Shown here piece after piece: positions 1 through 64,000 of a stretch of DNA of 64,000 nt. Within the stretch, counting starts at the first letter, position 1; every line of letters begins with the position of its first letter. The notes beneath the pieces were generated by a model, which had not been told where the DNA came from, ran no database searches, and saw only the letters and a list, made by a program, of their open reading frames with translations. Origin of the DNA: Maricaulis maris (GTDB lineage: Bacteria > Pseudomonadota > Alphaproteobacteria > Caulobacterales > Maricaulaceae); contig NZ_AP027270.1 of NCBI RefSeq assembly GCF_036322705.1, forward strand, positions 2,171,501 to 2,235,500. The letters run 5' to 3'. The position numbers were made by a program, and so were the translations under genes.

Positions 1-1
1 A

Positions 2-1420
2 AGCGTCGGCCTGGCGCTGCTGGCGCTGGCCACCCTTTTGATGGCGCCGCTGCCGACAATGGAGGTGACCACGCCGGAGACGGTCCGGTATTTCAACGCC
101 GATATCGGACTGGACACCGTCCTGTCTGCCCCGACCGCCGGCGAACCGGTCGCCTATCGTGCCATTGAACGCCCCGAGGCAGCAGGCTGGCTGGTCTGGG
201 ATGACGTGCCGATCTCCCGGGACGGGCCGCCGCCGGCCGTCAGCACATCCGGCCCGTTTTCGGCGACACTCTGGTTCAATGGCGAGCGGATCGGCGAGAA
301 AGGGCAGCCGGGCACGAGCCGCAATAACGAGACGGCCGGCCCGATCGACAGCCTGTTCGCGGTACCCACCCGGCTGATCGAGCCCGACGGCAATCAACTG
401 TTCATGCGCCTGTCCAGTCACCGCGCCGGCTACACGCCGTACAGCCTGGTCCAGTCCCTCTTTGTGATGCCTTACAGCGCCGAGACGAGACGGCCCGTGC
501 GCTACTATCTGCCACTGACCGTTCTGGGCGCCGGACTGGTCGCACTGGCGCTCGCCTTCGCCTTGCGGTCATGGCGGATCGGGGATGAACGAGGTCTCTG
601 GCTTACGCTCGCGCTGGCCGGACTGACACTGGCCGGCTCGGCCGAGATTTCCCGGGCCATGATCAACTATCCCTATGACTGGCACCAACCGCGCCAGGCG
701 CTCAGCCTGACCGGCCTTGCCGTTTTCGGCTTGGCGCTTCTGCGCTTTGCCCAGCAGCGCTGGACGGCGCCGGGCAGGTCGGCAACGATCTGGATGGGGC
801 TGACCGGCCTCTTCGCCCTGATCGCCCTCGTTTCGATGACCGGCTATGACGCCAAATCCGCTGCGGTGACGGCCTGCCTCACAGGCTCGGCCACCTTCTG
901 GATCGCCTGGCACGGCGACGCTCAGGCCCGATTATTGGCTGCGGGACTTGCGATCATACCCGCCTATGCGCTCGCCCTGCCGGCCGACCTGATCGATCGA
1001 GCCATTTATGCGCTGGTGCTGGGATTGCTGGCCCTGCCCGCCATTCGCTGGCCGGACCTCCTCCAGCCCGAACCGGCGGCAGCACCCGCCGTTCTCGCGC
1101 TACAATCAACCGGACGCCTGACACGCTTGGCCTGTCCGGACATTGTCCGCCTCGCCGCAGCCGGCAATTACACCGAGGTGCATGTGCGGAGCGGTGCGAC
1201 CCATCTCGACAATCGCAATCTGAGCGCTCTGCTCGACCTGCTCCCGGCGGGCATTGTGCGTGTTCACCGCTCGCATGCCGTCAATCTCGAGCATGTCGAG
1301 GCGCTGACCAGCGAGGTCGGCAGCCGCTATCAGCTAGAACTGACCAACGGCACATCGGTGCCGGTCAGCCGCCGAGAAGTGGCCGGCCTGCGCGAACGTC
1401 TGGCCGGCCGAAGCGCCTGA
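2..1420 (+). CDS. Membrane-integral LytTR-type transcriptional regulator (5' end outside window)
   Basis: The frame is open from base 2, and the residues before the first ATG at 38 are hydrophobic (SVGLALLALATLL), so the gene starts upstream and the 38 ATG is not its start. Visible layout: an N-terminal signal/TM segment, about 150 residues of probable periplasmic domain, about seven hydrophobic helices (roughly 480-1060), then a C-terminal LytTR DNA-binding domain (about 1110-1410) with the family pattern AAGNYTEVHV, an RVHRSHAVN segment and a VPVSRR end. LytTR domains bind DNA through beta strands; fused to membrane helices they act as one-component membrane regulators. The target is unknown. 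Its TGA stop abuts the stop of the convergent small gene (TGATCA). The domain call is firm; the periplasmic sensing role is inferred. Confidence 0.8.
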   Translation, partial: SVGLALLALATLLMAPLPTMEVTTPETVRYFNADIGLDTVLSAPTAGEPVAYRAIERPEAAGWLVWDDVPISRDGPPPAVSTSGPFSATLWFNGERIGEKGQPGTSRNNETAGPIDSLFAVPTRLIEPDGNQLFMRLSSHRAGYTPYSLVQSLFVMPYSAETRRPVRYYLPLTVLGAGLVALALAFALRSWRIGDERGLWLTLALAGLTLAGSAEISRAMINYPYDWHQPRQALSLTGLAVFGLALLRFAQQRWTAPGRSATIWMGLTGLFALIALVSMTGYDAKSAAVTACLTGSATFWIAWHGDAQARLLAAGLAIIPAYALALPADLIDRAIYALVLGLLALPAIRWPDLLQPEPAAAPAVLALQSTGRLTRLACPDIVRLAAAGNYTEVHVRSGATHLDNRNLSALLDLLPAGIVRVHRSHAVNLEHVEALTSEVGSRYQLELTNGTSVPVSRREVAGLRERLAGRSA

Positions 1421-1582
1421 TCAGGCCCGCTTTCCCTTGACGCCAAAGCTGGCGAGGAAGGCGTTGACGTCGGTATTGCGGGCCACGCGGCGGATGCCGG
1501 AGCGCTCGCGGGTGCGGTCCATCGACCGGTTCAGCATGTCGGCGGCGTTCATCGAGCGCCAGTCGTCAATCCCGTACAACAT
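1421..1582 (-). CDS. Small hypothetical protein, 53 aa
   Basis: I chose the ATG at 1582 because AGGAG lies six bases upstream; a longer reading frame to 1750 exists but lacks such a site and would cover the divergent promoter area of the aminopeptidase gene. The protein begins MLYGIDDWRSMNAADMLNRS, is rich in Arg (about 8 of 53), ends KGKRA and has no membrane segment. It is probably a small basic cytoplasmic protein. I do not recognise the family. The stop codon directly abuts the stop of the convergent LytTR gene. Confidence 0.55.
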   Translation of the reverse strand: MLYGIDDWRSMNAADMLNRSMDRTRERSGIRRVARNTDVNAFLASFGVKGKRA

Positions 1583-1761
1583 GGGAAACTCCTTATTGGT
1601 TGACGCGGCTTTAGCCATGGATTGCGGCGCCCGCGAAGCACCGCTTCCGCAAGCCGGGACTGCGCAAATGCATGGCCGGTCAACCGGGGCTGTCGGGATC
1701 ATCTGAAGGCGGCTTGCTGACAGGCATTGAACCGCCCCGGCGCCCAGCATACCTTGCCGCC

Positions 1762-3600
1762 ATGACCCAAATGATATCCCAGACTTTCGACGTTAAGGGC
1801 GGCCCGCACTATGGCCGCAACAATCTGCCCAAGCTGCGTGCCGCGCTGAAAACGCTTGGCCTGGATGGCTTCCTCGTCCCGCATGAGGACGAGTATGACA
1901 ATGAATACCTGCCGGACTGCAATGAGCGGCTCCTGTGGGCGACCGGCTTCTCCGGCTCTGCCGGTGCCGCGATTGTCATGCTTGATCGCGCCGCGCTTCT
2001 GGTCGATGGGCGTTATACCGCCCAAGGCCGCCAGCAGACCGATCCGAGCCTGTTCGAGCAGTGCGATCTCGTCGGTCAGGGCCTTTATGGCTGGATCGAG
2101 GACAATGCGCGCAAGGGCGAGAAGATCGGCTATGACGCCCGCCTCCACAGCCCTGCTGCGCTGGAGCTCCTGAAAACCGCCGCGATGCGCGCCGGTGTCG
2201 AGCTGGTCGCGGTCGACGACAATCCGATCGACGTGGCCTGGACCGACCGACCGGCCCCGCCCAAGGCCGACATCATCCCGCACCCGATCGAGTTTTCCGG
2301 TGAGGAACACAGCTCGAAGCGGACGCGGATCGGCATCGCCATCGAGCGTGGCGGCGCGGATGCTGCGGTGATCACCGCCCCGCCCTCCATCGCCTGGCTG
2401 TTCAATGTGCGCGGCGGTGATGTGTCCCGCTCACCGCTGCCGCTCTCGGCGGCACTGATCAACAAGGACGGCACGGCCACCTTCTTCGTCGACCCCGACA
2501 AGCTGACCGATGAAACCCGGGCCCATCTGGGCAATGAGATCGCGGTCCGCCCCGAGGGCGAACTCGGTGCCGCTCTGGGCGAACTGTCCGGAAAGAAGGT
2601 CCGCGTCGATCCGACCACGGCCTCGGCCTGGGTATTCGAGACGCTCAAGGCCGGCGGTGCCGAGGTGCAATCGCTGGAGGATCCGGTGATGCGTCCGAAG
2701 GCGGCCAAGAACCCGGCTGAAGTGGAAGGCTCGCGCCAGGCGCATATCCGCGATGGCGGCGCGATCACGCGCTTCTTGCACTGGCTCGACACCGAGGCCC
2801 AGTCCGGCGAGGTCGACGAAATCCAGGCGGCGCAGAAGCTGGAAAGCCTGCGCAAGGAATTGCCGGAACTGCGCGACCTGTCCTTCGACACCATCTCCGG
2901 TGCCCAGGGCAATGCCGCCTTTGCCCACTACCGCGTGTCGGAAGCCTCCAACCTGAAACTGGCCCCCGGCTCGCTCTTCCTCGTCGACAGCGGCGGCCAG
3001 TATCCCGACGGCACCACGGACATCACCCGGACCGTACCGATCGGCACCCCGACGGCCGAGATGACGGCGCAATATACCCGGGTCCTGAAAGGGCATATCG
3101 CACTCTCCATGGTGCGCTTCCCCAAGGGCACGACCGGAACACAGCTGGACATCCTCGCCCGCTTCCCGCTCTGGCAGGCCGGCTTCGACTATGACCATGG
3201 CACGGGCCATGGCGTCGGCAGTTTCCTGGGCGTTCACGAGGGTCCGCAGCGGATCTCCAAGGCCCCCAACGCGGTTGCACTGGAGCCGGGCATGATCCTC
3301 TCCAACGAGCCGGGCTATTACAAGGAAGACGGGTTCGGCATCCGGATCGAGAACCTGCAGGTTGTCACCGAGGCGGCGGACATTCCCGGTGGCGAACGTC
3401 CGATGCTGGGCTTTGAAACCCTCACCGTCGCGCCGATCCACAAGGGCCTGATCGACACCACGATGCTGAGCGCCGACGAGATCGCCTGGCTCGACAGCTA
3501 TCACGCCCTGGTGCGCGAGAAGGTCCTGCCGCTGGTCGAGGGCGAGGTCGCCGACTGGCTGATCAAGGCCACCAAGCCGATTGCGGGAGCCACGCCCTAG
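1762..3600 (+). CDS. pepP: Xaa-Pro aminopeptidase (M24 family, aminopeptidase P)
   Basis: This 612-residue cytosolic metallopeptidase removes N-terminal residues preceding proline. It has the long three-domain aminopeptidase P layout: two creatinase-like N-terminal domains (about 10-300) and a C-terminal pita-bread domain (about 320-570). The dinuclear metal ligands are visible: two Asp in VDSGGQYPDGTTDIT (about 407-420), His in GTGHGVGS (about 480), Glu in SNEPGYY (about 514) and Glu in IRIENL (about 528). I chose the ATG at 1762 because the upstream extension to 1672 encodes 30 non-conserved residues. Its stop overlaps the GTG start of the following lipoprotein gene (TAGTG), so the two are probably co-translated. 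Confidence 0.93.
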   Translation: MTQMISQTFDVKGGPHYGRNNLPKLRAALKTLGLDGFLVPHEDEYDNEYLPDCNERLLWATGFSGSAGAAIVMLDRAALLVDGRYTAQGRQQTDPSLFEQCDLVGQGLYGWIEDNARKGEKIGYDARLHSPAALELLKTAAMRAGVELVAVDDNPIDVAWTDRPAPPKADIIPHPIEFSGEEHSSKRTRIGIAIERGGADAAVITAPPSIAWLFNVRGGDVSRSPLPLSAALINKDGTATFFVDPDKLTDETRAHLGNEIAVRPEGELGAALGELSGKKVRVDPTTASAWVFETLKAGGAEVQSLEDPVMRPKAAKNPAEVEGSRQAHIRDGGAITRFLHWLDTEAQSGEVDEIQAAQKLESLRKELPELRDLSFDTISGAQGNAAFAHYRVSEASNLKLAPGSLFLVDSGGQYPDGTTDITRTVPIGTPTAEMTAQYTRVLKGHIALSMVRFPKGTTGTQLDILARFPLWQAGFDYDHGTGHGVGSFLGVHEGPQRISKAPNAVALEPGMILSNEPGYYKEDGFGIRIENLQVVTEAADIPGGERPMLGFETLTVAPIHKGLIDTTMLSADEIAWLDSYHALVREKVLPLVEGEVADWLIKATKPIAGATP

Positions 3601-4130
3601 TGCGCACCGCTTTTGTCATCTTCATGGCAGCCGCCCTTCTGGGCGGCTGCTTCTATTCGGAGGACGCCCTGATCAGCCGCGGTCAGGCCGACTTCCCGCT
3701 CGAGACCGGCACCTATAGCCACACACCCTACCTCGCCGATGGCGTGACCCCGTTCGACCGGCCGGCCTGGACCGGACAGATTGATCGCAGCTGGGGCCGC
3801 TATGTCTCCAGAGATGAGGGCTTTCCTCATGACGGTGCACGCCTGAGACAGATTGCCGATGGTCTCTACATCGCCCAGCGCCGCGATGAGGAGAACTGGA
3901 GCTATGGCCTGATCCGGGTCTTCCCCGGTGGCGTCGCGACCTATCACGCGCCGGAGTGCCGGAATGTCGAGGCCGCCATTCTCGAGCGCTATGACGTCAC
4001 CGAGCATGAGACCGAACGCGGCTATTGCCGGGTCGATGACTGGGACCGGCTGGTGGGTGTGATGCTGAGCTATGTCAACGCCATGGGCGAAGACTTGCCG
4101 ATCGACGGGGTGTACCGGCGGATCGACTAG
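3600..4130 (+). CDS. Hypothetical lipoprotein, 176 aa
   Basis: Starts at a GTG whose first base is the last base of the aminopeptidase stop. The N-terminus has a basic residue, a hydrophobic stretch and the lipobox LLGGC (Cys17), so it is probably a signal-peptidase-II-processed lipoprotein in the cell envelope. The mature part is acidic and Tyr/Trp-rich, with Cys residues in PECRN and GYCRVDDW that could pair. No family was recognised. Coupling to the aminopeptidase suggests co-expression rather than shared function. Confidence 0.7.
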   Translation: MRTAFVIFMAAALLGGCFYSEDALISRGQADFPLETGTYSHTPYLADGVTPFDRPAWTGQIDRSWGRYVSRDEGFPHDGARLRQIADGLYIAQRRDEENWSYGLIRVFPGGVATYHAPECRNVEAAILERYDVTEHETERGYCRVDDWDRLVGVMLSYVNAMGEDLPIDGVYRRID

Positions 4131-4176
4131 CCGCTGACACCGCGAGCGAGGTTTTCTTAACCATGAGAAGCCTAGC

Positions 4177-6021
4177 GTGCCCTCTTTGCCGGAGACGGGC
4201 TGCTTGACTATCTGGACTGCAATTGACGGATTGATCGGCAAAGCGCCGCACCGGGATCTCAAGCAGACGCTGAGGGCTCGCCTCGCGATCACCTTCTCGG
4301 TCATGTTGAGCCTGATTGCGGTCGGCAATGCACTCGTCCTGCTGGCGACCGGCGATGGTCGCCCCGGCATGCTGGCACTGACGACTATCGCAGGCGTCAC
4401 ACTCCTCATCAGCGGCCTCATCGGTGTCGCCCTGAAACGCCCCGCCGTCACAATGACGCTGATCGCGGTCTGCTGCGTCGGCATCTATGCCGCCGCCGTC
4501 TATGGAAATCGGGGGACGATTCCGCCGGCCCTGGCCTACCTGCCCTGCATCCTGCTGGGTTTCTATCAGTTCTGGGGACCGCGCATTCTGCTGGTGGCCG
4601 TGCCGGCTGCCGGAGTTCTGTTCGCCAGCGTTTGCTATTTCGTGCTGACCGGGGACGGCTCGACTGACCTGCCCGTCATCGCGATCGCATTCGCGCTCTC
4701 CTTTGCCTGTGTCTGGCTGGTGGCCACGGCCGCCGTTTTCGGCTCGGTGCAGGCGCTGGCCGATTCCCAGTTGCGCGAGGCCAATGAATCCATGGCGCGT
4801 GCCTTGGCGGACAGCATTGCGGCGCAGCGCGGCAAGAGTGAATTCCTCGCCAATGTCGGTCATGAAGTCCGAACCCCGCTCAACGGCGTCCTCGGCATGG
4901 CCGATGTCATGCACCGGGTCGGCGGTCTGGCACCCGATCAGGCCGAGCGGCTGGACCTGATCCGCGAGTCCGGAGCCACCCTGCTCGAACTGCTCAATGA
5001 CATCCTCGACCAGTCGAAGATCGAGACCGGGCAGGTCGTGGCCGAAGTCCTGGATTTCGACCTCGCCAAGCTGATCGACAAGACCGCTGCCAGCTGGCGC
5101 CCGGAAGCGGAAAGCCGCTCGCTCGACCTGCATGTCGATACCGGCGGTCTGGAGGCCGGCATCCTGAAGGGCGATCCACTGCGGCTGCGCCAGATCCTCA
5201 ACAATCTTGTTTCCAATGCCCTCAAATTCACAGACCGCGGCAGCATCACCATCTGCGCTAGCCAGACACGCGCGGAGGCGAGCGATGGCTGGCTGACCAC
5301 GCTCTCGGTCACCGACACCGGAAGCGGCATCTCGCCAGACAAGCTGGAAACGATCTTCGAGCCCTTCCACCAGGCCGACGCCTCGATCACGCGCCGCTAT
5401 GGCGGCACCGGTCTCGGCCTGTCGATCAGTCGCCGGCTGGCGCGGTTGATGGGCGGCGACCTTGAAGCCGCGTCACAGCCCGGCAGCGGCAGCCGATTTG
5501 CCCTCACCCTGACCCTGCAACCCGGCCAGCTGGCGGCAGAGCCCGAGACCGCCGGGCCCGGTCCGCAGGCGCTGAACCTGTCCAGCCCGATCCGGGTGCT
5601 GTCGGTTGATGATGTCGCGACCAACCACATCGTGATGCGCGCCCTGCTGGAACAGGTGCTGGCTGGCGGCGAGGTCAGCATCGAGACGGCGAGTTCCGGA
5701 GCGGACGCGGTGCGCCTCGCGGGCGAACAGGCGTTCGACCTGATCTTCATGGACATACAGATGCCGGAGATGGACGGGGTCACGGCGACCCGTCTGATAC
5801 GAACCAATTCGGCCAGCACCGGAAGCTGGATCGTCGCCGTCTCGGCAATCGAGGCGGAAGCCAGCGCCCGCCTCCTGCCTGCCGAGCTGTTTGATGCCAT
5901 CCTGCCCAAACCGACCATGATCGCAGCGCTGCAGACGGTTCTGCAAGCCTGGCAGTCGGCGGGTCAGGACAACGACGTTTGGGCTGAGACGCCCGGGCTC
6001 GCCAGGCCATCCGAGGCCTGA
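4177..6021 (+). CDS. Membrane hybrid sensor histidine kinase/response regulator
   Basis: Order of domains: about six TM helices (residues about 35-190), a short linker, a HisKA dimerisation domain with the phospho-accepting His in NVGHEVRTPLNG (about His229), a HATPase_c domain with N box (ILNNLVSNALKFT), G1 (DTGSGI) and G2 (GGTGLGLSI), then a C-terminal receiver domain with FMDIQMPEMDG (phospho-Asp about 526) and the PKP Lys. There is no obvious periplasmic sensor domain, so the membrane helices themselves may sense. No HPt domain or cognate output regulator is encoded nearby, so a separate phosphotransferase is needed. The start is GTG at 4177; a TTG at 4204 is possible. It converges on ligA. 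Confidence 0.9.
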   Translation: MPSLPETGCLTIWTAIDGLIGKAPHRDLKQTLRARLAITFSVMLSLIAVGNALVLLATGDGRPGMLALTTIAGVTLLISGLIGVALKRPAVTMTLIAVCCVGIYAAAVYGNRGTIPPALAYLPCILLGFYQFWGPRILLVAVPAAGVLFASVCYFVLTGDGSTDLPVIAIAFALSFACVWLVATAAVFGSVQALADSQLREANESMARALADSIAAQRGKSEFLANVGHEVRTPLNGVLGMADVMHRVGGLAPDQAERLDLIRESGATLLELLNDILDQSKIETGQVVAEVLDFDLAKLIDKTAASWRPEAESRSLDLHVDTGGLEAGILKGDPLRLRQILNNLVSNALKFTDRGSITICASQTRAEASDGWLTTLSVTDTGSGISPDKLETIFEPFHQADASITRRYGGTGLGLSISRRLARLMGGDLEAASQPGSGSRFALTLTLQPGQLAAEPETAGPGPQALNLSSPIRVLSVDDVATNHIVMRALLEQVLAGGEVSIETASSGADAVRLAGEQAFDLIFMDIQMPEMDGVTATRLIRTNSASTGSWIVAVSAIEAEASARLLPAELFDAILPKPTMIAALQTVLQAWQSAGQDNDVWAETPGLARPSEA

Positions 6022-6029
6022 CGCCACGC

Positions 6030-8153
<2,124 letters not shown>

Positions 8154-8171
8154 TCAATTCAGGCCGACAGT

Positions 8172-9869
8172 CTAGGCCTCGACGGCCATCAGTGCATCGG
8201 CCTGGGCCCGCGCGGCATCAGTAATGTCAGCGCCGGAGAGCATGCGGGCAATCTCCTCGCGACGCGCTTCGCCATCGAGCTTGACCAGCGTCGTGCGAAC
8301 CCCGCCCTGGCCGTCATCGGTCTTGACGATCTGCCAGTGGTGATCGGCCAGCGCGGCGACCTGGGGCGAGTGGGTCACGACCAGCGTCTGGCCACGTGAG
8401 GCCAGGCGTTTCAGCCGGCGGCCGACGGCATCGGCCACCGCGCCGCCCACGCCCTGGTCAACCTCGTCGAAGACCAGCACGAGGCCGTCATCCTCGCCGG
8501 CCAGCGCAACCTTCAGCGCCAGGCCGAAGCGCGACAGCTCCCCGCCCGAGGCGATCTTGTCGAGCGCGCCGAAGGGCGAGCCGGGATTGGTGGCAACTTC
8601 GAAGACCACGTGATCGCGCCCGTCCGGACCGGCCCGGTCATCCTCCGCGGTGATCGCAACCCGGAAGCGGGCCTTGTCCATTTTCAACGGTGGCAGTTCC
8701 GCAGCGACCGCGTCGGAGAGCGCGCTGCCGGCAGCCTCGCGACTGCGGGTCAGCGCGTGGGCGGCGTCGTCATAACGAGCCTTCGCAGCCTTCACCGATT
8801 TCTCGGCCTCGGCGATCCGGTCGGACGCATTCTCGATGCCGTCGAGCTGCTCGGTCAGCCGGCCATGCAGGGCCGCCAGCTCGTCCGGGGACACATGATG
8901 CTTGCGGGCGAGCGCGCGCAGCGCGAACAGGCGCTCCTCGACCTCATTGAGACGCCCCGGCTCGACATCAAAGGCCTGGGCCGCATCGGACAGCGCATCC
9001 TCGGCCTCGGCGAACTCGATCAGGGCCCGGTCAATGGCGTTCGAGGCCCGCTCGAGCGAGCTGCCCGCCTCGCCGCCACCGGTGCCGATATGATCGCGCA
9101 CCCGTTCCAGGCCGCGCAGTGCCGCATTGAGCCGGCCTTCCAGACCACCGCCCTCGCCGGCCAGTGCCTGCTGGGCCTCCTGAAGATCGCCCAAGGCACG
9201 CTCGGCGCCCTGCAGGAATTGGCGCTCCTCGGCCAGCTCCGCTTCCTCGCCGGGGCGGGGATCGAGACGGTCGAGTTCCTCCAGCGCATGGCGCAGGAAT
9301 TCCTGCTCGCTGTCCGAGGCCTGATTGGCGTCGACCAGGCTGGTCAATTGCTTGCGCGCGGCGCTGAATTCCCGCCAGGCCGCCCGGCAGGCCGTCAGCT
9401 TGTCATCATGGCCGGCATAGCTGTCGAGATAACTGCGGTGGCTCTTCGGGTCCATCAGACCGCGGCCGTCATGCTGGCCGTGCACCTCGACCAGCACATC
9501 GCCGAGACTGCGCAGAAGGCCGATACTGGCGGCCTGGTCATTGACATGAGCCCGGCTCCGGCCGTCCTCACCGAGGCGGCGTCGCAGGATCAGCGGCTCG
9601 CCCGGCTCCACCACCAGACCAGCCTCGTCCAGCAGGGCCCAGGCCGGATGTCCGGCCGGCAGATCGAATTCGGCAACGGCCTGCGCTTCATCGGCACCGC
9701 TTCGCACCTGGGCGCGGTCGGCACGTTCGCCGGCGGCGAGGCCGAGCGCGCCCAAAAGGATCGACTTGCCGGCACCGGTCTCACCGGTGAGCGCACACAA
9801 TCCGCCCTCGAACATCGCATCAAGCGCGTCGATCAGGACCACATTTCGGATAGAGAGGGAGAGCAGCAT
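8172..9869 (-). CDS. recN: DNA repair ATPase RecN (SMC-like)
   Basis: RecN is a cohesin-like SMC-family ATPase acting early in double-strand break repair. The 565-residue protein has the Walker A GETGAGKS (about 29-36), a central coiled coil interrupted by a short hinge, an ABC-type signature region (GGELSRFGLALK) and a Walker B (LVLVFDEVDQGVGG), followed by a D loop/His switch (VVTHSPQVAALADHHW). It sits between bamD and ligA; only 27 bases separate its start from the bamD stop, so they are probably co-transcribed. Confidence 0.97.
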   Translation of the reverse strand: MLLSLSIRNVVLIDALDAMFEGGLCALTGETGAGKSILLGALGLAAGERADRAQVRSGADEAQAVAEFDLPAGHPAWALLDEAGLVVEPGEPLILRRRLGEDGRSRAHVNDQAASIGLLRSLGDVLVEVHGQHDGRGLMDPKSHRSYLDSYAGHDDKLTACRAAWREFSAARKQLTSLVDANQASDSEQEFLRHALEELDRLDPRPGEEAELAEERQFLQGAERALGDLQEAQQALAGEGGGLEGRLNAALRGLERVRDHIGTGGGEAGSSLERASNAIDRALIEFAEAEDALSDAAQAFDVEPGRLNEVEERLFALRALARKHHVSPDELAALHGRLTEQLDGIENASDRIAEAEKSVKAAKARYDDAAHALTRSREAAGSALSDAVAAELPPLKMDKARFRVAITAEDDRAGPDGRDHVVFEVATNPGSPFGALDKIASGGELSRFGLALKVALAGEDDGLVLVFDEVDQGVGGAVADAVGRRLKRLASRGQTLVVTHSPQVAALADHHWQIVKTDDGQGGVRTTLVKLDGEARREEIARMLSGADITDAARAQADALMAVEA

Positions 9870-9896
9870 TCAGCGCGAAAACACCCCCGGGCCGGT

Positions 9897-10727
9897 TTAG
9901 CCGAACAGTCTTTGCATGGCCCGCTCAAGGAAGGACGGGTCAGCCTGTTCGATCGCGTCGCCGATCGAGATCCCCTCGCGCGTGAGGAGATCATAGCTGT
10001 CCTCATACCATTCGCTGCCCGGGAAGTTGTAGCCGAGAACGGCCGCGACCTGGGTCGCTTCCTGATCAACGCCCAGCGAGACATAGGACTCGACAAGGCG
10101 GTGCAGCGCCTCGGGAACATGCGAGGTATTGCCGTAATCGCGCAGGACCGTCTGGAAGCGGTTGATCGCGGCGAGATGATAGCCGCGGCGCAGATACCAG
10201 CGCCCAACCGACATTTCCTTGCCGGCGAGATGGTCACGAGTCATGTCGATCTTGAGGCGGGCGTCGGTCGCGTAGCGGCTCTCCGGGAAGCGACGGACCA
10301 CCTGCTCAAGCGCAGCCAGCGCTTGCTGGGTCGAGGCCTGGTCACGGCCGACATCCATGATCTGTTCGAAATAGCTGATCGCGATCAGATAGTAGGCGTA
10401 GGCGGCGTTGCGATTGCCCGGGTGCAGCGAGATGAATCGCTGGGCGTCCGAAATCGCTTCGTCGTAATTATTGGACTCGTAGTTGGCATAGGCCGCCATC
10501 AGCATCGCGCGGCGGGCCCATTCCGAGTACGGGTGCTGGCGTTCGACCTCGTCGAACTGTGCCGCGGCCAGCGCATACTGGCGCCGGTCCAGCGTATCGA
10601 ACGCTGCCGCGTAGATCGTCTCGGCCGGTCGCTCGACATAGGCGACGGAGTTGTCGGGGCCGCTGGCACAGGCGGCCAGAACGGCGGACAGGAGAAGCGG
10701 GACGATAATACGCGACTTAAGGGTCAT
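9897..10727 (-). CDS. bamD: Outer membrane assembly lipoprotein BamD
   Basis: BamD is the essential TPR lipoprotein of the BAM complex that inserts beta-barrel proteins into the outer membrane. I chose the ATG at 10727 because it gives a proper signal peptide with the lipobox VLAAC (Cys20); the longer frame to 10832 adds 35 unrelated residues. The 276-residue product has about five TPR-like repeats (for example YALAAAQFDEVERQHPYSEW and AYAYYLIAISYFEQI), the normal BamD length and architecture. It follows lpxC, linking outer-membrane lipid A and barrel-protein biogenesis to the division cluster. Confidence 0.95.
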   Translation of the reverse strand: MTLKSRIIVPLLLSAVLAACASGPDNSVAYVERPAETIYAAAFDTLDRRQYALAAAQFDEVERQHPYSEWARRAMLMAAYANYESNNYDEAISDAQRFISLHPGNRNAAYAYYLIAISYFEQIMDVGRDQASTQQALAALEQVVRRFPESRYATDARLKIDMTRDHLAGKEMSVGRWYLRRGYHLAAINRFQTVLRDYGNTSHVPEALHRLVESYVSLGVDQEATQVAAVLGYNFPGSEWYEDSYDLLTREGISIGDAIEQADPSFLERAMQRLFG

Positions 10728-11015
10728 GAAGACACGGCTCAACAGCTCTGGCGGCCGAAGAGCCACCCGTTCGAATAGGTTTGTAGCGGATGATTGGCTC
10801 CGGCAAAAGGCCGCTGTCATCGGTGGCCGCAATCAGGGCGGTCGAGACTGCTGTCACGGGCCTCCGGACCGGCCCGGCTCTGGTGCCGCAGCAGGACAAA
10901 ACAGCCCGCAGCGCCAGCCCGACAGGCCTGGCGGTGGCGTGATTCCCGGAATTTGAGTGAGGACGGGAAATGGGAAGCGGAGTCGTCGACCAGATTGGAA
11001 ACGGCCGTGGACGCG

Positions 11016-11912
11016 TCAGCGCGCCATCGCCATGGCACCGGCATCGACGTCACGCATATTGACCCATTTCCAGCTCGACTTGTCGGCCAGCAGCGCGCGC
11101 ACGGCGGCATTGTTGATCGCATGTCCCGGACGGGCGGCGCGGTAGCAACCGATGATCGGAGCGCCGGCCAGGGCAATATCGCCCAGTGCGTCGAGCGCCT
11201 TGTGACGCACGAACTCGTCCTTGAAGCGCAGGCCTTCCGGATTGACGATGCCGTCATCATCCAGAACGACCGCATTCTCCATCGAGCCCCCGCGGGCCAG
11301 GCCCGCCGCGAGCAGCGCTTCGTAATCCTTGCGGAAGCCGAAGGTACGGGCCGAGGCGATATCGTCGCTGAAAATGTCCGGTGCGATGTCAAAGGCGCAG
11401 GACTGGCGACCGACAGCGGCATGCTCGAAGCTGATTTCAATCTCGATCGACGGCTTGAGCGCCGGCAGGAAGCCGGCACTGCGCTCGTCGACATCCACCA
11501 TCACCGGGCGCAGCACCTGGATCGCGCGACGCGGCATGGCATGGGATTTCAGGCCGACCTGGCGGATCAGCTTGACGAAGGGGGCGGAGGAGCCGTCCAT
11601 GACCGGAACTTCCGGACCTTCGACCTCGATGATGGCGTCATCGACACCGAGGCCGGCCAAAGCCGCCATCAGGTGTTCGACCGTGGCGATCGACACGCCG
11701 TCATCATTGGTGATCGTGGTGCCGAGGCGAACCTCGTTGACGTTTTCGGCCCGGGCGGCGATGCGATTGTTGCGATCGCTGATATCGGAGCGGACGAAAA
11801 TGATACCGGCGCCGGCACTGGCCGGTTGCAACACCATGCGGACCCGCTCACCGGAGTGAAGACCGATGCCCGCGAAAACAACTGGGGCCGCCAATGTGTG
11901 CCGGTTAATCAC
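11016..11912 (-). CDS. lpxC: UDP-3-O-acyl-N-acetylglucosamine deacetylase LpxC
   Basis: LpxC carries out the committed Zn2+-dependent deacetylation step of lipid A synthesis. The 298-residue protein, close to the usual 305, starts at GTG. Zinc and catalytic residues are visible: His80 in VEHLMAALAG, the conserved GSSAPF, a Lys/Phe-rich FKDEFVRHKALDALGD (His and Asp ligands) and the general-base His in GHAINNAAVRALL. The C-terminus is short (MAMAR), without an extended tail. It follows ftsZ after an intrinsic terminator at 12048-12077, so the gene probably has its own promoter in the 193-base gap. Confidence 0.97.
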   Translation of the reverse strand: MINRHTLAAPVVFAGIGLHSGERVRMVLQPASAGAGIIFVRSDISDRNNRIAARAENVNEVRLGTTITNDDGVSIATVEHLMAALAGLGVDDAIIEVEGPEVPVMDGSSAPFVKLIRQVGLKSHAMPRRAIQVLRPVMVDVDERSAGFLPALKPSIEIEISFEHAAVGRQSCAFDIAPDIFSDDIASARTFGFRKDYEALLAAGLARGGSMENAVVLDDDGIVNPEGLRFKDEFVRHKALDALGDIALAGAPIIGCYRAARPGHAINNAAVRALLADKSSWKWVNMRDVDAGAMAMAR

Positions 11913-12047
11913 GATAACACGCCATCTTGCTTATGGTTTACGCCAGAGACCGTAGGACAGACGACAGCTGTCTACCCATGCAGTGAACGCCAGGACGGGT
12001 CTGCTTTCAATTAAAGCATTGTTGCCGTTTGTTACGCGCTTGCAGCA

Positions 12048-12077
12048 AAAAGGGCGACCCCGGAGAGTCGCCCTTTT
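12048..12077 (-). terminator. Intrinsic terminator after ftsZ
   Basis: Read on the minus strand there is a 10-base GC-rich stem (AAAGGGCGAC / GTCGCCCTTT) with a loop of about eight bases, followed by TTTTT. It lies 29 bases past the ftsZ stop and is the best rho-independent terminator in the window, separating ftsZ from lpxC. Confidence 0.88.
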
Positions 12078-12105
12078 ACAGCATAAAATCAGCAACTTAC
12101 TGGTT

Positions 12106-13767
12106 TCAGTTGGCCTGACGACGCAGGAAGGCCGGGATTTCCAGATCGCCCTCTTCGAGGCTGTCGCCAAACAGGTCCCCCGATGTCGGGCGCTGGGCCG
12201 ACTGGACCGGGGCCGTCTTGGTGATCGGAGCCGCTTTCGGAGCCGGCTCGGCCGGCTTCTTGCGACGACCAAACAGCGAGAATCCGCGCTTCTCTTCCTT
12301 GGTATCCGCCTGAGCCTGCGACGCCGACGCCGAGGCCCGGCGTTCTTCATAGCGGGCATTGAGGCGCTCGGCCTCCTGCGCCAGGCGCGCCTGGTCCTGC
12401 ACGACCTGCGGAGCCTGAAGCCCGGCCTCGGCCTGCGCGGTCCGGACTTCCGACACGTAGGGGTCGCGCTCGGAGCGCAGCGAGGTGGTACCGATGGCGT
12501 CGGACAGGTCTTCCGCACCAACAGCCCGCTTCATCGGCTCGACCTGGAATTCATTCTCGCGCTCGTCCTGCACATTTGCCTGGGTCGGAGCCTGGGGCTG
12601 GGCGACCGCTTGCGGGGTCGCTGCCTCGCGACGCATATCGGCGCGAGCTTCACTGACCGGCGTCTCGGCCGCACGCTCGGCAGCGACACGACCGGGCCGG
12701 TCGGAATTGCTGCGCTTCCACGGCAGGATGGCGTCATTGGGGCTCGACTGCGGTACTGCCGCCGCGCGCGTACGCGCCCGCGGGTCAACCTGGACCAGGG
12801 CCTCTGCATCGATCCCGGTAGCAACCACGGAAACCCGCATCGTGCCTTCCATCGTCTCGTCAAAGGTCGAGCCGACGATGATATTGGCGTCCGGATCCAC
12901 TTCGGCGCGGATCTCGTTGGCGGCCTCGTCAACTTCGTAGAGCGTCATGTCGTAGCCGCCGGTGATGTTGATCAGCACGCCGGTGGCGCCCTTCATCGAG
13001 ACATCATCGAGCAGCGGATTGGAGATGGCAGCCTGGGCGGCTTCGACGGCGCGCTTTTCGCCGCCGGCTTCGCCCGTTCCCATCATCGCCTTGCCCATCT
13101 CGTTCATCACCGCGCGGACATCGGCGAAGTCGAGATTGATCAGGCCGGGCATGACCATCAGGTCGGTAATGCCGCGCACGCCCGAGTGCAGGACCTGGTC
13201 GGCCATCGAGAAGGCCTCCGCAAAGGTCGTCTTCTCGGTGGCGATGCGGAACAGGTTCTGGTTCGGGATCACGATCAGCGTATCGACATGCTCCTGCAGC
13301 TGATCGATACCGCTATCGGCCAGCTTCATCCGGCGCGAACCTTCAAAATGGAAGGGCTTGGTCACCACACCGACGGTTAGGATGCCCATTTCGCGAGCGG
13401 CCCGCGCGACCACCGGGGCGGCACCGGTGCCGGTGCCGCCGCCCATGCCGGCGGTGATGAAGACCATGTGGGCACCGCCCAGATGCTCACGGATTTCCTC
13501 GATCGAGTCCTCGGCCGACTGCTCGCCGACTTCCGGACGCGCGCCGGCGCCCAGACCCTCGGTGATCGCGGCGCCCATCTGGACGCGCTTTTCAGCCTGC
13601 GAGCGCTGCAGCGCCTGCGCATCGGTATTGGCGACGACGAAGTCGACACCCTCGAGTTTGGCCTCGATCATGTTGTTGACAGCGTTGCCCCCGGCGCCCC
13701 CGACACCAAAGACGACAATGCGCGGCCGCAATTCGGTCGTTTCAGGAATGGAGAGGTTGAGCGTCAT
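12106..13767 (-). CDS. ftsZ: Cell division GTPase FtsZ
   Basis: FtsZ polymerises into the cytokinetic ring. The 553-residue protein has the tubulin signature GGGTGTG at about 109-115, GTP-contacting [11 protein letters not shown] at about 20-30, the T7 synergy loop NLDFADV, a conserved GTPase core to about 320, and then a long, low-complexity linker of about 200 residues rich in Ala, Gln, Glu and Arg. It ends with the conserved C-terminal peptide ([10 protein letters not shown]) that binds FtsA and other partners, followed by AN. The long linker is typical of Caulobacterales-type FtsZ. It has a 140-base upstream region with CtrA and GANTC motifs and a strong terminator downstream, so it is transcribed at least partly as its own unit. 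Confidence 0.99.
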
Positions 13768-13794
13768 GAGAGACCCCGTGCCCGGTACTGGAAG

Positions 13795-13847
13795 TTAAAC
13801 AACGATTCACCATGAAGTTTCCTCCCAGACGCTTAAGCAGGAGTTAA
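13795..13847 (-). promoter_or_regulatory. Putative ftsZ control region: CtrA box and GANTC site
   Basis: A full TTAA-N7-TTAA motif lies at 13833-13847 (TTAAGCAGGAGTTAA), matching the CtrA recognition pattern. A GATTC (GANTC, CcrM methylation site) is at 13804-13808, and a half-matching TTAA-N7-TTCA at 13795-13809. All lie within 80 bases upstream of the ftsZ ATG (13767). In Caulobacter crescentus CtrA represses ftsZ and a GANTC site in its promoter links it to CcrM/GcrA; the same logic is inferred here from motif and position only. Confidence 0.65.
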
Positions 13848-13907
13848 ACCCCCGCTCATTTTGGTTACGAAAACATCATAAAACGCACCGGGCGCGGGCC
13901 TCGCAGC

Positions 13908-14303
13908 CTATCCGTTGGCGCGCCTCGGCTCAGACCCCGCCAGCCAAGCCATGCGATCGGCATCGCTATGCAGGACGCTGACCGCGTGCCCCAGATAATG
14001 CAGCGCGCTGGCAAACGCGCCGATAATGACGCGATCCGTGTCGGCCACAGGGAGCACAATGGCGAGTGTCATCGGATGGTTCACGAAGGAGTCGAAGAAT
14101 TTCGCGATCTCCGGCGCCTCGACGAGCGCCACGCGCAGGTTGACCCGCGTGAAATCGATGAGGATGCGCGACCAGCCGCGCGCCTCCGCCAGTTCGATCA
14201 TTTCAACAATGACATCGGTGGCACTGTCCCAGTCCTCGTGTCCGTCGATAATGACGTCGACGCAGGCATAATCGGGAAGCGCCTCGACTCGATTGAACGA
14301 CAT
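13908..14303 (-). CDS. STAS/SpoIIAA-like small protein between ftsA and ftsZ
   Basis: The start is the ATG at 14303, with GAGAGAAG about seven bases upstream; the longer frame to 14747 runs into ftsA antisense-like sequence and is rejected. The 131-residue product has no signal or TM segment and an alternating alpha/beta pattern: VDVIIDG, a helix (ATDVIVEMIELAEARG), WSRILIDFTRV, a helix containing EIAKFFDSFV, TLAIVLPVADTDRVI, and a helix before SVLHSDADRMAWL. This resembles STAS/SpoIIAA-like (Lin0512/SEC14-type) fold proteins. Its position inside the ftsQ-ftsA-ftsZ block is conspicuous. The fold assignment is by eye and no function is claimed. Confidence 0.72.
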   Translation of the reverse strand: MSFNRVEALPDYACVDVIIDGHEDWDSATDVIVEMIELAEARGWSRILIDFTRVNLRVALVEAPEIAKFFDSFVNHPMTLAIVLPVADTDRVIIGAFASALHYLGHAVSVLHSDADRMAWLAGSEPRRANG

Positions 14304-14409
14304 GACATTCTTCTCTCGGCCAAGGCCGTGACAAGTAAGGGTCGTATCGCTGAATGTCTTCAACGCAGGCGGTAATTGATTATGAAATGTCGGGCGTTCC
14401 GGGCGCGGC

Positions 14410-15741
14410 TCAGAAGCTCTCCGCAAACCAGCGCCACATCGACCCGGCCCGGCCCCCGCCCGCCTCCGCGCGAACGCGCGGACGCATGGTCGGCAGACCG
14501 CTGAGACGGGGCGGACCGGCGATCGCTTCGGCGGCACCGCGGGTTTCTCGGCGGACCACGCCGGCGACGGCGCTGAAGGCCGGCCCGGAGACCGCATCAC
14601 CCAGACCACTGACACCACACGGGCCCGCAATGCGGACCTGCTTGCCGAACACGCGGGCCGCCAGCTCGGCGGCGCCCGGCAGTTGCGCACCGCCCCCGGT
14701 GAGCACCAGACGCCGACCGGAGGTCTTGCCGACGCCGGCAGCGTCAAGCCGGTCCCGGATAAGCTCGAAAGTCTCTTCCAGCCGAGGCCGGATGATGGAA
14801 TTCAGCAGCGAGCGCGGGGCGCTGTCATAGACCGCGCCGGTCTCACCGGACACCGACGGCACCTCGATCATCTGCTGATCGTCTTCCGGGCTGTCGAGCG
14901 CGGACCCGTAGAGTGTCTTCAGGCGTTCGGCGGCAGCCAGCGGCGTCGACAGGCCGCGGGCGACGTCAGAGGTGACGTGTGAACCGCCCACCGGCACGGC
15001 GTCGATGTGCAACAGCGCGCCCTCGGCGAAGACGGCCGCCGTTGTCGCGCCAGCGCCCATGTCGATCAGGGTCGCGCCCAGCTTGACCTCGTCATCGGCC
15101 AGGGCCGACAGACCGGAGGCATAGGGCGTCGCCACCACGCCCTTGAGATCGAGATGGCAGCGCTCGATGCAGGAGGCCAGATTGCGCAGCGGGCCGATGG
15201 CCGCGGTGATGACGTGGACTTCCACGCCCAGCGTCTTGCCGAACATGCCGCGCGGATCCTTGATCCCGCGGTGATCATCGACCGACCAGGACAGCGGAAT
15301 GGCATGCAGGACAACGCGGTCCTCCATCTCGAACTCGGCCAGGGCACCGTCCAGAAGGCGGCGCGGCTCGCGTTCGGTAATCTCGCGCTGCGGCAGATCA
15401 ATCTCGGCCGCCAGACGGGTCGAGGCCGGCTGGCCGGCAGACAGGGTAACGGTCACGGCGTTGACCGCCATGCCGGCCATGCGCTCGGCCTGCTCAACAG
15501 CCGCGCGGATCGCCTCGGCGGCGGCATCCATGTCGACGACAGCGCCGGCGCGGACGCCGCGGGAGGACTGATGGCCGACGCCGATCACACGCGGGCGCGG
15601 TCCGGCGATGGTCTGGTCTGTGCGAGCGATGAAGCAGGCAATCTTGGACGAGCCGACATCAAGCGCGGCACAGACGCCCTGGGATTTGGGCCCGCTGACA
15701 GCACTGGGCTGACGCGACCGGAACAGATCGAACACACTCAC
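14410..15741 (-). CDS. ftsA: Cell division protein FtsA
   Basis: FtsA is an actin-family ATPase that tethers FtsZ filaments to the inner membrane. The 443-residue protein starts at a GTG that overlaps the ftsQ stop (GTGA). Visible: phosphate-1 motif (ALDVGSSKI), a 1C domain (about 95-175), phosphate-2 (LIDMGAGATTAAVF), the adenosine motif (VLTGGGAQLPG) and a C-terminal amphipathic helix WRWFAESF that acts as membrane anchor. A variable Gly/Arg-rich linker (about 410-435) precedes the helix. Confidence 0.98.
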   Translation of the reverse strand: MSVFDLFRSRQPSAVSGPKSQGVCAALDVGSSKIACFIARTDQTIAGPRPRVIGVGHQSSRGVRAGAVVDMDAAAEAIRAAVEQAERMAGMAVNAVTVTLSAGQPASTRLAAEIDLPQREITEREPRRLLDGALAEFEMEDRVVLHAIPLSWSVDDHRGIKDPRGMFGKTLGVEVHVITAAIGPLRNLASCIERCHLDLKGVVATPYASGLSALADDEVKLGATLIDMGAGATTAAVFAEGALLHIDAVPVGGSHVTSDVARGLSTPLAAAERLKTLYGSALDSPEDDQQMIEVPSVSGETGAVYDSAPRSLLNSIIRPRLEETFELIRDRLDAAGVGKTSGRRLVLTGGGAQLPGAAELAARVFGKQVRIAGPCGVSGLGDAVSGPAFSAVAGVVRRETRGAAEAIAGPPRLSGLPTMRPRVRAEAGGGRAGSMWRWFAESF

Positions 15742-16646
15742 GCTTCACGCTCCCGCATACCGGCTGCCGCTGCCCGCTCAGGCAGGGCCCGGACGATCAG
15801 ATCGCCCTCGCCGCGTAGGTCAAAACTCTCGGCCGCCAGGCGCAACACGCCCCGCTCGGCCTGCAGGCGCGCGAGAATGGCGATCGAGGCCATCACATCG
15901 CTCTCCGGCAATTTCACATCAGCGCCGCTGTCGAGACGCAGGTTCCAGCGCCGCTCGCCAACCCGGACCGCACCGACCACACGGCCAGCGACATCGGGGT
16001 AATGGCTCAGCGCATCGACGATCTCGGTGGCCGCCTCATTGGCGCCCTCGGCGACGACCAGCGGCAGATCGGGCGGGTTCATGACATCGGCATCGGCGAT
16101 CACGACACCATCGCGGTCAATCACGTGCAGCCCGCCCTCGACCTGCCACAAGGCAAAGGCCTCACGGGTCTCGACGACAATCGCGATCCGGTTCGGCAGA
16201 AGCCGGGCCACGCGGGCGCGCCGGATCACCGGCATCGCCTCCACACGGGCACGGATCGCTTCGGGATCAACGGAAAAAATCGACTGGCCGTCATGGATCT
16301 GAGAAGCCAGCACAATGGCATGGGCCATCTCGCCGCGAGCACCGGTGACATCGACGGCCCGAACGGCAAAGCCGGCCTGGGTGAGATGACGCTCGACGCG
16401 GTCGCCGGCCCAGGCGGTGACGTCATCCAACTGGCCGAAGAGCGCAAGTCCGCCCAGCGTGACAGCCGCCAGGCCAGCCACGACCAGCCCGCCGAAACGG
16501 GCTGCATTCGCCATACGGTATCTGACACCCCGGATCTGGGCCTCGGCCCAGTTACGCAAACGCCGCGGTGCGGACACCGCGGCGGACTGGGGTTTGGTCT
16601 TGCGACGGACCGCTTTACGCGATCCGGCACGCCTCACCTTCGACAC
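15738..16646 (-). CDS. ftsQ: Cell division protein FtsQ (POTRA domain)
   Basis: FtsQ is a bitopic divisome scaffold that recruits FtsB/FtsL. The protein has a long, very basic cytoplasmic N-terminus, one TM segment ([19 protein letters not shown]), a POTRA domain following ([21 protein letters not shown]) and the FtsQ beta domain with [20 protein letters not shown]. Three starts are possible: ATG 16667, GTG 16646 and GTG 16637 (GTGA overlap with the ddl stop). I took 16646 because GGAG lies eight bases upstream, giving 302 residues; the choice changes only 3-7 residues. All overlap the end of ddl, and the 3' end overlaps ftsA by four bases. Confidence 0.95.
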
Positions 16647-17548
16647 GACGCATTCTCCGCCATCCATGCAACGAGATCCTGAAACGCGATCCCGCAGTAC
16701 TGCGCCTGTTCTGGCGCTAGTGAAGTTGGAGTCATGCCGGGTTGGGTGTTAATTTCGAGTAACCATAGCGGGGTTTCCGACTCCGTATCGTAACGGAAGT
16801 CAGACCGGGTCAGGCCGCGGCATCCCAAGGCCTTGTGCGCCTTGAGGGCCAGGGACATCGCCAGTTCGGCAATGTCGTCGGAAATGGGCGCTGGTAAAAT
16901 ATGATCCGAGCCGCCGGCAGAATACTTCGCTTCATAGTCATAGAAGGTCGTGTTCGGCTTGATCTCGGTGACACAGAGCGCCTTGTCCTCCATGACCGCG
17001 ACCGTCAGCTCGCGACCGGGGATATAACGCTCGATCAGGATCTCGTCGCCCAGCGCCCAGGCCGTCGACCCCAGCTCGGCCGGCGGACGATTGGCGCCTT
17101 CCAGCACGATATGCACGCCGACCGACGAGCCCTGCGCATTCGGCTTGGCGACATAGGGCGGCTTCATCACGTGTGACTTGGCCGCCTCGAAACGGTTGGC
17201 GATCACGCCTTCGGGACAGGGTATGCCGGCTGCGCGCAGCACATCCTTGGCCTTCTGCTTGTCCATGGCGAGAGCCGACGCCAACACACCGGAATGGGTA
17301 TAGGGCTTGCCGAAATGCTCGAGCACACCCTGGACCAGGCCATCCTCGCCCCACTCGCCATGCAGGGCATTGAAGACGATGTCCGGTTCGGCCTCGGCCA
17401 GTTGCTGCGACAGGTTCCGGCCCGCATCAATCTCGACGACGTCATAGCCAGCAGCCCGCAACCCCTTGGCGCAGGCCGCGCCGGAGACCAGGGACACATC
17501 CCGTTCCGGCGACAATCCGCCGAGAAGAACCGCAACACGCTTGCTCAT
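16634..17548 (-). CDS. ddl: D-alanine--D-alanine ligase
   Basis: Ddl ligates two D-Ala with ATP to supply the dipeptide for MurF. The 304-residue ATP-grasp protein starts at ATG 17548 (GTGATG, so GTG 17551 is possible) with AGGATG upstream. Visible: N-terminal [16 protein letters not shown] (substrate Glu and Ser), [24 protein letters not shown], the ATP-grasp [17 protein letters not shown], and the C-terminal metal ligands in [10 protein letters not shown]. It is coupled to ftsQ downstream by overlap and separated from the unknown 196-residue gene upstream by 50 bases. Confidence 0.98.
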
Positions 17549-17598
17549 CACATCATCCTGTCCAACACCGACCGACCGTGGTCCGGCCGGGACTGCCT

Positions 17599-18189
17599 CT
17601 AATTCAGTATCTCGCCGGCCGGCTTGCTCGGCTGGACCACCGGATCGCTCAACGCAATCGCGCTGGCCCCGCTGGCCCGCCCGATGCCGACCAGCTCGAT
17701 CAAGGCCTCGACCGGCGCCGTACCGAGATCAAGATGCAGGATCTCGTCCTGTAGCGAGGCGGCATGAATAAAGCCGCTGGTCTGGATGCCGGGCGTCACC
17801 ACAGGCGTGTCCTTCATCAGGCCGAACCAGCGATCAAACCAGCGCGTCACCGCCTCGACATTCCATTTGGCACCCTGCAGCTGGACCACGACCGCATCCC
17901 AGCGGAAGGGATGGAGATGGACGTGCACGCCATCGATCGGCCCGTCCCAGGAGCGGAAGGCCAGCATGTCACTGAGGCGAAACTCGCGAAACTCCGGCTT
18001 CGGCTGGAGCTGGGTGGCAAAGTCGATACGGTAGAGATTGCGGATCAGCGACTTGTCATGCCGGATCGCGAACGGATGCTCGCTGACGCCTTGCGGGAAC
18101 AGTTTCAGCATCTCCGGCAGCCATTGCGCATAAGCCTGCACGAACTTCTCGCGGATCGGCTCGATTGCCGGAGCCAGTGGATTAGTCAT
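17599..18189 (-). CDS. Uncharacterised 196-aa protein embedded between murB and ddl
   Basis: ATG at 18189 lies inside the last codons of murB (8-base overlap), so the gene is probably translationally coupled to it. The protein has no signal or TM segment. It is rich in aromatic and His residues, with a striking [19 protein letters not shown] segment (about 87-105) and an N-terminal helix ([19 protein letters not shown]); the C-terminal third has [20 protein letters not shown]. The His/Asp cluster could bind a metal, but no known catalytic motif was recognised. Position suggests a link to murein precursor synthesis or division; this is inference from context only. Confidence 0.75.
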
Positions 18190-19132
18190 CGGGGTTACCC
18201 CTCTTGCTCTGTGCGCCGGTCGCCCGGCCGATGCGCCGGACTTCCCAGCGCAGATCGATAGCGTGTTGTTCGCGCACCCGCGCCCGCACATCCTCGCCGA
18301 CCCGTTCCAGGTCCGCGGCGCTGGCCGTGCCGTCATTGATCAGAAAGTTACAGTGCTGCTCAGAAAAATGCGCCCCGCCGACGCGGTAGCCGCGACCGCC
18401 GACACTGTCGATCAGCTCCCAGGACTTGCGCTGGTTCGGCGTGCCGGGCGGATCCGGGTTGGCGAAGGTCGAGCCGGACGTCTTCTCGCGGATCGGCTGC
18501 GTGCTCTCGCGCCGCGACGTGATCGCATCCATGCGTTCGGTGACCGCCTCGGGCGCATCGGCCCGGCCCTGGAAGACCGCCTCGGTGAAGATCCAGTCCT
18601 CCGGTGCCGAGCAATGGCGATAGCTGTAGGCGAGCTCTTCCGGTGTCGCGATGATCCGGCGGCCCATGCGATCCAGCGCTATGGCCTCGACCAGCACATC
18701 GGCCGTCTCCTGGTCATAGCAGCCGGCATTCATGCGCAGCGCGCCGCCGATCGTGCCGGGCACACCGACCAGATATTCCAGACCGGCAATCCCGGCCTTG
18801 GCGGCGGCCTTGGCGACCATCTTGTCAAGCGCTCCGGCCCCGGCGCGCAGGCGATGCCCGTCCAGCGCCTCGGTCCGGGCGAAAGCGCCGGCGAGACGGA
18901 TCACGACGCCCGACACCCCGCCATCGCGCACCAGCGTGTTCGACCCGGCACCCAGCACGGTCACCGGTATCTCGTCCGGCGTTTCCGCGAGAAAGCGACA
19001 CAGATCGGACTCGTCGGCCGGCAGGTAAAGCACATCCGCCGGACCGCCGACGCGCAACCAGATCAGGTCCTTGAGCGGCGCCTGTTCGATATATTTGCCG
19101 CGGACGGGCGGGAGTTGGGCGAGCAGGCTCAC
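18182..19132 (-). CDS. murB: UDP-N-acetylenolpyruvoylglucosamine reductase MurB
   Basis: MurB is the FAD-dependent enzyme that reduces UDP-GlcNAc-enolpyruvate to UDP-MurNAc. GTG at 19132 overlaps the murC stop (GTGA); the longer frame to 19171 would add 13 residues reading inside murC. The 316-residue product shows the FAD-binding [14 protein letters not shown] and [34 protein letters not shown], Ser in [12 protein letters not shown] (the catalytic proton donor in type II-like enzymes lies in this segment) and a C-terminal catalytic Glu region. It overlaps the unknown gene downstream. Confidence 0.97.
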
Positions 19133-20535
19133 CCCAACGCCTCCAGCTCGCCCGGAAGCGCATAGGCCCATTGCGTGATGTCGCCGGCACCGAGGCAGAC
19201 GACGACATCGCCCTCGCCGGCCCGTTTGGCGACATCGGCGGCGACGTTTTCGCGCGTGGTGGCACTGGCATCGCGGTGGCCATGGGCGCCGAGGCTTTCA
19301 ACCAGATGGGCCTGGTCGGCGCCCTCAATCGGGTCTTCGCCGGCAGTATAGACCGGGGCCACCAGCACGCTGTCGGCATCGTTGAAACAGGTCGAAAAGT
19401 CCTCGAACAGGTCGTGCAGGCGCGAATAGCGGTGCGGTTGCATGACCGCGATTACCTTGCCGGTCGCGGCCTGGCGGGCGGCCTTCAGCACGGCGGCGAT
19501 CTCGACCGGGTGATGGCCGTAATCATCGATGATGGCCGCGCCCTTCCACTCACCCGTCCGGGTGAAGCGACGCTTGACCCCGCCGAACTGGCCGAGCGCC
19601 GTCTTGGCACCCTCCTCGGTCAGGCCCAGCTCGCGGGCCGTGGCCAGCGCCGCCACCGCATTGAGCACATTATGCTCGCCCATCATCGGCAGGAAAATAT
19701 CGGTCCAGACGGTTTCGGCCTGGTCGCGCAGGCGGAAGCGGACATCGAAGGTCGCGCCGCTGGGATCCATCTTGAGATTTTCCAGACGCGCATCGGCCTG
19801 CGGGTTCTGGCCATAAGTGATGACACGGCGATCCTCGACGCGGCTGGCCAGCGACTGCACTTCCGGGTGATCGGTGCACAGCACGGCGAACCCGTAAAAG
19901 GGCAGGTTCTCGACGAACTGGAAGAAGGCCTGACGCAGGACGTCAAAGGTGCCGTAATGCTCCATGTGCTCCGGATCGATATTGGTGACGATGGCCACCG
20001 TCGAGCGCAGCTTGAGGAAGGAGCCGTCGCTCTCGTCCGCCTCGACCGCCATCCAGTCGCCCAGCCCCATCTTGGCATTGGAGCCATAGGCCGAGATGAT
20101 ACCACCATTGATCACCGTGGGATCGACACCCGCCGCATCCATCAGCACCGAGACCAGCGAGGTTGTCGTGGTCTTGCCATGCGTACCGCCGACAGCGACC
20201 GCGAATTTCAGACGCATCAGCTCGGCCAGCATCTCGGCCCGGCGCACGACCGGGATCTTGGCGGCGCGAGCCGCAACCAGCTCGGGATTGTCCGGCTTGA
20301 TCGCCGAGGACACGACGATGGCGCCGGCGCCGGTGACATTCTCGGCCTTGTGGCCGATGGCGACCGTGGCGCCCAGGCCGGTCAGGCGCTCGACATTCGG
20401 GTTCGCCTTGATGTCAGAGCCCTGCACCTTGTAGCCGAGATTGAGCATGACTTCGGCAATGCCGGACATGCCGATCCCGCCGATACCGACGAAATGGACA
20501 GGGCCGACCTCGAAAGGCAGGGCGGTGAACTTCAT
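19129..20535 (-). CDS. murC: UDP-N-acetylmuramate--L-alanine ligase MurC
   Basis: MurC adds the first L-Ala to UDP-MurNAc. The 468-residue Mur ligase has an N-terminal Rossmann-like UDP-binding motif ([16 protein letters not shown]), the ATP P-loop [13 protein letters not shown] (about 112-124), a central [20 protein letters not shown] and a C-terminal domain with [13 protein letters not shown] and MQPHRYSR. The 5' end overlaps the murG stop by four bases and the 3' end overlaps murB by four, placing it in a tightly coupled chain. Confidence 0.98.
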
Positions 20536-21638
20536 GCAAGCGCTCCAGTGACCAGGCCATCGACCGCCCGGGCCAGCGCATCGGCGGCATCGGGACGGCC
20601 CAGCGCGCGCGCCGAGGCGGCACGGTCGGCGAGATCGTCAGGGTTGGACAAACGGGTTTCAAGCAGGGTGGCGATCTTTTGCGCGGTGAACTCGCCCTCA
20701 TGGACGACATCGCAGGCCACCGCCTGGACCAGACCATCGACATTGGCCGACTGGTGGTCATCGGCGGCAATCGCCAGCGGGCAGAAAATCGCCGGACGGC
20801 CGACGCCGGCGACTTCGGACACGGTCGAGGCCCCGGCCCGACCGATCACGAGATGGCTGGCGGCATAGAGTGCGCCAACATCCTCGAAGAAGGGTTCGCA
20901 ACGCGCGGCGATGCCGGCGGCCTGATAGGTATCCCGTGCCATGGGGAGAGATTCCTCGCGGGTCTGTTGGACCACATCAAGGCGAGATCGCAGCTTTTCC
21001 GGGATCAGGGCCATCGCCTGCGGCACCGTCTCCGACAGGATCCGCGCGCCCAGCGAGCCGCCCAGCACCAGAATATTGAGGCGACCCTCCGGCGTGATGG
21101 CGGGATAACCGGCCGCCCGTGCCTTGATGATCGGGCTCCGGAGCGGATTGCCGGTCAGGATATGCCGACGCTTGGCCTTGGCCGGCAGACGGTCGAGGCG
21201 CTCGAAGCCGGATGCGATGAAACCGGCCTTGCTGGCAAACACCCGATTGACCCGGCCGAGCACGGCATTCTGCTCATGGATGGCGAAGGGGATGCCCATC
21301 GCCCGGGCCACCGCCAGTGCCGGAAAGGCCGGATAGCCGCCAAAACCGGCGATCACATCGGGCTTCCACTTGCCGACAATGGCGCGCGCCTGGGCAAAGC
21401 CCTGGGTCAGCTCGAGCGCCGCCCTGGCCAGCTTGATCGGGTTCCTGGTCGACGGGCTGGCGGCATGGATCTCGTCAACCGCGACGGCCGGGAAGTCGGT
21501 CGCATGGCGCAGGCCGCGTGCATCGGTGACCAGGCGCACCTGCCAGCCGCGGGCGATCAGCGCCTCGGCGGCAGCCCGGGCCGGAAACATGTGGCCGCCG
21601 GTTCCCCCGGCAGCAATCAGGCAGCGACGCGGTGTCAT
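20532..21638 (-). CDS. murG: UDP-GlcNAc:lipid I N-acetylglucosaminyltransferase MurG
   Basis: MurG is the peripheral membrane GT28 enzyme that makes lipid II from lipid I. The 368-residue protein has the N-terminal G loop [15 protein letters not shown], a second Gly-rich loop ([16 protein letters not shown]), [12 protein letters not shown] and the C-terminal donor-binding region with [20 protein letters not shown]. It overlaps ftsW upstream and murC downstream by four bases each. Confidence 0.98.
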
Positions 21639-22762
21639 GCCGCGTAGCGCGGCGTGTAGGCACCGGGGCGGCGGCGCGTGAAGGCCAGCAGGAGACCAGC
21701 GCCGAAAGCGAGGGCGAGCATGGATGAACCTCCATAGGAGACGAAGGGCAAGGTCATGCCCTTGGGCGGAATGAGGTTCAAGTTTACGGCGATATTGACC
21801 AGGCTTTGCAGTCCGAATTGCAGCGCCAGACCGGCAACGGCCAGCTGGGCGAAGCCATCCTGCAGCCGCATCACCTGCATCCAGGCCCGGGTCACCAGGA
21901 TCGCAAACAGACCGATGATCGCCAGCGAGGCGATCAGGCCGAATTCCTCCGCCGCGACCGAGAAGATGAAATCGGTATAGGCGTCCGGCAGCAGGTGTTT
22001 GACCTCGCCCTCACCCGGCCCGACACCCGCGATGCCGCCACGCGAGATCGCCTCGGTGGCGCGGTCAATCTGATAGGTGTCACCGCTTTCAGGATTGAGG
22101 AAACGGTCCACCCGCGAGGCAATGTGCGGGAAGGTGAAATAGGCCAGCGTTGATCCCGATGCGGCCAGACTGCCCAACACCGCCACCCAGAGCCAGGACA
22201 GGCCCGAGGCGAAGAAAATGCCCCCGAAGCACAAGGTGAGCAGCACCGTCTGGCCAAAGTCAGGCTGCATCATCAACAGACCGACCGCGACCAGATAGAG
22301 GCCGAAGGCGATCAGTTGGCCCGGCACGGGCGCGCCGCGTTTTTCCTCGGAAAACAGCCAGGCTGCCGTGACCAGAAAGGCCGGCTTCAGGAACTCGGAC
22401 GGCTGCAGCGAGAACGGCCCGACCCGGAGCCAGCGCGTCGCCCCCTTGACCTCATATCCAACCAGCAGGGTCAGGATGAGCAGGACGAAGGCCCCGATCA
22501 TGGCGACAGCCGCCAGTCGTCGCGCGCCCTTGGGAGAGAGCGCGGAGATGGCCAGCAAGACAATCACGCTCAGACCGGCGAAAACACTCTGGCGAAAGAA
22601 GAAGTAAAACGGCTCATCTATGCCCAGACGTTCGGCCGCCGCCGGGCTTGCCGCCATCGAGAGGACGAGACCTGTGGCGATCAGGGCGAGAATGACGAAG
22701 AGCAGCGTGCGGTCGATACCGCGCCACCACATGCCGACCGCGCGAGGGACGCTCTGGATCAT
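21635..22762 (-). CDS. ftsW: Lipid II polymerase FtsW (SEDS family)
   Basis: FtsW is the septal SEDS glycosyltransferase working with FtsI. The 375-residue polytopic protein has about ten TM helices; recognisable SEDS segments are KGATRWLRVGPFSLQPSEF, LLMMQPDFGQTVLL, the large extracytoplasmic loop 4 (DRFLNPESGDTYQI), SVAAEEFGLI and the C-terminal GMTLPFVSYGGSSMLA. It overlaps murD upstream and murG downstream by four bases. Confidence 0.97.
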   Translation of the reverse strand: MIQSVPRAVGMWWRGIDRTLLFVILALIATGLVLSMAASPAAAERLGIDEPFYFFFRQSVFAGLSVIVLLAISALSPKGARRLAAVAMIGAFVLLILTLLVGYEVKGATRWLRVGPFSLQPSEFLKPAFLVTAAWLFSEEKRGAPVPGQLIAFGLYLVAVGLLMMQPDFGQTVLLTLCFGGIFFASGLSWLWVAVLGSLAASGSTLAYFTFPHIASRVDRFLNPESGDTYQIDRATEAISRGGIAGVGPGEGEVKHLLPDAYTDFIFSVAAEEFGLIASLAIIGLFAILVTRAWMQVMRLQDGFAQLAVAGLALQFGLQSLVNIAVNLNLIPPKGMTLPFVSYGGSSMLALAFGAGLLLAFTRRRPGAYTPRYAA

Positions 22763-24183
22763 GCCGGCTCCCCTGCGGCAGCTGGCCCCGAGGCCAGCGC
22801 GTTGACCAGCTCACGAAAGCGGTCGCCGCGTGCCTCAAAACTGGTGAACTGGTCGAAAGACGCGGCCGCAGGCGAGAGAAGGACAATCCCGCCGGTCTCG
22901 CCGCTGGCCTGCGCATCGCGGGTGGCCGCCGCGATCGCGCCGGCAAGATCACCGCACTGCTCACAGGCGAGCACGCCGTCCAGTTCGGCCGCGAACCCGT
23001 CCGCGGCCTCGCCGATCAGATAGGCTTTCTCGACCCGGTGGAATTGCGGCTTGGCAGCGCCCAACCCGCCGGCCTTGGCCCGCCCGCCGACAATCCAGCG
23101 AATCCGGTCATAGCAGCCCAGCGCCTGCACGGCGGCTTCCGCATTGGTTGCCTTGGAATCATTGATGTAGGTGATGCCGCCAATCGTCGCCACGCGTTCC
23201 TGGCGATGGGCCAGCCCGGGAAAGCTGGCCATGGCCTCGGCAGCGGCCCGTCCCGATACGCCGATCGCCCGCACCGCGGCCAGCGCGGCGGCCGCATTCT
23301 GGGCGTTGTGGCGACCCGGCAGCGTGGGAACCCGGCTGAGATCGACGACCGGGTGCGACGCACCGTCGAGCGCGTCATAGACCCGGTCCCCCAGCGCATA
23401 GACGCCGTGTGCGAACACCCGTCCGGCCGAAATCGCGATCACTTCGCCCTCACGGCGCGCCTTGCGCAGGGTTGAATAGAAGGCCGAGGTCGGTCCGTCA
23501 TCGATCCCGACAACCGCGATGCCGCCCGGCTGCTGCATGTCAAACAGGCGCTTCTTGGCCCGGAAATAGCCGTCGAAGTCACCATGCCGGTCGATATGGT
23601 CAGGCGTGATGTTGAGAAAAACCGCGACATCACACGCCAGCGTATGGGTCAGGTCCAGCTGGTAAGAGGATAGTTCGAGGACGTAATAGCCGCCGGCCCG
23701 TGGCGGCGCCTGGCCAAGAATGGCGTCGCCGATATTGCCTCCGACCACCACATTGCGGCCGGTTGCCCGCAGGATATGGCCGATCAGCGCCGTTGTGGTC
23801 GACTTGCCATTGGTGCCGGTGATCCCGATCACCTTGGGCCGACGCTTTTCCGGCAAGGCCGCGAGCGCCATGGCGAACAGCTCGACATCCCCGATCACGG
23901 GCGCGCCGACCGCCGTCGCCAGCTCGACCACGCGATGCGGCTTGGGATGGGTCAGCGGAATGCCGGGCGACAGGATCAGGGCGGCGATATCGCCCCAGTC
24001 GCGCCGGTTGAGATCATCCAGCGTCAGCCCTTCGGCGACCGCGCGGTCCCGCGAGGCGTCGGAATCATCCCAGCACGAGACCACGGCACCGCCGGCCTCG
24101 AGGGCCTTGGCCGTGGTGATGCCGGAGCGTCCCAATCCGAACACAGCCACCCGGCGGCCTTCATAGGCGTGGATCGGGATCAT
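22759..24183 (-). CDS. murD: UDP-N-acetylmuramoyl-L-alanine--D-glutamate ligase MurD
   Basis: MurD adds D-Glu to the growing muropeptide. The 474-residue protein has FGLGRSGITTAKALE at the N-terminus (UDP site), the P-loop ITGTNGKSTTTALIG (about 123-137), LNITPDHIDRHGDFDGYF, YINDSKATNAEA, WIVGGRAKAGG and the C-terminal LLSPAAASFDQFTSFEARG. It starts ten bases after the mraY stop and overlaps ftsW by four. Confidence 0.98.
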   Translation of the reverse strand: MIPIHAYEGRRVAVFGLGRSGITTAKALEAGGAVVSCWDDSDASRDRAVAEGLTLDDLNRRDWGDIAALILSPGIPLTHPKPHRVVELATAVGAPVIGDVELFAMALAALPEKRRPKVIGITGTNGKSTTTALIGHILRATGRNVVVGGNIGDAILGQAPPRAGGYYVLELSSYQLDLTHTLACDVAVFLNITPDHIDRHGDFDGYFRAKKRLFDMQQPGGIAVVGIDDGPTSAFYSTLRKARREGEVIAISAGRVFAHGVYALGDRVYDALDGASHPVVDLSRVPTLPGRHNAQNAAAALAAVRAIGVSGRAAAEAMASFPGLAHRQERVATIGGITYINDSKATNAEAAVQALGCYDRIRWIVGGRAKAGGLGAAKPQFHRVEKAYLIGEAADGFAAELDGVLACEQCGDLAGAIAAATRDAQASGETGGIVLLSPAAASFDQFTSFEARGDRFRELVNALASGPAAAGEPA

Positions 24184-24193
24184 GCATCCGACC

Positions 24194-25297
24194 CTAGCGC
24201 AGCTTCAGTGTGGCGAGACCGATCAGCGCGAGGATGACCGCAATGATCCAGAAGCGGATCACAATTGTCGGCTCGGCCCAGCCCTTCTTCTCGAAATGGT
24301 GGTGGATCGGCGCCATGCGGAAGACCCGCTTGCCGAACAGCTTGAAGCTGGCGACCTGGACCATGACCGAGACCAGCTCCAGCACGAAGAGCCCGCCGAC
24401 AATCGCCAGCACCAGCTCATGCTTGATGGCGACGGCGATGGTGCCAAGGGCACCGCCCAGCGACAGCGAACCGGTATCGCCCATGAAAACCATGGCCGGC
24501 GGTGCATTCCACCACAGGAAACCGATTCCGGCCCCGATCAGGGCGCCACAGAAGATCAGGATCTCGCCGGCCCCGGCGGTGTAGTGGACCTGGAGATATT
24601 CGGCGAAGTCGACCCGGCCGACGACATAGGCGATCACGCCGAATGTGCCGGCGGCAATCATCACCGGGACAATGGCCAGGCCGTCCAGCCCGTCGGTCAT
24701 GTTGACCGCATTGCCGGAGCCGACAATCACGATGCAGCCGAAGACGAAGAATAGCGGCCCGATATTGATCATCAGGTCCTTGAAGAAGGGAAAGGCGATC
24801 GAGGTCTCGATCCCCGGCTCGACACCGAGCGAGCGGGCGGTATGGGTGGCCCAGACCACCGCAATGAGGGCAATCGCGAACTCGCCGAGCAGTTTGAAAC
24901 GTCCGCCAAAGCCGGCCGTGGTCTGCTTGGTGACCTTGAGATAATCGTCAATGAACCCGATGACACCGAAACCCGCGGTGACGAAGAGCACGATCCAGAC
25001 ATAGGGATTGGACAGGTCGGCCCAGAGCAGTGTTCCAACCATCACGCCGAGCAGGATCAGGAAACCGCCCATGGTCGGGGTTCCGGCCTTCTCGACCACG
25101 TGACGTTCAATGCCCTCGGCCCGGATCGGCTGACCCTTGCCCTGCTTGCGGCGCAACCAGGCGATCATCGGCTTGCCGAAAACAAAGGCGATCAGCATCG
25201 CTGTCATCAGCGCGCCGCCGGTGCGGAAGGTGATGTAGCGGAACAGGTTGGCCAGCTGGAAATCGTCAGCGAGGGGCGAGAACAGCAAATAGAGCAT
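24194..25297 (-). CDS. mraY: Phospho-N-acetylmuramoyl-pentapeptide-transferase MraY
   Basis: MraY transfers phospho-MurNAc-pentapeptide to undecaprenyl phosphate to make lipid I at the inner membrane. The 367-residue protein has about ten TM helices. Family motifs: [14 protein letters not shown] (the Asp pair), [31 protein letters not shown] and [11 protein letters not shown]. The order murF-mraY-murD is the standard dcw order. Confidence 0.98.
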
Positions 25298-25304
25298 GGG
25301 CGGA

Positions 25305-26726
25305 TCAGGCCTCCGTCAATCCGAACGCGGTACCATCGACGAGAACCGAGGCAATCTTGTGAAGGCCGGATCCGTTGGAGCCCTTGATGAGCACCACATC
25401 CCCTGACCGGACGAGTGATTTGACGTGTTCCAGCGCGCCGGAAGCATCTTGCGCATACCCCGCACGGACGGCGCTCGGCAAGGCATCATGCAGGCACTTC
25501 ATGCGACGCCCGCAAGTAATGACAGCATCCACACCGGCTTCCGCCAGTGGTTCAGCCAGGTCCGCATGCAAGCGATTTTCATCCGGTCCGAGCTCGAGCA
25601 TGTCGCCGAGCACGGCGATGCGCCGCCCGGCGCCGGTCGGCCGGGCCGAGGCCAGCGAGGCAATGGCCGCCGCCATCGAGACCGGGTTGGCGTTGTAGGC
25701 ATCATCCAGCAATGTGAAGTGCCCGCCATCGGGTAGCGCGATCGGGACCGCGCGGCCACGGCCCGGCTCGGCACCAATATCGGAAATGGCCTCCGCCACG
25801 TTACGGGCGTCGAGACCCGCTCCGGCCGCCGCCGCGAAAATGGCACCGGCATTCCAGGCCCAGTGCTCGCCGGTCGCGGCCATCCGGAACGGCGCCCGAA
25901 TGCCGAGCACATTGGCAACACCGCGCGACCCCTCCAGACCGGTCTCGAACGACTCGATCCGCACAGCGGCCGTCGCTGCCCGACCGAAGTCGAGCATGAA
26001 GGCCGCGCAGGAATGCCTGGCGTGACGAGCGAGGCGATCCGCCAGCGGATCATCGGACGGGTAGATGGCGACGCCATCCTGTTCCAGCCCCTCGTAAATT
26101 TCCGACTTGGCATCAGCGATGGCTTCAATCGAACCCAGATTCTCCAGATGCGCCGGGGCAATCCGGGTGATCATGGCGACATGCGGGCGTACCAGGGAGG
26201 ACAGGTCGCGGATCTCGCCGGCATGGTTCATGCCGAGTTCGAACACGGCTCGCCGCGTGCCCTGCGGCATCCGCGACAGGGTCAGCGGCACGCCCCAGTG
26301 ATTATTGTAGGACTTCACACTCCAGTGCGCCGGACCGGCAGCCCGGAATACCGCGGCGATGGCTTCCTTGACGCTGGTCTTGCCAACACTGCCGGTCACG
26401 GCAACCCGGATGGCGTCCGAGCGATCACGCGCGGCTGTTCCCAGCGCCCGCAATGCGATCAGCGCATCCTTGACCTGCAGGGCCGGCTCGATGCCGTCGA
26501 CACCATGCTCGACGAGGCAGGCCGCCGCCCCTTTTGCAATCGCCTGACCAACGAATTCATGGCCGTCGCGGACATCCTGCAGCGCGACGAAGAGATCGCC
26601 CGGCTCCAGGGTACGGGTATCAATCGAGACACCGGTCGCCGTCCAGCCCGGCTTGCCGAGCAACATGCCGCCGGTGGCCGCCATCGCCTGGCGACCGGTC
26701 CACAGGGCAGGCTTCTTGTCAGACAC
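25305..26726 (-). CDS. murF: UDP-N-acetylmuramoyl-tripeptide--D-alanyl-D-alanine ligase MurF
   Basis: MurF adds D-Ala-D-Ala to the UDP-MurNAc-tripeptide. I chose GTG 26726 because GGGAGG lies six bases upstream and it overlaps the murE stop by eight bases; a longer frame to 26792 would lie inside murE. The 473-residue product has the GATTC-less P-loop [29 protein letters not shown], a [11 protein letters not shown] motif, [17 protein letters not shown] and LGDMLELG, all standard for MurF. Confidence 0.97.
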
Positions 26727-28170
26727 GGGCAGCCTCCCTCTCCGCGAGTGCCTGACGGCCCTGTTCGCGGTCATCAAACGGATGCACGACATCGCCGACC
26801 GTCTGACCGGTCTCGTGGCCCTTGCCGGCGATCAAAAGGCAGTCGCCGGCGCGCAGCATTGCCACGCCATGACGGATGGCCTCGGCCCGGTCGGCAATCT
26901 CCTCGGCCTGCGGACAGCCCTTCAGGATCGCCTGACGGATCAGGGCCGGATCTTCCGAGCGCGGATTGTCGTCGGTGACAATGATGTGGTCGGCCTGGTT
27001 GGCGGCGATCACGCCCATCTTGGAGCGCTTCGACGCGTCACGGTCGCCGCCGCAGCCAAAGATCACGATGACCCGGCCACGCGTGTGCGGGCGGGCCGCG
27101 CGCAAAAGCTTGTCGAGACCATCCGGCGTATGCGCGTAATCAACGAGGACCGGTGCCTTGTCAGCCGTTTCACCGACCTTCTCGAGCCGTCCGGGGACGC
27201 CGCCCAGTGTTTTCAGGCTGGCCAGCACACTCGCCTCCGCGACACCATCGGCCAATGCAATGGCGGCCGCGCCGAGCGCGTTGAGGATCTGGAACTCACC
27301 GACCAGCGGAATGTCGAGCGCGTGATCCGTGCCGCGCCAGGAGAAGACCACGCTCTGGCTGGCCGCGCGCGGTGTGATCTCGCGGATGGTCAGGTCACGA
27401 CCGCGCCAGCCGAGGGTCAGAACCTCGAGACCCCGCGCGCGAGCGGCGTCGGCCATCTTGCCACCCCACTCGCTGTCGACATTGATCACAGCCCGGCCGG
27501 TCACCGGGAGACGCTCGGTAAAGAGCTTTAGTTTGGACGCGAAGTAATCCGCGAAATCCGGGTGATAATCGAGGTGATCCTGGGTCAGGTTGGTGAAGGC
27601 ACCGACCTGCAGCCTGACCCCGTCCATGCGGTGCTGCTTGAGACCGTGGCTGGAGGCTTCCATGGCCAGATGCGTGACCCCCTCGCCGGCCAGGCGATCC
27701 AGCGCCGCCTGCAGGGCGACGGCGTCCGGCGTGGTGTAGCCCGTCACTTCGACATTGTCGCCACGGGTCACGCCGAGCGTGCCGAGACAGGCCGCCTCAA
27801 GCCCCGCTCCGGCCCAGATCTGACGCAGGAACTCGACCGTCGAGCTTTTGCCATTGGTGCCGGTGATGGCGACGATATGCCCGGGCTGGCGCGGATGGAA
27901 GCGCGCCGCCATGCGCGCCAGAAGGGCGGCCGGCTCGTCGACGACGATAACGGGCACCGGCGCCTCGACCGGCGCATCGGTAAGGATGACAGCCGCACCA
28001 TTGGCCAGTGCCTTGGGGATGAAATCGCGCCCGTGCACCTTCACGCCGGGCAAGGCGGCAAACACGAAACCGGGCTCGACCTTGCGACTGTCCAGCGTCA
28101 ACCCGCGCACGGTCAGGTCAGCGTCATCGATCGCCAGGCCTTCATCAAGCAGCAGGTCAGCAAGGGTCAC
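26719..28170 (-). CDS. murE: UDP-N-acetylmuramoyl-L-alanyl-D-glutamate--meso-diaminopimelate ligase MurE
   Basis: MurE adds the third residue of the stem peptide. The 483-residue protein starts at GTG overlapping the ftsI stop (GTGA). Visible: P-loop AITGTNGKSSTVEFL, the carbamylated-Lys region, TNLTQDHLDYHPDF and YAHTPDGLDKLL. The DNPRSEDP motif marks the meso-diaminopimelate-adding type, so the murein is of the usual Gram-negative A1-gamma kind. Confidence 0.98.
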   Translation of the reverse strand: MTLADLLLDEGLAIDDADLTVRGLTLDSRKVEPGFVFAALPGVKVHGRDFIPKALANGAAVILTDAPVEAPVPVIVVDEPAALLARMAARFHPRQPGHIVAITGTNGKSSTVEFLRQIWAGAGLEAACLGTLGVTRGDNVEVTGYTTPDAVALQAALDRLAGEGVTHLAMEASSHGLKQHRMDGVRLQVGAFTNLTQDHLDYHPDFADYFASKLKLFTERLPVTGRAVINVDSEWGGKMADAARARGLEVLTLGWRGRDLTIREITPRAASQSVVFSWRGTDHALDIPLVGEFQILNALGAAAIALADGVAEASVLASLKTLGGVPGRLEKVGETADKAPVLVDYAHTPDGLDKLLRAARPHTRGRVIVIFGCGGDRDASKRSKMGVIAANQADHIIVTDDNPRSEDPALIRQAILKGCPQAEEIADRAEAIRHGVAMLRAGDCLLIAGKGHETGQTVGDVVHPFDDREQGRQALAEREAARV

Positions 28171-29924
28171 GGGATCATCTCCGGCATCAGGGCAGCACGA
28201 ACCAGGGCGGCGCGACCGACCGGATCTTCATTCGACCGTTCGACGCCAAGAATGGGGGCGATCCGCGCCACGATCTCGCCAACCGCCGGCGCCGCGACCC
28301 GGCCACCGGTCGGGCGCAGATAGGTCGGCTCGGGCATTTGCGGCTCGTCGAGCAGGACGAGGATTGCGTATTGCGGATCATTGGCCGGGAAAATGGCCGA
28401 GAATGAGGAGATCAGGCGGCTGGTGTCATAGCCGCCGCGCGACGGCTTGTCGGCGGTGCCGGTCTTGCCGGCAACCTGAAAGCCGATGGCCTCGGCATTG
28501 CCGCCGGTTCCACCGACCACGTTTTCGCGCATCAGGGCGAGCACGTCGCGGGCAACATCCGAGCGCATGACCCGTTCGCCGAGGATGGTCTCGTCGGCGG
28601 CGACAGGCAGCAGGGTCGGCGGCACATAGACACCGTCATTGGCGATCGCGGCGAAGGCGGCAATCGTCGCGATCGGACTGACCGCGATGCCGTGTCCATA
28701 GGAGATCGTCACGGTCTCGGTCGGACCCCAATTGCGCGGCAGCAGCGGGTCGGCGCTTTCGGCCAGCTCGATCGGCGCCCGCTCGAGCAGGCGCAGATCG
28801 CCCAGAAACCCGCGCTGGGCCTCGGCACCGACTTCCAGCGCCATGTGACCGGAGCCGATATTGGAGGAGTGGGTGAAGATCTCCGGCACGGTGAGCCAGC
28901 GCTCCTCGCCATGATAATCATTGATCTCGAAACCGCCGACGGCGAGCGGCGCGCGCGCGTCATAGCGGCTTTCCAGCGTCGCGGTCCGTTCTTCCAGCGC
29001 CACCGCGACGGTGAAGGCCTTGAAGGTCGAACCCATCTCGTAGACCGACTGGGCGGCACGGTTGAGACGCTCGCCCGGGCTGGCATCGGAGGGCCGGTTG
29101 GGATCGAAATCGGGCAATGACACCATGCCGAGGATTTCGCCGGTGCGCACATTCATGACGATACCGGTTGCGGCCAGCGCGCGGTACTCCGCCATCGCGG
29201 CGCGCAGCACCTCATCGATATGGAATTGCACGGCCATGTCGATCGACAGGGCGACCGGACGACCATCGCCGGACATCAGCGCGCTGTCGAAGGCACGCTC
29301 GGCGCCAGCCAGCCCGTCCATGTCACGATTGGTATAGCCAACCACGTGTGAGGCCAGCCGCCCACGCGGATAGACCCGATGCGGTTCGGAGCGAAACTCG
29401 AGACCGGGCAGACCGAGTGCGAAAACGGCCTGGCGCTGGCGGGGCGTGAGATTACGGCGCACCCAGACAAAGCGGCGACGCGAGTCCAGGGTTTCGGTCA
29501 GCGCCTCGACATCAATATCCGGCAGGACCGTCGCCAGCATTTCAGCGGTTTCGGCGGCATCCCAGACCAGGGCCGGGTCGGCATAGAGAGAGTGGGTTTC
29601 CAGCGTCGTGGCCAGGACCTGGCCGGTGCGATCGAACAGGTCGCCGCGGGTCTGGTTCGCCGCCACCTGGCGGGCTGGCGAAGCGGCATCAGCGGGACCG
29701 GTCACAGCCACTTCGACCGCACGCCCGGCCAGGATCGCGAAGCCGAGGGCCAGCGACAGCCCCATCACGCGCAGCCGTCCGCGCGAGGCTTCCATCGAGC
29801 GGGTCTCGTCGCTTTCGATCCGGAGCAGGCGGGACATGTCGGCGGGCGCCGCCTCGGCAAGGGGTGGCGGGGCCAGGGTGCGCGCCTCGGCCGATACCTG
29901 CTTGCGGAACGGCCACAGACGCAT
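28167..29924 (-). CDS. ftsI: Peptidoglycan D,D-transpeptidase FtsI (PBP3)
   Basis: FtsI is the septal class B penicillin-binding protein. The 585-residue protein has a cytoplasmic N-terminus, one TM segment near residues 50-70, a pedestal domain and the transpeptidase domain with the active-site motifs STFK (in YEMGSTFKAFT), SSN (FTHSSNIGSGH) and KTG (VAGKTGTADKP). Its start overlaps the ftsL stop by one base (TGATG) with GGGAGG upstream. It pairs with FtsW encoded six genes downstream. Confidence 0.98.
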   Translation of the reverse strand: MRLWPFRKQVSAEARTLAPPPLAEAAPADMSRLLRIESDETRSMEASRGRLRVMGLSLALGFAILAGRAVEVAVTGPADAASPARQVAANQTRGDLFDRTGQVLATTLETHSLYADPALVWDAAETAEMLATVLPDIDVEALTETLDSRRRFVWVRRNLTPRQRQAVFALGLPGLEFRSEPHRVYPRGRLASHVVGYTNRDMDGLAGAERAFDSALMSGDGRPVALSIDMAVQFHIDEVLRAAMAEYRALAATGIVMNVRTGEILGMVSLPDFDPNRPSDASPGERLNRAAQSVYEMGSTFKAFTVAVALEERTATLESRYDARAPLAVGGFEINDYHGEERWLTVPEIFTHSSNIGSGHMALEVGAEAQRGFLGDLRLLERAPIELAESADPLLPRNWGPTETVTISYGHGIAVSPIATIAAFAAIANDGVYVPPTLLPVAADETILGERVMRSDVARDVLALMRENVVGGTGGNAEAIGFQVAGKTGTADKPSRGGYDTSRLISSFSAIFPANDPQYAILVLLDEPQMPEPTYLRPTGGRVAAPAVGEIVARIAPILGVERSNEDPVGRAALVRAALMPEMIP

Positions 29925-30307
29925 CAGTCCGGACCTCCCACCTGGGTCGGTTCGGCCATCGCGAGGGCGCCTTCATCCTGGCGAACAAGCTGGCCGTCCC
30001 GGCGCATGCCGGTCGGATCGGGACGGGTGTCGGCGAGCAACGGCAAATCGCTCAATGCGACCTCCCGCGAGGGATCCAGCGGCTCGAATCCGAGATAGCG
30101 CCGGGCCAGGGCGCGCAAGCGCTCCGGATCTTCCAGATGGGCAATCTCGACATTGAGCACATTGATCTGGCGGCGCTCCTCGGCGAGCTGGGACTGAATA
30201 TCCTCAAGGCGTTCCTGCGAGCTCTTCGCCTCGGCCTTGGCGATATAAAGCGCGACCGCCAGGGCGACGGCGACAACGAACGCAATCGCATTAAGCGTGC
30301 GGATCAT
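29924..30307 (-). CDS. ftsL: Cell division protein FtsL
   Basis: FtsL is a small bitopic divisome protein forming a coiled coil with FtsB. The 127-residue product has a short N-terminus, one TM helix (AIAFVVAVALAVALYIA), a coiled-coil stretch (KSSQERLEDIQSQLAEERRQ) and the typical LEDPERLRALARRYLGFEPL segment. Sequence conservation is low in this family, so position between rsmH and ftsI is a major part of the call. It overlaps rsmH by four bases. Confidence 0.93.
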   Translation of the reverse strand: MIRTLNAIAFVVAVALAVALYIAKAEAKSSQERLEDIQSQLAEERRQINVLNVEIAHLEDPERLRALARRYLGFEPLDPSREVALSDLPLLADTRPDPTGMRRDGQLVRQDEGALAMAEPTQVGGPD

Positions 30308-31311
30308 AGCGCGGCCTCCAGACGGGCAAGCGAAACAATACTCGTATGAAGCGCCGGACTGTCGGACCAGGCCGGAGCTTCGGTTCTGATGGCGGCGCGC
30401 AACTTGGCCGACCGGGAGCGCGGGTTCTCCGCCGCCTCGCCCGCGCTGGCCGCCACGGCGCGGCGGGTCAGCAGCGAGAAGCTCGGCGCCGGACCGGTCT
30501 CGAGAACCGGCTCGTGACGCGAACCACCACCCCCTGCGAGGCCGGCACGGCTGCGCAGGAAGGTCTTGACCATGCGATCTTCCAGTGAATGGAAGGTAAC
30601 CACGACCAGCCGCCCCATCGGCGCCAGCAGTTGCTCGGCCGCCTCCAGCGCGCGGGCCAGCTCGCCGAGCTCGTCATTGACGAAAATGCGCAGCGCCTGG
30701 AAGACTTTTGTGGCCGGGTGAATCTTGGAATGTTTTCCGCCGGTTGCCCGGGTGACGATATCGGCCAGGCGATCTGTCGTCTCGATTTTCGCCTCGGCAC
30801 GCGCCGTGCAGATGAATTTCGCGATGCGGCGCGAGCGGCGCTCTTCGCCATAGACATAAAATATGTCTGCCAGCTCGGCTTCCTTGAGGCGGTTCACGGC
30901 ATCGGCCGCCGTCGGCCCGTCAGCCGCCATGCGCATGTCCAGCGGCCCCTTGCGCATGAAGGAGAAACCGCGCTCGGCCTGATCGATCTGCATCGAGGAG
31001 ACACCGATATCGAGGACGATCCCGTCAACCTGGTCGATCCCGCGCGACGCCAGCACCTCGCCCATCGCCGAGAACGGCGCTTCGGCGAAAGCGAAACGGC
31101 CACCGGAGGCCTGGACGAGCTGGGTCGCGGCTGGCTGGACGGCCGGGTCTCGATCGATCCCGATCAGCTTGCAGTCCGCCGCCGACAGGATACCGCGCGA
31201 ATAGCCGCCGGCGCCGAAGGTGCCGTCAATATACAAGGCCCCGCCGCGCGGCTCGAGCGCATGCAGGACCTCATCCAGCATCACCGGAATGTGTGGCGAC
31301 GCGCTCATCAC
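30304..31311 (-). CDS. rsmH: 16S rRNA (cytosine(1402)-N4)-methyltransferase RsmH (MraW)
   Basis: RsmH methylates N4 of C1402 in the ribosomal P site. The 335-residue protein has HIPVMLDEVLHAL at the N-terminus, the SAM-binding YIDGTFGAGGYSRGIL, GIVLDIGVSSMQID, RGFSFMRKGPLDMRM, a FQALRIFVNDELGEL motif and VVTFHSLEDRMVK near the C-terminus. The sequence reads GTGATG at the 5' end; GTG 31311 gives a four-base overlap with the mraZ stop and ATG 31308 a one-base overlap. Confidence 0.98.
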   Translation of the reverse strand: MMSASPHIPVMLDEVLHALEPRGGALYIDGTFGAGGYSRGILSAADCKLIGIDRDPAVQPAATQLVQASGGRFAFAEAPFSAMGEVLASRGIDQVDGIVLDIGVSSMQIDQAERGFSFMRKGPLDMRMAADGPTAADAVNRLKEAELADIFYVYGEERRSRRIAKFICTARAEAKIETTDRLADIVTRATGGKHSKIHPATKVFQALRIFVNDELGELARALEAAEQLLAPMGRLVVVTFHSLEDRMVKTFLRSRAGLAGGGGSRHEPVLETGPAPSFSLLTRRAVAASAGEAAENPRSRSAKLRAAIRTEAPAWSDSPALHTSIVSLARLEAAL

Positions 31312-31766
31312 GCGCCTCCCGGGCGCGGCGGCAACTTGAGCGACTTCTTGTTGTCGCGGGCGAAATTGCGGGCATTGGCCTTGCGCTCAGCGAGCCGCTC
31401 CGGATCCCAGATCTCGAAACGGGCGCCCAGACCCACAAAGGCCGCCTTGCCGGTCAGGCCGGCATGCTCGATCAGGTCCTTCGGCAGGGTAACCCGGCCG
31501 GTGCCGTCAAAGCCGAGACCGCGGGTATCACCGAAGATCGTCTGCTCGAAAGCGGCCCGGGCGTCATCATAGGGATCCATCTCTTCCAGAAGCGCCAGAT
31601 AGCGATCGAGCAGGGCCTGACCGCCGCCTTCCAGATAGCCGCCCTCGAAGGACGGCCAGACATAGATTTTTTCGTCGGGATCGTTCTTGACGACCGCGCG
31701 GAAGCCGGCGGGAACGGAAACCCGCCCCTTCGCATCCACGCCATTGATCGTCGTCGACAAAAACAC
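31308..31766 (-). CDS. mraZ: Transcriptional regulator MraZ
   Basis: MraZ is the DNA-binding repressor of the dcw cluster in bacteria where it has been studied. The protein has two SpoVT/AbrB-type half domains, each with the DxxxR signature (VDAKGRVSVP and FDGTGRVTLP). Family members normally begin M-F-L-S, which fits GTG 31766 (V/M-FLSTTINGVDAKG, 152 aa, GGGGG eight bases upstream); GTG 31787 would add seven residues. An operator with three TGGGA repeats lies just upstream, consistent with autoregulation. Confidence 0.95.
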   Translation of the reverse strand: MFLSTTINGVDAKGRVSVPAGFRAVVKNDPDEKIYVWPSFEGGYLEGGGQALLDRYLALLEEMDPYDDARAAFEQTIFGDTRGLGFDGTGRVTLPKDLIEHAGLTGKAAFVGLGARFEIWDPERLAERKANARNFARDNKKSLKLPPRPGGA

Positions 31767-31787
31767 GCCGGAAACCCCCAAGCCCAC

Positions 31788-32101
31788 AAGACCCGTCTCT
31801 CATGGTTAATGATGGGATAACATGGGATTTGGTGGGAAACAATGACGAAAGACCCGTTTTTCATGGACTGACGGGCCTTTTGAAGTATTCGAATATGAGG
31901 AAAAGAAGAACAGGAAGGGAACATTAAGTTAATATCCACAGGCCCGAGACCGGTCGAACCACGCCTCCCGCGAAATCTGTCGAAAAATCGGGATTGTTTC
32001 CAAATCAGCACGAACGGTCGCTTCGCGAGACTGCAACGCCCTTGGCCGCATCCGGCCGCAGCCGACAGCGGACCGGCGCAAATGTCTTGGGAATGGGGAA
32101 A
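31788..32101 (-). promoter_or_regulatory. Leader/promoter region of the dcw cluster (rnpB-mraZ intergenic)
   Basis: This 314-base gap is AT-richer than its surroundings. It contains the MraZ operator, a perfect 10-base palindrome TATTCGAATA (31886-31895), an 8/9 match to a DnaA box (ATATCCACA, 31932-31940) and TTAAGTTAA (31924-31932), which has the wrong spacing for CtrA. No coding sequence was seen. The mraZ promoter probably lies between 31837 and 31900 on the minus strand but is not clear-cut. Confidence 0.5.
31813..31837 (-). promoter_or_regulatory. MraZ operator: three TGGGA repeats at 10-bp spacing
   Basis: TGGGA occurs at 31813-31817, 31823-31827 and 31833-31837, each separated by exactly five bases, with a degenerate fourth TGGTT in phase at 31803. 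MraZ proteins are known to bind direct TGGGN repeats with 5-base spacers upstream of their own gene. The array lies 47 bases before the GTG at 31766 and overlaps a possible weak -35/-10 pair (TTGTTT-N17-TATCCC on the minus strand). Confidence 0.85.
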
Positions 32102-32503
<402 letters not shown>

Positions 32504-32507
32504 GCGA

Positions 32508-32538
32508 TCTAGATCGTCCAGACGAGGCGGGGCGTCAA
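32508..32538 (-). promoter_or_regulatory. Putative sigma70 promoter of rnpB
   Basis: On the minus strand TTGACG (32533-32538) is followed after 17-19 bases by GATCTAGAT, placing a start site close to the predicted rnpB 5' end at 32503. The -35 overlaps the last codons of the upstream amidase gene. Confidence 0.5.
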
Positions 32539-33224
32539 GCGCTTCCAGCCTCTGCGTCGCCCCGGCAGGCAATGGCCGCGATCAGCGCACGGGTTTCCTC
32601 GTCGAGAACGCCATCGACCCGCGCCGGACGCCAGCGCCGCTGGAAAGCGGTGAGAACGGCGTCCATCCCCGCCTCGAGATCATAACCGATCCGCCCCAGC
32701 CCCTCGGCCGGGTCAATGTTCGACGGCGCCGGTTCCGGCATGGCCAGCGCACACCCGGCCGCCGCCAGCGTCTCCCAGGGGAAGTGCTCACCCGGGTCGT
32801 CCTTGCGTCCCGGCGCGACATCGGAATGGCCGATCACCTGATGCGCTGCCAAGCCATGCCGGGCCATCAGCTCGCGGACCAGGGCGATCACGCTGTCGAT
32901 CTGCAGCGCCGGATAGGCCGGCAGACCATAGTCATGGCCGCCATTGACGATCTCGATCCCGATCGAGAGCGAGTTGATGTCACGCGCGCCCTGCCAGCTC
33001 GCGACCCCGGCATGCCAGGCCCGCTTGTCATCACCGACGAGCTGAAGGATGCGACCATCCTCCTCGACGACATAATGGCTGCTGACCTCGGCCCGCGGAT
33101 CACGCAGCCGCGCGACGGCAGCGGCACCGCTTTCCATGCCGGTATAGTGCAGCAGGATGAGACTGATGGGCGCCCGGCGATCATTGAAATTGGGCGACGG
33201 CGCGGCAACCACGTCGAGGGTCAC
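32535..33224 (-). CDS. N-acetylmuramoyl-L-alanine amidase (amidase_2, AmpD/AmiD-like)
   Basis: A zinc amidase that cleaves MurNAc-L-Ala bonds, probably of anhydro-muropeptides or murein. The 229-residue protein shows zinc ligand His in LILLHYTGM (about His26), substrate segment SSHYVVEEDG, RAWHAGVASWQG, SIGIEIVNGG and the second His plus catalytic Lys in HQVIGHSDVAPGRKDDPG. The C-terminal 70 residues resemble a peptidoglycan-binding helical domain (RRWRPARVDGVLDEETRALI), as in AmiD. No signal peptide is visible, so it is probably cytoplasmic and in murein recycling. GTG start overlaps the EamA stop by four bases. Confidence 0.9.
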   Translation of the reverse strand: MTLDVVAAPSPNFNDRRAPISLILLHYTGMESGAAAVARLRDPRAEVSSHYVVEEDGRILQLVGDDKRAWHAGVASWQGARDINSLSIGIEIVNGGHDYGLPAYPALQIDSVIALVRELMARHGLAAHQVIGHSDVAPGRKDDPGEHFPWETLAAAGCALAMPEPAPSNIDPAEGLGRIGYDLEAGMDAVLTAFQRRWRPARVDGVLDEETRALIAAIACRGDAEAGSA

Positions 33225-34135
33225 AGGGTCTTCTCCCGCGCCAGTGCGGCGGCCGGCAGCTTCTTGTTCTGGCGCAGCGCGATAATGCCGACACCGACGA
33301 GGGTCAGCCCGCCGCCGACAAACAGGCGCCAGCCCATCGGATCGCCGGTCAACAGGATGCCCGAGACCACACCGACCAGCGGTGCGAGGAGGGTAATCGG
33401 CGCGATCAGTGTCGCGTCATAGCGCTGCAAGAGATTGTAGAACACGCCATGGCCGAAAATATTGACCAGCACGACGGTGACCATGAGCGCCAGCCCGAAA
33501 GCCCAGCCGCCGGAGACGACGCCGGCCATCTGGTCATGCTCGAAGGTCAGCGAAAGCAGCAGGAGCGGCGGCCAGGAGATCAGGCCGATCCAGGCCTGCA
33601 TGCGGATCGAGTCCATCGGCAGGCGCTTGACCAGGATCATCCCCAGCGAGGCGACAAAGGCCGCACCGATGCCGAGCAGCATGCCGAGCGACATGTCGGT
33701 CTCACCGGGATGGACGATCACCAGCATCACACCGGCAAAGGCCAGCGTCATGCCGAGGATGCGCGGCAGGCCGACGGTCTCCTTGAGGAAGATGACCGAG
33801 AGGATGGTGGCGAACGGCACGCCCATCTGCACGGCAATCGCCATGCCCGACGGCGTCGCCCAGCGCATCCCCATGAACAGCAGTACGTATTGCAGCGCGC
33901 CCATGCACAGTGCGACCCCGATCATCGTCTTGATATCGGTCGGCCGCGGCCTCAGCCATGGCGCCAGGAAGGCGTAGAGCAGGGCAAAGCGCAGGAAGGC
34001 AAAGAAGATCGGCGGCACACCGTCAAAGCCGGGCACCCAGCCCGGTGAGCCGGTCACGGCGAATTTTGCGACGACGAAGTTGAAACCCCAGACAACGCAA
34101 ACCGCTACGAGAAGGAGGAAATCCTTGAGACGCAT
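33221..34135 (-). CDS. EamA/DMT-family transporter
   Basis: A 304-residue inner-membrane protein with about ten TM helices arranged as two EamA repeats (about 5-140 and 150-290). Typical elements: VWGFNFVVAKFAV at the N-terminus, AFLRFALLYAFLAPW, a conserved Pro-rich VPFATILSVIFLKE, and the mirror in repeat 2 (LAPLVGVVSGILLTGDP). DMT proteins export amino acids or other small metabolites; the substrate cannot be read from sequence. Coupled to the amidase by a four-base overlap. Confidence 0.9.
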   Translation of the reverse strand: MRLKDFLLLVAVCVVWGFNFVVAKFAVTGSPGWVPGFDGVPPIFFAFLRFALLYAFLAPWLRPRPTDIKTMIGVALCMGALQYVLLFMGMRWATPSGMAIAVQMGVPFATILSVIFLKETVGLPRILGMTLAFAGVMLVIVHPGETDMSLGMLLGIGAAFVASLGMILVKRLPMDSIRMQAWIGLISWPPLLLLSLTFEHDQMAGVVSGGWAFGLALMVTVVLVNIFGHGVFYNLLQRYDATLIAPITLLAPLVGVVSGILLTGDPMGWRLFVGGGLTLVGVGIIALRQNKKLPAAALAREKTL

Positions 34136-34174
34136 GCGTCACTCTTGGACGCCTCGCACTCGGCTCGCAAGCCC

Positions 34175-35434
34175 TTATTCCGAATGGCCGAAATGCGCGT
34201 CGAGGAATTCGAGGAAGGCGTCCCAGTCGGACGGCTGCACGCCGTGCAGACCGCGCCGCATGAAAACCGCGATATCAGCCTCGGCGTCGAACCCGGCGAG
34301 CCGGGCCTGGCGCAAGCCTTGCGACCCGTAGAGCTGATAGACCGGATTGGCGCCCTGTGCGGCCCGGAAACTGCCCTGCGGGTCCGACCAGGCATCGCGC
34401 CAGCCACCACTGATCAGAAGCGGACGCGGCGCCATCAGGGCGATCAGCTGGTGTTGATCGAGCGGGATTTTGTCCTCGCGATCAGCGTAGCCGGCATAGG
34501 TTTCGTTGAACCAATAAGGATAGGCCCCGGTGATCTGGGCGACGCTCTCGCCGTCGAGGCTGCGGGTCAGCGTGGTTCCGCCGGTGCCGCCCTGGTGGGC
34601 CAGGACGAGATCAATCCGGGTATCGAATGCCGCCGCCACAAGGGCAGACTTGGCATTGCGCGAATGCCCCCACACCGCCATGCGGTCGCGATCAAAGCGG
34701 GGATCGCTCTCCAGCGCGTCGACGGCGCGGGCATAGCCCCAGGCCCAGGCGATAATCGCGCCGGTTCCGGTCGCAGTTGCTGTACCCGCTTCGCTATCCG
34801 GCATCAGCCTGTCGAGCGCGGGCGCGGCGCCGGCCGCATTGTCCGGCACGATATCGCCCGGATGAAGGAAGGCCAGCGCGTAGCCCCGATCGAGAATTTC
34901 GCCGATCGGCGGCTCGGCAATATAGCGTCCGAAGATCGCCGTCATCAGGTAACCCTGCCAGCCGGAGGTCTGGCCACATTCCCGGGCCGACGCATTGACC
35001 GGCGGTGACAGGTCTTCCCGGCCGCCCAGCGCGGTACGGGTACCGCAGAAGGTCTGCAGGATGATGACGGGCGCGGGGCCGTCGGCGTTTTCCGGCAGGA
35101 TGACGACGAGATGGGCAAGCCCCCGACCGAGATCGAGATCCCATTCCTCCAGCCGGCCGCGGCCGTCAAAGGCCCCCTCTTCGATCACCCGGCGTTCGGT
35201 GACGGTGGCGGGATCGTCGCCCGGCCAGGCGCCATAGACCTGCTCTTCAAAGCGCGCGAGGAGATCGGCCCGTCCGGCTTCCCAGCTCTCGCGGCTCAGC
35301 CCTGTCGTCCCGATCGCCGGACGCGCCGGAGGGCCGGCGGTCTCGGTCGGCACGCGCGGCAGCACCATCGACACGCAGCCGACGAGCATCATCGGCAGGG
35401 TGATACCGATCAGGAAGAACGCCGCGCGGATCAC
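34175..35434 (-). CDS. CE15-like (glucuronoyl esterase-type) alpha/beta hydrolase lipoprotein
   Basis: The N-terminus has a signal with lipobox MLVGC (Cys20), so it is probably anchored in the envelope. The body is an alpha/beta hydrolase: the nucleophile elbow is GHSRNAKSAL, close to the GCSRxGK elbow of carbohydrate esterase family 15, and the following HQGGTGGTTLTR matches the CE15 oxyanion/substrate strand. ALMAPRPLLISGG and a C-terminal HGVQPSDWDAFLEF give the remaining catalytic His. CE15 members cleave ester links between lignin alcohols and glucuronoxylan; marine forms act on uronic-acid esters. No other polysaccharide genes adjoin, so the substrate is open. 419 residues. Confidence 0.75.
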   Translation of the reverse strand: MIRAAFFLIGITLPMMLVGCVSMVLPRVPTETAGPPARPAIGTTGLSRESWEAGRADLLARFEEQVYGAWPGDDPATVTERRVIEEGAFDGRGRLEEWDLDLGRGLAHLVVILPENADGPAPVIILQTFCGTRTALGGREDLSPPVNASARECGQTSGWQGYLMTAIFGRYIAEPPIGEILDRGYALAFLHPGDIVPDNAAGAAPALDRLMPDSEAGTATATGTGAIIAWAWGYARAVDALESDPRFDRDRMAVWGHSRNAKSALVAAAFDTRIDLVLAHQGGTGGTTLTRSLDGESVAQITGAYPYWFNETYAGYADREDKIPLDQHQLIALMAPRPLLISGGWRDAWSDPQGSFRAAQGANPVYQLYGSQGLRQARLAGFDAEADIAVFMRRGLHGVQPSDWDAFLEFLDAHFGHSE

Positions 35435-35589
35435 GGGCAGGACACAGGGTCAGAGATCGTCATGCAGGCAGCTTATCGGGCACAGCCGCTTGTCCCAATC
35501 ACATTTAGCTGAGCCAGCCGCCGAGACGGCCAGGTCGCAAGCCTTGCAAGGCGTCCGAGGTGCGGCAATGAGACCGTTGGTCCGGGGCT

Positions 35590-35922
35590 TCAGCGCGAAG
35601 ACGGCCCGACGCCATCAACGGTCCAGCCTTCCGGTCCACGCGTCGCGACGAGGATTTCCGGCCCTTGCGCGTCACTATTGCGCGTCCGGGACGAGCGGGC
35701 CGAGGCGGTCGAGCCGCCACGAAGCTTGCGCCAGACCCAGAAGCCGGCGGCGGCGAGCACCGCGATACCGGCCACAACGAGGAAGGCGGCGGTCAGCATG
35801 GCCGCGAGGAAAATCACCAGTCCGACCACGGCCAGCGCGATCAGTGCCGCGAGCACATCGCGAACGACCCGGCTGGCGCGTCCGGAGAAACCAGATGAAA
35901 AAGTCTGTCGAGCGTCCGTCAT
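35590..35922 (-). CDS. Small two-TM membrane protein, 110 aa
   Basis: Two adjacent hydrophobic segments (DVLAALIALAVVGLVIFLAA and AAFLVVAGIAVLAAAGFWVW, residues about 23-65) are followed by a basic WRKLRGG and an Arg/Ser-rich tail with a final strand-like EILVATRGPEGWTVDGV. No family recognised. It lies 155 bases from the esterase gene and 57 from the J-domain gene, same strand. Confidence 0.6.
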   Translation of the reverse strand: MTDARQTFSSGFSGRASRVVRDVLAALIALAVVGLVIFLAAMLTAAFLVVAGIAVLAAAGFWVWRKLRGGSTASARSSRTRNSDAQGPEILVATRGPEGWTVDGVGPSSR

Positions 35923-35979
35923 GAACTACTTTCCGTCTTCGCCCCGCTGATGCGTATGTTGGCATCAATGCACCAAAGG

Positions 35980-36681
35980 TCAATTGGTGAGGGGTGCGAC
36001 CAAACCTCGTTGGCTCAGGATTTCCCCGTAAGCCGCATTGATTGCTGCCATTTTCTCATCGGCAAGACGCTGGATCTCGAGCGGCGCGCCGCGCGCAATC
36101 AGTCGATCGGGGTGATTCTGCGAGGCGATCCGGCGATAGGCCTTGCGCAGATCCGCATCCGAGATCCCGGCATCAATGCCCAGAATGACGTAGGGGTCGC
36201 CATCCTCCGGCTCGACATGGCCGGCGAGGATGCGGCGAAACTCGGTCTCCGAGAAGCCGAAGATATCGGCGACCCGTTCCAGATAGCCCATCTCGTCCGG
36301 CGTGATCATGCCGTCCGCCTTGGCGACGTGGAAGAGCCCGTCGAGCACGTCTTCCAGAATGGCCGGATAGCCGCGAAAGCGGCGCGCCAGGCGGCGGGCA
36401 TAGCCATCAAAGCCGAGCGTCGTCTGCATGGCGAGTTCGAAGGCGCGATCGAGGGCTTCACGCCCCTCGGGCGGTGGCTTGAAGACTTCGTAGAAGGCGC
36501 GGATCTCGCTGCGCGACACCTGGCCGTCAGCCCTGGCCATCTTGGCGCCCAACCCGATCAGCGCCATGGCGAAATCGGCGTCATTGACCCGGTGCGCCGC
36601 TGCACGGTCATCGCATCCTTCACAATCGAGGAAGTTGTCGCGGCCGCTGAGGCGGTCTGCCAGATTTCGCCAGAATCCCAT
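35980..36681 (-). CDS. TerB/DjlA-like J-domain co-chaperone
   Basis: The 233-residue protein has an N-terminal TerB-like helical domain (about 20-150; [20 protein letters not shown] and [17 protein letters not shown] are the two Asp-containing TerB repeats) and a C-terminal J domain (about 165-225; [20 protein letters not shown] with HPD in ASQNHPDRL). This is the DjlA arrangement without the N-terminal TM segment. J domains stimulate Hsp70 (DnaK) ATPase. I used ATG 36681 ([11 protein letters not shown]); the longer frame to 36720 adds 13 unlikely residues. Confidence 0.88.
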
Positions 36682-36833
36682 TTGCGTCACCTTCCGGCCG
36701 TCCATGTAGGGGTCGCACACGCGGTGCGCGAGGGGGCCGGACCGATCTCCAACAGTTCACAACCAGCTTAAGCCGGTTGCACCCGGCCATGCCATGCTTA
36801 ACCTCCGCAGCAACAGCAGACGGGGTCGCAGGC

Positions 36834-39800
36834 ATGAGTGAGCGCGGACGCGAGGCGTGGGAATTCTGGATCGACCGGGGCGGCACTTTCACCGATATAA
36901 TCGGCCGCCGCCCTGATGGTCGCCTGCAAGCCCTCAAACTGCTGTCGGAAAGCCCGGACTATCCCGACGCCGCCACCGAGGGCGTCCGCCGCCTGTCGGC
37001 CGGCGAACCGGTCAGCGCGGTCAAGATGGGCACCACGGTCGCAACCAATGCCCTGCTGGAACGCAAGGGCGCGCCGACCCTCTTCCTGGTGACGCGGGGC
37101 TTCGAGGACCTGCTGGTCATTGGCGACCAGACCCGTCCCGACATCTTTGCCCTCGACCTGGCCCGCCCGCGCCCGCTCTATGACCGGGTTGTCGGGGTCG
37201 AGGAACGGCTCGACGCGGAAGGCACCATCCTGCGACCGCTCGACGAGGTGGCCGCCCGGACCGCCCTTGCCGACGCCCGCAAGGCGGGTCTGACCACGGT
37301 CGCGATCGCCCTGATGCATGCCTATGGCAATGACGTTCACGAGGCCCGACTGGAGGCGCTCGCCCGCGAGGCCGGCTTTGAAACCGTGATCCGCTCGTCG
37401 GTCGCCTCGCCCCTGGTCAAGATCGGGCCACGCGCCTCGACCACCGTGCTCGATGCCTATCTCACCCCGGTCCTGCACGACTATGTCAGCCGCGTTGATC
37501 GCGGACTGGAGGGGACACCGCTCTTCTTCATGCAGTCCTCCGGCGGGCTCGCCCCGGCGGCCGCCTTCCACGCCCGCGACGCGGTGCTGTCCGGCCCGGC
37601 CGGCGGTGTTGTGGGCATGGCCAAGACGGCAAGGCAGGCCGGTCATGCCAAGGTGATCGGCTTCGACATGGGCGGCACCTCGACCGATGTCTCGCGCTAT
37701 GATGGCGAGCAGTATGACCGCGTCCAGGAGACACTGGTCGCCGGACACCGGCTGCGCGCGCCGATGATGGCCGTGCACACCGTCGCCGCCGGGGGCGGTT
37801 CGATCCTCACCTTTGACGGCGAGCGCGCCCGTGTCGGACCGGACAGTGCCGGTGCGATGCCGGGTCCGGCCGGCTATGGCCGCGGCGGACCGGCGGCGGT
37901 GACCGACGCCAATATCGTCCTCGGCCGGGTCCAGCCCGACTGGTTCCCGCATGTCTTCGGCGAAAGCTCGGACCAGCCGCTGGATGTCGTCGCCTCGCGC
38001 GCCGCCCTGAGCGATCTCGCTGACGCCATGGGTCTGGACAGTGCCGAGGCTGCCGCCGAGGGCTTCCTCGCGGTTGCCATCGAGAGCATGGCGCAGGCAA
38101 TCAAGCAGATCTCGATCGGCCAGGGCGTCAACCCGTCCGGCTATGCGCTGTCCGCCTTCGGCGGCGCCGGTGCCCAGCACGCCTGCCGCGTCGCCGATGC
38201 CCTTGGCATGACCACGGTGCTGATCCACCCTTATGGCGGGCTCCTGTCAGCCCTGGGGATCGGCCTCGCGGAGATTCGCGAGACCCGCATGGCGGCGGTC
38301 GAGGCCGCGTTCGAGCCTGGCTATGACACGGCCTGCAAGCTGGCCGAACGGCTGGCGCAGGAGGCGCGTGACGCCCTCGCCGACCAGGACCTGCCGCGCG
38401 AGGCGATCCGGGTCAGCCGCGAATGGCGACTGAAGGTCGCCGGCTCCGACACCTCGATCCCGGTGTCCGAGGGTACCTCCGCGCAGATGGAGGAAGCCTT
38501 CAGCGCCGCACATCGGCGCCTGTTCGGCTTCATGCCCGATGGCGGACTGATCATCGAATCGGTGACCGCCGAGGCCGAGTGCGCCCCGCCCGGCTCCGGC
38601 GACTGGAGCATCGAGATGCCGGCCCCGACCGCCGGCGCGCCGCGGCCGAGTGAGACCGCTGCAATGTTTGATGGCGGGCAATGGCACGACGTTCCGGTCT
38701 CGACCCTGGACCAGTTCGGTCCGGGTAGCCGGCAGGACGGACCGGCCCTGATCATGGATCCCAATGCAACCATCGTGGTTGATCGCGGCTGGGCGGCGAG
38801 CCGGCTGGATGACGGCACGCTGTGCCTGAAACGGGCCGTCGCCGCGGACGGCGCCGGCGGCGGCACCGAGCTCGACCCGATCCGGCTGGAACTCTTCAAC
38901 AAGCGTTTCATGTCGGTCGCCGAGCAGATGGGCGTCGCCCTCGAGCGCACCGCCCACTCGGTCAATATCAAGGAGCGGCTCGACTTTTCCTGCGCCGTGT
39001 TTGACGCCGAAGGTGGCCTCGTCGCCAATGCACCGCACATGCCGGTCCATCTCGGCTCCATGTCAGCCTCGGTCCGCGCGGCCGCCGACGCCCATCCCGA
39101 TCTCGGACCCGGCGACGCGGTGGCGGTCAACGCGCCCTATGACGGCGGCACCCACCTGCCCGACATCACCCTGGTGACACCGGTCCATGATCCGGACACC
39201 GGGACACGGATCTTCTACGTTGCGGCACGCGGCCACCATGCCGATGTCGGTGGAATCGCACCGGGTTCGATGCCGCCCTTCTCAACCTCGATCGAGGAGG
39301 AGGGCGTCCAGTTCCGCAATGTGAAAGTGATGGAGAAGGGCCGCTTCCTCGACGAGGTCGTCATCGGCGTGCTGACTTCGGGCACGCATCCGGCCCGCAA
39401 GCCATCACAGAATATCGCCGACATGAAGGCCCAGCTGGCCGCCTGCGCCAAGGGCGCGGACGAGCTGCACCGACTGGTCGCGGACAACGGGCTGGCGGTC
39501 GTGAAAGCCTATATGGGCCACGTCCAGGACAATGCCGAACGCGCCGTACGCCGGGTCATCGACGCCCTGTCGGACGGATCGCACACGGTGAAGCTGGATG
39601 ACGGCGCCGAAATCTGCGTCGCCATCCGGGTCGATCGAGAGGCCCGCTCAGCGATTGTCGACTTCACCGGGACAGCGCCGCAGCGCGCCAGCAATTTCAA
39701 CGCCCCGGCCTCGGTCGCCCGGGCGGCGGTGCTGTATGTCTTCCGCTGCCTGGTGGGCGATGCCATCCCGCTCAATGAGGGCTGTCTCAAACCGATAGAG

Positions 39801-40412
39801 CTGATCCTGCCGGAAGGCTGCCTGCTCAACCCGCAATCCCCCGCCGCCGTGGTCGCCGGCAATGTCGAGACCAGCCAGCTGGTCGTTGATGCGCTGTTCG
39901 GGGCGACCGGGCGGCTGGCGGCCAGCCAGGGCACGATGAACAATCTCACTTTCGGCAATGACCGGCATCAGTATTACGAGACCATCTGCGGCGGCTCCGG
40001 GGCCGGGATTGATGCCGACGGTGAGACCTTCGCCGGGACCAGCGCCATCCACACCCACATGACCAATTCACGGATGACTGATCCGGAAGTCCTCGAGCGG
40101 CGCTTCCCGGTTCGGGTCGAGCACCACCGGATCCGACCGGATTCCGGCGGCGCCGGCGCGGCGCGCGGCGGCGATGGCTCGATCCGGCGGATGACCTTCC
40201 TCGAAGGCATGGAGGTCGCCCTGCTCTCCTCGCGGCGCATCGAGCACCCGTTCGGACTGGCCGGTGGTGCCGAGGCGGCAAGCGGAGCGCAGCGCCACAT
40301 CAAGTCGGACGGCACCGTCGAGGCCCTGCCCGGCCTGTTCCGGATCGATGTCGAACCCGGCGAGGCGGTCGAGATCGAGACACCGGGCGGTGGCGGCTAC
40401 GGCAAGGCCTGA
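36834..40412 (+). CDS. 5-oxoprolinase / hydantoinase (HyuA-HyuB fusion)
   Basis: A 1192-residue fusion in the eukaryote-like OPLAH layout: hydantoinase_A N-terminal (about 10-200), hydantoinase_A core (200-510; [16 protein letters not shown] is the actin-like nucleotide motif), a linker, and hydantoinase_B (about 690-1185; [46 protein letters not shown]). The family hydrolyses 5-oxo-L-proline to glutamate with ATP. I chose ATG 36834 because the upstream 19 residues are not conserved-looking. An XRE-type regulator follows. Substrate could be another hydantoin-like ring. Confidence 0.9.
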
Positions 40413-40443
40413 CGTCAAGCCGGACGGCTCGACCTGACGCTGC

Positions 40444-40469
40444 ACCATGACCCGGGAGGTCATGGTTTT
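40444..40469 (+). terminator. Inverted repeat with T-run: terminator of the oxoprolinase gene or XRE operator
   Basis: CCATGACC (40445-40452) and GGTCATGG (40458-40465) form a perfect 8-base inverted repeat with a 5-base spacer, extended by A/T on the outside and followed by TTTT. It lies 32 bases after the oxoprolinase stop and 29 bases before the regulator ATG (40498). The T-run favours an intrinsic terminator; the dyad and position also fit an operator for the regulator. Confidence 0.5.
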
Positions 40470-40497
40470 GCCTACCGGGCCGTGGCAGGCTGTCGCC

Positions 40498-41304
40498 ATG
40501 ACCGATCCGATCCCGCTCCGACCGCGCGCCGCAACATCAGCCTCCGCCTTGGGAGCCCTGCTGCGCGACTGGCGTCAGCGCCGCCGCTACAGCCAGCTGG
40601 CCCTGTCGCTGACCGCCGATGTCTCGGCCCGCCATCTCAGCTTTCTGGAGAGCGGCCGGTCGCAGCCGAGCCGTGCCATGGTGCTGCAACTGGCCGAATG
40701 TCTCGACATGCCGTTCGAGGCCCGCAACGCCATGCTGACGGCGGCCGGCTTCGCCTCGCTCTATGAGCGCACGCCCCTCGGCGCCGAGCATCTGGAACCG
40801 ATCCGCGATGCCCTGACCCGGATGATGCATGCCCACAGCCCGGCTCCGTCGCTGATCTTCGACACCTATTGGCGGGTCGTGGATGCCAATCCGGCCGGGG
40901 CGCTCTTGATGGGCGGGACCTGGGAGCCGGGCATGTGTCTGGTCGACCGGCTGGTGGACGACGCGGCGCTGCGGGCACCGATCCTGAACTGGCCGGATGT
41001 CGCGGCGGTGCTGATGAACCGGCTGCGCTCGGAGTCGCGGCAGGCGGGGGGAGACAACCAGCTCGAGGCCCTTGCCGACAAGCTGGCACCGCACGCCGCA
41101 GATCCGCTCGCGCTGAGCGCACACGGCCCGATCATGACGCTGCGCTATGCCACCGCGCACGGCGAGCTCGCACTGTTCACGACCGTGGCCGAACTCAGCT
41201 CGGCCCGGGACCTGACCCTGCGCGATCTCCGGCTCGAGATCTTCTTTCCGGCCGATGCCGAAAGCCGCGCGCTGTTGGGAAAACTGACGCCCGTCAAAGA
41301 TTAA
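40498..41304 (+). CDS. XRE-family regulator with MmyB-like ligand-binding domain
   Basis: The 268-residue protein has an N-terminal helix-turn-helix (about 15-75; SQLALSLTADVSARHLSFLE and GRSQPSRAMVLQLAECLDM) and a C-terminal MmyB-like domain (about 95-265; PSLIFDTYWRVVDANPAG, LLDRL-like CLVDRLVDD, LRLEIFFPAD). MmyB-type PAS-like domains are thought to bind fatty acids or similar ligands in one-component regulators. ATG 40498 is used because it removes 17 residues that would read through the inverted repeat. It may regulate the upstream oxoprolinase. Confidence 0.9.
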   Translation: MTDPIPLRPRAATSASALGALLRDWRQRRRYSQLALSLTADVSARHLSFLESGRSQPSRAMVLQLAECLDMPFEARNAMLTAAGFASLYERTPLGAEHLEPIRDALTRMMHAHSPAPSLIFDTYWRVVDANPAGALLMGGTWEPGMCLVDRLVDDAALRAPILNWPDVAAVLMNRLRSESRQAGGDNQLEALADKLAPHAADPLALSAHGPIMTLRYATAHGELALFTTVAELSSARDLTLRDLRLEIFFPADAESRALLGKLTPVKD

Positions 41305-41306
41305 GC

Positions 41307-41347
41307 TTCGGAAAGATTTGATCCGAAACCGGACGGGTGCCGTACCC
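41307..41347 (+). promoter_or_regulatory. Possible ECF (RpoE-ChrR type) promoter of the fasciclin gene
   Basis: TGATCC at 41319-41324 is an exact match to the -35 of Rhodobacter sphaeroides RpoE promoters, and 18 bases later is TACCC, preceded by CG (CGTA at 41341-41344), similar to the -10 of that class. An inverted repeat TTCGGA-N9-TCCGAA (41307-41327) overlaps the -35. The 5' untranslated region would be about 80 bases. This is a motif match only. Confidence 0.3.
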
Positions 41348-41437
41348 TCGTCTGTCACATGCATGAGACGACCTTTTCAGTGAGACGGCGGTGGCCACCG
41401 CCCGACCTCACCCCAAAACGAACAAGGGAGCGCACAC

Positions 41438-41968
41438 ATGCGTCTCGTCTCTATCGCTGCCCTGACGGCAGCCCTGATCTCTGCTCCGGCCCTCGCAACC
41501 GATGCGGCCAGCATGAAAATGGACCATCATGGTGGCGGACACAGCGCCATGGCCCAGGCCGACATCGTTGATACCGCTGTCGCCGCCGGCCAGTTCAACA
41601 CACTGGTTGCCGCCGTCCAGGCTGCCGGCCTCGTCGACACGCTGAAGAGCGACGGCCCGTTCACGGTCTTCGCCCCGGTCGATGCCGCCTTTGAAGGCCT
41701 GCCGGCCGGCGAAGTCGAGCGCCTGCTGATGCCGGAAAACCGGGCCGAGCTGGCGGGTCTCCTGACCTACCATGTCGTCGCGGGTGCCATCACCTCGGAC
41801 CAGCTGGCCGGTCAGATCCTGTCGGTTGAAACGGTTGAGGGTTCGACCGTCCTGATCGATGCGACCGACGGTGTGCGCGTCGGCAATGCCCAGGTCATCC
41901 AGGCCGACATCGAAACCTCGAACGGCATCATCCATGTCGTCGACCGGGTCATCATCCCGAACGGCTGA
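41438..41968 (+). CDS. Secreted fasciclin (FAS1) domain protein
   Basis: The 176-residue protein has a signal peptide (cleavage probably after SAPALA), a short His/Met-rich stretch ([14 protein letters not shown]) that could bind metal, and one FAS1 domain (about 45-175) with the H1 and H2 boxes: [17 protein letters not shown] and, at the end, [16 protein letters not shown]1 proteins mediate adhesion or envelope functions; single-domain bacterial forms are often stress-induced. A clear AAGGGAG site precedes the ATG. Confidence 0.92.
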
Positions 41969-41984
41969 TCCCGACACTGTTGAT

Positions 41985-42008
41985 CGGGCAGGCCCTCGGG
42001 CCTGCCCG
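41985..42008. terminator. Hairpin between convergent genes
   Basis: CGGGCAGGCCC (41985-41995) and GGGCCTGCCCG (41998-42008) form a perfect stem in the 60-base gap between the convergent fasciclin and deacylase genes. There is no T-run on either side, so it may be a bidirectional pause/terminator or a rho-assisted one. Confidence 0.5.
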
Positions 42009-42028
42009 CATCACCATCCCGACATGGC

Positions 42029-43066
42029 CTAGATGATTTCATCTTCATCGAAGAGCGGATCATTGCTCAGCGCCTCGCCGAGCTGAACCATCGGCTCCTC
42101 GTTCCGGCGCTTGATGATCTCGGCAATATGCACGACGGCATCGCCCTCATTGACGATGGGCAAAACGGTCCGGCCGATGATCAAGCCGTCACACGGCGCG
42201 GTAATCTCGACTTCCGTCGTCCCCAGCGGATCGCTCAATGTGGCGATCAGCGTGCCCTCCTCGACATGCTCGCCGCAATCGCGGTGCATGCGCAGGACGC
42301 CGCCCATCGGCGCCCGTGCCCAGCTCGACTTGTTGCCGATCTCCGAACGCAATGTCGCCTTCAGGCGCTTGTCGGCGCGCAGCATGCCCAGCTTGCCGAG
42401 CACGCGCAGAATACCCTTCACCCCCATGCGCAGCGCCGTTTCGTCGAAGCGCAGCGCCTCGCCACTTTCATAGACAATCACCGGAATGCCGCGTTCCTGG
42501 GCGGCTTCGCGCAGTGAACCCTCGCGCAAGGATGAGTGCACGATCACCGGCGCTGCGAACTCCAGCGCCAGCTCGAGCGCCTGCGGCACTTTCGTGTCGA
42601 CACGGATTTGCGGCAGATTGGTGCGGTTGACCGCGGCCGAGTGGAGGTCGATCCCGGCCTCACAGCGCTCGACCACCTCGGTCATGAAGATATCGGCCAG
42701 CCGCGCCGCCAGCGAGCCAGTCGGCGCGCCCGGGAAGGAGCGGTTGAGGTCGCGGCGATCGGGCAGATAGCGCGAATGCGTGATGAAGCCGTAGGTATTG
42801 ACCACCGGCACACAGATCAGTGTCCCCGCGATCGACCGCATCTGCGGCGTCCGGATCACCCGGCGGATCATCTCCACGCCGATGATCTCATCGCCATGAA
42901 TGGCCGCCGACAGAAAGACAACCGGTCCCGGGCGCTTGCCGTGCAGCACCTGTACCGACAGCGACATCGGCGTGTGATCCGACAGCACGGAGACCGGAAT
43001 CTGGACGATCTTGGTCGTTCCGGGCGCGACCGTCTCGCCCGCTATTTCAAAAGCTTGTCGACTCAT
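42029..43066 (-). CDS. Succinylglutamate desuccinylase/aspartoacylase-family zinc deacylase
   Basis: A 345-residue M14-like metallo-deacylase. Zinc ligands are visible as HGDE (in [14 protein letters not shown], about 59) and a His in [19 protein letters not shown] is the substrate-binding Arg motif. Catalytic Glu is in [13 protein letters not shown]. The C-terminal part contains a biotinyl/lipoyl-like beta sandwich ([19 protein letters not shown] ... [10 protein letters not shown]), common in this subfamily. It overlaps rimK by four bases (ATGA), so it acts in the same pathway as the RimK-like ligase, probably removing an acyl or amino-acyl group. Confidence 0.9.
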
Positions 43067-43968
43067 CCGGTGCCGCGGGTCTTCGTCTTGCCCATCACGG
43101 CATTCTTTTCCATGAAATCGATGATCTTGTCGGCGACATCGACGCCGGTGGCGTTCTCGATGCCTTCCAGGCCCGGCGAGGAATTCACTTCCATGATCAG
43201 GGGGCCGTGATTGCCGCGCAGCAGGTCGACGCCGGCCACATTGAGCCCCATCACCTTGGCTGCCCGAACCGCGGTGGAGCGCTCTTCCGGGGTCAGCTTG
43301 ATCTTGGAGGCCGAGCCACCCCGGTGCAGGTTGGAACGGAAATCGCCCTCGGCACCCTGTCGCTTCATCGCCGCAACAACCTTGCCGCCAACCACGATGG
43401 TTCGGATATCGGCCCCGCCGGCTTCCTTGATGAATTCCTGGACCAGGATGTTCACCTTGGCGCCGCGGAAGGCCTCGATCACGGACTTGGCCGAGCGACG
43501 GGTCTCTGCCAGCACGACGCCGACGCCCTGGGTGCCCTCGAGCAGCTTGATCACGACCGGCTCACCACCAGCAATGTCGAGCACGTCATCGGTCATCGAG
43601 GTATCGTGGGCGAAAGCCGTCACCGGCAGGCCCAGACCGGCGCGCGAGAGCAGCTGCAAGGAGCGGAGCTTGTCACGGGAGCGGCCGATGGCCACGGACT
43701 CGTTGACGCCCCAGACGCCCATCATCTCGAACTGGCGCACCACGGCCATGCCGTAATTGGTGATCGAGGCCCCGATGCGCGGGATGATCGCGTCATAGCC
43801 GGTCAGGATACGGCCCTGATAGCGCACTTCCGGCCGGTGCGAGGTAATGTTCATGTACATCTTGAGCGTATCATAGATGTCGATCTCGTGACCGCGAGCC
43901 TCGGCCGCCTCGACCAACCTCTTGTGCGAGTAGAGGTTTGGATTACGGGCGAGCATGAGCATTTTCAT
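43063..43968 (-). CDS. rimK: RimK-family ATP-grasp alpha-L-glutamate ligase
   Basis: A 301-residue ATP-grasp ligase with the RimK layout: N-terminal preATP-grasp ([19 protein letters not shown]), central [19 protein letters not shown] and [20 protein letters not shown] (ATP-grasp), [17 protein letters not shown] and a C-terminal metal site [14 protein letters not shown]. coli RimK adds glutamates to the C-terminus of ribosomal protein S6; paralogues make poly-alpha-glutamate. I used ATG 43968 (MKMLMLARN) with GAGAGATC upstream. Between a RimB-like protease gene and a deacylase gene. Confidence 0.93.
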
Positions 43969-44028
43969 CGAGGATCTCTCCGGTGTGACGGCTGTCGGGG
44001 GTTTGGGTAGCACGAAACGCGTCGCGGC

Positions 44029-44502
44029 CTAAGTCGCGGTCGGACACAGATAGGATTTGGACGGATTGACCAGGGCACCGGGCTTGAGCGCGGTCCGACC
44101 GACCAGCATCCGGAACCCCATCTCATCCCGCCGGGTCAGCGTCAATTCGATCGGCCAGACATGCGGCCCGATCTGCAGTGGCGTGCGAATGACATAGCGC
44201 CGCTGTTGCTGCCCGTTCGAACTCTTGATCAGGCGACTGTCGATGACCGGCGCCTCACAGGCGATCCGGGTCTTGTTGTCATCCTGGTTGGGATGGAGGT
44301 CGAAGCGGACCCAGTTTGCGCCGTCCTTTTCGAACGGCTGGACCTTCCAGGCGTGGATGGCAGAGGTCCGGGCGCCGGTATCGATCTTCGCCTTGACCCG
44401 GACGCCGCCCAGCGCCGGCAGGCTCACCCATTCGCGCCATCCGACGACGATGGAGGGCGCGCCGGCGGCGGCGGCAGATTTCGATTTCGTCTTTTGAACC
44501 AT
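44029..44502 (-). CDS. RimB-like retropepsin-type aspartic protease (ATP-dependent zinc protease family)
   Basis: The 157-residue protein has the single retropepsin-like motif KIDTGARTSAIHA (catalytic Asp about 42 of this start) and the conserved VRFDLHPNQDDNKTR, GQQQRRYVIRTPLQIG and FRMLVGRTAL blocks of the family annotated as ATP-dependent zinc protease or RimB. Homologues sit beside RimK in rimABK-type operons and trim or antagonise glutamate tails. ATG 44502 is preferred to an upstream frame to 44556. It ends 60 bases before rimK. Confidence 0.88.
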   Translation of the reverse strand: MVQKTKSKSAAAAGAPSIVVGWREWVSLPALGGVRVKAKIDTGARTSAIHAWKVQPFEKDGANWVRFDLHPNQDDNKTRIACEAPVIDSRLIKSSNGQQQRRYVIRTPLQIGPHVWPIELTLTRRDEMGFRMLVGRTALKPGALVNPSKSYLCPTAT

Positions 44503-44634
44503 CAGACTGGCATTCCCGACCGGACCTTCGGGCCATGCAAGCACTGCGCGCGGCAAAAAGGCAAGCGGGACACATCAGCCGCCCGCCTGCCTGCTCGCGC
44601 GCCTGCTCGCCTGCCGACCAGCCTGCCAGGGATG

Positions 44635-45291
44635 TCAGTCGCCAATCCAGAAGGAGAAGCTGACCGGCTGGCTGTCGCCATTCAGTGTCGCCGTGCCGAC
44701 CAGCAGCTCGGAGACGGCGTCGGCGCCGGACTGCCATTCGGCCAGAGCCCCGTCGACATAGTCGGCCTCGATCACCAGCGTGCCGAGATCGGCGTCAGAC
44801 GCGGTGATCATTACCCCGTCCTCGGTGATGGCGGCGCTGTCGATGGTCATCGCATGGAGGCGGTAATACGGACCGTACTCGTTCTCGCCGAGCTGGTCGG
44901 ACCGATCCTCGAGGGCGAGGCGGAGATAAGCGGGCTGGTCGCACTCGGGCAGGGCCGGCCAGACTTCGATGTTCTCGAGGCTGAAATCGCCAAAGCGGAT
45001 CGGCGCATTGGCGATGAAATAGCCCGACATGGTGCCGGTGACCGAGTGAAGGATCGCGCTGTCGCCCTGAGCCGCGCCGGACGCGTGCGCGCCGTCATCG
45101 GCCAGTGGATCATCCGGAATGGTATCCACGACCGGCGCCGGATCGGGCGCATAGACGCCGCTGTCCGCGGCATCCGGAGACGCAGCCCCGGCGCCATCGA
45201 GCGTGCCCGAACCGCCCTGCGTGCCCAGATACGAGCCGACACCAATCGCGCCGAGAATGGCGATACTGATAAGGTTCAACGCTGTTTTCAT
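44635..45291 (-). CDS. Hypothetical membrane-anchored or secreted protein, 218 aa
   Basis: ATG 45291 gives an N-terminal hydrophobic segment (LISIAILGAIGVGSYLG) without a lipobox, then a low-complexity Asp/Ala/Pro/Gly linker (about 25-75, DAADSGVYAPDPAP) and a beta-rich C-terminal domain with LHSVTGTMSGYFIANAP, LENIEVWPALPECDQPAYL and VSFSFWIGD at the end. The acidic linker suggests an extracytoplasmic domain held off the membrane. No family recognised. Confidence 0.7.
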   Translation of the reverse strand: MKTALNLISIAILGAIGVGSYLGTQGGSGTLDGAGAASPDAADSGVYAPDPAPVVDTIPDDPLADDGAHASGAAQGDSAILHSVTGTMSGYFIANAPIRFGDFSLENIEVWPALPECDQPAYLRLALEDRSDQLGENEYGPYYRLHAMTIDSAAITEDGVMITASDADLGTLVIEADYVDGALAEWQSGADAVSELLVGTATLNGDSQPVSFSFWIGD

Positions 45292-45348
45292 GTCTGCCCC
45301 CTGCAAAACGGCGTTTACATTACACCCGTCACGCCTTGCGGAGAAGGT

Positions 45349-46311
45349 CTAATCGAGCGGAGCCGGGGTCGCGGGCTTGCGCCGGGCGATCCAGATTTTC
45401 ATGGTCAGCTGGCCGGTCGGGTCGTCGGGATGGAGCGCGGTCTGGTGCGCCAGCTCGAGACCGGCATGACCGATCAGGTCCGCCATCTCCTCATCGGCAA
45501 AGCCGAGGCGACGATGAAAATGGTCCTCGCGCAGGGTTTCCAGCTGGTGCGGGGCAAAGTCGACAATGACCAGGTTTCCACCCGGCCTCAGCACGCGCGC
45601 GCACTCGTCGACGGCGAGCGCCGGATCCTCGAGATAATGCAGCACCTGGTGCACCGTCACCAGATCAGCCACCGCCGTATCAAACGGCAGGGCGCCGACA
45701 TCGGCATGCCGGACCGAGCAGTGCTTCAGCCCGGCCGATTGCAGGTTGAGCCGCGCGACATTGAGCATGGAGTGGTTGATGTCGACGCCGATCCCGCGCG
45801 CCACGCGGTCCGAAAACAGCTCCAGCACCCGCCCGGTGCCGACACCGACATCGATCATCAGATCGAACGGGCCGGGCCCGACCAGTTCACGCATCGCGGC
45901 CTCGACCTTGTGGTCGGCCAGATGCAGCGAGCGGATCGTGTCCCAGTCTTCCGCGACGCTCTCGAAATAGGCCTGCGCGGCCTGGGCGCGGGCCTGTTTG
46001 ATGGCTTCCAGCCGCGACACGTCACGGGTCAGGACGGCGTCATCCTCGGGCACCAGCTCATTGGCCATCTGGGCCAGCTTGCGGCCGCCCCCGGCATCGG
46101 TCAGCCGGTAGAAGACATAGGCGCCTTCGGGCAGGCGCTCGGCAAGACCGGCATCGGTGAGAAGCTTGAGATGGCGCGAGACACGCGGCTGGCTCTGGCC
46201 CAGAATCGAGACCAGCTCCGACACCGTCAGCTCCCCGCGCGACAGCAGGGTGACGATGCGCAGGCGCGTCGGCTCGGCGAGCGCTTTGAGCTGTGTGACG
46301 AGAGCGTCCAT
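45349..46311 (-). CDS. ArsR-family regulator fused to a SAM-dependent methyltransferase domain
   Basis: The 320-residue protein has an N-terminal winged-helix ArsR domain (about 1-90; LKALAEPTRLRIVTLLSRGE and SQPRVSRHLKLLTDAGL) and a C-terminal class I methyltransferase fold (about 110-290) with DVGVGTGRVLELF (motif I), GVDINHSMLNVAR, a DLVTVHQVLHYLEDP and a VLRPGGNLVIVDFAPHQ. The same fusion occurs in SahR-type regulators of the SAM/methionine cycle, where the domain senses S-adenosylhomocysteine. No metF or metH gene adjoins here. An inverted repeat upstream is a likely operator. Confidence 0.88.
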   Translation of the reverse strand: MDALVTQLKALAEPTRLRIVTLLSRGELTVSELVSILGQSQPRVSRHLKLLTDAGLAERLPEGAYVFYRLTDAGGGRKLAQMANELVPEDDAVLTRDVSRLEAIKQARAQAAQAYFESVAEDWDTIRSLHLADHKVEAAMRELVGPGPFDLMIDVGVGTGRVLELFSDRVARGIGVDINHSMLNVARLNLQSAGLKHCSVRHADVGALPFDTAVADLVTVHQVLHYLEDPALAVDECARVLRPGGNLVIVDFAPHQLETLREDHFHRRLGFADEEMADLIGHAGLELAHQTALHPDDPTGQLTMKIWIARRKPATPAPLD

Positions 46312-46331
46312 GAAATCCCGGTCAGAAGGTG

Positions 46332-46355
46332 CAGATAATGCCTTGCTTTTATCTG
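46332..46355. promoter_or_regulatory. Inverted repeat, probable ArsR-type operator
   Basis: CAGATAA (46332-46338) and TTATCTG (46349-46355) form a perfect 7-base inverted repeat with a 10-base spacer, 21 bases upstream of the ArsR-fusion start (46311) and 56 bases before the divergent dadA GTG. Length and AT-rich centre fit ArsR operators; it could control both genes. Confidence 0.6.
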
Positions 46356-46410
46356 TATCCCCACGAAGTTCAAACCGGGCCGTTCAGGCCGCCCGGAGGG
46401 AGAGACAGTC

Positions 46411-47679
46411 GTGGCCAAGCAGAATGTGATCATTGTCGGTGCCGGTCTGGCCGGCGTGAGCGCCGCCCATGCCCTGCGCGAGCGCGGGCATGAGGTGCTC
46501 GTCCTCGACGCCCATGCCGGCCCGGCCCGCGAAACCAGCTTCGCCAATGCCGGCGCGCTGACCCCGTCCGAGCCGGAACCGTGGAATGCCCCCGGCGTGC
46601 ACTGGCAATTGCTGGCCTCCCTCGCCGATCCGCATTCCGCGATGAAACTGCGTCTGGCGCCGTTGCCCGGCCTCATCCCATGGGGTCTGAAATTCCTCGC
46701 CAATTCGACCCGCAAGCGCTACGCGGCCGCCTGCCAGGCCAATTTCGCCCTGTCGCGCTACTCGCTGGCCCAGACCCAGGCCGTGCGCGACCGCCACAAG
46801 CTCGACTTCGCCAATCTCGCCCGCGGCACGATGAAGGTGTGCCGCGACCAGCAGGCGCTCGACCAGCGCCAGCAGACCGGCAAGGCGCTGACCGAGGCCG
46901 GGCTGCGCTACGAGATCCTCGATCGCGAGGCCACCCTCGCCCGCGAACCCCTGCTCGCCGATGTCGCCGACCAGCTGGCCGGGGCGATCTATTATCCCGA
47001 CGACGAGAGCGGCGACGCGCATCTGTTCACCGCCGCCCTGTCCGAGGTCGCCCACGAGGCCGGCGCCCGCTTCGAATACAATTCGCCGGTCACCAGCCTG
47101 ATCGACCGCGCCGGTCGGATCGTTGGCGTGCGCACCGCGACCGAGGAGATCGAGGCCGACCAGGTCGTGCTCGCCACCGGCCACACCTCACGCCGCCTGC
47201 TGGCACCGCTCGGCCTGCATATCCCGGTGCGACCGGTGAAGGGCTATTCGCTCAGCCTCGACATGTCACAGCTCAACCAGCGCCCCTCCCTGCCGGTGGT
47301 CGACGAGGCGCTGCACGCCATCGTCACACCGCTCGGCGACACGCTGCGGATTGCCGGCACGGCGGAGTTTGCCGGCGAGGACCGGAGACTGCGCGAGGAG
47401 CGGATCGACAATCTGCGCCTGCTCCTGACCCGGCTCTATCCCGACATTGCCGCCAAGCTCCTGCCCGGCGACCAGAAAGCCTGGTGCGGCTTCCGTCCGA
47501 TGTCGGCCGATGGCCGCCCGGTGATCGGCGAAACCCGGGCGCCCGGCCTGTGGATCTCCACCGGTCACGGCCATCTCGGCTGGACCCAGGCGATGGGCTC
47601 GGCCGGTCTGCTGGCCGCCCTGATGGATGGCGACGAGGCGCCGGTCCCGGCGGAGGCCTTCTCGGCGAAACGGTTCTAG
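46411..47679 (+). CDS. dadA: D-amino-acid dehydrogenase-type FAD oxidoreductase (DadA-like)
   Basis: The 422-residue protein begins with an FAD-binding Rossmann motif (IIVGAGLAGVSAAHALRERG), then a DAO/DadA body (ETSFANAGALTPSEPEPWN, AGAIYYPDDESGDAHLFTAAL) and a C-terminal PVRPVKGYSLSLDM, WCGFRPMSADGRPVIGE and GHGHLGWTQAMGSAGLL. DadA deaminates D-amino acids to keto acids, feeding the respiratory chain. GTG start with GGAGGGAGAG upstream. Its stop overlaps the stop of the convergent CPBP gene by four bases (CTAG). Confidence 0.9.
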   Translation: MAKQNVIIVGAGLAGVSAAHALRERGHEVLVLDAHAGPARETSFANAGALTPSEPEPWNAPGVHWQLLASLADPHSAMKLRLAPLPGLIPWGLKFLANSTRKRYAAACQANFALSRYSLAQTQAVRDRHKLDFANLARGTMKVCRDQQALDQRQQTGKALTEAGLRYEILDREATLAREPLLADVADQLAGAIYYPDDESGDAHLFTAALSEVAHEAGARFEYNSPVTSLIDRAGRIVGVRTATEEIEADQVVLATGHTSRRLLAPLGLHIPVRPVKGYSLSLDMSQLNQRPSLPVVDEALHAIVTPLGDTLRIAGTAEFAGEDRRLREERIDNLRLLLTRLYPDIAAKLLPGDQKAWCGFRPMSADGRPVIGETRAPGLWISTGHGHLGWTQAMGSAGLLAALMDGDEAPVPAEAFSAKRF

Positions 47680-48410
47680 GGCGACCAGACCAGACCCAGC
47701 CCGATGCCCAGCGCATTATTGGTGATGTGGGCAGCAATGGCCGGCCACACCGAGCCGGTCCGCCAGTAGAGCCAGCACAGGATGAGCGCCATCAGCGCCG
47801 CTGAAATCGCTTGTGGTGGCAGGATATGGGCGGCGCCGAACATCACCGAGGAGATGATCGCCGCCAGCCAGACCGGCCGGTTGCCGGCCATCCAGCGGAA
47901 CAGGAAGCCGCGAAAGAAGACCTCCTCGGCAAAGGGCGTCACCAGAACCGTCATCGCCAGGAAGCCGGCGCTTAGCCACAGCGAATGGCCGTCACCAAGC
48001 GCGAACGGCGTCGCCATGAAGGCCATCCAGTCCGGCATGGCGACCACCATCAGTTTCGCGAGGACGAGACGCAGGCCGAAGGCGACCGCGCCGACCAGAA
48101 CGGCCAGACCGATCCAGCGCCACGACACACTGACCAGCCCGACCCAGCGCGGTCCGCGCCGATGCAGGAGCAGGGCACCGATCGCCACGGCTGCCAAAAG
48201 CGCGACGGCTTTGTTGAGCTGACCGATGATCAGTACGCCGGGCGGCAGGCGGGGGCCGTCGCCGAGATAAGCCTCCATGCCGACGCCCTGGCGCACGATT
48301 TCCATATGCGCCCAGCTGAGCAGGACATAGCCGGTCATGGCGCCGGCAAGGATGGCAATGCCGGGCCAGAAGCGCCACGGGCTTTCGAGTGACTTGACGG
48401 GACTGGACAT
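47676..48410 (-). CDS. CPBP-family intramembrane metalloprotease
   Basis: The 244-residue protein has about eight TM helices and the three CPBP (Abi) motifs: EExxxR in PFAEEVFFRGFLF, FxxxH in SVMFGAAHI and HxxxN in AHITNNALG. These form the active site of the CAAX-protease/bacteriocin-processing superfamily. ATG 48410 has GGGAGG six bases upstream; the longer frame to 48479 is not needed. It lies downstream of the membrane LuxR gene on the same strand, with a dyad-containing 124-base gap. Confidence 0.92.
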   Translation of the reverse strand: MSSPVKSLESPWRFWPGIAILAGAMTGYVLLSWAHMEIVRQGVGMEAYLGDGPRLPPGVLIIGQLNKAVALLAAVAIGALLLHRRGPRWVGLVSVSWRWIGLAVLVGAVAFGLRLVLAKLMVVAMPDWMAFMATPFALGDGHSLWLSAGFLAMTVLVTPFAEEVFFRGFLFRWMAGNRPVWLAAIISSVMFGAAHILPPQAISAALMALILCWLYWRTGSVWPAIAAHITNNALGIGLGLVWSP

Positions 48411-48464
48411 GAAACCTCCCTGTTGGTTCAGGAAGGCTGGCCGGCCCCGGTGGCAGCGACCATC

Positions 48465-48496
48465 GACAGATGTTGGCAATCTGTCAGTCGACAGAT
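48465..48496. promoter_or_regulatory. GACAGAT dyad and third copy upstream of the CPBP gene
   Basis: GACAGAT (48465-48471) and ATCTGTC (48479-48485) form a 7-base inverted repeat with a 7-base spacer, and a third GACAGAT follows at 48490-48496. The set lies 55-86 bases upstream of the CPBP start. It looks like a tandem transcription factor site; the factor is unknown, though the adjacent LuxR-type regulator is a candidate. Confidence 0.45.
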
Positions 48497-48508
48497 GTCA
48501 GGCCGTCT

Positions 48509-48544
48509 CTTCAGCCCCGACTTCAGCCGCGACTTCAGCCGCGA
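48509..48544. repeat. Three tandem 12-bp repeats over the LuxR stop codon
   Basis: CTTCAGCCCCGA (48509-48520), CTTCAGCCGCGA (48521-48532) and CTTCAGCCGCGA (48533-48544) are direct repeats. The LuxR gene stops inside the third unit; because the unit is 12 bases, each copy carries TGA in the same frame. Confidence 0.85.
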
Positions 48545-49242
48545 CCGTCAGCTTCGTCGAGCAGGCCGAAGCGCTCGGCCAGTTCCCGGACCTGGCCGCG
48601 GCGCGCGATGCCCAGCTTCAGGTAGAGCTCTGAATTATAGGTGCGCACCGTCGTCGGCGAGAGATTGAGCTGGCGCGCGATATCCTTGTCGGTCAGCCCG
48701 CGCGCGAGCAGGCGTATCAGTTGGCGGTCGCGGTCGGTCAGATCCCGGACGTGGGCAGGCAGGGCCTCCGGCCTCGCCGCTCGGACGACGGTTTCCGCCA
48801 GCGAAATCGACAGGATGGCGCGGCTCTCCGGCGCGAAGCGGACCTCATAGACGAGCCCCGGCGTGATCTGCTCGCGCCAGAACGGCGCAAGCGCAAAGCG
48901 CTCACCGCTGATATGCAGGATCTCATGCGTGGGCGCGATCAGACCGATCCCGCGCCGGCTGCGGACATCGGCATGTCCCCGCACCGAGCGGACCACACGT
49001 CCGGCCTCGTCCCGCCGGGCCTGTCGCCAGCGCAACGGGGCCCTGACCAGAAACATCGCCAGTCCGGCAAAGCCCAGAAGGGACAGACCGAGTGAACCCG
49101 CGAACAGCTGCGCGGGCTCGCGCACTGCAGAGAGGGCCATCGCCACCAGCCCCGGCAGGACCAGTGCCAACAGGACGAACATGAAGAAGGCCTGGCGTGA
49201 TCGCCAGGCCCTCAGTTCACGACGTTCGTCTTCGCTCAGCAT
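48535..49242 (-). CDS. Membrane-anchored LuxR-type transcriptional regulator
   Basis: The 235-residue protein has two N-terminal TM segments (QAFFMFVLLALVLPGLVAMA and LFAGSLGLSLLGFAGLAMFL, about 18-70), a linker domain (about 80-160; HEILHISGERFALAPFWRE) and a C-terminal LuxR/GerE helix-turn-helix (about 165-230; LTDRDRQLIRLLARGLTDKD and NLSPTTVRTYNSELYLKLGI). Membrane-tethered LuxR regulators act as one-component sensors. ATG 49242 lies one base after the ettA stop (TAG A ATG), so translation is probably coupled. Confidence 0.9.
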   Translation of the reverse strand: MLSEDERRELRAWRSRQAFFMFVLLALVLPGLVAMALSAVREPAQLFAGSLGLSLLGFAGLAMFLVRAPLRWRQARRDEAGRVVRSVRGHADVRSRRGIGLIAPTHEILHISGERFALAPFWREQITPGLVYEVRFAPESRAILSISLAETVVRAARPEALPAHVRDLTDRDRQLIRLLARGLTDKDIARQLNLSPTTVRTYNSELYLKLGIARRGQVRELAERFGLLDEADGRG

Positions 49243-49243
49243 T

Positions 49244-50911
49244 CTACCGCGCGAATTTCTGGAACTTGATCTTCTTGGGCATGTCGGCGTCCGGACCGAG
49301 GCGACGCTTCTTGTCCTCGATATAGTCCTCGAAATTGCCCTCGAACCATTCGACATGGCTGTCGCCTTCAAAGGCGAGGATGTGCGTGGCCAGACGGTCG
49401 AGGAAGAAACGGTCGTGCGAGATCACCACGGCACAGCCCGGATAGGCTTCCAGCGCCTGCTCCAGCGCCGCCAGGGTTTCCACGTCCAGATCGTTGGTCG
49501 GCTCATCGAGCAGCAGCAGGTTGCCGCCGGTCTGCAGCATCTTGGCGAGGTGGACGCGGTTGCGCTCACCACCGGAGAGCAAGCCCACCTTTTTCTGCTG
49601 GTCGCCGCCCTTGAAGTTGAACGTGCCGACATAGGCGCGCGAGGGGACTTCCTTGCCGCCCAGCTCGATCATGTCATTGCCGCCGGAGATTTCCTGCCAG
49701 ACGGTCTTGTTGGGGTCGAGCGTGTCGCGCGACTGGTCGACATAGCCCAGCTTGACCGTCTCGCCGAGACGGATCGAGCCCTCGTCCGGGGTCTCCTGGC
49801 CGGTGATCATCTTGAACAGGGTCGATTTACCCGCACCGTTCGGACCGATCACGCCGACCACGCCGCCCGGCGGCAGCTTGAAGGACAGGCCATCAATGAG
49901 CAGCTTGTCCTCGAAGCCCTTCTTGAGGTTCTCCACCTCGACCACGACACCGCCCAGGCGCGGCCCCGGCGGAATGGTGATCTGGGCCGTGGTGATCTCG
50001 GCGCGCTCGGCGGCATCGCGCAGGTCCTCATAGGACTTGATACGCGCCTTCGCCTTGGCCTGGCGGGCTTTCGGCGAGGAGCGGATCCATTCCAGTTCGC
50101 GCATCAGGGCGCGATCCTTGGCGCTCTTTTCGCGGTCTTCCTGGGCCAGGCGCTTGGACTTCTGTTCCAGCCAGGAGGAGTAGCCGCCCTCATAGGGCAC
50201 ACCGCGGCCGCGATCGAGTTCGAGCGTCCAGGTGGTGATCGAGTCGAGGAAGTAGCGGTCGTGGGTGACAACCAGCACGGCGCCCTTGAAGTCTTCCAGA
50301 TAGTTCTGCAGCCACTGCACGCTTTCGGCGTCGAGGTGGTTGGTCGGCTCATCGAGCAGCAGCATGTGCGGGTCGGACAGCAAGAGGCGGCACAGGGCCA
50401 CGCGGCGACGCTCACCACCGGACAGGTCGGTGACGGGCCAGTCGGCCGGCGGACAGCGCAGCGCCGTCATCGCCATCTCGATCTTCGAGTCGATGTCCCA
50501 GGCGTTCTCGTTGTCGATCTTCTCCTGGAGCTCGGTCATCTTCTCCATCAGCTCGTCGGTATAATCCTCCGCCAGCTGCATCGAGATGGCATTGAACTCC
50601 TCCAGGAGCTGCTTGGGCGCCGAGCCTTCGATCACATTTTCCCAGACCGTCTTGTCTTCATCGAGCTGCGGTTCCTGGGCGAGATAACCGACCTTCACGC
50701 CCTTCTCGGCCCAGGCTTCACCGGTGAATTCGGTGTCCATGCCGGCCATGATCTTCAGCAGAGTGGACTTACCGGCACCGTTGACGCCGACAACACCGAT
50801 CTTGGCGTCGGGCAGGAAGTGCAGGGAAATACCGTCGAACACCGGCTTGGCAGCGCCCGGATAGGTCTTCGACAGCTTGTCCATGTGATAGACGAATTTG
50901 TATGCGGCCAT
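49244..50911 (-). CDS. ettA: Energy-dependent translational throttle protein EttA (ABC-F)
   Basis: EttA is the ABC-F ATPase that binds the ribosomal E site and gates translation elongation according to ADP/ATP. The start ATG 50911 gives 555 residues, the same length as E. coli EttA. Two ABC domains are seen: Walker A GVNGAGKSTLL and signature LSGGERRRVALCRLL with Walker B MLLLDEPTNHLD; then GPNGAGKSTLF, LSGGERNRVHLAKML and LLLLDEPTNDLD. The linker has the ABC-F P-site tRNA interaction motif (an Arg/Lys-rich SPKARQAKAKARI). The longer frame to 51115 is repeat-derived sequence, not protein. Confidence 0.97.
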   Translation of the reverse strand: MAAYKFVYHMDKLSKTYPGAAKPVFDGISLHFLPDAKIGVVGVNGAGKSTLLKIMAGMDTEFTGEAWAEKGVKVGYLAQEPQLDEDKTVWENVIEGSAPKQLLEEFNAISMQLAEDYTDELMEKMTELQEKIDNENAWDIDSKIEMAMTALRCPPADWPVTDLSGGERRRVALCRLLLSDPHMLLLDEPTNHLDAESVQWLQNYLEDFKGAVLVVTHDRYFLDSITTWTLELDRGRGVPYEGGYSSWLEQKSKRLAQEDREKSAKDRALMRELEWIRSSPKARQAKAKARIKSYEDLRDAAERAEITTAQITIPPGPRLGGVVVEVENLKKGFEDKLLIDGLSFKLPPGGVVGVIGPNGAGKSTLFKMITGQETPDEGSIRLGETVKLGYVDQSRDTLDPNKTVWQEISGGNDMIELGGKEVPSRAYVGTFNFKGGDQQKKVGLLSGGERNRVHLAKMLQTGGNLLLLDEPTNDLDVETLAALEQALEAYPGCAVVISHDRFFLDRLATHILAFEGDSHVEWFEGNFEDYIEDKKRRLGPDADMPKKIKFQKFAR

Positions 50912-51011
50912 GGGGGAGAGGCTCTCTTGTCTGGCAGGGAATCTTGAGCCGCACCCTGTAGCGGAGTGAGGCTGCAAGGGCAATGCGGGAAAGGCGTGGG
51001 AGATGACGGGG

Positions 51012-51092
51012 CATCCTTTCCTTCCCCCACCGTGGGGAAGTGTCCTGGCGCGTCGCGGCAAGACGGAGGGGTGACGCCAGAGGCGGCATGGG
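51012..51092. repeat. Dispersed intergenic repeat, copy A
   Basis: An about 81-base block beginning CATCCTTTCCT and containing GCGGCAAGACGGAGGGGTGA and GGCGGCATGGGC. A second copy is at 52875-52956. They share about 80% of bases with small indels. The end of this copy grades into the 214-bp tandem array that starts at about 51090. Confidence 0.8.
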
Positions 51093-52293
51093 CGCCAGCA
51101 CGCTCTTCGAAACACCCCACCCCTCCGTCATCCCACGGTGACCGCAAAGCGGGCATCCGGGGGACCTGTGCTTCCCCGTCGACGGCCTGGCTGAGGTCCC
51201 CCGGATCGCGACTGTGCCGCGACCGTGGGATGACGGTGGGGAATTGGGGTGATGGTGTTGGAGCGGACGCGGCGCACTCCCGGCAAGGGGTGAAGGGCGA
51301 AGCGGGCGCCGGCACGCTCTTCGCAACACCCAACCCCACCGTCATCCCACGGTGGCCGCGAAGCGGGCATCCGGGGGACCTGTGCTTCCCCGTCGACGGC
51401 CTGGCTGAGGTCCCCCGGATCGCGGCTTTGCCGCGACCGTGGGATGACGGTTGGGAAGTGGGGTGATGGTGTTGGAGCGGATATTGCGTCATCCCGGCAA
51501 GGGGTGAAGGGCGAAGCGGGCGCCAGCACGCTCTTCGCAACACCCCTCTACACCGTCATCCCACGGTGACCGCAAAGCGGGCATCCGGGGGACCTGTGCT
51601 TCCCCGTCGACGGCCGGGCTGAGGTCCCCCGGATCGCGGCCTTGCCGCGACCGTGGGATGACGGTGGGGAATTGGGGTGATGGTGTTGGAGCGGACGCGG
51701 CGCACTCCCGGCAAGGGGTGAAGGGCGAATCGGGCGCCAGCACGCTCTTCGAAACACCCCACCCCTCCGTCATCCCAAGGTGACCGCGAAGCGGGCGTCC
51801 GGGGGACCTGCGCTTCCCCGTCGACGGCCTGGCTGAGGTCCCCCGGATCGCGGCTTTGCCGCGACCGTGGGATGACGGTTGGGAAGTGGGGTGATGGTGT
51901 TGGAGCGGATATTGCGTCATCCCGGCAAGGGGTGAAGGGCGAAGCGGGCGCCAGCACGCTCTTCGCAACACCCCTCTACACCGTCATCCCACGGTGACCG
52001 CAAAGCGGGCATCCGGGGGACCTGTGCTTCCCCGTCGACGGCCGGGCTGAGGTCCCCCGGATCGCGGCCTTGCCGCGACCGTGGGATGACGGTGGGGAAT
52101 TGGGGTGATGGTGTTGGAGCGGACGCGGCGCACTCCCGGCAAGGGGTGAAGGGCGAAGCGGGCGCCAGCACGCTCTTCGAAACACGCCACCCCTCCGTCA
52201 TCCCACGGTGACCGCGAAGCGGGCGTCCGGGGGACCTGTGCTTCCCCGTTTGCAGATTGGCTGAGGTCCCCCGGACAAGCCGTGGGATGACGG
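51090..52293. repeat. Tandem array of 214-bp units with 428-bp super-period and palindromic arms
   Basis: The landmark CGTCATCCCA begins each unit at 51126, 51340, 51554, 51768, 51982 and 52196: the spacing is exactly 214 bases five times. Units alternate between two variants, A (51126, 51554, 51982; followed by GGACGCGGCGCACTCCCGG) and B (51340, 51768; GGATATTGCGTCATCCCGG). A at 51554 and 51982 differ at about two positions, B at 51340 and 51768 at about four, so there was an A-B duplication followed by recent 428-base duplications. The last unit (52196) is truncated and diverged. Each unit has two arms of about 43 bases, beginning CCGTCATCCCACGGT and ending ACCGTGGGATGACGG, that are nearly complementary with ATCCGGGGGACCT/AGGTCCCCCGGAT inside, so each could form a long hairpin. 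214 is not a multiple of three, so the apparent reading frames are not proteins. Confidence 0.95.
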
Positions 52294-52614
52294 TGGGTAT
52301 GAAGCGATCAAAGGGATCGAAGTCGACCGACTTATCCCCCGCCACACCACCCTAACCCACTGCAAATCCGCACTTTCCCAAAAACCTTATCCGCCCCTCT
52401 TCCCGGATACCCCATACTTCTCCCGTTCCCGCGCCAACTCGAGGCTCGGACCGGTTATCCGGGGGTGCGGGGATTGCGGAGCTCGTCCGGTCTTGTGGAT
52501 TTGACCACCACAAAACCCGGCGTGGCCATCGGCAGGACGGCGGCACAAAGCTCGACCGTTTGTTCCTGTCGGTTTCGAGACGGGGCCGGTAACGGCTCCG
52601 ACCAAATCTCCGTG

Positions 52615-52678
52615 TGCGAGGTGCCCCCGGCGCCACCTACACAACTTCCATAGCAAGGCACCGGCAAGGCACCTCGCA
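52615..52678. repeat. Hairpin with 11-base perfect stem
   Basis: TGCGAGGTGCC (52615-52625) and GGCACCTCGCA (52668-52678) are perfect inverted repeats with a 42-base loop that itself holds GGCACC/GGCGCC elements. It could be a small structured RNA or an element end. There is no T-run after either arm. Confidence 0.7.
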
Positions 52679-52874
52679 CCCCTCAACTGCTCACAACGCC
52701 AGGCGATCGCGCCGTGGCGCGGATGGGCGCGTCACCCTTTCCGTCAACAGATATGGGGTCATGCCATGTCAGCTCGCCGCCCTGCCCGCGTTTGGGGTTT
52801 TCCGTTCTGGCGCTCACGCGCCTTTCAATCCGGGCGGTGCGGTTGGGGTGTGGGGTTTCGTGCCAAACGACGGA

Positions 52875-52956
52875 CATCCTTTCCTCCCCATTCCATGGCG
52901 AGGTGTCTTGGCGCGAAGCGGCAAAACGGAGGGGTGACGCCGAAGGCGGCATGGGC
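52875..52956. repeat. Dispersed intergenic repeat, copy B
   Basis: Second copy of the block at 51012-51092, beginning CATCCTTTCCT and ending with GGCGGCATGGGC, in the same orientation. It lies 160 bases upstream of the DPP IV gene. The two copies bracket the tandem array and the unassigned region. Confidence 0.8.
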
Positions 52957-53116
52957 CACACCTCGCCCAGCCCCTCCTCGCCGCGCTCGGGCCCCTTCCC
53001 CACACGTGGGGAAGAAAACCGGCGTGGCTGCACCCGACAACCGCCCATGCGGTCAGGTCTGGCCAGCCAAAGCCGGCGCTCCTAAAACGGGCAACGAGAT
53101 TATCCGGGGAGTTTTC

Positions 53117-55372
53117 ATGACCGTTCGCCTTGCCAGCCTTCTTGCTGTCGCCACAGTCCTGACCGCCTGCCAGCCGGCCAGCGAAACGACCGTCCAAACA
53201 GTTGATGCCGAGCCCGCCCTCACGATCGAGCGGATCCATGCCAGCCCGTCGCTCAACGGGGCTGCGCCGCGGTCGCTGACCTTCTCGCCGGACGGCTCGC
53301 GTGTGACCTTTCTGCGCGCCAAGGACGAGGACGCCACCGTGCTCGACCTGTGGGCGATGGATATCGATGGTGGCGAGCCCTACCGGCTGGTCGACAGCCA
53401 GGTCCTGGCGCCGGACGAGCGCGCGCTGACCGAGGCCGAGCGTCAGCTGCGTGAGCGCGCCCGCATCTCCTCGACCGGGATTGTGCGCTATGACTGGGAC
53501 AGCCAGGGCGAGGCCATCCTGGTGCCGCTCGATGGCGATGTCTTCTACGTCGATGTGGCGACCGGTGAGGCGCGCCGGCTGATGGAGACGCCGGAATACG
53601 AGACCGATGCCCGCATCTCCCCGCGCGGCAATTTCGCATCCTTCGTCCGCGAACAAAATCTCTACGTGATCGATCTGGAGAGTGGCGAGGAAACCGCCAT
53701 CACCACGGATGGCGGCGATCTGGTCTCCTGGGGCATGGCCGAATTCGTCGCCCAGGAGGAGCTAGGCCGCCGCACCGGCTATTGGTGGTCACCGGACGAG
53801 CAATACATTGCCCTCGCCCGCGTCGATGAAAGCCCGGTCGACAATATCCAGCGCATGGAGATCGACGCCGACGGCTCGGCCCGGGTGGTCGACCAGCGCT
53901 ATCCGCGTGCCGGCACCGACAATGCCCTGGTCGAGCTCTTCATTGCCGAGCGCGCGACCGGGACCCGCCGTCCGGTCGAGCTGGCCGACACCGATGACAT
54001 CTATCTGGCCCGCGTGAACTGGTCTGCCGACAGCGCCACCGCCTATGTCCAGGTGCTCAACCGGATGCAGAACGAGCTGACCATTCTGGCCGCTGACCCG
54101 GCCAGCGGCGAGGCCGCGCCCTGGCTGGTCGAGACGACCGATATCTGGATCAATCTGACCAATGATTTCCGCGCCCTCGCCGACGGCAGCGTGATCTGGA
54201 CCAGCGAGGACACGCCCGGCGGTTTCCGTCATATCCAGCACCGCGCCGCCGATGGCAGCCTGATCACACAGGTGACGTCCGGCGCCTGGGTCGTCGACGC
54301 GATCAATGCCGTCGACCAGGATAATGGCCTTGTCTATTTCACCGGCTGGATCGAGACCCCGCTGGAGCGCCACATCTATTCCGTGCCGCTCGACGGCTCG
54401 GCCGCTCCGACCCGCATCACCTCGGGTGAAGGGCGCTGGTCGGCGACCTTCGGCGGCGATGCCGCGACCTTTATCGGCACCTATTCCGACCCGTCGACGC
54501 CGGCCCAGACGGCGCTTTACACTGTCGATGGCAGCCGCATCCGCTGGATCGAGGAGAACGCCCTGGTCGAGGGCCATCCCTATTTCCCCTATCTCGACGA
54601 TCACATCACACCGCAATACGGGACGCTGACAGCGGCTGATGGCAGCGAGCTGCACTACCAGATCTTCCTGCCCGCCGATTTCGACCCGAACCGGCAATAT
54701 CCGGCCATCCAGTATCTCTACGGCGGGCCGCACAGCCAGCAGGTCCATCGCGGCTGGCAGTCGATGCGGGCGCAGATGTTTGCCCAGCGCGGCTATGTCT
54801 ATTTCACGATCGATAATCGCGGCTCTTGGAATCGGGGGCGCGACTTCGAGGGTCAGCTGCAGCGCCGCATGGGCTCGGTCGAGGTCGAGGACCAGCTGGT
54901 CGGGCTGGACTATCTCAAGAGCCTCGACTTCGTTGACGCCGACCGGGTCGGGATCTGGGGCTGGTCCTATGGCGGCTACATGACGCTGATGTCGACCCTG
55001 CAGGCACCCGGCGCCTGGGCGGCCGGTGTCGCCGGCGCCCCGGTCACCGACTGGGCGCTCTATGACACCGCCTATACGGAGCGCTACATGGACCACCCGG
55101 ATGCCAATTTCGAGGGTTACCGGGCCTCCTCCGTCTTTGCCCATCTGGACAATTACGAGACCCCGCTCCTCTTGATCCACGGCATGGCCGACGACAATGT
55201 CATCTTCGCCAATTCAGTCCGGCTCTACTCCGAACTCCAGCAGCAACGCGCCCAGTTCGAGATGATGACCTATCCCGGCCAGCGTCACGGCGTCCGCGGC
55301 GAGGACCGCCAGACCCAGATGTGGACGATGATCGTCGATTATTTCGATCGCAAGCTGAAGGATGAGGGTTAG
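53117..55372 (+). CDS. Dipeptidyl peptidase IV-type S9 serine peptidase, lipoprotein
   Basis: A 751-residue S9B peptidase that removes Xaa-Pro dipeptides from peptide N-termini. ATG 53117 (GGGGAG upstream) gives a signal with lipobox VLTAC (Cys17), so it is probably anchored in the envelope. An N-terminal beta-propeller (about 40-480) is followed by an alpha/beta hydrolase with the nucleophile GWSYGGYMT (about Ser617), Asp in GMADDNVIF (about 692) and His in GQRHGVRG (about 723). The Glu pair for the substrate amine is in the ELGRRTGYWW-preceding AQEELGR segment. The frame upstream of 53117 covers repeat B and is not coding. Confidence 0.95.
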   Translation: MTVRLASLLAVATVLTACQPASETTVQTVDAEPALTIERIHASPSLNGAAPRSLTFSPDGSRVTFLRAKDEDATVLDLWAMDIDGGEPYRLVDSQVLAPDERALTEAERQLRERARISSTGIVRYDWDSQGEAILVPLDGDVFYVDVATGEARRLMETPEYETDARISPRGNFASFVREQNLYVIDLESGEETAITTDGGDLVSWGMAEFVAQEELGRRTGYWWSPDEQYIALARVDESPVDNIQRMEIDADGSARVVDQRYPRAGTDNALVELFIAERATGTRRPVELADTDDIYLARVNWSADSATAYVQVLNRMQNELTILAADPASGEAAPWLVETTDIWINLTNDFRALADGSVIWTSEDTPGGFRHIQHRAADGSLITQVTSGAWVVDAINAVDQDNGLVYFTGWIETPLERHIYSVPLDGSAAPTRITSGEGRWSATFGGDAATFIGTYSDPSTPAQTALYTVDGSRIRWIEENALVEGHPYFPYLDDHITPQYGTLTAADGSELHYQIFLPADFDPNRQYPAIQYLYGGPHSQQVHRGWQSMRAQMFAQRGYVYFTIDNRGSWNRGRDFEGQLQRRMGSVEVEDQLVGLDYLKSLDFVDADRVGIWGWSYGGYMTLMSTLQAPGAWAAGVAGAPVTDWALYDTAYTERYMDHPDANFEGYRASSVFAHLDNYETPLLLIHGMADDNVIFANSVRLYSELQQQRAQFEMMTYPGQRHGVRGEDRQTQMWTMIVDYFDRKLKDEG

Positions 55373-55384
55373 AGGCTCCAAGCC

Positions 55385-56137
55385 CTAAAACACCACCCAG
55401 CGATCGGCCTCGTCGCGCATGCGCTGGCGGCGCGGTTTCCAGTCGGGCATCAGGCCTTCCACCACGCGCCAGTAGGCGGGGGAGTGATTGGCCTCGACCA
55501 GGTGGGCGGCCTCGTGGGCGCAGACATAGTCGACCAGCTCTTCGGGAAAGCCCATCAGTCGCCAGTTGAGGCGGATGGTGGCGTCCGAGGCGCACGAGCC
55601 CCAGCGCCGCTTCTGGTCACGCACAATGACCTTGCGCACCGGCTTGCCAAGCGCAGTGGCGTAGGCCTCGACCTTCGGCGCCATGAAGGCCTCGCCCTCG
55701 CGCTTGTAAAAGCGTTGCAGAGCCTGCGTGAGCGTTCGGGTCCGCAACTCGCCGGCGAGGTCGGGATCATGCTTGAGAATGAGGCGATCGCCTTCGCGCC
55801 GCACCGTGGTGCGCACGCCCCCGCCGCGCAGGTCGAGGGTCAGATCGCGACCGAGCCAGGGCAGGCTGGCTCCGGTTTCGAGGACAAGTTCAGGCGCTGC
55901 CGGGCGGGCCGCCCAGGCATCGAGCTTGGTCAGGATCCAGCCGGCCTTGGTGACGAGGGCGCGCCGGATGTCGCGCTCGCTGACACGGCGCGGGGCGGTG
56001 ACGGCAAGACCGGCGCGGGAGATGGTGAAACCGATCGAGCGACGGCTGGAACGCCGCAGGGTGAAAGCGATCACCCGGCCCTCGAGCTCGATGGTCTGCT
56101 CGCTGGACCGATCCGCAGCAGAGCCCGACGCCGTCAT
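55385..56137 (-). CDS. YgjP/DUF45-type M48 metallopeptidase
   Basis: A 250-residue protein with the zinc motif HExxH in VCAHEAAHLVEANHS and a downstream YWRVVEGLMPDW, together with the family block RRWGSCASDATIRLNWRL. These are typical of the WLM/YgjP family. Its biological role is not well established. The start overlaps the msrC stop by one base (TGATG), so the two are co-translated, and it converges on the DPP IV gene with a 12-base gap. Confidence 0.88.
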   Translation of the reverse strand: MTASGSAADRSSEQTIELEGRVIAFTLRRSSRRSIGFTISRAGLAVTAPRRVSERDIRRALVTKAGWILTKLDAWAARPAAPELVLETGASLPWLGRDLTLDLRGGGVRTTVRREGDRLILKHDPDLAGELRTRTLTQALQRFYKREGEAFMAPKVEAYATALGKPVRKVIVRDQKRRWGSCASDATIRLNWRLMGFPEELVDYVCAHEAAHLVEANHSPAYWRVVEGLMPDWKPRRQRMRDEADRWVVF

Positions 56138-56610
56138 CAGGCAATCGTCAGCAGATCGCCGCAGATCGCTTCCAGACCGGCCTGGTCCTCCGTGTCGAAG
56201 GCGCCGAATTCGGTGGAGTCGATATCCAGCACAGCGACCAGCTGCCCGCCGGCATCACGCACCGGCACGACGATTTCCGAATTGGAGCGGCTGTCACAGG
56301 CGATGTGGCCGGGGAAGGCGTGCACGTCTTCCACAAGCTGGGTCTCGCCGTTCGCCGCAGCCGCGCCGCAAACGCCCTTGCCGAAGGGAATGCGCAGACA
56401 GCCCATCGTGCCCTGATAGGGACCGACAACCAGCATGTCGGGCTGGTTCGGATCAACCTCGTAGAAGCCGGTCCAGAAGAAGCGTTCGCCGAACATCTCG
56501 CGCAGCAGGCAGCTGGCGGTTGCCAGGCGCGCGGTCCGGCTGGTCTCGCCGGCGATCACCGAGGCGATCTGCTTGCGGACATCTTCATAGAGCTCGGCCT
56601 TGGTGGTCAT
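56137..56610 (-). CDS. msrC: Free methionine-(R)-sulfoxide reductase (GAF-fold fRMsr)
   Basis: The 157-residue GAF-fold enzyme reduces free Met-R-sulfoxide. The three family Cys are present: Cys71 (GTMGCLRIPFG), Cys81 (KGVCGAAA) and the catalytic Cys105 (HIACDSRSNSEIVVPV), with the preceding FFWTGFYEVD. Length and sequence match E. coli MsrC (YebR) closely. Coupled to the YgjP-type peptidase. Confidence 0.95.
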   Translation of the reverse strand: MTTKAELYEDVRKQIASVIAGETSRTARLATASCLLREMFGERFFWTGFYEVDPNQPDMLVVGPYQGTMGCLRIPFGKGVCGAAAANGETQLVEDVHAFPGHIACDSRSNSEIVVPVRDAGGQLVAVLDIDSTEFGAFDTEDQAGLEAICGDLLTIA

Positions 56611-56688
56611 TGCGTCATCCCTTGCTGGCTGATCGCGAAGATCGGGGCGCGGCGGGCGTCGTTCAAGGGGGCGAGGCAGCGGCGGCAG

Positions 56689-57729
56689 CTAGAGACGCAC
56701 ATTGCCACGCAGCGACTGGCGGATGGCGCGCTCGATGGCCTGCTCGGCATCATCCCCCTTGCCCTCCTCGGGCCCGCCCTCGCCCTCCATGCGCCGCGCC
56801 TCGAATTCGAGCCGGGTATGGATCATGCGGATGCGGGCATCGACCAAGCCATAGATGAGATCGGGGATCTTGGTCGAGACGTTCATGCCCATCTCCTTGG
56901 CGTCCTTCGGCGTGATCGCCTGGCTGTGCGACAGCGTCCCGGCCGACAGCGTATCGGCGATATGGTGCTCGTCCCTGCCTTCGGCCTTGTGGACATCATT
57001 GACGATTTCGCGGGCCACCTTGCCGGCATAGCGGTCATATTTCTCGGCCTCATGGGCCAGCATGACCAGCACGTCCTGGGTCGCCAACGGGCCCTTCTGG
57101 GCGATCAGCTCCTTGTAGGCCTCGGTCGGGAAGCCGCCATAAATCGTGTCGATCGGCCCCAGCGAAGCGGTCGGATCCATCACGATCTTGTCGGCGGCGA
57201 GGGCGATCATGGTGCCGCCGGACATGGCGACATAGGGCACATAGGCCACGACCCGCGGCTCACGCTTGGGATTGTAATGCCCCTTGCCCTTGGACAGGTG
57301 ATGCCTGATGGCCAGAGCGATCATGTGGGCCGGACGCGCATAGCCGCCCAGCGTATGCAGAACGATGACGATCCGGGCCCGCGGATTGGCCTGGCGGATC
57401 GAGGCGACAGCCTCGAAGGCCTCGTCAAAGGCGATCTGCTGCTGGGCGCTGTCGCGACCGACGAAATCATCGCCGAGATCGTGGATCAGATCGATCAGGA
57501 CGGTATTCCCGCTCTCGATCTTCTTGCGGTATTTCTCGTAGTCCTTCTTGGCGTCCTCATAGCGCGCCGCCCGCTTGCGGCGCAGCTTGTAGACCTGGCG
57601 CTCGTCGGAGACGGCGCGCTGACGGTTCATCACCATGGAGATCGCGGTGACCGCGACGATCAGGACAAAAAGCCCCGCTCCGGCCACTCCGTAGAGGACC
57701 GTATTGTCCACACCCTCGATCACGCTCAC
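56689..57729 (-). CDS. SDH_sah-family (serine dehydrogenase proteinase-like) membrane serine protease
   Basis: The 346-residue protein has one N-terminal TM segment (VLYGVAGAGLFVLIVAVTAI), a basic coiled linker (RRKRAARYEDAKKDYEKYRK), and a ClpP/SppA-fold domain with a nucleophile Ser in YVAMSGGTMIALAAD and LHTLGGYARPAHMIA as the oxyanion-type strand; TASLGPIDT is the SppA-like motif. The C-terminus is acidic. The family includes archaeal and bacterial membrane serine proteases. GTG 57729 is preferred to 57747. A full CtrA box lies 30 bases upstream, so the gene may be cell-cycle regulated. Confidence 0.85.
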   Translation of the reverse strand: MSVIEGVDNTVLYGVAGAGLFVLIVAVTAISMVMNRQRAVSDERQVYKLRRKRAARYEDAKKDYEKYRKKIESGNTVLIDLIHDLGDDFVGRDSAQQQIAFDEAFEAVASIRQANPRARIVIVLHTLGGYARPAHMIALAIRHHLSKGKGHYNPKREPRVVAYVPYVAMSGGTMIALAADKIVMDPTASLGPIDTIYGGFPTEAYKELIAQKGPLATQDVLVMLAHEAEKYDRYAGKVAREIVNDVHKAEGRDEHHIADTLSAGTLSHSQAITPKDAKEMGMNVSTKIPDLIYGLVDARIRMIHTRLEFEARRMEGEGGPEEGKGDDAEQAIERAIRQSLRGNVRL

Positions 57730-57759
57730 CCCCGGCACACACCCCACTGGTCTGCGATG

Positions 57760-57775
57760 TTAACCAAAGGTTAAC
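57760..57775 (-). promoter_or_regulatory. CtrA-type box upstream of the SDH_sah gene
   Basis: TTAACCAAAGGTTAAC matches the full CtrA pattern TTAA-N7-TTAAC and is nearly palindromic. It ends 30 bases before the GTG start at 57729, where a promoter would be, in a 140-base gap downstream of the S1/P1 nuclease stop. Confidence 0.65.
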
Positions 57776-57869
57776 CACGGCAACAAGCAAAAGGCGTCGA
57801 GCGGGCAGGAAGGATGGCCGGCGTGGCCGACCGGCCACACATCCGGCAACGGCCTGGTTCGGGGCGCGG

Positions 57870-58769
57870 CTAGTTCAGGGCGCCGGATCCCGTCCCCGAA
57901 CCGCTGCCCGACACCTGGCGCTCCTCGACCAGCTGGTTGAGGAGGCCGGCCAGGCGCACGCCGCCCTGCTTGAGACGCTGCAGGGAGACCGGCAGGTTAC
58001 GGGCGTAATAAGCGTCACCCGGCTCGATCGGCTGGTCGGCGCGGGCCCAGTAGTAGGCAAAGCCGCGCGAGCGAACGATGTCATGGCTCTCCTGGGCCCA
58101 GTCGATCGGGGCCAGCGGCGTGTAGACGTCGACCCCGTTGAGCGGGATGTCGGCGGCAAGCTGCTCGACCAGGGGCAGCCAGCGGTCTTCCTCGGCCAGG
58201 TAGGGCCAGGTCTCGGCCATGTAGTCGGACAGGATTTCGCTGTCCCAGACCCGGTGTAGGTTGGTATGGCGTTCGCCGCGCCACAGCACCTCGATATCAT
58301 TGCCGCCGCGGTCGCCCTCGATGGAGACATGCAGGGGCTGGTGGATGTCACCCATCCAGTGCGCGAGGAATTTCAGAGCCTCCAGGCGGTCGGCGTCGGA
58401 GCGGGAGCGGTCGGCAAAGACGCCGGCATGGAGATCAATGGCGGAGGTGATGCAGCCACCCTCGGCGCAATCCTCGGCATCGACATGCGGATCATCCCGC
58501 GCCTGGTTGATGTAGTGCCAGGGGGCGGTGTGGCGGTGGGTCGTACCGCGAACCTCATCGGCCCAGGAGCAGACATCGCGGAAGCTGACGAATTGCGGAT
58601 CCTCGGCAACCAGACGATCCACCTCGCTGCGGGTCTCCTCGGACAGGTAGCGATAGGCCAGGTCACAGACGATCCGGTGCCCATCGCGCCCATAGGCCTC
58701 GGCCGGTGCCAGGGACAGGATGGTCGACAACAGGCCGGCAACGGCCAGAACGCGCAGAAGGAAGGACAT
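57870..58769 (-). CDS. S1/P1-type zinc nuclease, secreted
   Basis: The 299-residue protein has a signal peptide ending AEA before YGRDGHRIV. S1/P1 nucleases bind three Zn ions with residues spread along the chain; seen here are His in GRDGHRIV, Asp in VCSWADEVR, His in APWHYIN, FLAHWMGDIHQPLHV (His/Asp/His), GGNDIEVLW and NLHRVWDSEIL. The mature N-terminus in characterised enzymes is Trp; here it is Tyr. The enzyme would degrade single-stranded nucleic acids outside the cytoplasm. The C-terminus is Ser/Gly-rich. Confidence 0.92.
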   Translation of the reverse strand: MSFLLRVLAVAGLLSTILSLAPAEAYGRDGHRIVCDLAYRYLSEETRSEVDRLVAEDPQFVSFRDVCSWADEVRGTTHRHTAPWHYINQARDDPHVDAEDCAEGGCITSAIDLHAGVFADRSRSDADRLEALKFLAHWMGDIHQPLHVSIEGDRGGNDIEVLWRGERHTNLHRVWDSEILSDYMAETWPYLAEEDRWLPLVEQLAADIPLNGVDVYTPLAPIDWAQESHDIVRSRGFAYYWARADQPIEPGDAYYARNLPVSLQRLKQGGVRLAGLLNQLVEERQVSGSGSGTGSGALN

Positions 58770-58964
58770 CAGGCTCTCCGATTGGCGGCACCCGCCCGGT
58801 GCCTGCCCCGGTCTCTAGAAGAGCCTGCAGCCTGTCTCCACTAGTCAGGGCGCGCATCCCGCTTTGAACGCAACCCCCGGTCGAATAATCGGAAATTTTA
58901 ATATTCCTCGCGCCGCCCTGGCTCCCCACTGCCAACATCTGGTTGGTGGAAAAGACCAGAGCTA

Positions 58965-59009
58965 TACCGTCCGGACGGTATTGACTGTACCGTCTGGACG
59001 GTTTATGTG
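58965..59009 (+). promoter_or_regulatory. Efflux operon promoter with two TetR-type operators
   Basis: A perfect 16-base palindrome TACCGTCCGGACGGTA lies at 58965-58980 and a near-identical ACCGTCTGGACGGT at 58989-59002, centres exactly 23 bases apart. Between and over them is a sigma70-like promoter TTGACT (58981-58986)-N17-TATGTG (59004-59009), so operator 2 fills the spacer and operator 1 abuts the -35. The start site would be about 59016, 23 bases before the TetR ATG. Confidence 0.85.
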
Positions 59010-59038
59010 CAGCGCAGCATCATTCAGGATATCTGCGC

Positions 59039-59590
59039 ATGCCGCCCAGCAAACCCTCGACCCGCGACACCATCCTCGATGCCGCCGAAACCGTGGTCGC
59101 GCGCGACGGATCCGGGCGCCTGACGATTGATGCCGTCGCTGCGGAAGCCGCCGTCTCGAAAGGCGGCGTGCTCTACCACTTCCCCAACAAGGTCGCCCTG
59201 CTGCAGGGCATGGTGACGCGGATGATGGCCGAGATCGGTGACGAGATCGCCGCCTCCGAAGTGCGCGCCAAGGCGACCGGTGAGCCGGTGCTCGCGCTGG
59301 TCTTCCAGGACATGTTCAACCGGACCGATGCGCATGACAGCGTCTCGATGGCCCTGCTCGCCGCCTCGGCCGAGCACCCCGAGCTGCTCGACCCGGCGCG
59401 CCAATTCCTGTCCTCGACCTTCCAGCGGCTGGCCGAGGAAACGCCGGACCCGATTGCCGCCCAAATTCTCCTGTTGGCCATGGACGGGCTCAAGCTCTCC
59501 GTCCTGCTCGGCTTCAACCATATTCCCGATCATCAGCTCCAGCCGATCCGTGATCGCCTGTTGAGCAAGGCCCGCGAGATCTACTCATGA
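59039..59590 (+). CDS. TetR-family repressor of the efflux operon
   Basis: The 183-residue protein has an N-terminal TetR HTH (about 8-55; DTILDAAETVVARDGSGRLT and VAAEAAVSKGGVLYHFPNK, with the typical K-G-x-L-Y-x-H-F turn) and an all-helical C-terminal ligand domain (about 60-180). It is the first gene of the adaptor-RND operon and its own promoter carries two palindromes, so it is almost certainly autoregulatory. The ATG at 59039 is 23 bases after the inferred transcription start. Its stop overlaps the adaptor ATG (ATGA). Confidence 0.95.
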   Translation: MPPSKPSTRDTILDAAETVVARDGSGRLTIDAVAAEAAVSKGGVLYHFPNKVALLQGMVTRMMAEIGDEIAASEVRAKATGEPVLALVFQDMFNRTDAHDSVSMALLAASAEHPELLDPARQFLSSTFQRLAEETPDPIAAQILLLAMDGLKLSVLLGFNHIPDHQLQPIRDRLLSKAREIYS

Positions 59591-60663
59591 CCCGTTCCCC
59601 GCTCCTTGTCGCGCTCGGCGCCAGCCTGGTTCTTGCCGCGTGCTCGCAGGAAACGCCGCCCCCGCCGGCCGAAGCCCGACTGGTCCAGCTGGCCGAAGTG
59701 GTCGCCGAAACCGGCCAGACCCAACACGAATTCGTTGGCCGGATCGAAGCCCGCCTGAGTGTCGACATGGCGTTCCAGGTTGGTGGCCAGCTCGCCGAGC
59801 TGCCGCTCAATGAAGGCGTCCTGATCGAGCAGGGCACGCTCGTTGCCGCGCTTGACCGCGAGGACTTCCAGCGCGCCGAGCGCGAGGCGCGGGTGCAGCT
59901 GCAACAGGCCAATACCGAGCTGGAACGCCAGCGCACCCTGTTTGACCGTGGCATCGCCTCGCAGGCTGCGCTCGACAGCGCCCAGACCAATTACGACCTG
60001 CGCGAAGTTGCCCTGCAGACCGCCCGCCGCAATCTCGGCTATGCCACCCTGACCGCGCCCTTCGATGCCCTGGTCAGCCGTCGGCTGGTCGACAACTACA
60101 CCATCGTGTCACCCGGCCAGCCGGTCGTGCGGCTGATGGATGTCTCCGAGATGCGGGTCTCGATCCCGATTTCCGAGAGCATGGTCGCCACCTTCGACCG
60201 GGCCAACCTGGTCTCGCTGGAGGCCGCCTTCTCCTTCCTGCCCGGCCAGACCTTCTCGCTGGAACCGCGTGAACTGGTGTCCGAGCCTGATGCCGCCTCG
60301 CGCACCTACCGCGCCATTGCCGCCCTGCCGGACGACATTCCGGCCAACATCCTGCCCGGCATGACCGCGACCGTCTTTGCCGAGTTCGACAATCCCGCCG
60401 GCGCTGTCAGCGGCCTGCGGGTTCCGCTCGCCGCGGTGTCCTCGGCGCCGGACGGATCGCAACGCGTTTGGGTCTATGACGACGCAGCCGGATCCGTCGT
60501 GCCACAGACCATCACCACGGCCGGTTTTGACGGCGACACGGTTGTCGTCACCACCGGCATCGAGGCCGGTGACCGGGTCGTCACAGCCGGTGTCTCCTCT
60601 CTGCATGAAGGCATGCGGGTCCGCCCGCTGTCCGACACTGCCCGCTTTGGAAGCCCGCAATGA
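59587..60663 (+). CDS. RND efflux periplasmic adaptor (MFP), lipoprotein
   Basis: The 358-residue membrane fusion protein has a signal with lipobox VLAAC (Cys19), a barrel-sandwich lipoyl half (FQVGGQLAELPLNEGVLIEQ), an alpha-helical hairpin (about 90-145; REARVQLQQANTELERQRTL), the second lipoyl half (YATLTAPFDALVSRRLVDNY), a beta-barrel (about 185-260) and a membrane-proximal domain. It links the inner-membrane pump to an outer-membrane factor; no TolC-type gene is present here. Overlaps the permease by four bases. Confidence 0.95.
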   Translation: MTRSPLLVALGASLVLAACSQETPPPPAEARLVQLAEVVAETGQTQHEFVGRIEARLSVDMAFQVGGQLAELPLNEGVLIEQGTLVAALDREDFQRAEREARVQLQQANTELERQRTLFDRGIASQAALDSAQTNYDLREVALQTARRNLGYATLTAPFDALVSRRLVDNYTIVSPGQPVVRLMDVSEMRVSIPISESMVATFDRANLVSLEAAFSFLPGQTFSLEPRELVSEPDAASRTYRAIAALPDDIPANILPGMTATVFAEFDNPAGAVSGLRVPLAAVSSAPDGSQRVWVYDDAAGSVVPQTITTAGFDGDTVVVTTGIEAGDRVVTAGVSSLHEGMRVRPLSDTARFGSPQ

Positions 60664-63600
60664 GTGCCAGCGCGACCGCGTCGAGCCTGCTCGCCCGGGT
60701 CTCGATCGAAAAACCGGTCCTGACCTGGATCGTCATCCTGTTCTGCCTGATCGGCGGCCTGACCGGCTTCCTCAATGTCGGTCGGCTGGAAGACCCCGTC
60801 TTCACGATCAAGGAAGCGATCATTTTCACGCCCTATCCCGGGGCGACCGCGGAAGAGGTCGAACAGGAAGTCACGGAAGCGCTGGAAATCGCCATCCAGC
60901 AACTTGGCGAAGTCGACGAGATCCGCTCGGAATCCTCGCCCGGAATCTCCGAGATCCATGTTCGGATCGATCAAACCATCGACAGCGCCGATATGCCGGC
61001 CGTCTGGACCCGACTGCGGGCCAAGATCCGCGACACGATCGCCGCCCTGCCGCCGGGCGCAGGCGAGCCGATTGTCTATGATGATTTCGGTGACACTTAC
61101 GGCATCTTCTATGCGGTCACGGCGGAGGGTTATTCCGACAGCCGTATCCGCGATATCGCCCGCACGCTGCGGCGCGAGCTCCTGACCGTCGAGAACGTCG
61201 CCAAGGTCGCCGTCGAGGGTGAGCCGGACGAGCGCATCTATATCGAGATTCCGCAGGAAAATCTGGCCCGTCTCGGACTCTCCTTTGCCGCCTTGCTGGA
61301 AGATCTCGAGCGCGAGAACGCGGTGGTCACGGCCGGCTCGGCACCGCTCGACGACCGGCTGGTCCGGGTCGACATCCCGCAGACGCTGGGTGGTGTGGAC
61401 GCGATCTCCAACCTGCTGATCACGCCGCGCGACAGCGATCAGGCAATCCGCCTGTCCGACATCGCCGAGGTCCGCCGGGAAGCCGTCGAACGCCCGTCGC
61501 AATTCATCTATCACAACAATGCCCGCGCCTTCACGCTGGGCGTGGCCGGCCTGTCGACCGCCAATATCGTTGATGTCGGGCATGCCGTGGAGGCCCGCCT
61601 CGCCGAGATCGAGCGCGACCTGCCTCTGGGTGTCGAACTTCACCCGATCTACCAGCAACACCTGGTCGTCGACACGGCGATCAACAATTTCCTGATCAGC
61701 CTCGCCCTGTCGATCGCGATCGTGATCGGCGTGCTGTGCATCTTCATGGGCTGGCGGGCCGGCCTGACGGTCGGGGCCGTCCTGTTCCTGACCGTGTCGG
61801 GCACCCTCTTCTTCATGAACATGTTTTCCCTCGAGATGGAGCGCATCTCGCTCGGCGCCCTGATCATTGCCATGGGCATGCTGGTCGATAATGCCATCGT
61901 GGTGACGGAGGGCATGCTGACCGGGGTCATGCGCGGCAAGCCCCGCATGCAGGCCGCCGAGGAGGCCGTGGCCTCGACCCAGTGGCCGCTGCTTGGCGCC
62001 ACCATTATCGGCATCCTCGCCTTCGCCGGCATCGGCCTCTCGCCTGACGCCACCGGCGAGTTCCTGTTCTCGCTGTTCGCCGTGATCGCGATCTCCCTGC
62101 TGTTGAGCTGGGTGATTGCTGTCACCGTGGTGCCGATGATCGGCTACCACCTGTTCGCCGCCCAGCGGCAAGCTGCCCAGGCCGCCTCCGCCGACGCGCT
62201 GGACGAGGACAGCCTGTACGCGGGCCGCCTGTTCAACGGCTATCGCGGCCTTCTGAACCTGGCATTGTCACGGCGCTGGGTCGTCCTGGCCCTGCTGATC
62301 GTCGTGACCGTGGTCTGCTATGCCGGCTTCGGATCGGTCCGCAATTCCTTCTTCCCGGCGACCAACACGCCGCTCTTCTACGTCAATGTCGAACTGCCCG
62401 AGGGCACCGACATCCTGACCACGGACTCGACCCTGCGCGAGATCGGGGCCTTCGTGTCGGAGCAGCCTGAAGTCGAGACGATCGACACATTCGTCGGGGC
62501 CGGGGCAACCCGCTTCATGCTGACCTATTCCTCCGAGCAGCCCAACACCGCCTACGGCCAGATCATCGTGCGCACCCATGAGCTCAATGCGATCCCGGCG
62601 CTGTCCGATCGCATCCTCGCGCATGTCCGGGAAACGGTTCCCGACGCAGAAGTCCGGGCCGACCGGATCATTTTCGGGCCGCCGTCCGGTGCCAAGCTGG
62701 AGGCGCGCTTTTCGGGGCCGGATGCCGATGTCCTGCGCGGGCTGGCCGAGCAGGCCATCATGGCCCTGAACAGCGATGGTGATGTCATCGATATCCGCAC
62801 CGACTGGCGCAACCGGACCCCGGTCCTGCGTCCCGTCATCATCGAGGAACGCGCCCAGACCATCGGCGTGACCCGCGAGAACATCGCCAACGCGCTGCGC
62901 TTTGCCACGGTTGGCAGCCAGGTCGGCGTCTATCGCGAAGGCGAAACGCTGATCCCCATCCTGGCCCGGGCGCCGGAGAGCGAACGTGACGACCCGGCCT
63001 ATCTCGACAACCGTCTGGTCTGGAGTCCGCAACAGGCTGCGTACGTACCGATCAACCAGGTCGTCTCGCAATTCGCGCTCGAATTCGAGGACGTGCTGAT
63101 CCAGCGCCGCGACCGGACCCGGACCATCTCGGTGCGCGCCAACCCGCATCCCTGGGAAACCGCATCGCAGGGTTTTGCCCGCTTCGCCCCGGTGATCGAG
63201 GCGATCGAGCTGCCGCGGGGCTATTCATTGGAATGGGGCGGCGAGTATGAAGCCTCGGCGGAGGCGAACGCCTCGCTGGGCGGGCAATTGCCGCTGACCT
63301 TCGTGGCCATGCTGACGATTTCCTTCCTGCTGTTCGCCAAGGTCCGGCAGCCGCTGATCATCTGGGCTGTGGTACCGATGTCGGTGAATGGCGTCGTGAT
63401 CGGTCTTCTGGCGACCAATGTCGCCTTCTCCTTCACAGCACTGCTGGGGCTGTTGTCCCTGTCCGGCATGCTGATCAAGAACGCGATCGTGCTGGTCGAC
63501 GAGATCGATGTCCGCATCCGCAGCGGCGATGACCGGCTGGCGGCCGTGCGGGACGGCTCGATCAGTCGTCTGCGGCCGGTCCTGCTGGCGGCCAGCACCA

Positions 63601-63785
63601 CCATCCTTGGCATGACCCCCTTGCTGGGCGACGCCTTTTTCCAGGGCATGGCGGTGACGATTATTGGCGGCCTGACCTTCGCCACGGTCCTCACCATGAT
63701 CGCGGTCCCGGTGCTCTATGCGCTCTTCTTCGGCATTCGTCCCGAAGCGGGCGGGATCGAGGCCGGGCAGGCAGTCGAGGCTTGA
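60660..63785 (+). CDS. RND-family efflux permease
   Basis: A 1041-residue AcrB/HAE-type resistance-nodulation-division pump: TM1 at about 18-40, two large periplasmic loops (about 45-330 and 560-860), and TM2-6 and TM8-12. The proton relay is visible: Asp of GMLVDNAIVVTE in TM4 (Asp-Asn instead of Asp-Asp, as in many relatives) and Lys of GMLIKNAIVLVDE in TM10. It exports hydrophobic or amphiphilic compounds with proton motive force. The TetR gene upstream controls the operon; the substrate is unknown. Confidence 0.95.
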   Translation: MSASATASSLLARVSIEKPVLTWIVILFCLIGGLTGFLNVGRLEDPVFTIKEAIIFTPYPGATAEEVEQEVTEALEIAIQQLGEVDEIRSESSPGISEIHVRIDQTIDSADMPAVWTRLRAKIRDTIAALPPGAGEPIVYDDFGDTYGIFYAVTAEGYSDSRIRDIARTLRRELLTVENVAKVAVEGEPDERIYIEIPQENLARLGLSFAALLEDLERENAVVTAGSAPLDDRLVRVDIPQTLGGVDAISNLLITPRDSDQAIRLSDIAEVRREAVERPSQFIYHNNARAFTLGVAGLSTANIVDVGHAVEARLAEIERDLPLGVELHPIYQQHLVVDTAINNFLISLALSIAIVIGVLCIFMGWRAGLTVGAVLFLTVSGTLFFMNMFSLEMERISLGALIIAMGMLVDNAIVVTEGMLTGVMRGKPRMQAAEEAVASTQWPLLGATIIGILAFAGIGLSPDATGEFLFSLFAVIAISLLLSWVIAVTVVPMIGYHLFAAQRQAAQAASADALDEDSLYAGRLFNGYRGLLNLALSRRWVVLALLIVVTVVCYAGFGSVRNSFFPATNTPLFYVNVELPEGTDILTTDSTLREIGAFVSEQPEVETIDTFVGAGATRFMLTYSSEQPNTAYGQIIVRTHELNAIPALSDRILAHVRETVPDAEVRADRIIFGPPSGAKLEARFSGPDADVLRGLAEQAIMALNSDGDVIDIRTDWRNRTPVLRPVIIEERAQTIGVTRENIANALRFATVGSQVGVYREGETLIPILARAPESERDDPAYLDNRLVWSPQQAAYVPINQVVSQFALEFEDVLIQRRDRTRTISVRANPHPWETASQGFARFAPVIEAIELPRGYSLEWGGEYEASAEANASLGGQLPLTFVAMLTISFLLFAKVRQPLIIWAVVPMSVNGVVIGLLATNVAFSFTALLGLLSLSGMLIKNAIVLVDEIDVRIRSGDDRLAAVRDGSISRLRPVLLAASTTILGMTPLLGDAFFQGMAVTIIGGLTFATVLTMIAVPVLYALFFGIRPEAGGIEAGQAVEA

Positions 63786-63816
63786 CGCCCGGACGGGATC
63801 GGCCAAGTTTCCTCGC

Positions 63817-64000
63817 ATGACAGCGATTGAGCAGGCCCACAATATCGAGGCTTTGCGGGCCTTGGCCCGCAAGCGCCTGCCGCGCATGGTGTTCGACTAT
63901 ATCGACGGCGGATCGGACGACGAGATCACGCTGGGTCGCAATGACCGGCGTTATGGCGATTACGAGCTGAACTTCAAATCCCTGGTCGACATCTCCAGCA
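63817..64000 (+). CDS. FMN-dependent alpha-hydroxy-acid dehydrogenase (L-lactate dehydrogenase-like), 3' end outside window
   Basis: The first 61 codons are present, starting at ATG 63817 (MTAIEQAHNIEALRALARKR). LRALARKRLPRMVFDYIDGG and DDEITLGRNDRR are the N-terminal motif of the LldD/glycolate oxidase family, which oxidises L-lactate or related alpha-hydroxy acids with FMN. It lies 31 bases after the RND permease stop on the same strand; the remainder, with the catalytic His and FMN site, is outside the window. Confidence 0.85.
   Translation, partial: MTAIEQAHNIEALRALARKRLPRMVFDYIDGGSDDEITLGRNDRRYGDYELNFKSLVDISS

Follow-up and report, generated by a model that had tools for sequence, protein, structure and literature searches.

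A tandem array of CGTC-tagged REP dimers upstream of a multicopy structured RNA gene in Maricaulis maris, and its possible relation to solo GIY-YIG nuclease genes

The intergenic region between ettA and dpp4 of Maricaulis maris, which lies in the 64,000-nucleotide stretch of DNA analysed here (the window), harbors a tandem array of six palindromic elements. According to our analysis, these elements are probably non-autonomous REP dimers belonging to a REP/GIY-YIG mobile system that underwent tandem amplification and moved from one locus to another by exchange. As repeats, REPs are common in bacteria; the organization of the array, the RNA gene adjoining it, and the GIY-YIG genes flanked by similar REPs in related genomes are described below.

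Anatomy of the array and its relatives

Tandem Repeats Finder detected a single array at positions 51,090-52,275, with a period of 214 bp, 5.5 copies, 90% matches, and 0% indels. The mapping of palindromes and spacers revealed five palindromes of 112 bp and a final one of 99 bp, with spacers all of exactly 102 bp (Table 1). The exact 214-bp spacing of six landmarks reported in the first-pass annotation was found for units 1-5, while unit 6 matches over about 116 nt and then continues into the shorter palindrome. The large palindrome making up most of each unit had escaped that annotation, as had two sister arrays in the genome and the multicopy element to the right of the array. As DNA, both palindrome types fold far better than their shuffled versions (Table 1); one whole unit folded as RNA gave a z of -5.6.

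Table 1. Features of the ettA-dpp4 region (positions in the window)
Feature	Position	Strand	Basis or remark
ABC-F protein gene (EttA-like), divergent from the RNA	49244..50914	-	Pfam ABC_tran, ABC_tran_Xtn
Tandem array, six REP dimers and 102-bp spacers	51090..52293	.	TRF, unit comparison, palindrome/spacer mapping
First 112-bp palindrome, head-to-head CGTC-REP dimer	51125..51236	.	DNA fold z -7.4
Further 112-bp palindromes	51339-51450, 51553-51664, 51767-51878, 51981-52092
Sixth palindrome, 99-bp variant	52195..52293	.	DNA fold z -7.7
Promoter-like boxes, TTATCC (52387-52392) and CATACT (52413-52418)	52387..52418	+	spacer 20, ahead of the RNA
Multicopy structured RNA gene copy	52425..52720	+	ends approximate; terminal hairpin 52697-52719
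Dipeptidyl peptidase IV-like gene, here dpp4	53117..55372	+	Pfam DPPIV_N, Peptidase_S9

Two types of unit alternate along the array. The A-type units (1, 3, and 5) share 204/214 (units 1 and 3), 205/214, and 213/214 (units 3 and 5) identical positions and the B-type units 2 and 4 share 206/214; A-type and B-type units share 193-199/214. The identity within a type thus ranges from 95.3 to 99.5%, and the value of 98-99% given initially overstates it for all pairs but units 3 and 5. The recent 428-bp amplification proposed at that stage fits units 3 and 5 best, and units 2 and 4 and units 1 and 3 less well. Moreover, in the unit alignment the left end of the unit groups otherwise than the right end (1, 4, and 6 alike; 3 and 5 alike; 2 apart), so that the array is a mosaic and not a clean 428-bp doubling; an old 214-bp unit with later local duplication is borne out.

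The array is non-coding, as had been proposed: 214 is not a multiple of three and the ORFs located there are mechanical only, which led us to reject a coding repeat. Over the array, the Rfam hits were limited to models of microRNAs and sRNAs, all scoring far under the gathering threshold, and the search for a phage or plasmid origin gave no match. Two direct copies (84%) of a TTCCCC...GGGGAAG-type palindromic repeat, at 51,009-51,093 and 52,876-52,956 of the window, bracket the array and the RNA gene.

A search for other 214-base arrays, suggested in the first-pass annotation, was carried out on the M. maris genome (G000; one contig, 3,142,398 bp) and retrieved the same unit in two further arrays, at C1:433400-434157 and C1:2385251-2385808. 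The window array embeds six palindromes and the sister arrays four and three, with one 99-bp variant in each array; the spacers of the three arrays are 102 bp long except for one of 103 bp, and several palindromes are 99% identical between loci. The B-type spacer is also present in the 433-kb array, which implies that the divergence of A and B is older than the spread of the unit. The window array and the 433-kb array have a common sequence directly after the last palindrome, and the RNA gene beside the window array shares 98-99% identity with the one at 2386 kb, against 83% with the one at 433 kb; such a patchwork argues for recombination among these loci. The distance from the end of each array to the TTATCC box of the RNA copy downstream of it is about 90-125 bp. 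The three neighbourhoods do not represent three independent events, and array and RNA may have been copied together.

Another REP array, with a period of 348 bp and 2.9 copies, is located at about C1:2287.4-2288.4 kb (L037, 878-1896) and is not near any listed RNA copy; this shows that an RNA copy alongside is not required for tandem growth. In M. maris DSM 4734 (G018), three palindrome matches about 344 bp apart (C3:420713-421464) likely represent a further tandem array.

In all 13 palindromes of the three arrays, two repeats carry outward CGTC tags (CCGTCATCCC...GGGATGACGG); the tagged ends are CCGTCATCC...GGATGACGG in 12 of them and TCGTCATCC in one. By the terminology of Di Nocera et al. 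(2013; PMC3733652), as set out in the accessible part of that paper, the palindrome is a head-to-head dimer of CGTC-tagged REPs, and the array agrees with the CGTC REPs described there in its outward tags, its head-to-head dimers, its intergenic location, and its alphaproteobacterial host. The definition given there requires a stem of 8-9 bp and a loop of 4-5 nt; by eye, the halves of the 112-bp palindrome have longer, interrupted stems, while the right half of the 99-bp one is nearer to the described form, and stem and loop lengths do not fit neatly any of the families in that part of the paper. The same text reports the reiteration of dimers with flanking DNA for GTAG clusters, a likeness to our array, and treats grouped CGTC elements as rare.

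Since it consists of near-identical REP doublets repeated in tandem together with their flanks, the array is, in form, a tandem REP-dimer (BIME/REPIN-type) cluster, that is, one of a known kind. The initial judgement that such an array is unusual can therefore be retained only in part, as tandem REP/REPIN clusters have already been described and the 348-bp array lies elsewhere in the same genome. A close likeness is with the REPIN clusters of Pseudomonas (Bertels and Rainey 2011, PMC3116915), which are also tandem near-identical REP doublets with flanks; according to the accessible part of that work, they are made up of GTAG-type REPs beside RAYT genes, the largest ordered cluster having four REPINs and one REP, whereas the array is CGTC-type, embeds six dimers, and has no RAYT link.

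The adjoining RNA gene and the orthologous site

The element to the right of the array (about 52,379-52,722, 344 bp) occurs six times in the genome by DNA similarity, and a covariance model of its 3' third gave 13 matches in G000. The RNA model found matches in 17 of the 19 genus genomes and in 3 of the 100 other relatives searched, with at most 22 per genome. RNAalifold, run on 22 RNA copies, predicted 81 pairs, 25 of which show compensatory changes; 97.2% of the cells pair, and every measure is above all 500 shuffles and all slid versions, the structure deriving from the same alignment. The alignment gaps, of 1, 2, 4, and 8 columns, argue against a coding element. No Rfam family was found over the RNA element (positions 50,500-53,800 at E ≤ 5; 12 loci at E ≤ 1), all the hits being below the gathering score, and a known RNA was rejected on this basis. 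A literature search on structured RNA in Maricaulis (riboswitch, structured RNA), with most subscription papers and preprints outside its scope, retrieved no paper.

The flanks were analysed in 44 RNA copies, fewer than the covariance-model matches. TTATCC-like and CATAAT-like boxes, 18-20 nt apart, are present in 44/44 copies, the pattern having been defined after viewing; the sigma-70 scan of the window did not detect any consensus promoter. As for the sequence downstream, 34 same-genome pairs have RNA bodies at least 88% identical, and their downstream flanks exceed 80% in 3 pairs and are mostly unrelated (some flanks were ended by the contig).

Part of the RNA copies could be compared at orthologous sites, two pairs of which, with a flank of 227-254 bp, may be non-orthologous. 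In all 15 pairs involving G000, its best own paralog is closer than the ortholog; the whole set of 28 pairs includes 17 in which each genome has a closer paralog and 3 in which neither genome does. At the lepA site, identity is 90% in the downstream flank (over 1285 bp) and 57% in the RNA, with own paralogs reaching up to 97%. To judge from these comparisons of sequences, the history of the RNA copies looks like concerted evolution or cassette replacement.

The idea of a transposase gene with the 344-bp element as its 5' portion was rejected, in that the ORFs behind the copies differ or are absent. At L050, L067, L068, and L085, one RNA copy is followed by a ribosome-binding site and an ORF of about 150 aa with an arginine-rich start, and ORFs related to it were found in 7 of 41 genomes; the ORFs behind some RNA copies gave no Pfam or NCBIfam match near cut-off and one weak PHROG match of unknown function (E 0.006). 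In L084 (1248-1325, minus strand), a SAM_alpha riboswitch match that falls just short of the gathering score (30.7 bits against 36; E 0.003) lies near a homoserine-dehydrogenase-like gene, named by eye.

The end of ettA was located in 17 of the 19 genus genomes, including G000. The site carries the RNA element in G000, G014 (as far as the contig extends), G015, G016, and G018, with a remnant in G006, and the array is present in G000 only, so that five other Maricaulis genomes harbor the RNA, or its remnant, without the array. A single REP dimer occurs at the site in G006 and G016, and none was found in G014, G015, and G018. In the remaining 11 genomes, neither RNA nor array or REP was found in the ettA flank (up to 1.5 kb, some ended by the contig). 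The tandem expansion is specific to G000 within the genomes sampled.

REPs flanking solo GIY-YIG genes

The first-pass annotation considered the array free of mobile element genes. This is doubtful, given that the REP dimer forming its unit belongs to a subtype found around GIY-YIG genes in sister species. The two G006 dimers most similar to the array palindrome (95% and 93%) lie on either side of a 111-aa GIY-YIG gene, directly upstream of an RNA-plus-ORF pair, the counterpart of which in G000 is preceded by the 433-kb array. A comparison of the GIY-YIG site of G006 with that of G015 showed that the downstream side is orthologous (92% over 1581 bp) and the upstream side is not. The GIY-YIG proteins weakly resemble UPF0213 structures (1zg2, E 0.005), and their catalytic motifs, inspected by eye, are presumably intact.

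The association was then quantified over 70 short GIY-YIG hits (without G028:C10 and G030:C1:141576; hits of uvrC length and G012:C228, of 333 aa, were set aside) by checking the presence of a CGTC motif within 350 bp of the gene (near window) and at 700-1050 bp (far window). The Maricaulis set comprised 49 genes, that is, 48 after the exclusion of L269 at a contig edge. Of these, 20 have the motif on both sides, 11 on one side, and 17 on neither; the motif is present in 51/96 near windows and in 6/90 far ones. In the other families of the same order (21 genes), the corresponding figures are 4, 4, and 13, with 12/42 near and 3/42 far windows, and in a class-wide sample (25 genes; 26 solo genes with loci, one left out as contig edge) they are 3, 6, and 16, with 12/50 near and 3/49 far windows, so the class-wide signal is weak. 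These counts include the founding G006 case, and genes at shared sites are not independent; grouping by homologous flanks gave 27 sites, 13 of which are both-sided in at least one member, 5 one-sided, and 9 without motif. As controls, ParE genes (30 of 45 listed hits with loci) have the motif in 4/48 near windows in Maricaulis, with 0/24 genes both-sided, and in 2/12 near windows elsewhere; upstream of uvrC it was found in 0/17 cases.

Flank type and nuclease subfamily correspond. The subfamily A proteins (G006, G015, and G018; 83-96% identical) have, by eye, array-type REPs on both sides, subfamily B is flanked by TTGTCATCCCGG-type REPs, subfamily C by CGTCATCCTGACG- or CGTCATTCCGG-type ones, and the two tandem GIY-YIG genes of G000 by ATTT-CCCGGA-type repeats. 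The latter genes (L243, G000:C1:2162800-2165700) are 96% identical, each lying between palindromes of that type. A solo GIY-YIG gene with REPs of the array's subtype on both sides was found in G006 and, with matches to the array palindrome that are shorter (for the most part 47-48 bp, 91-94% identical), in G015 and G018, and not in G000. The four GIY-YIG hits of G000 are uvrC, one of B type, and two of ATTT type; none is of the array subtype, and the array is thus an orphan at present.

In a flank-sharing test on flanks outside the ORF at different sites (without L269 and the second G000 tandem copy), a common flank sequence was found in 75/98 pairs with a protein identity of at least 70%, in 30/108 pairs at 60-70%, and in 28/2034 pairs below 60%; the far flanks are shared in 0/98, 1/108, and 2/2034 pairs, respectively. 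The Mantel r is 0.55 (0.65 in Maricaulis), with 0/2000 permutations as high, against 0.04 and 0.05 for the far flanks. Gene and flank type thus go together, which is not to say that the REP is read by the enzyme.

Occupied and empty sites were also compared. At one site, which in G005 spans 214 bp and holds a bare array-type REP dimer, G002 has 731 bp comprising REPs and a GIY-YIG gene, the G002 REPs being of another subtype and not among the array-type matches; G015 and G018 have a dimer-GIY-dimer arrangement where G003 has neither. In the comparison of L223 of G011 with L154 of M. maris, a 111-bp match was found on one side alone.

Possible origin of the array and implications

On the whole, we depict the following scenario. 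The array would have grown beside the structured RNA gene in the ettA-dpp4 intergenic region by duplication between repeats, either through unequal recombination or through slippage at the palindromes, and would have traded units with the two sister arrays, likewise upstream of RNA gene copies. The REP dimer would be the non-autonomous part of the system, and the solo GIY-YIG gene, set between dimers of the subtype proper to it, the coding part. The nuclease probably cuts or nicks at REPs, and repair may copy REPs to new places, taking adjacent DNA along; the array may have arisen through such cutting and repair, and that nuclease would be what moves the REPs. Counting against this are the 17/48 Maricaulis genes and the 9/27 sites without motif, the weak class-wide signal, the failure to find a GIY-YIG gene of the array subtype in G000, the orthology of the G006 and G015 sites on the downstream side only, the differing subtype of the G002 REPs, and the 348-bp array, which grew away from any listed RNA copy; furthermore, the matching flanks may reflect only the joint movement or descent of a gene and its surroundings.

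The alternative that best withstands these data, which we judge rather unlikely, is that of a passive REP/BIME cluster, in which dimers and flanks were amplified by slippage or unequal crossing-over with no nuclease link, the GIY-YIG genes merely lying in REP-rich intergenic DNA. Tandem REPIN clusters with flanks, described in Pseudomonas in the accessible part of PMC3116915, are in line with it, and so is the failure to find a nuclease gene of the array subtype in G000; however, ParE genes, which are also small and accessory, have the motif in their near windows far less often (4/48 against 51/96), and a merely REP-rich background leaves the tracking of nuclease subfamily by flank type unaccounted for.

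The array might also belong functionally to the adjoining RNA gene, for instance as an insulator or a regulatory region under selection. All three arrays do stand at a similar distance from the TTATCC box, and REP-like motifs occur within 200 bp upstream in 40/44 RNA copies against 2/44 in the 100 bp downstream, a count with unequal windows, motifs picked after viewing, and two copies with less than 45 bp of upstream sequence. Nevertheless, the RNA is present at the orthologous site without the array in five other genomes, and the joint copying of array and RNA accounts for the association without any function, which makes this reading quite improbable.

We consider it marginally more improbable still that the REPs of G000 were moved by its Y1 (RAYT-like) transposases. 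The genome does harbor two Y1_Tnp genes, but they are not flanked by cognate REPs: the inverted repeats around them bear no relation to the array palindrome, and neither unit nor palindrome has a match at either locus; RAYT mobilisation was rejected on these grounds. The two genes (L031 and L032) have long inverted repeats of their own, of the TIRYT kind in the accessible part of PMC3733652. An assembly artefact, conceivable in that repeats are assembly-prone, is very improbable in view of three loci in a one-contig genome with differing palindrome counts (6, 4, and 3) and diverged units.

Returning to the REP/GIY-YIG reading, its place among known systems can be outlined. GTAG REPs have a dedicated transposase, the RAYT; CGTC REPs predominate in alphaproteobacteria, and, as far as the accessible part of PMC3733652 goes, none is reported for them and the question is left open, while the gene associated here is a solo GIY-YIG. 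As in the RAYT/REP systems (PMC2817692 and PMC3733652, in their accessible parts), a nuclease-type gene is flanked by REPs, subtypes are paired, and non-autonomous dimers lie elsewhere; unlike in those systems, a GIY-YIG fold (UPF0213-like) replaces the Y1 transposase; the likeness is at most one of working and not of membership. Our literature search, outside the scope of which most subscription papers and preprints lay, found no paper joining GIY-YIG with REPs.

It is conceivable, at somewhat less than an even chance in our estimate, that the solo GIY-YIGs are the missing mobilisers of CGTC REPs, each subfamily serving its own subtype by homing-like cut-and-repair; dimers and tandem arrays would be their non-autonomous offspring, and the co-conversion of adjacent DNA would spread and homogenise the adjoining RNA genes.

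The weight of these findings lies less with the array than with the REP/GIY-YIG pairing and the RNA family; the surroundings of the array, like those of its relatives, are not ordinary. Few bacterial RNAs would resemble a structured RNA without any Rfam match that has 13 copies here and more elsewhere, at conserved loci and homogenised within each genome. The nuclease gene lying between array-like elements in sister species hints at an agent that may spread copies of them through these genomes, and the pairing of REP subtypes with small GIY-YIG genes provides a concrete, testable mobiliser candidate for CGTC REPs. If this were true, a homing-type nuclease family would be found where a transposase was expected.
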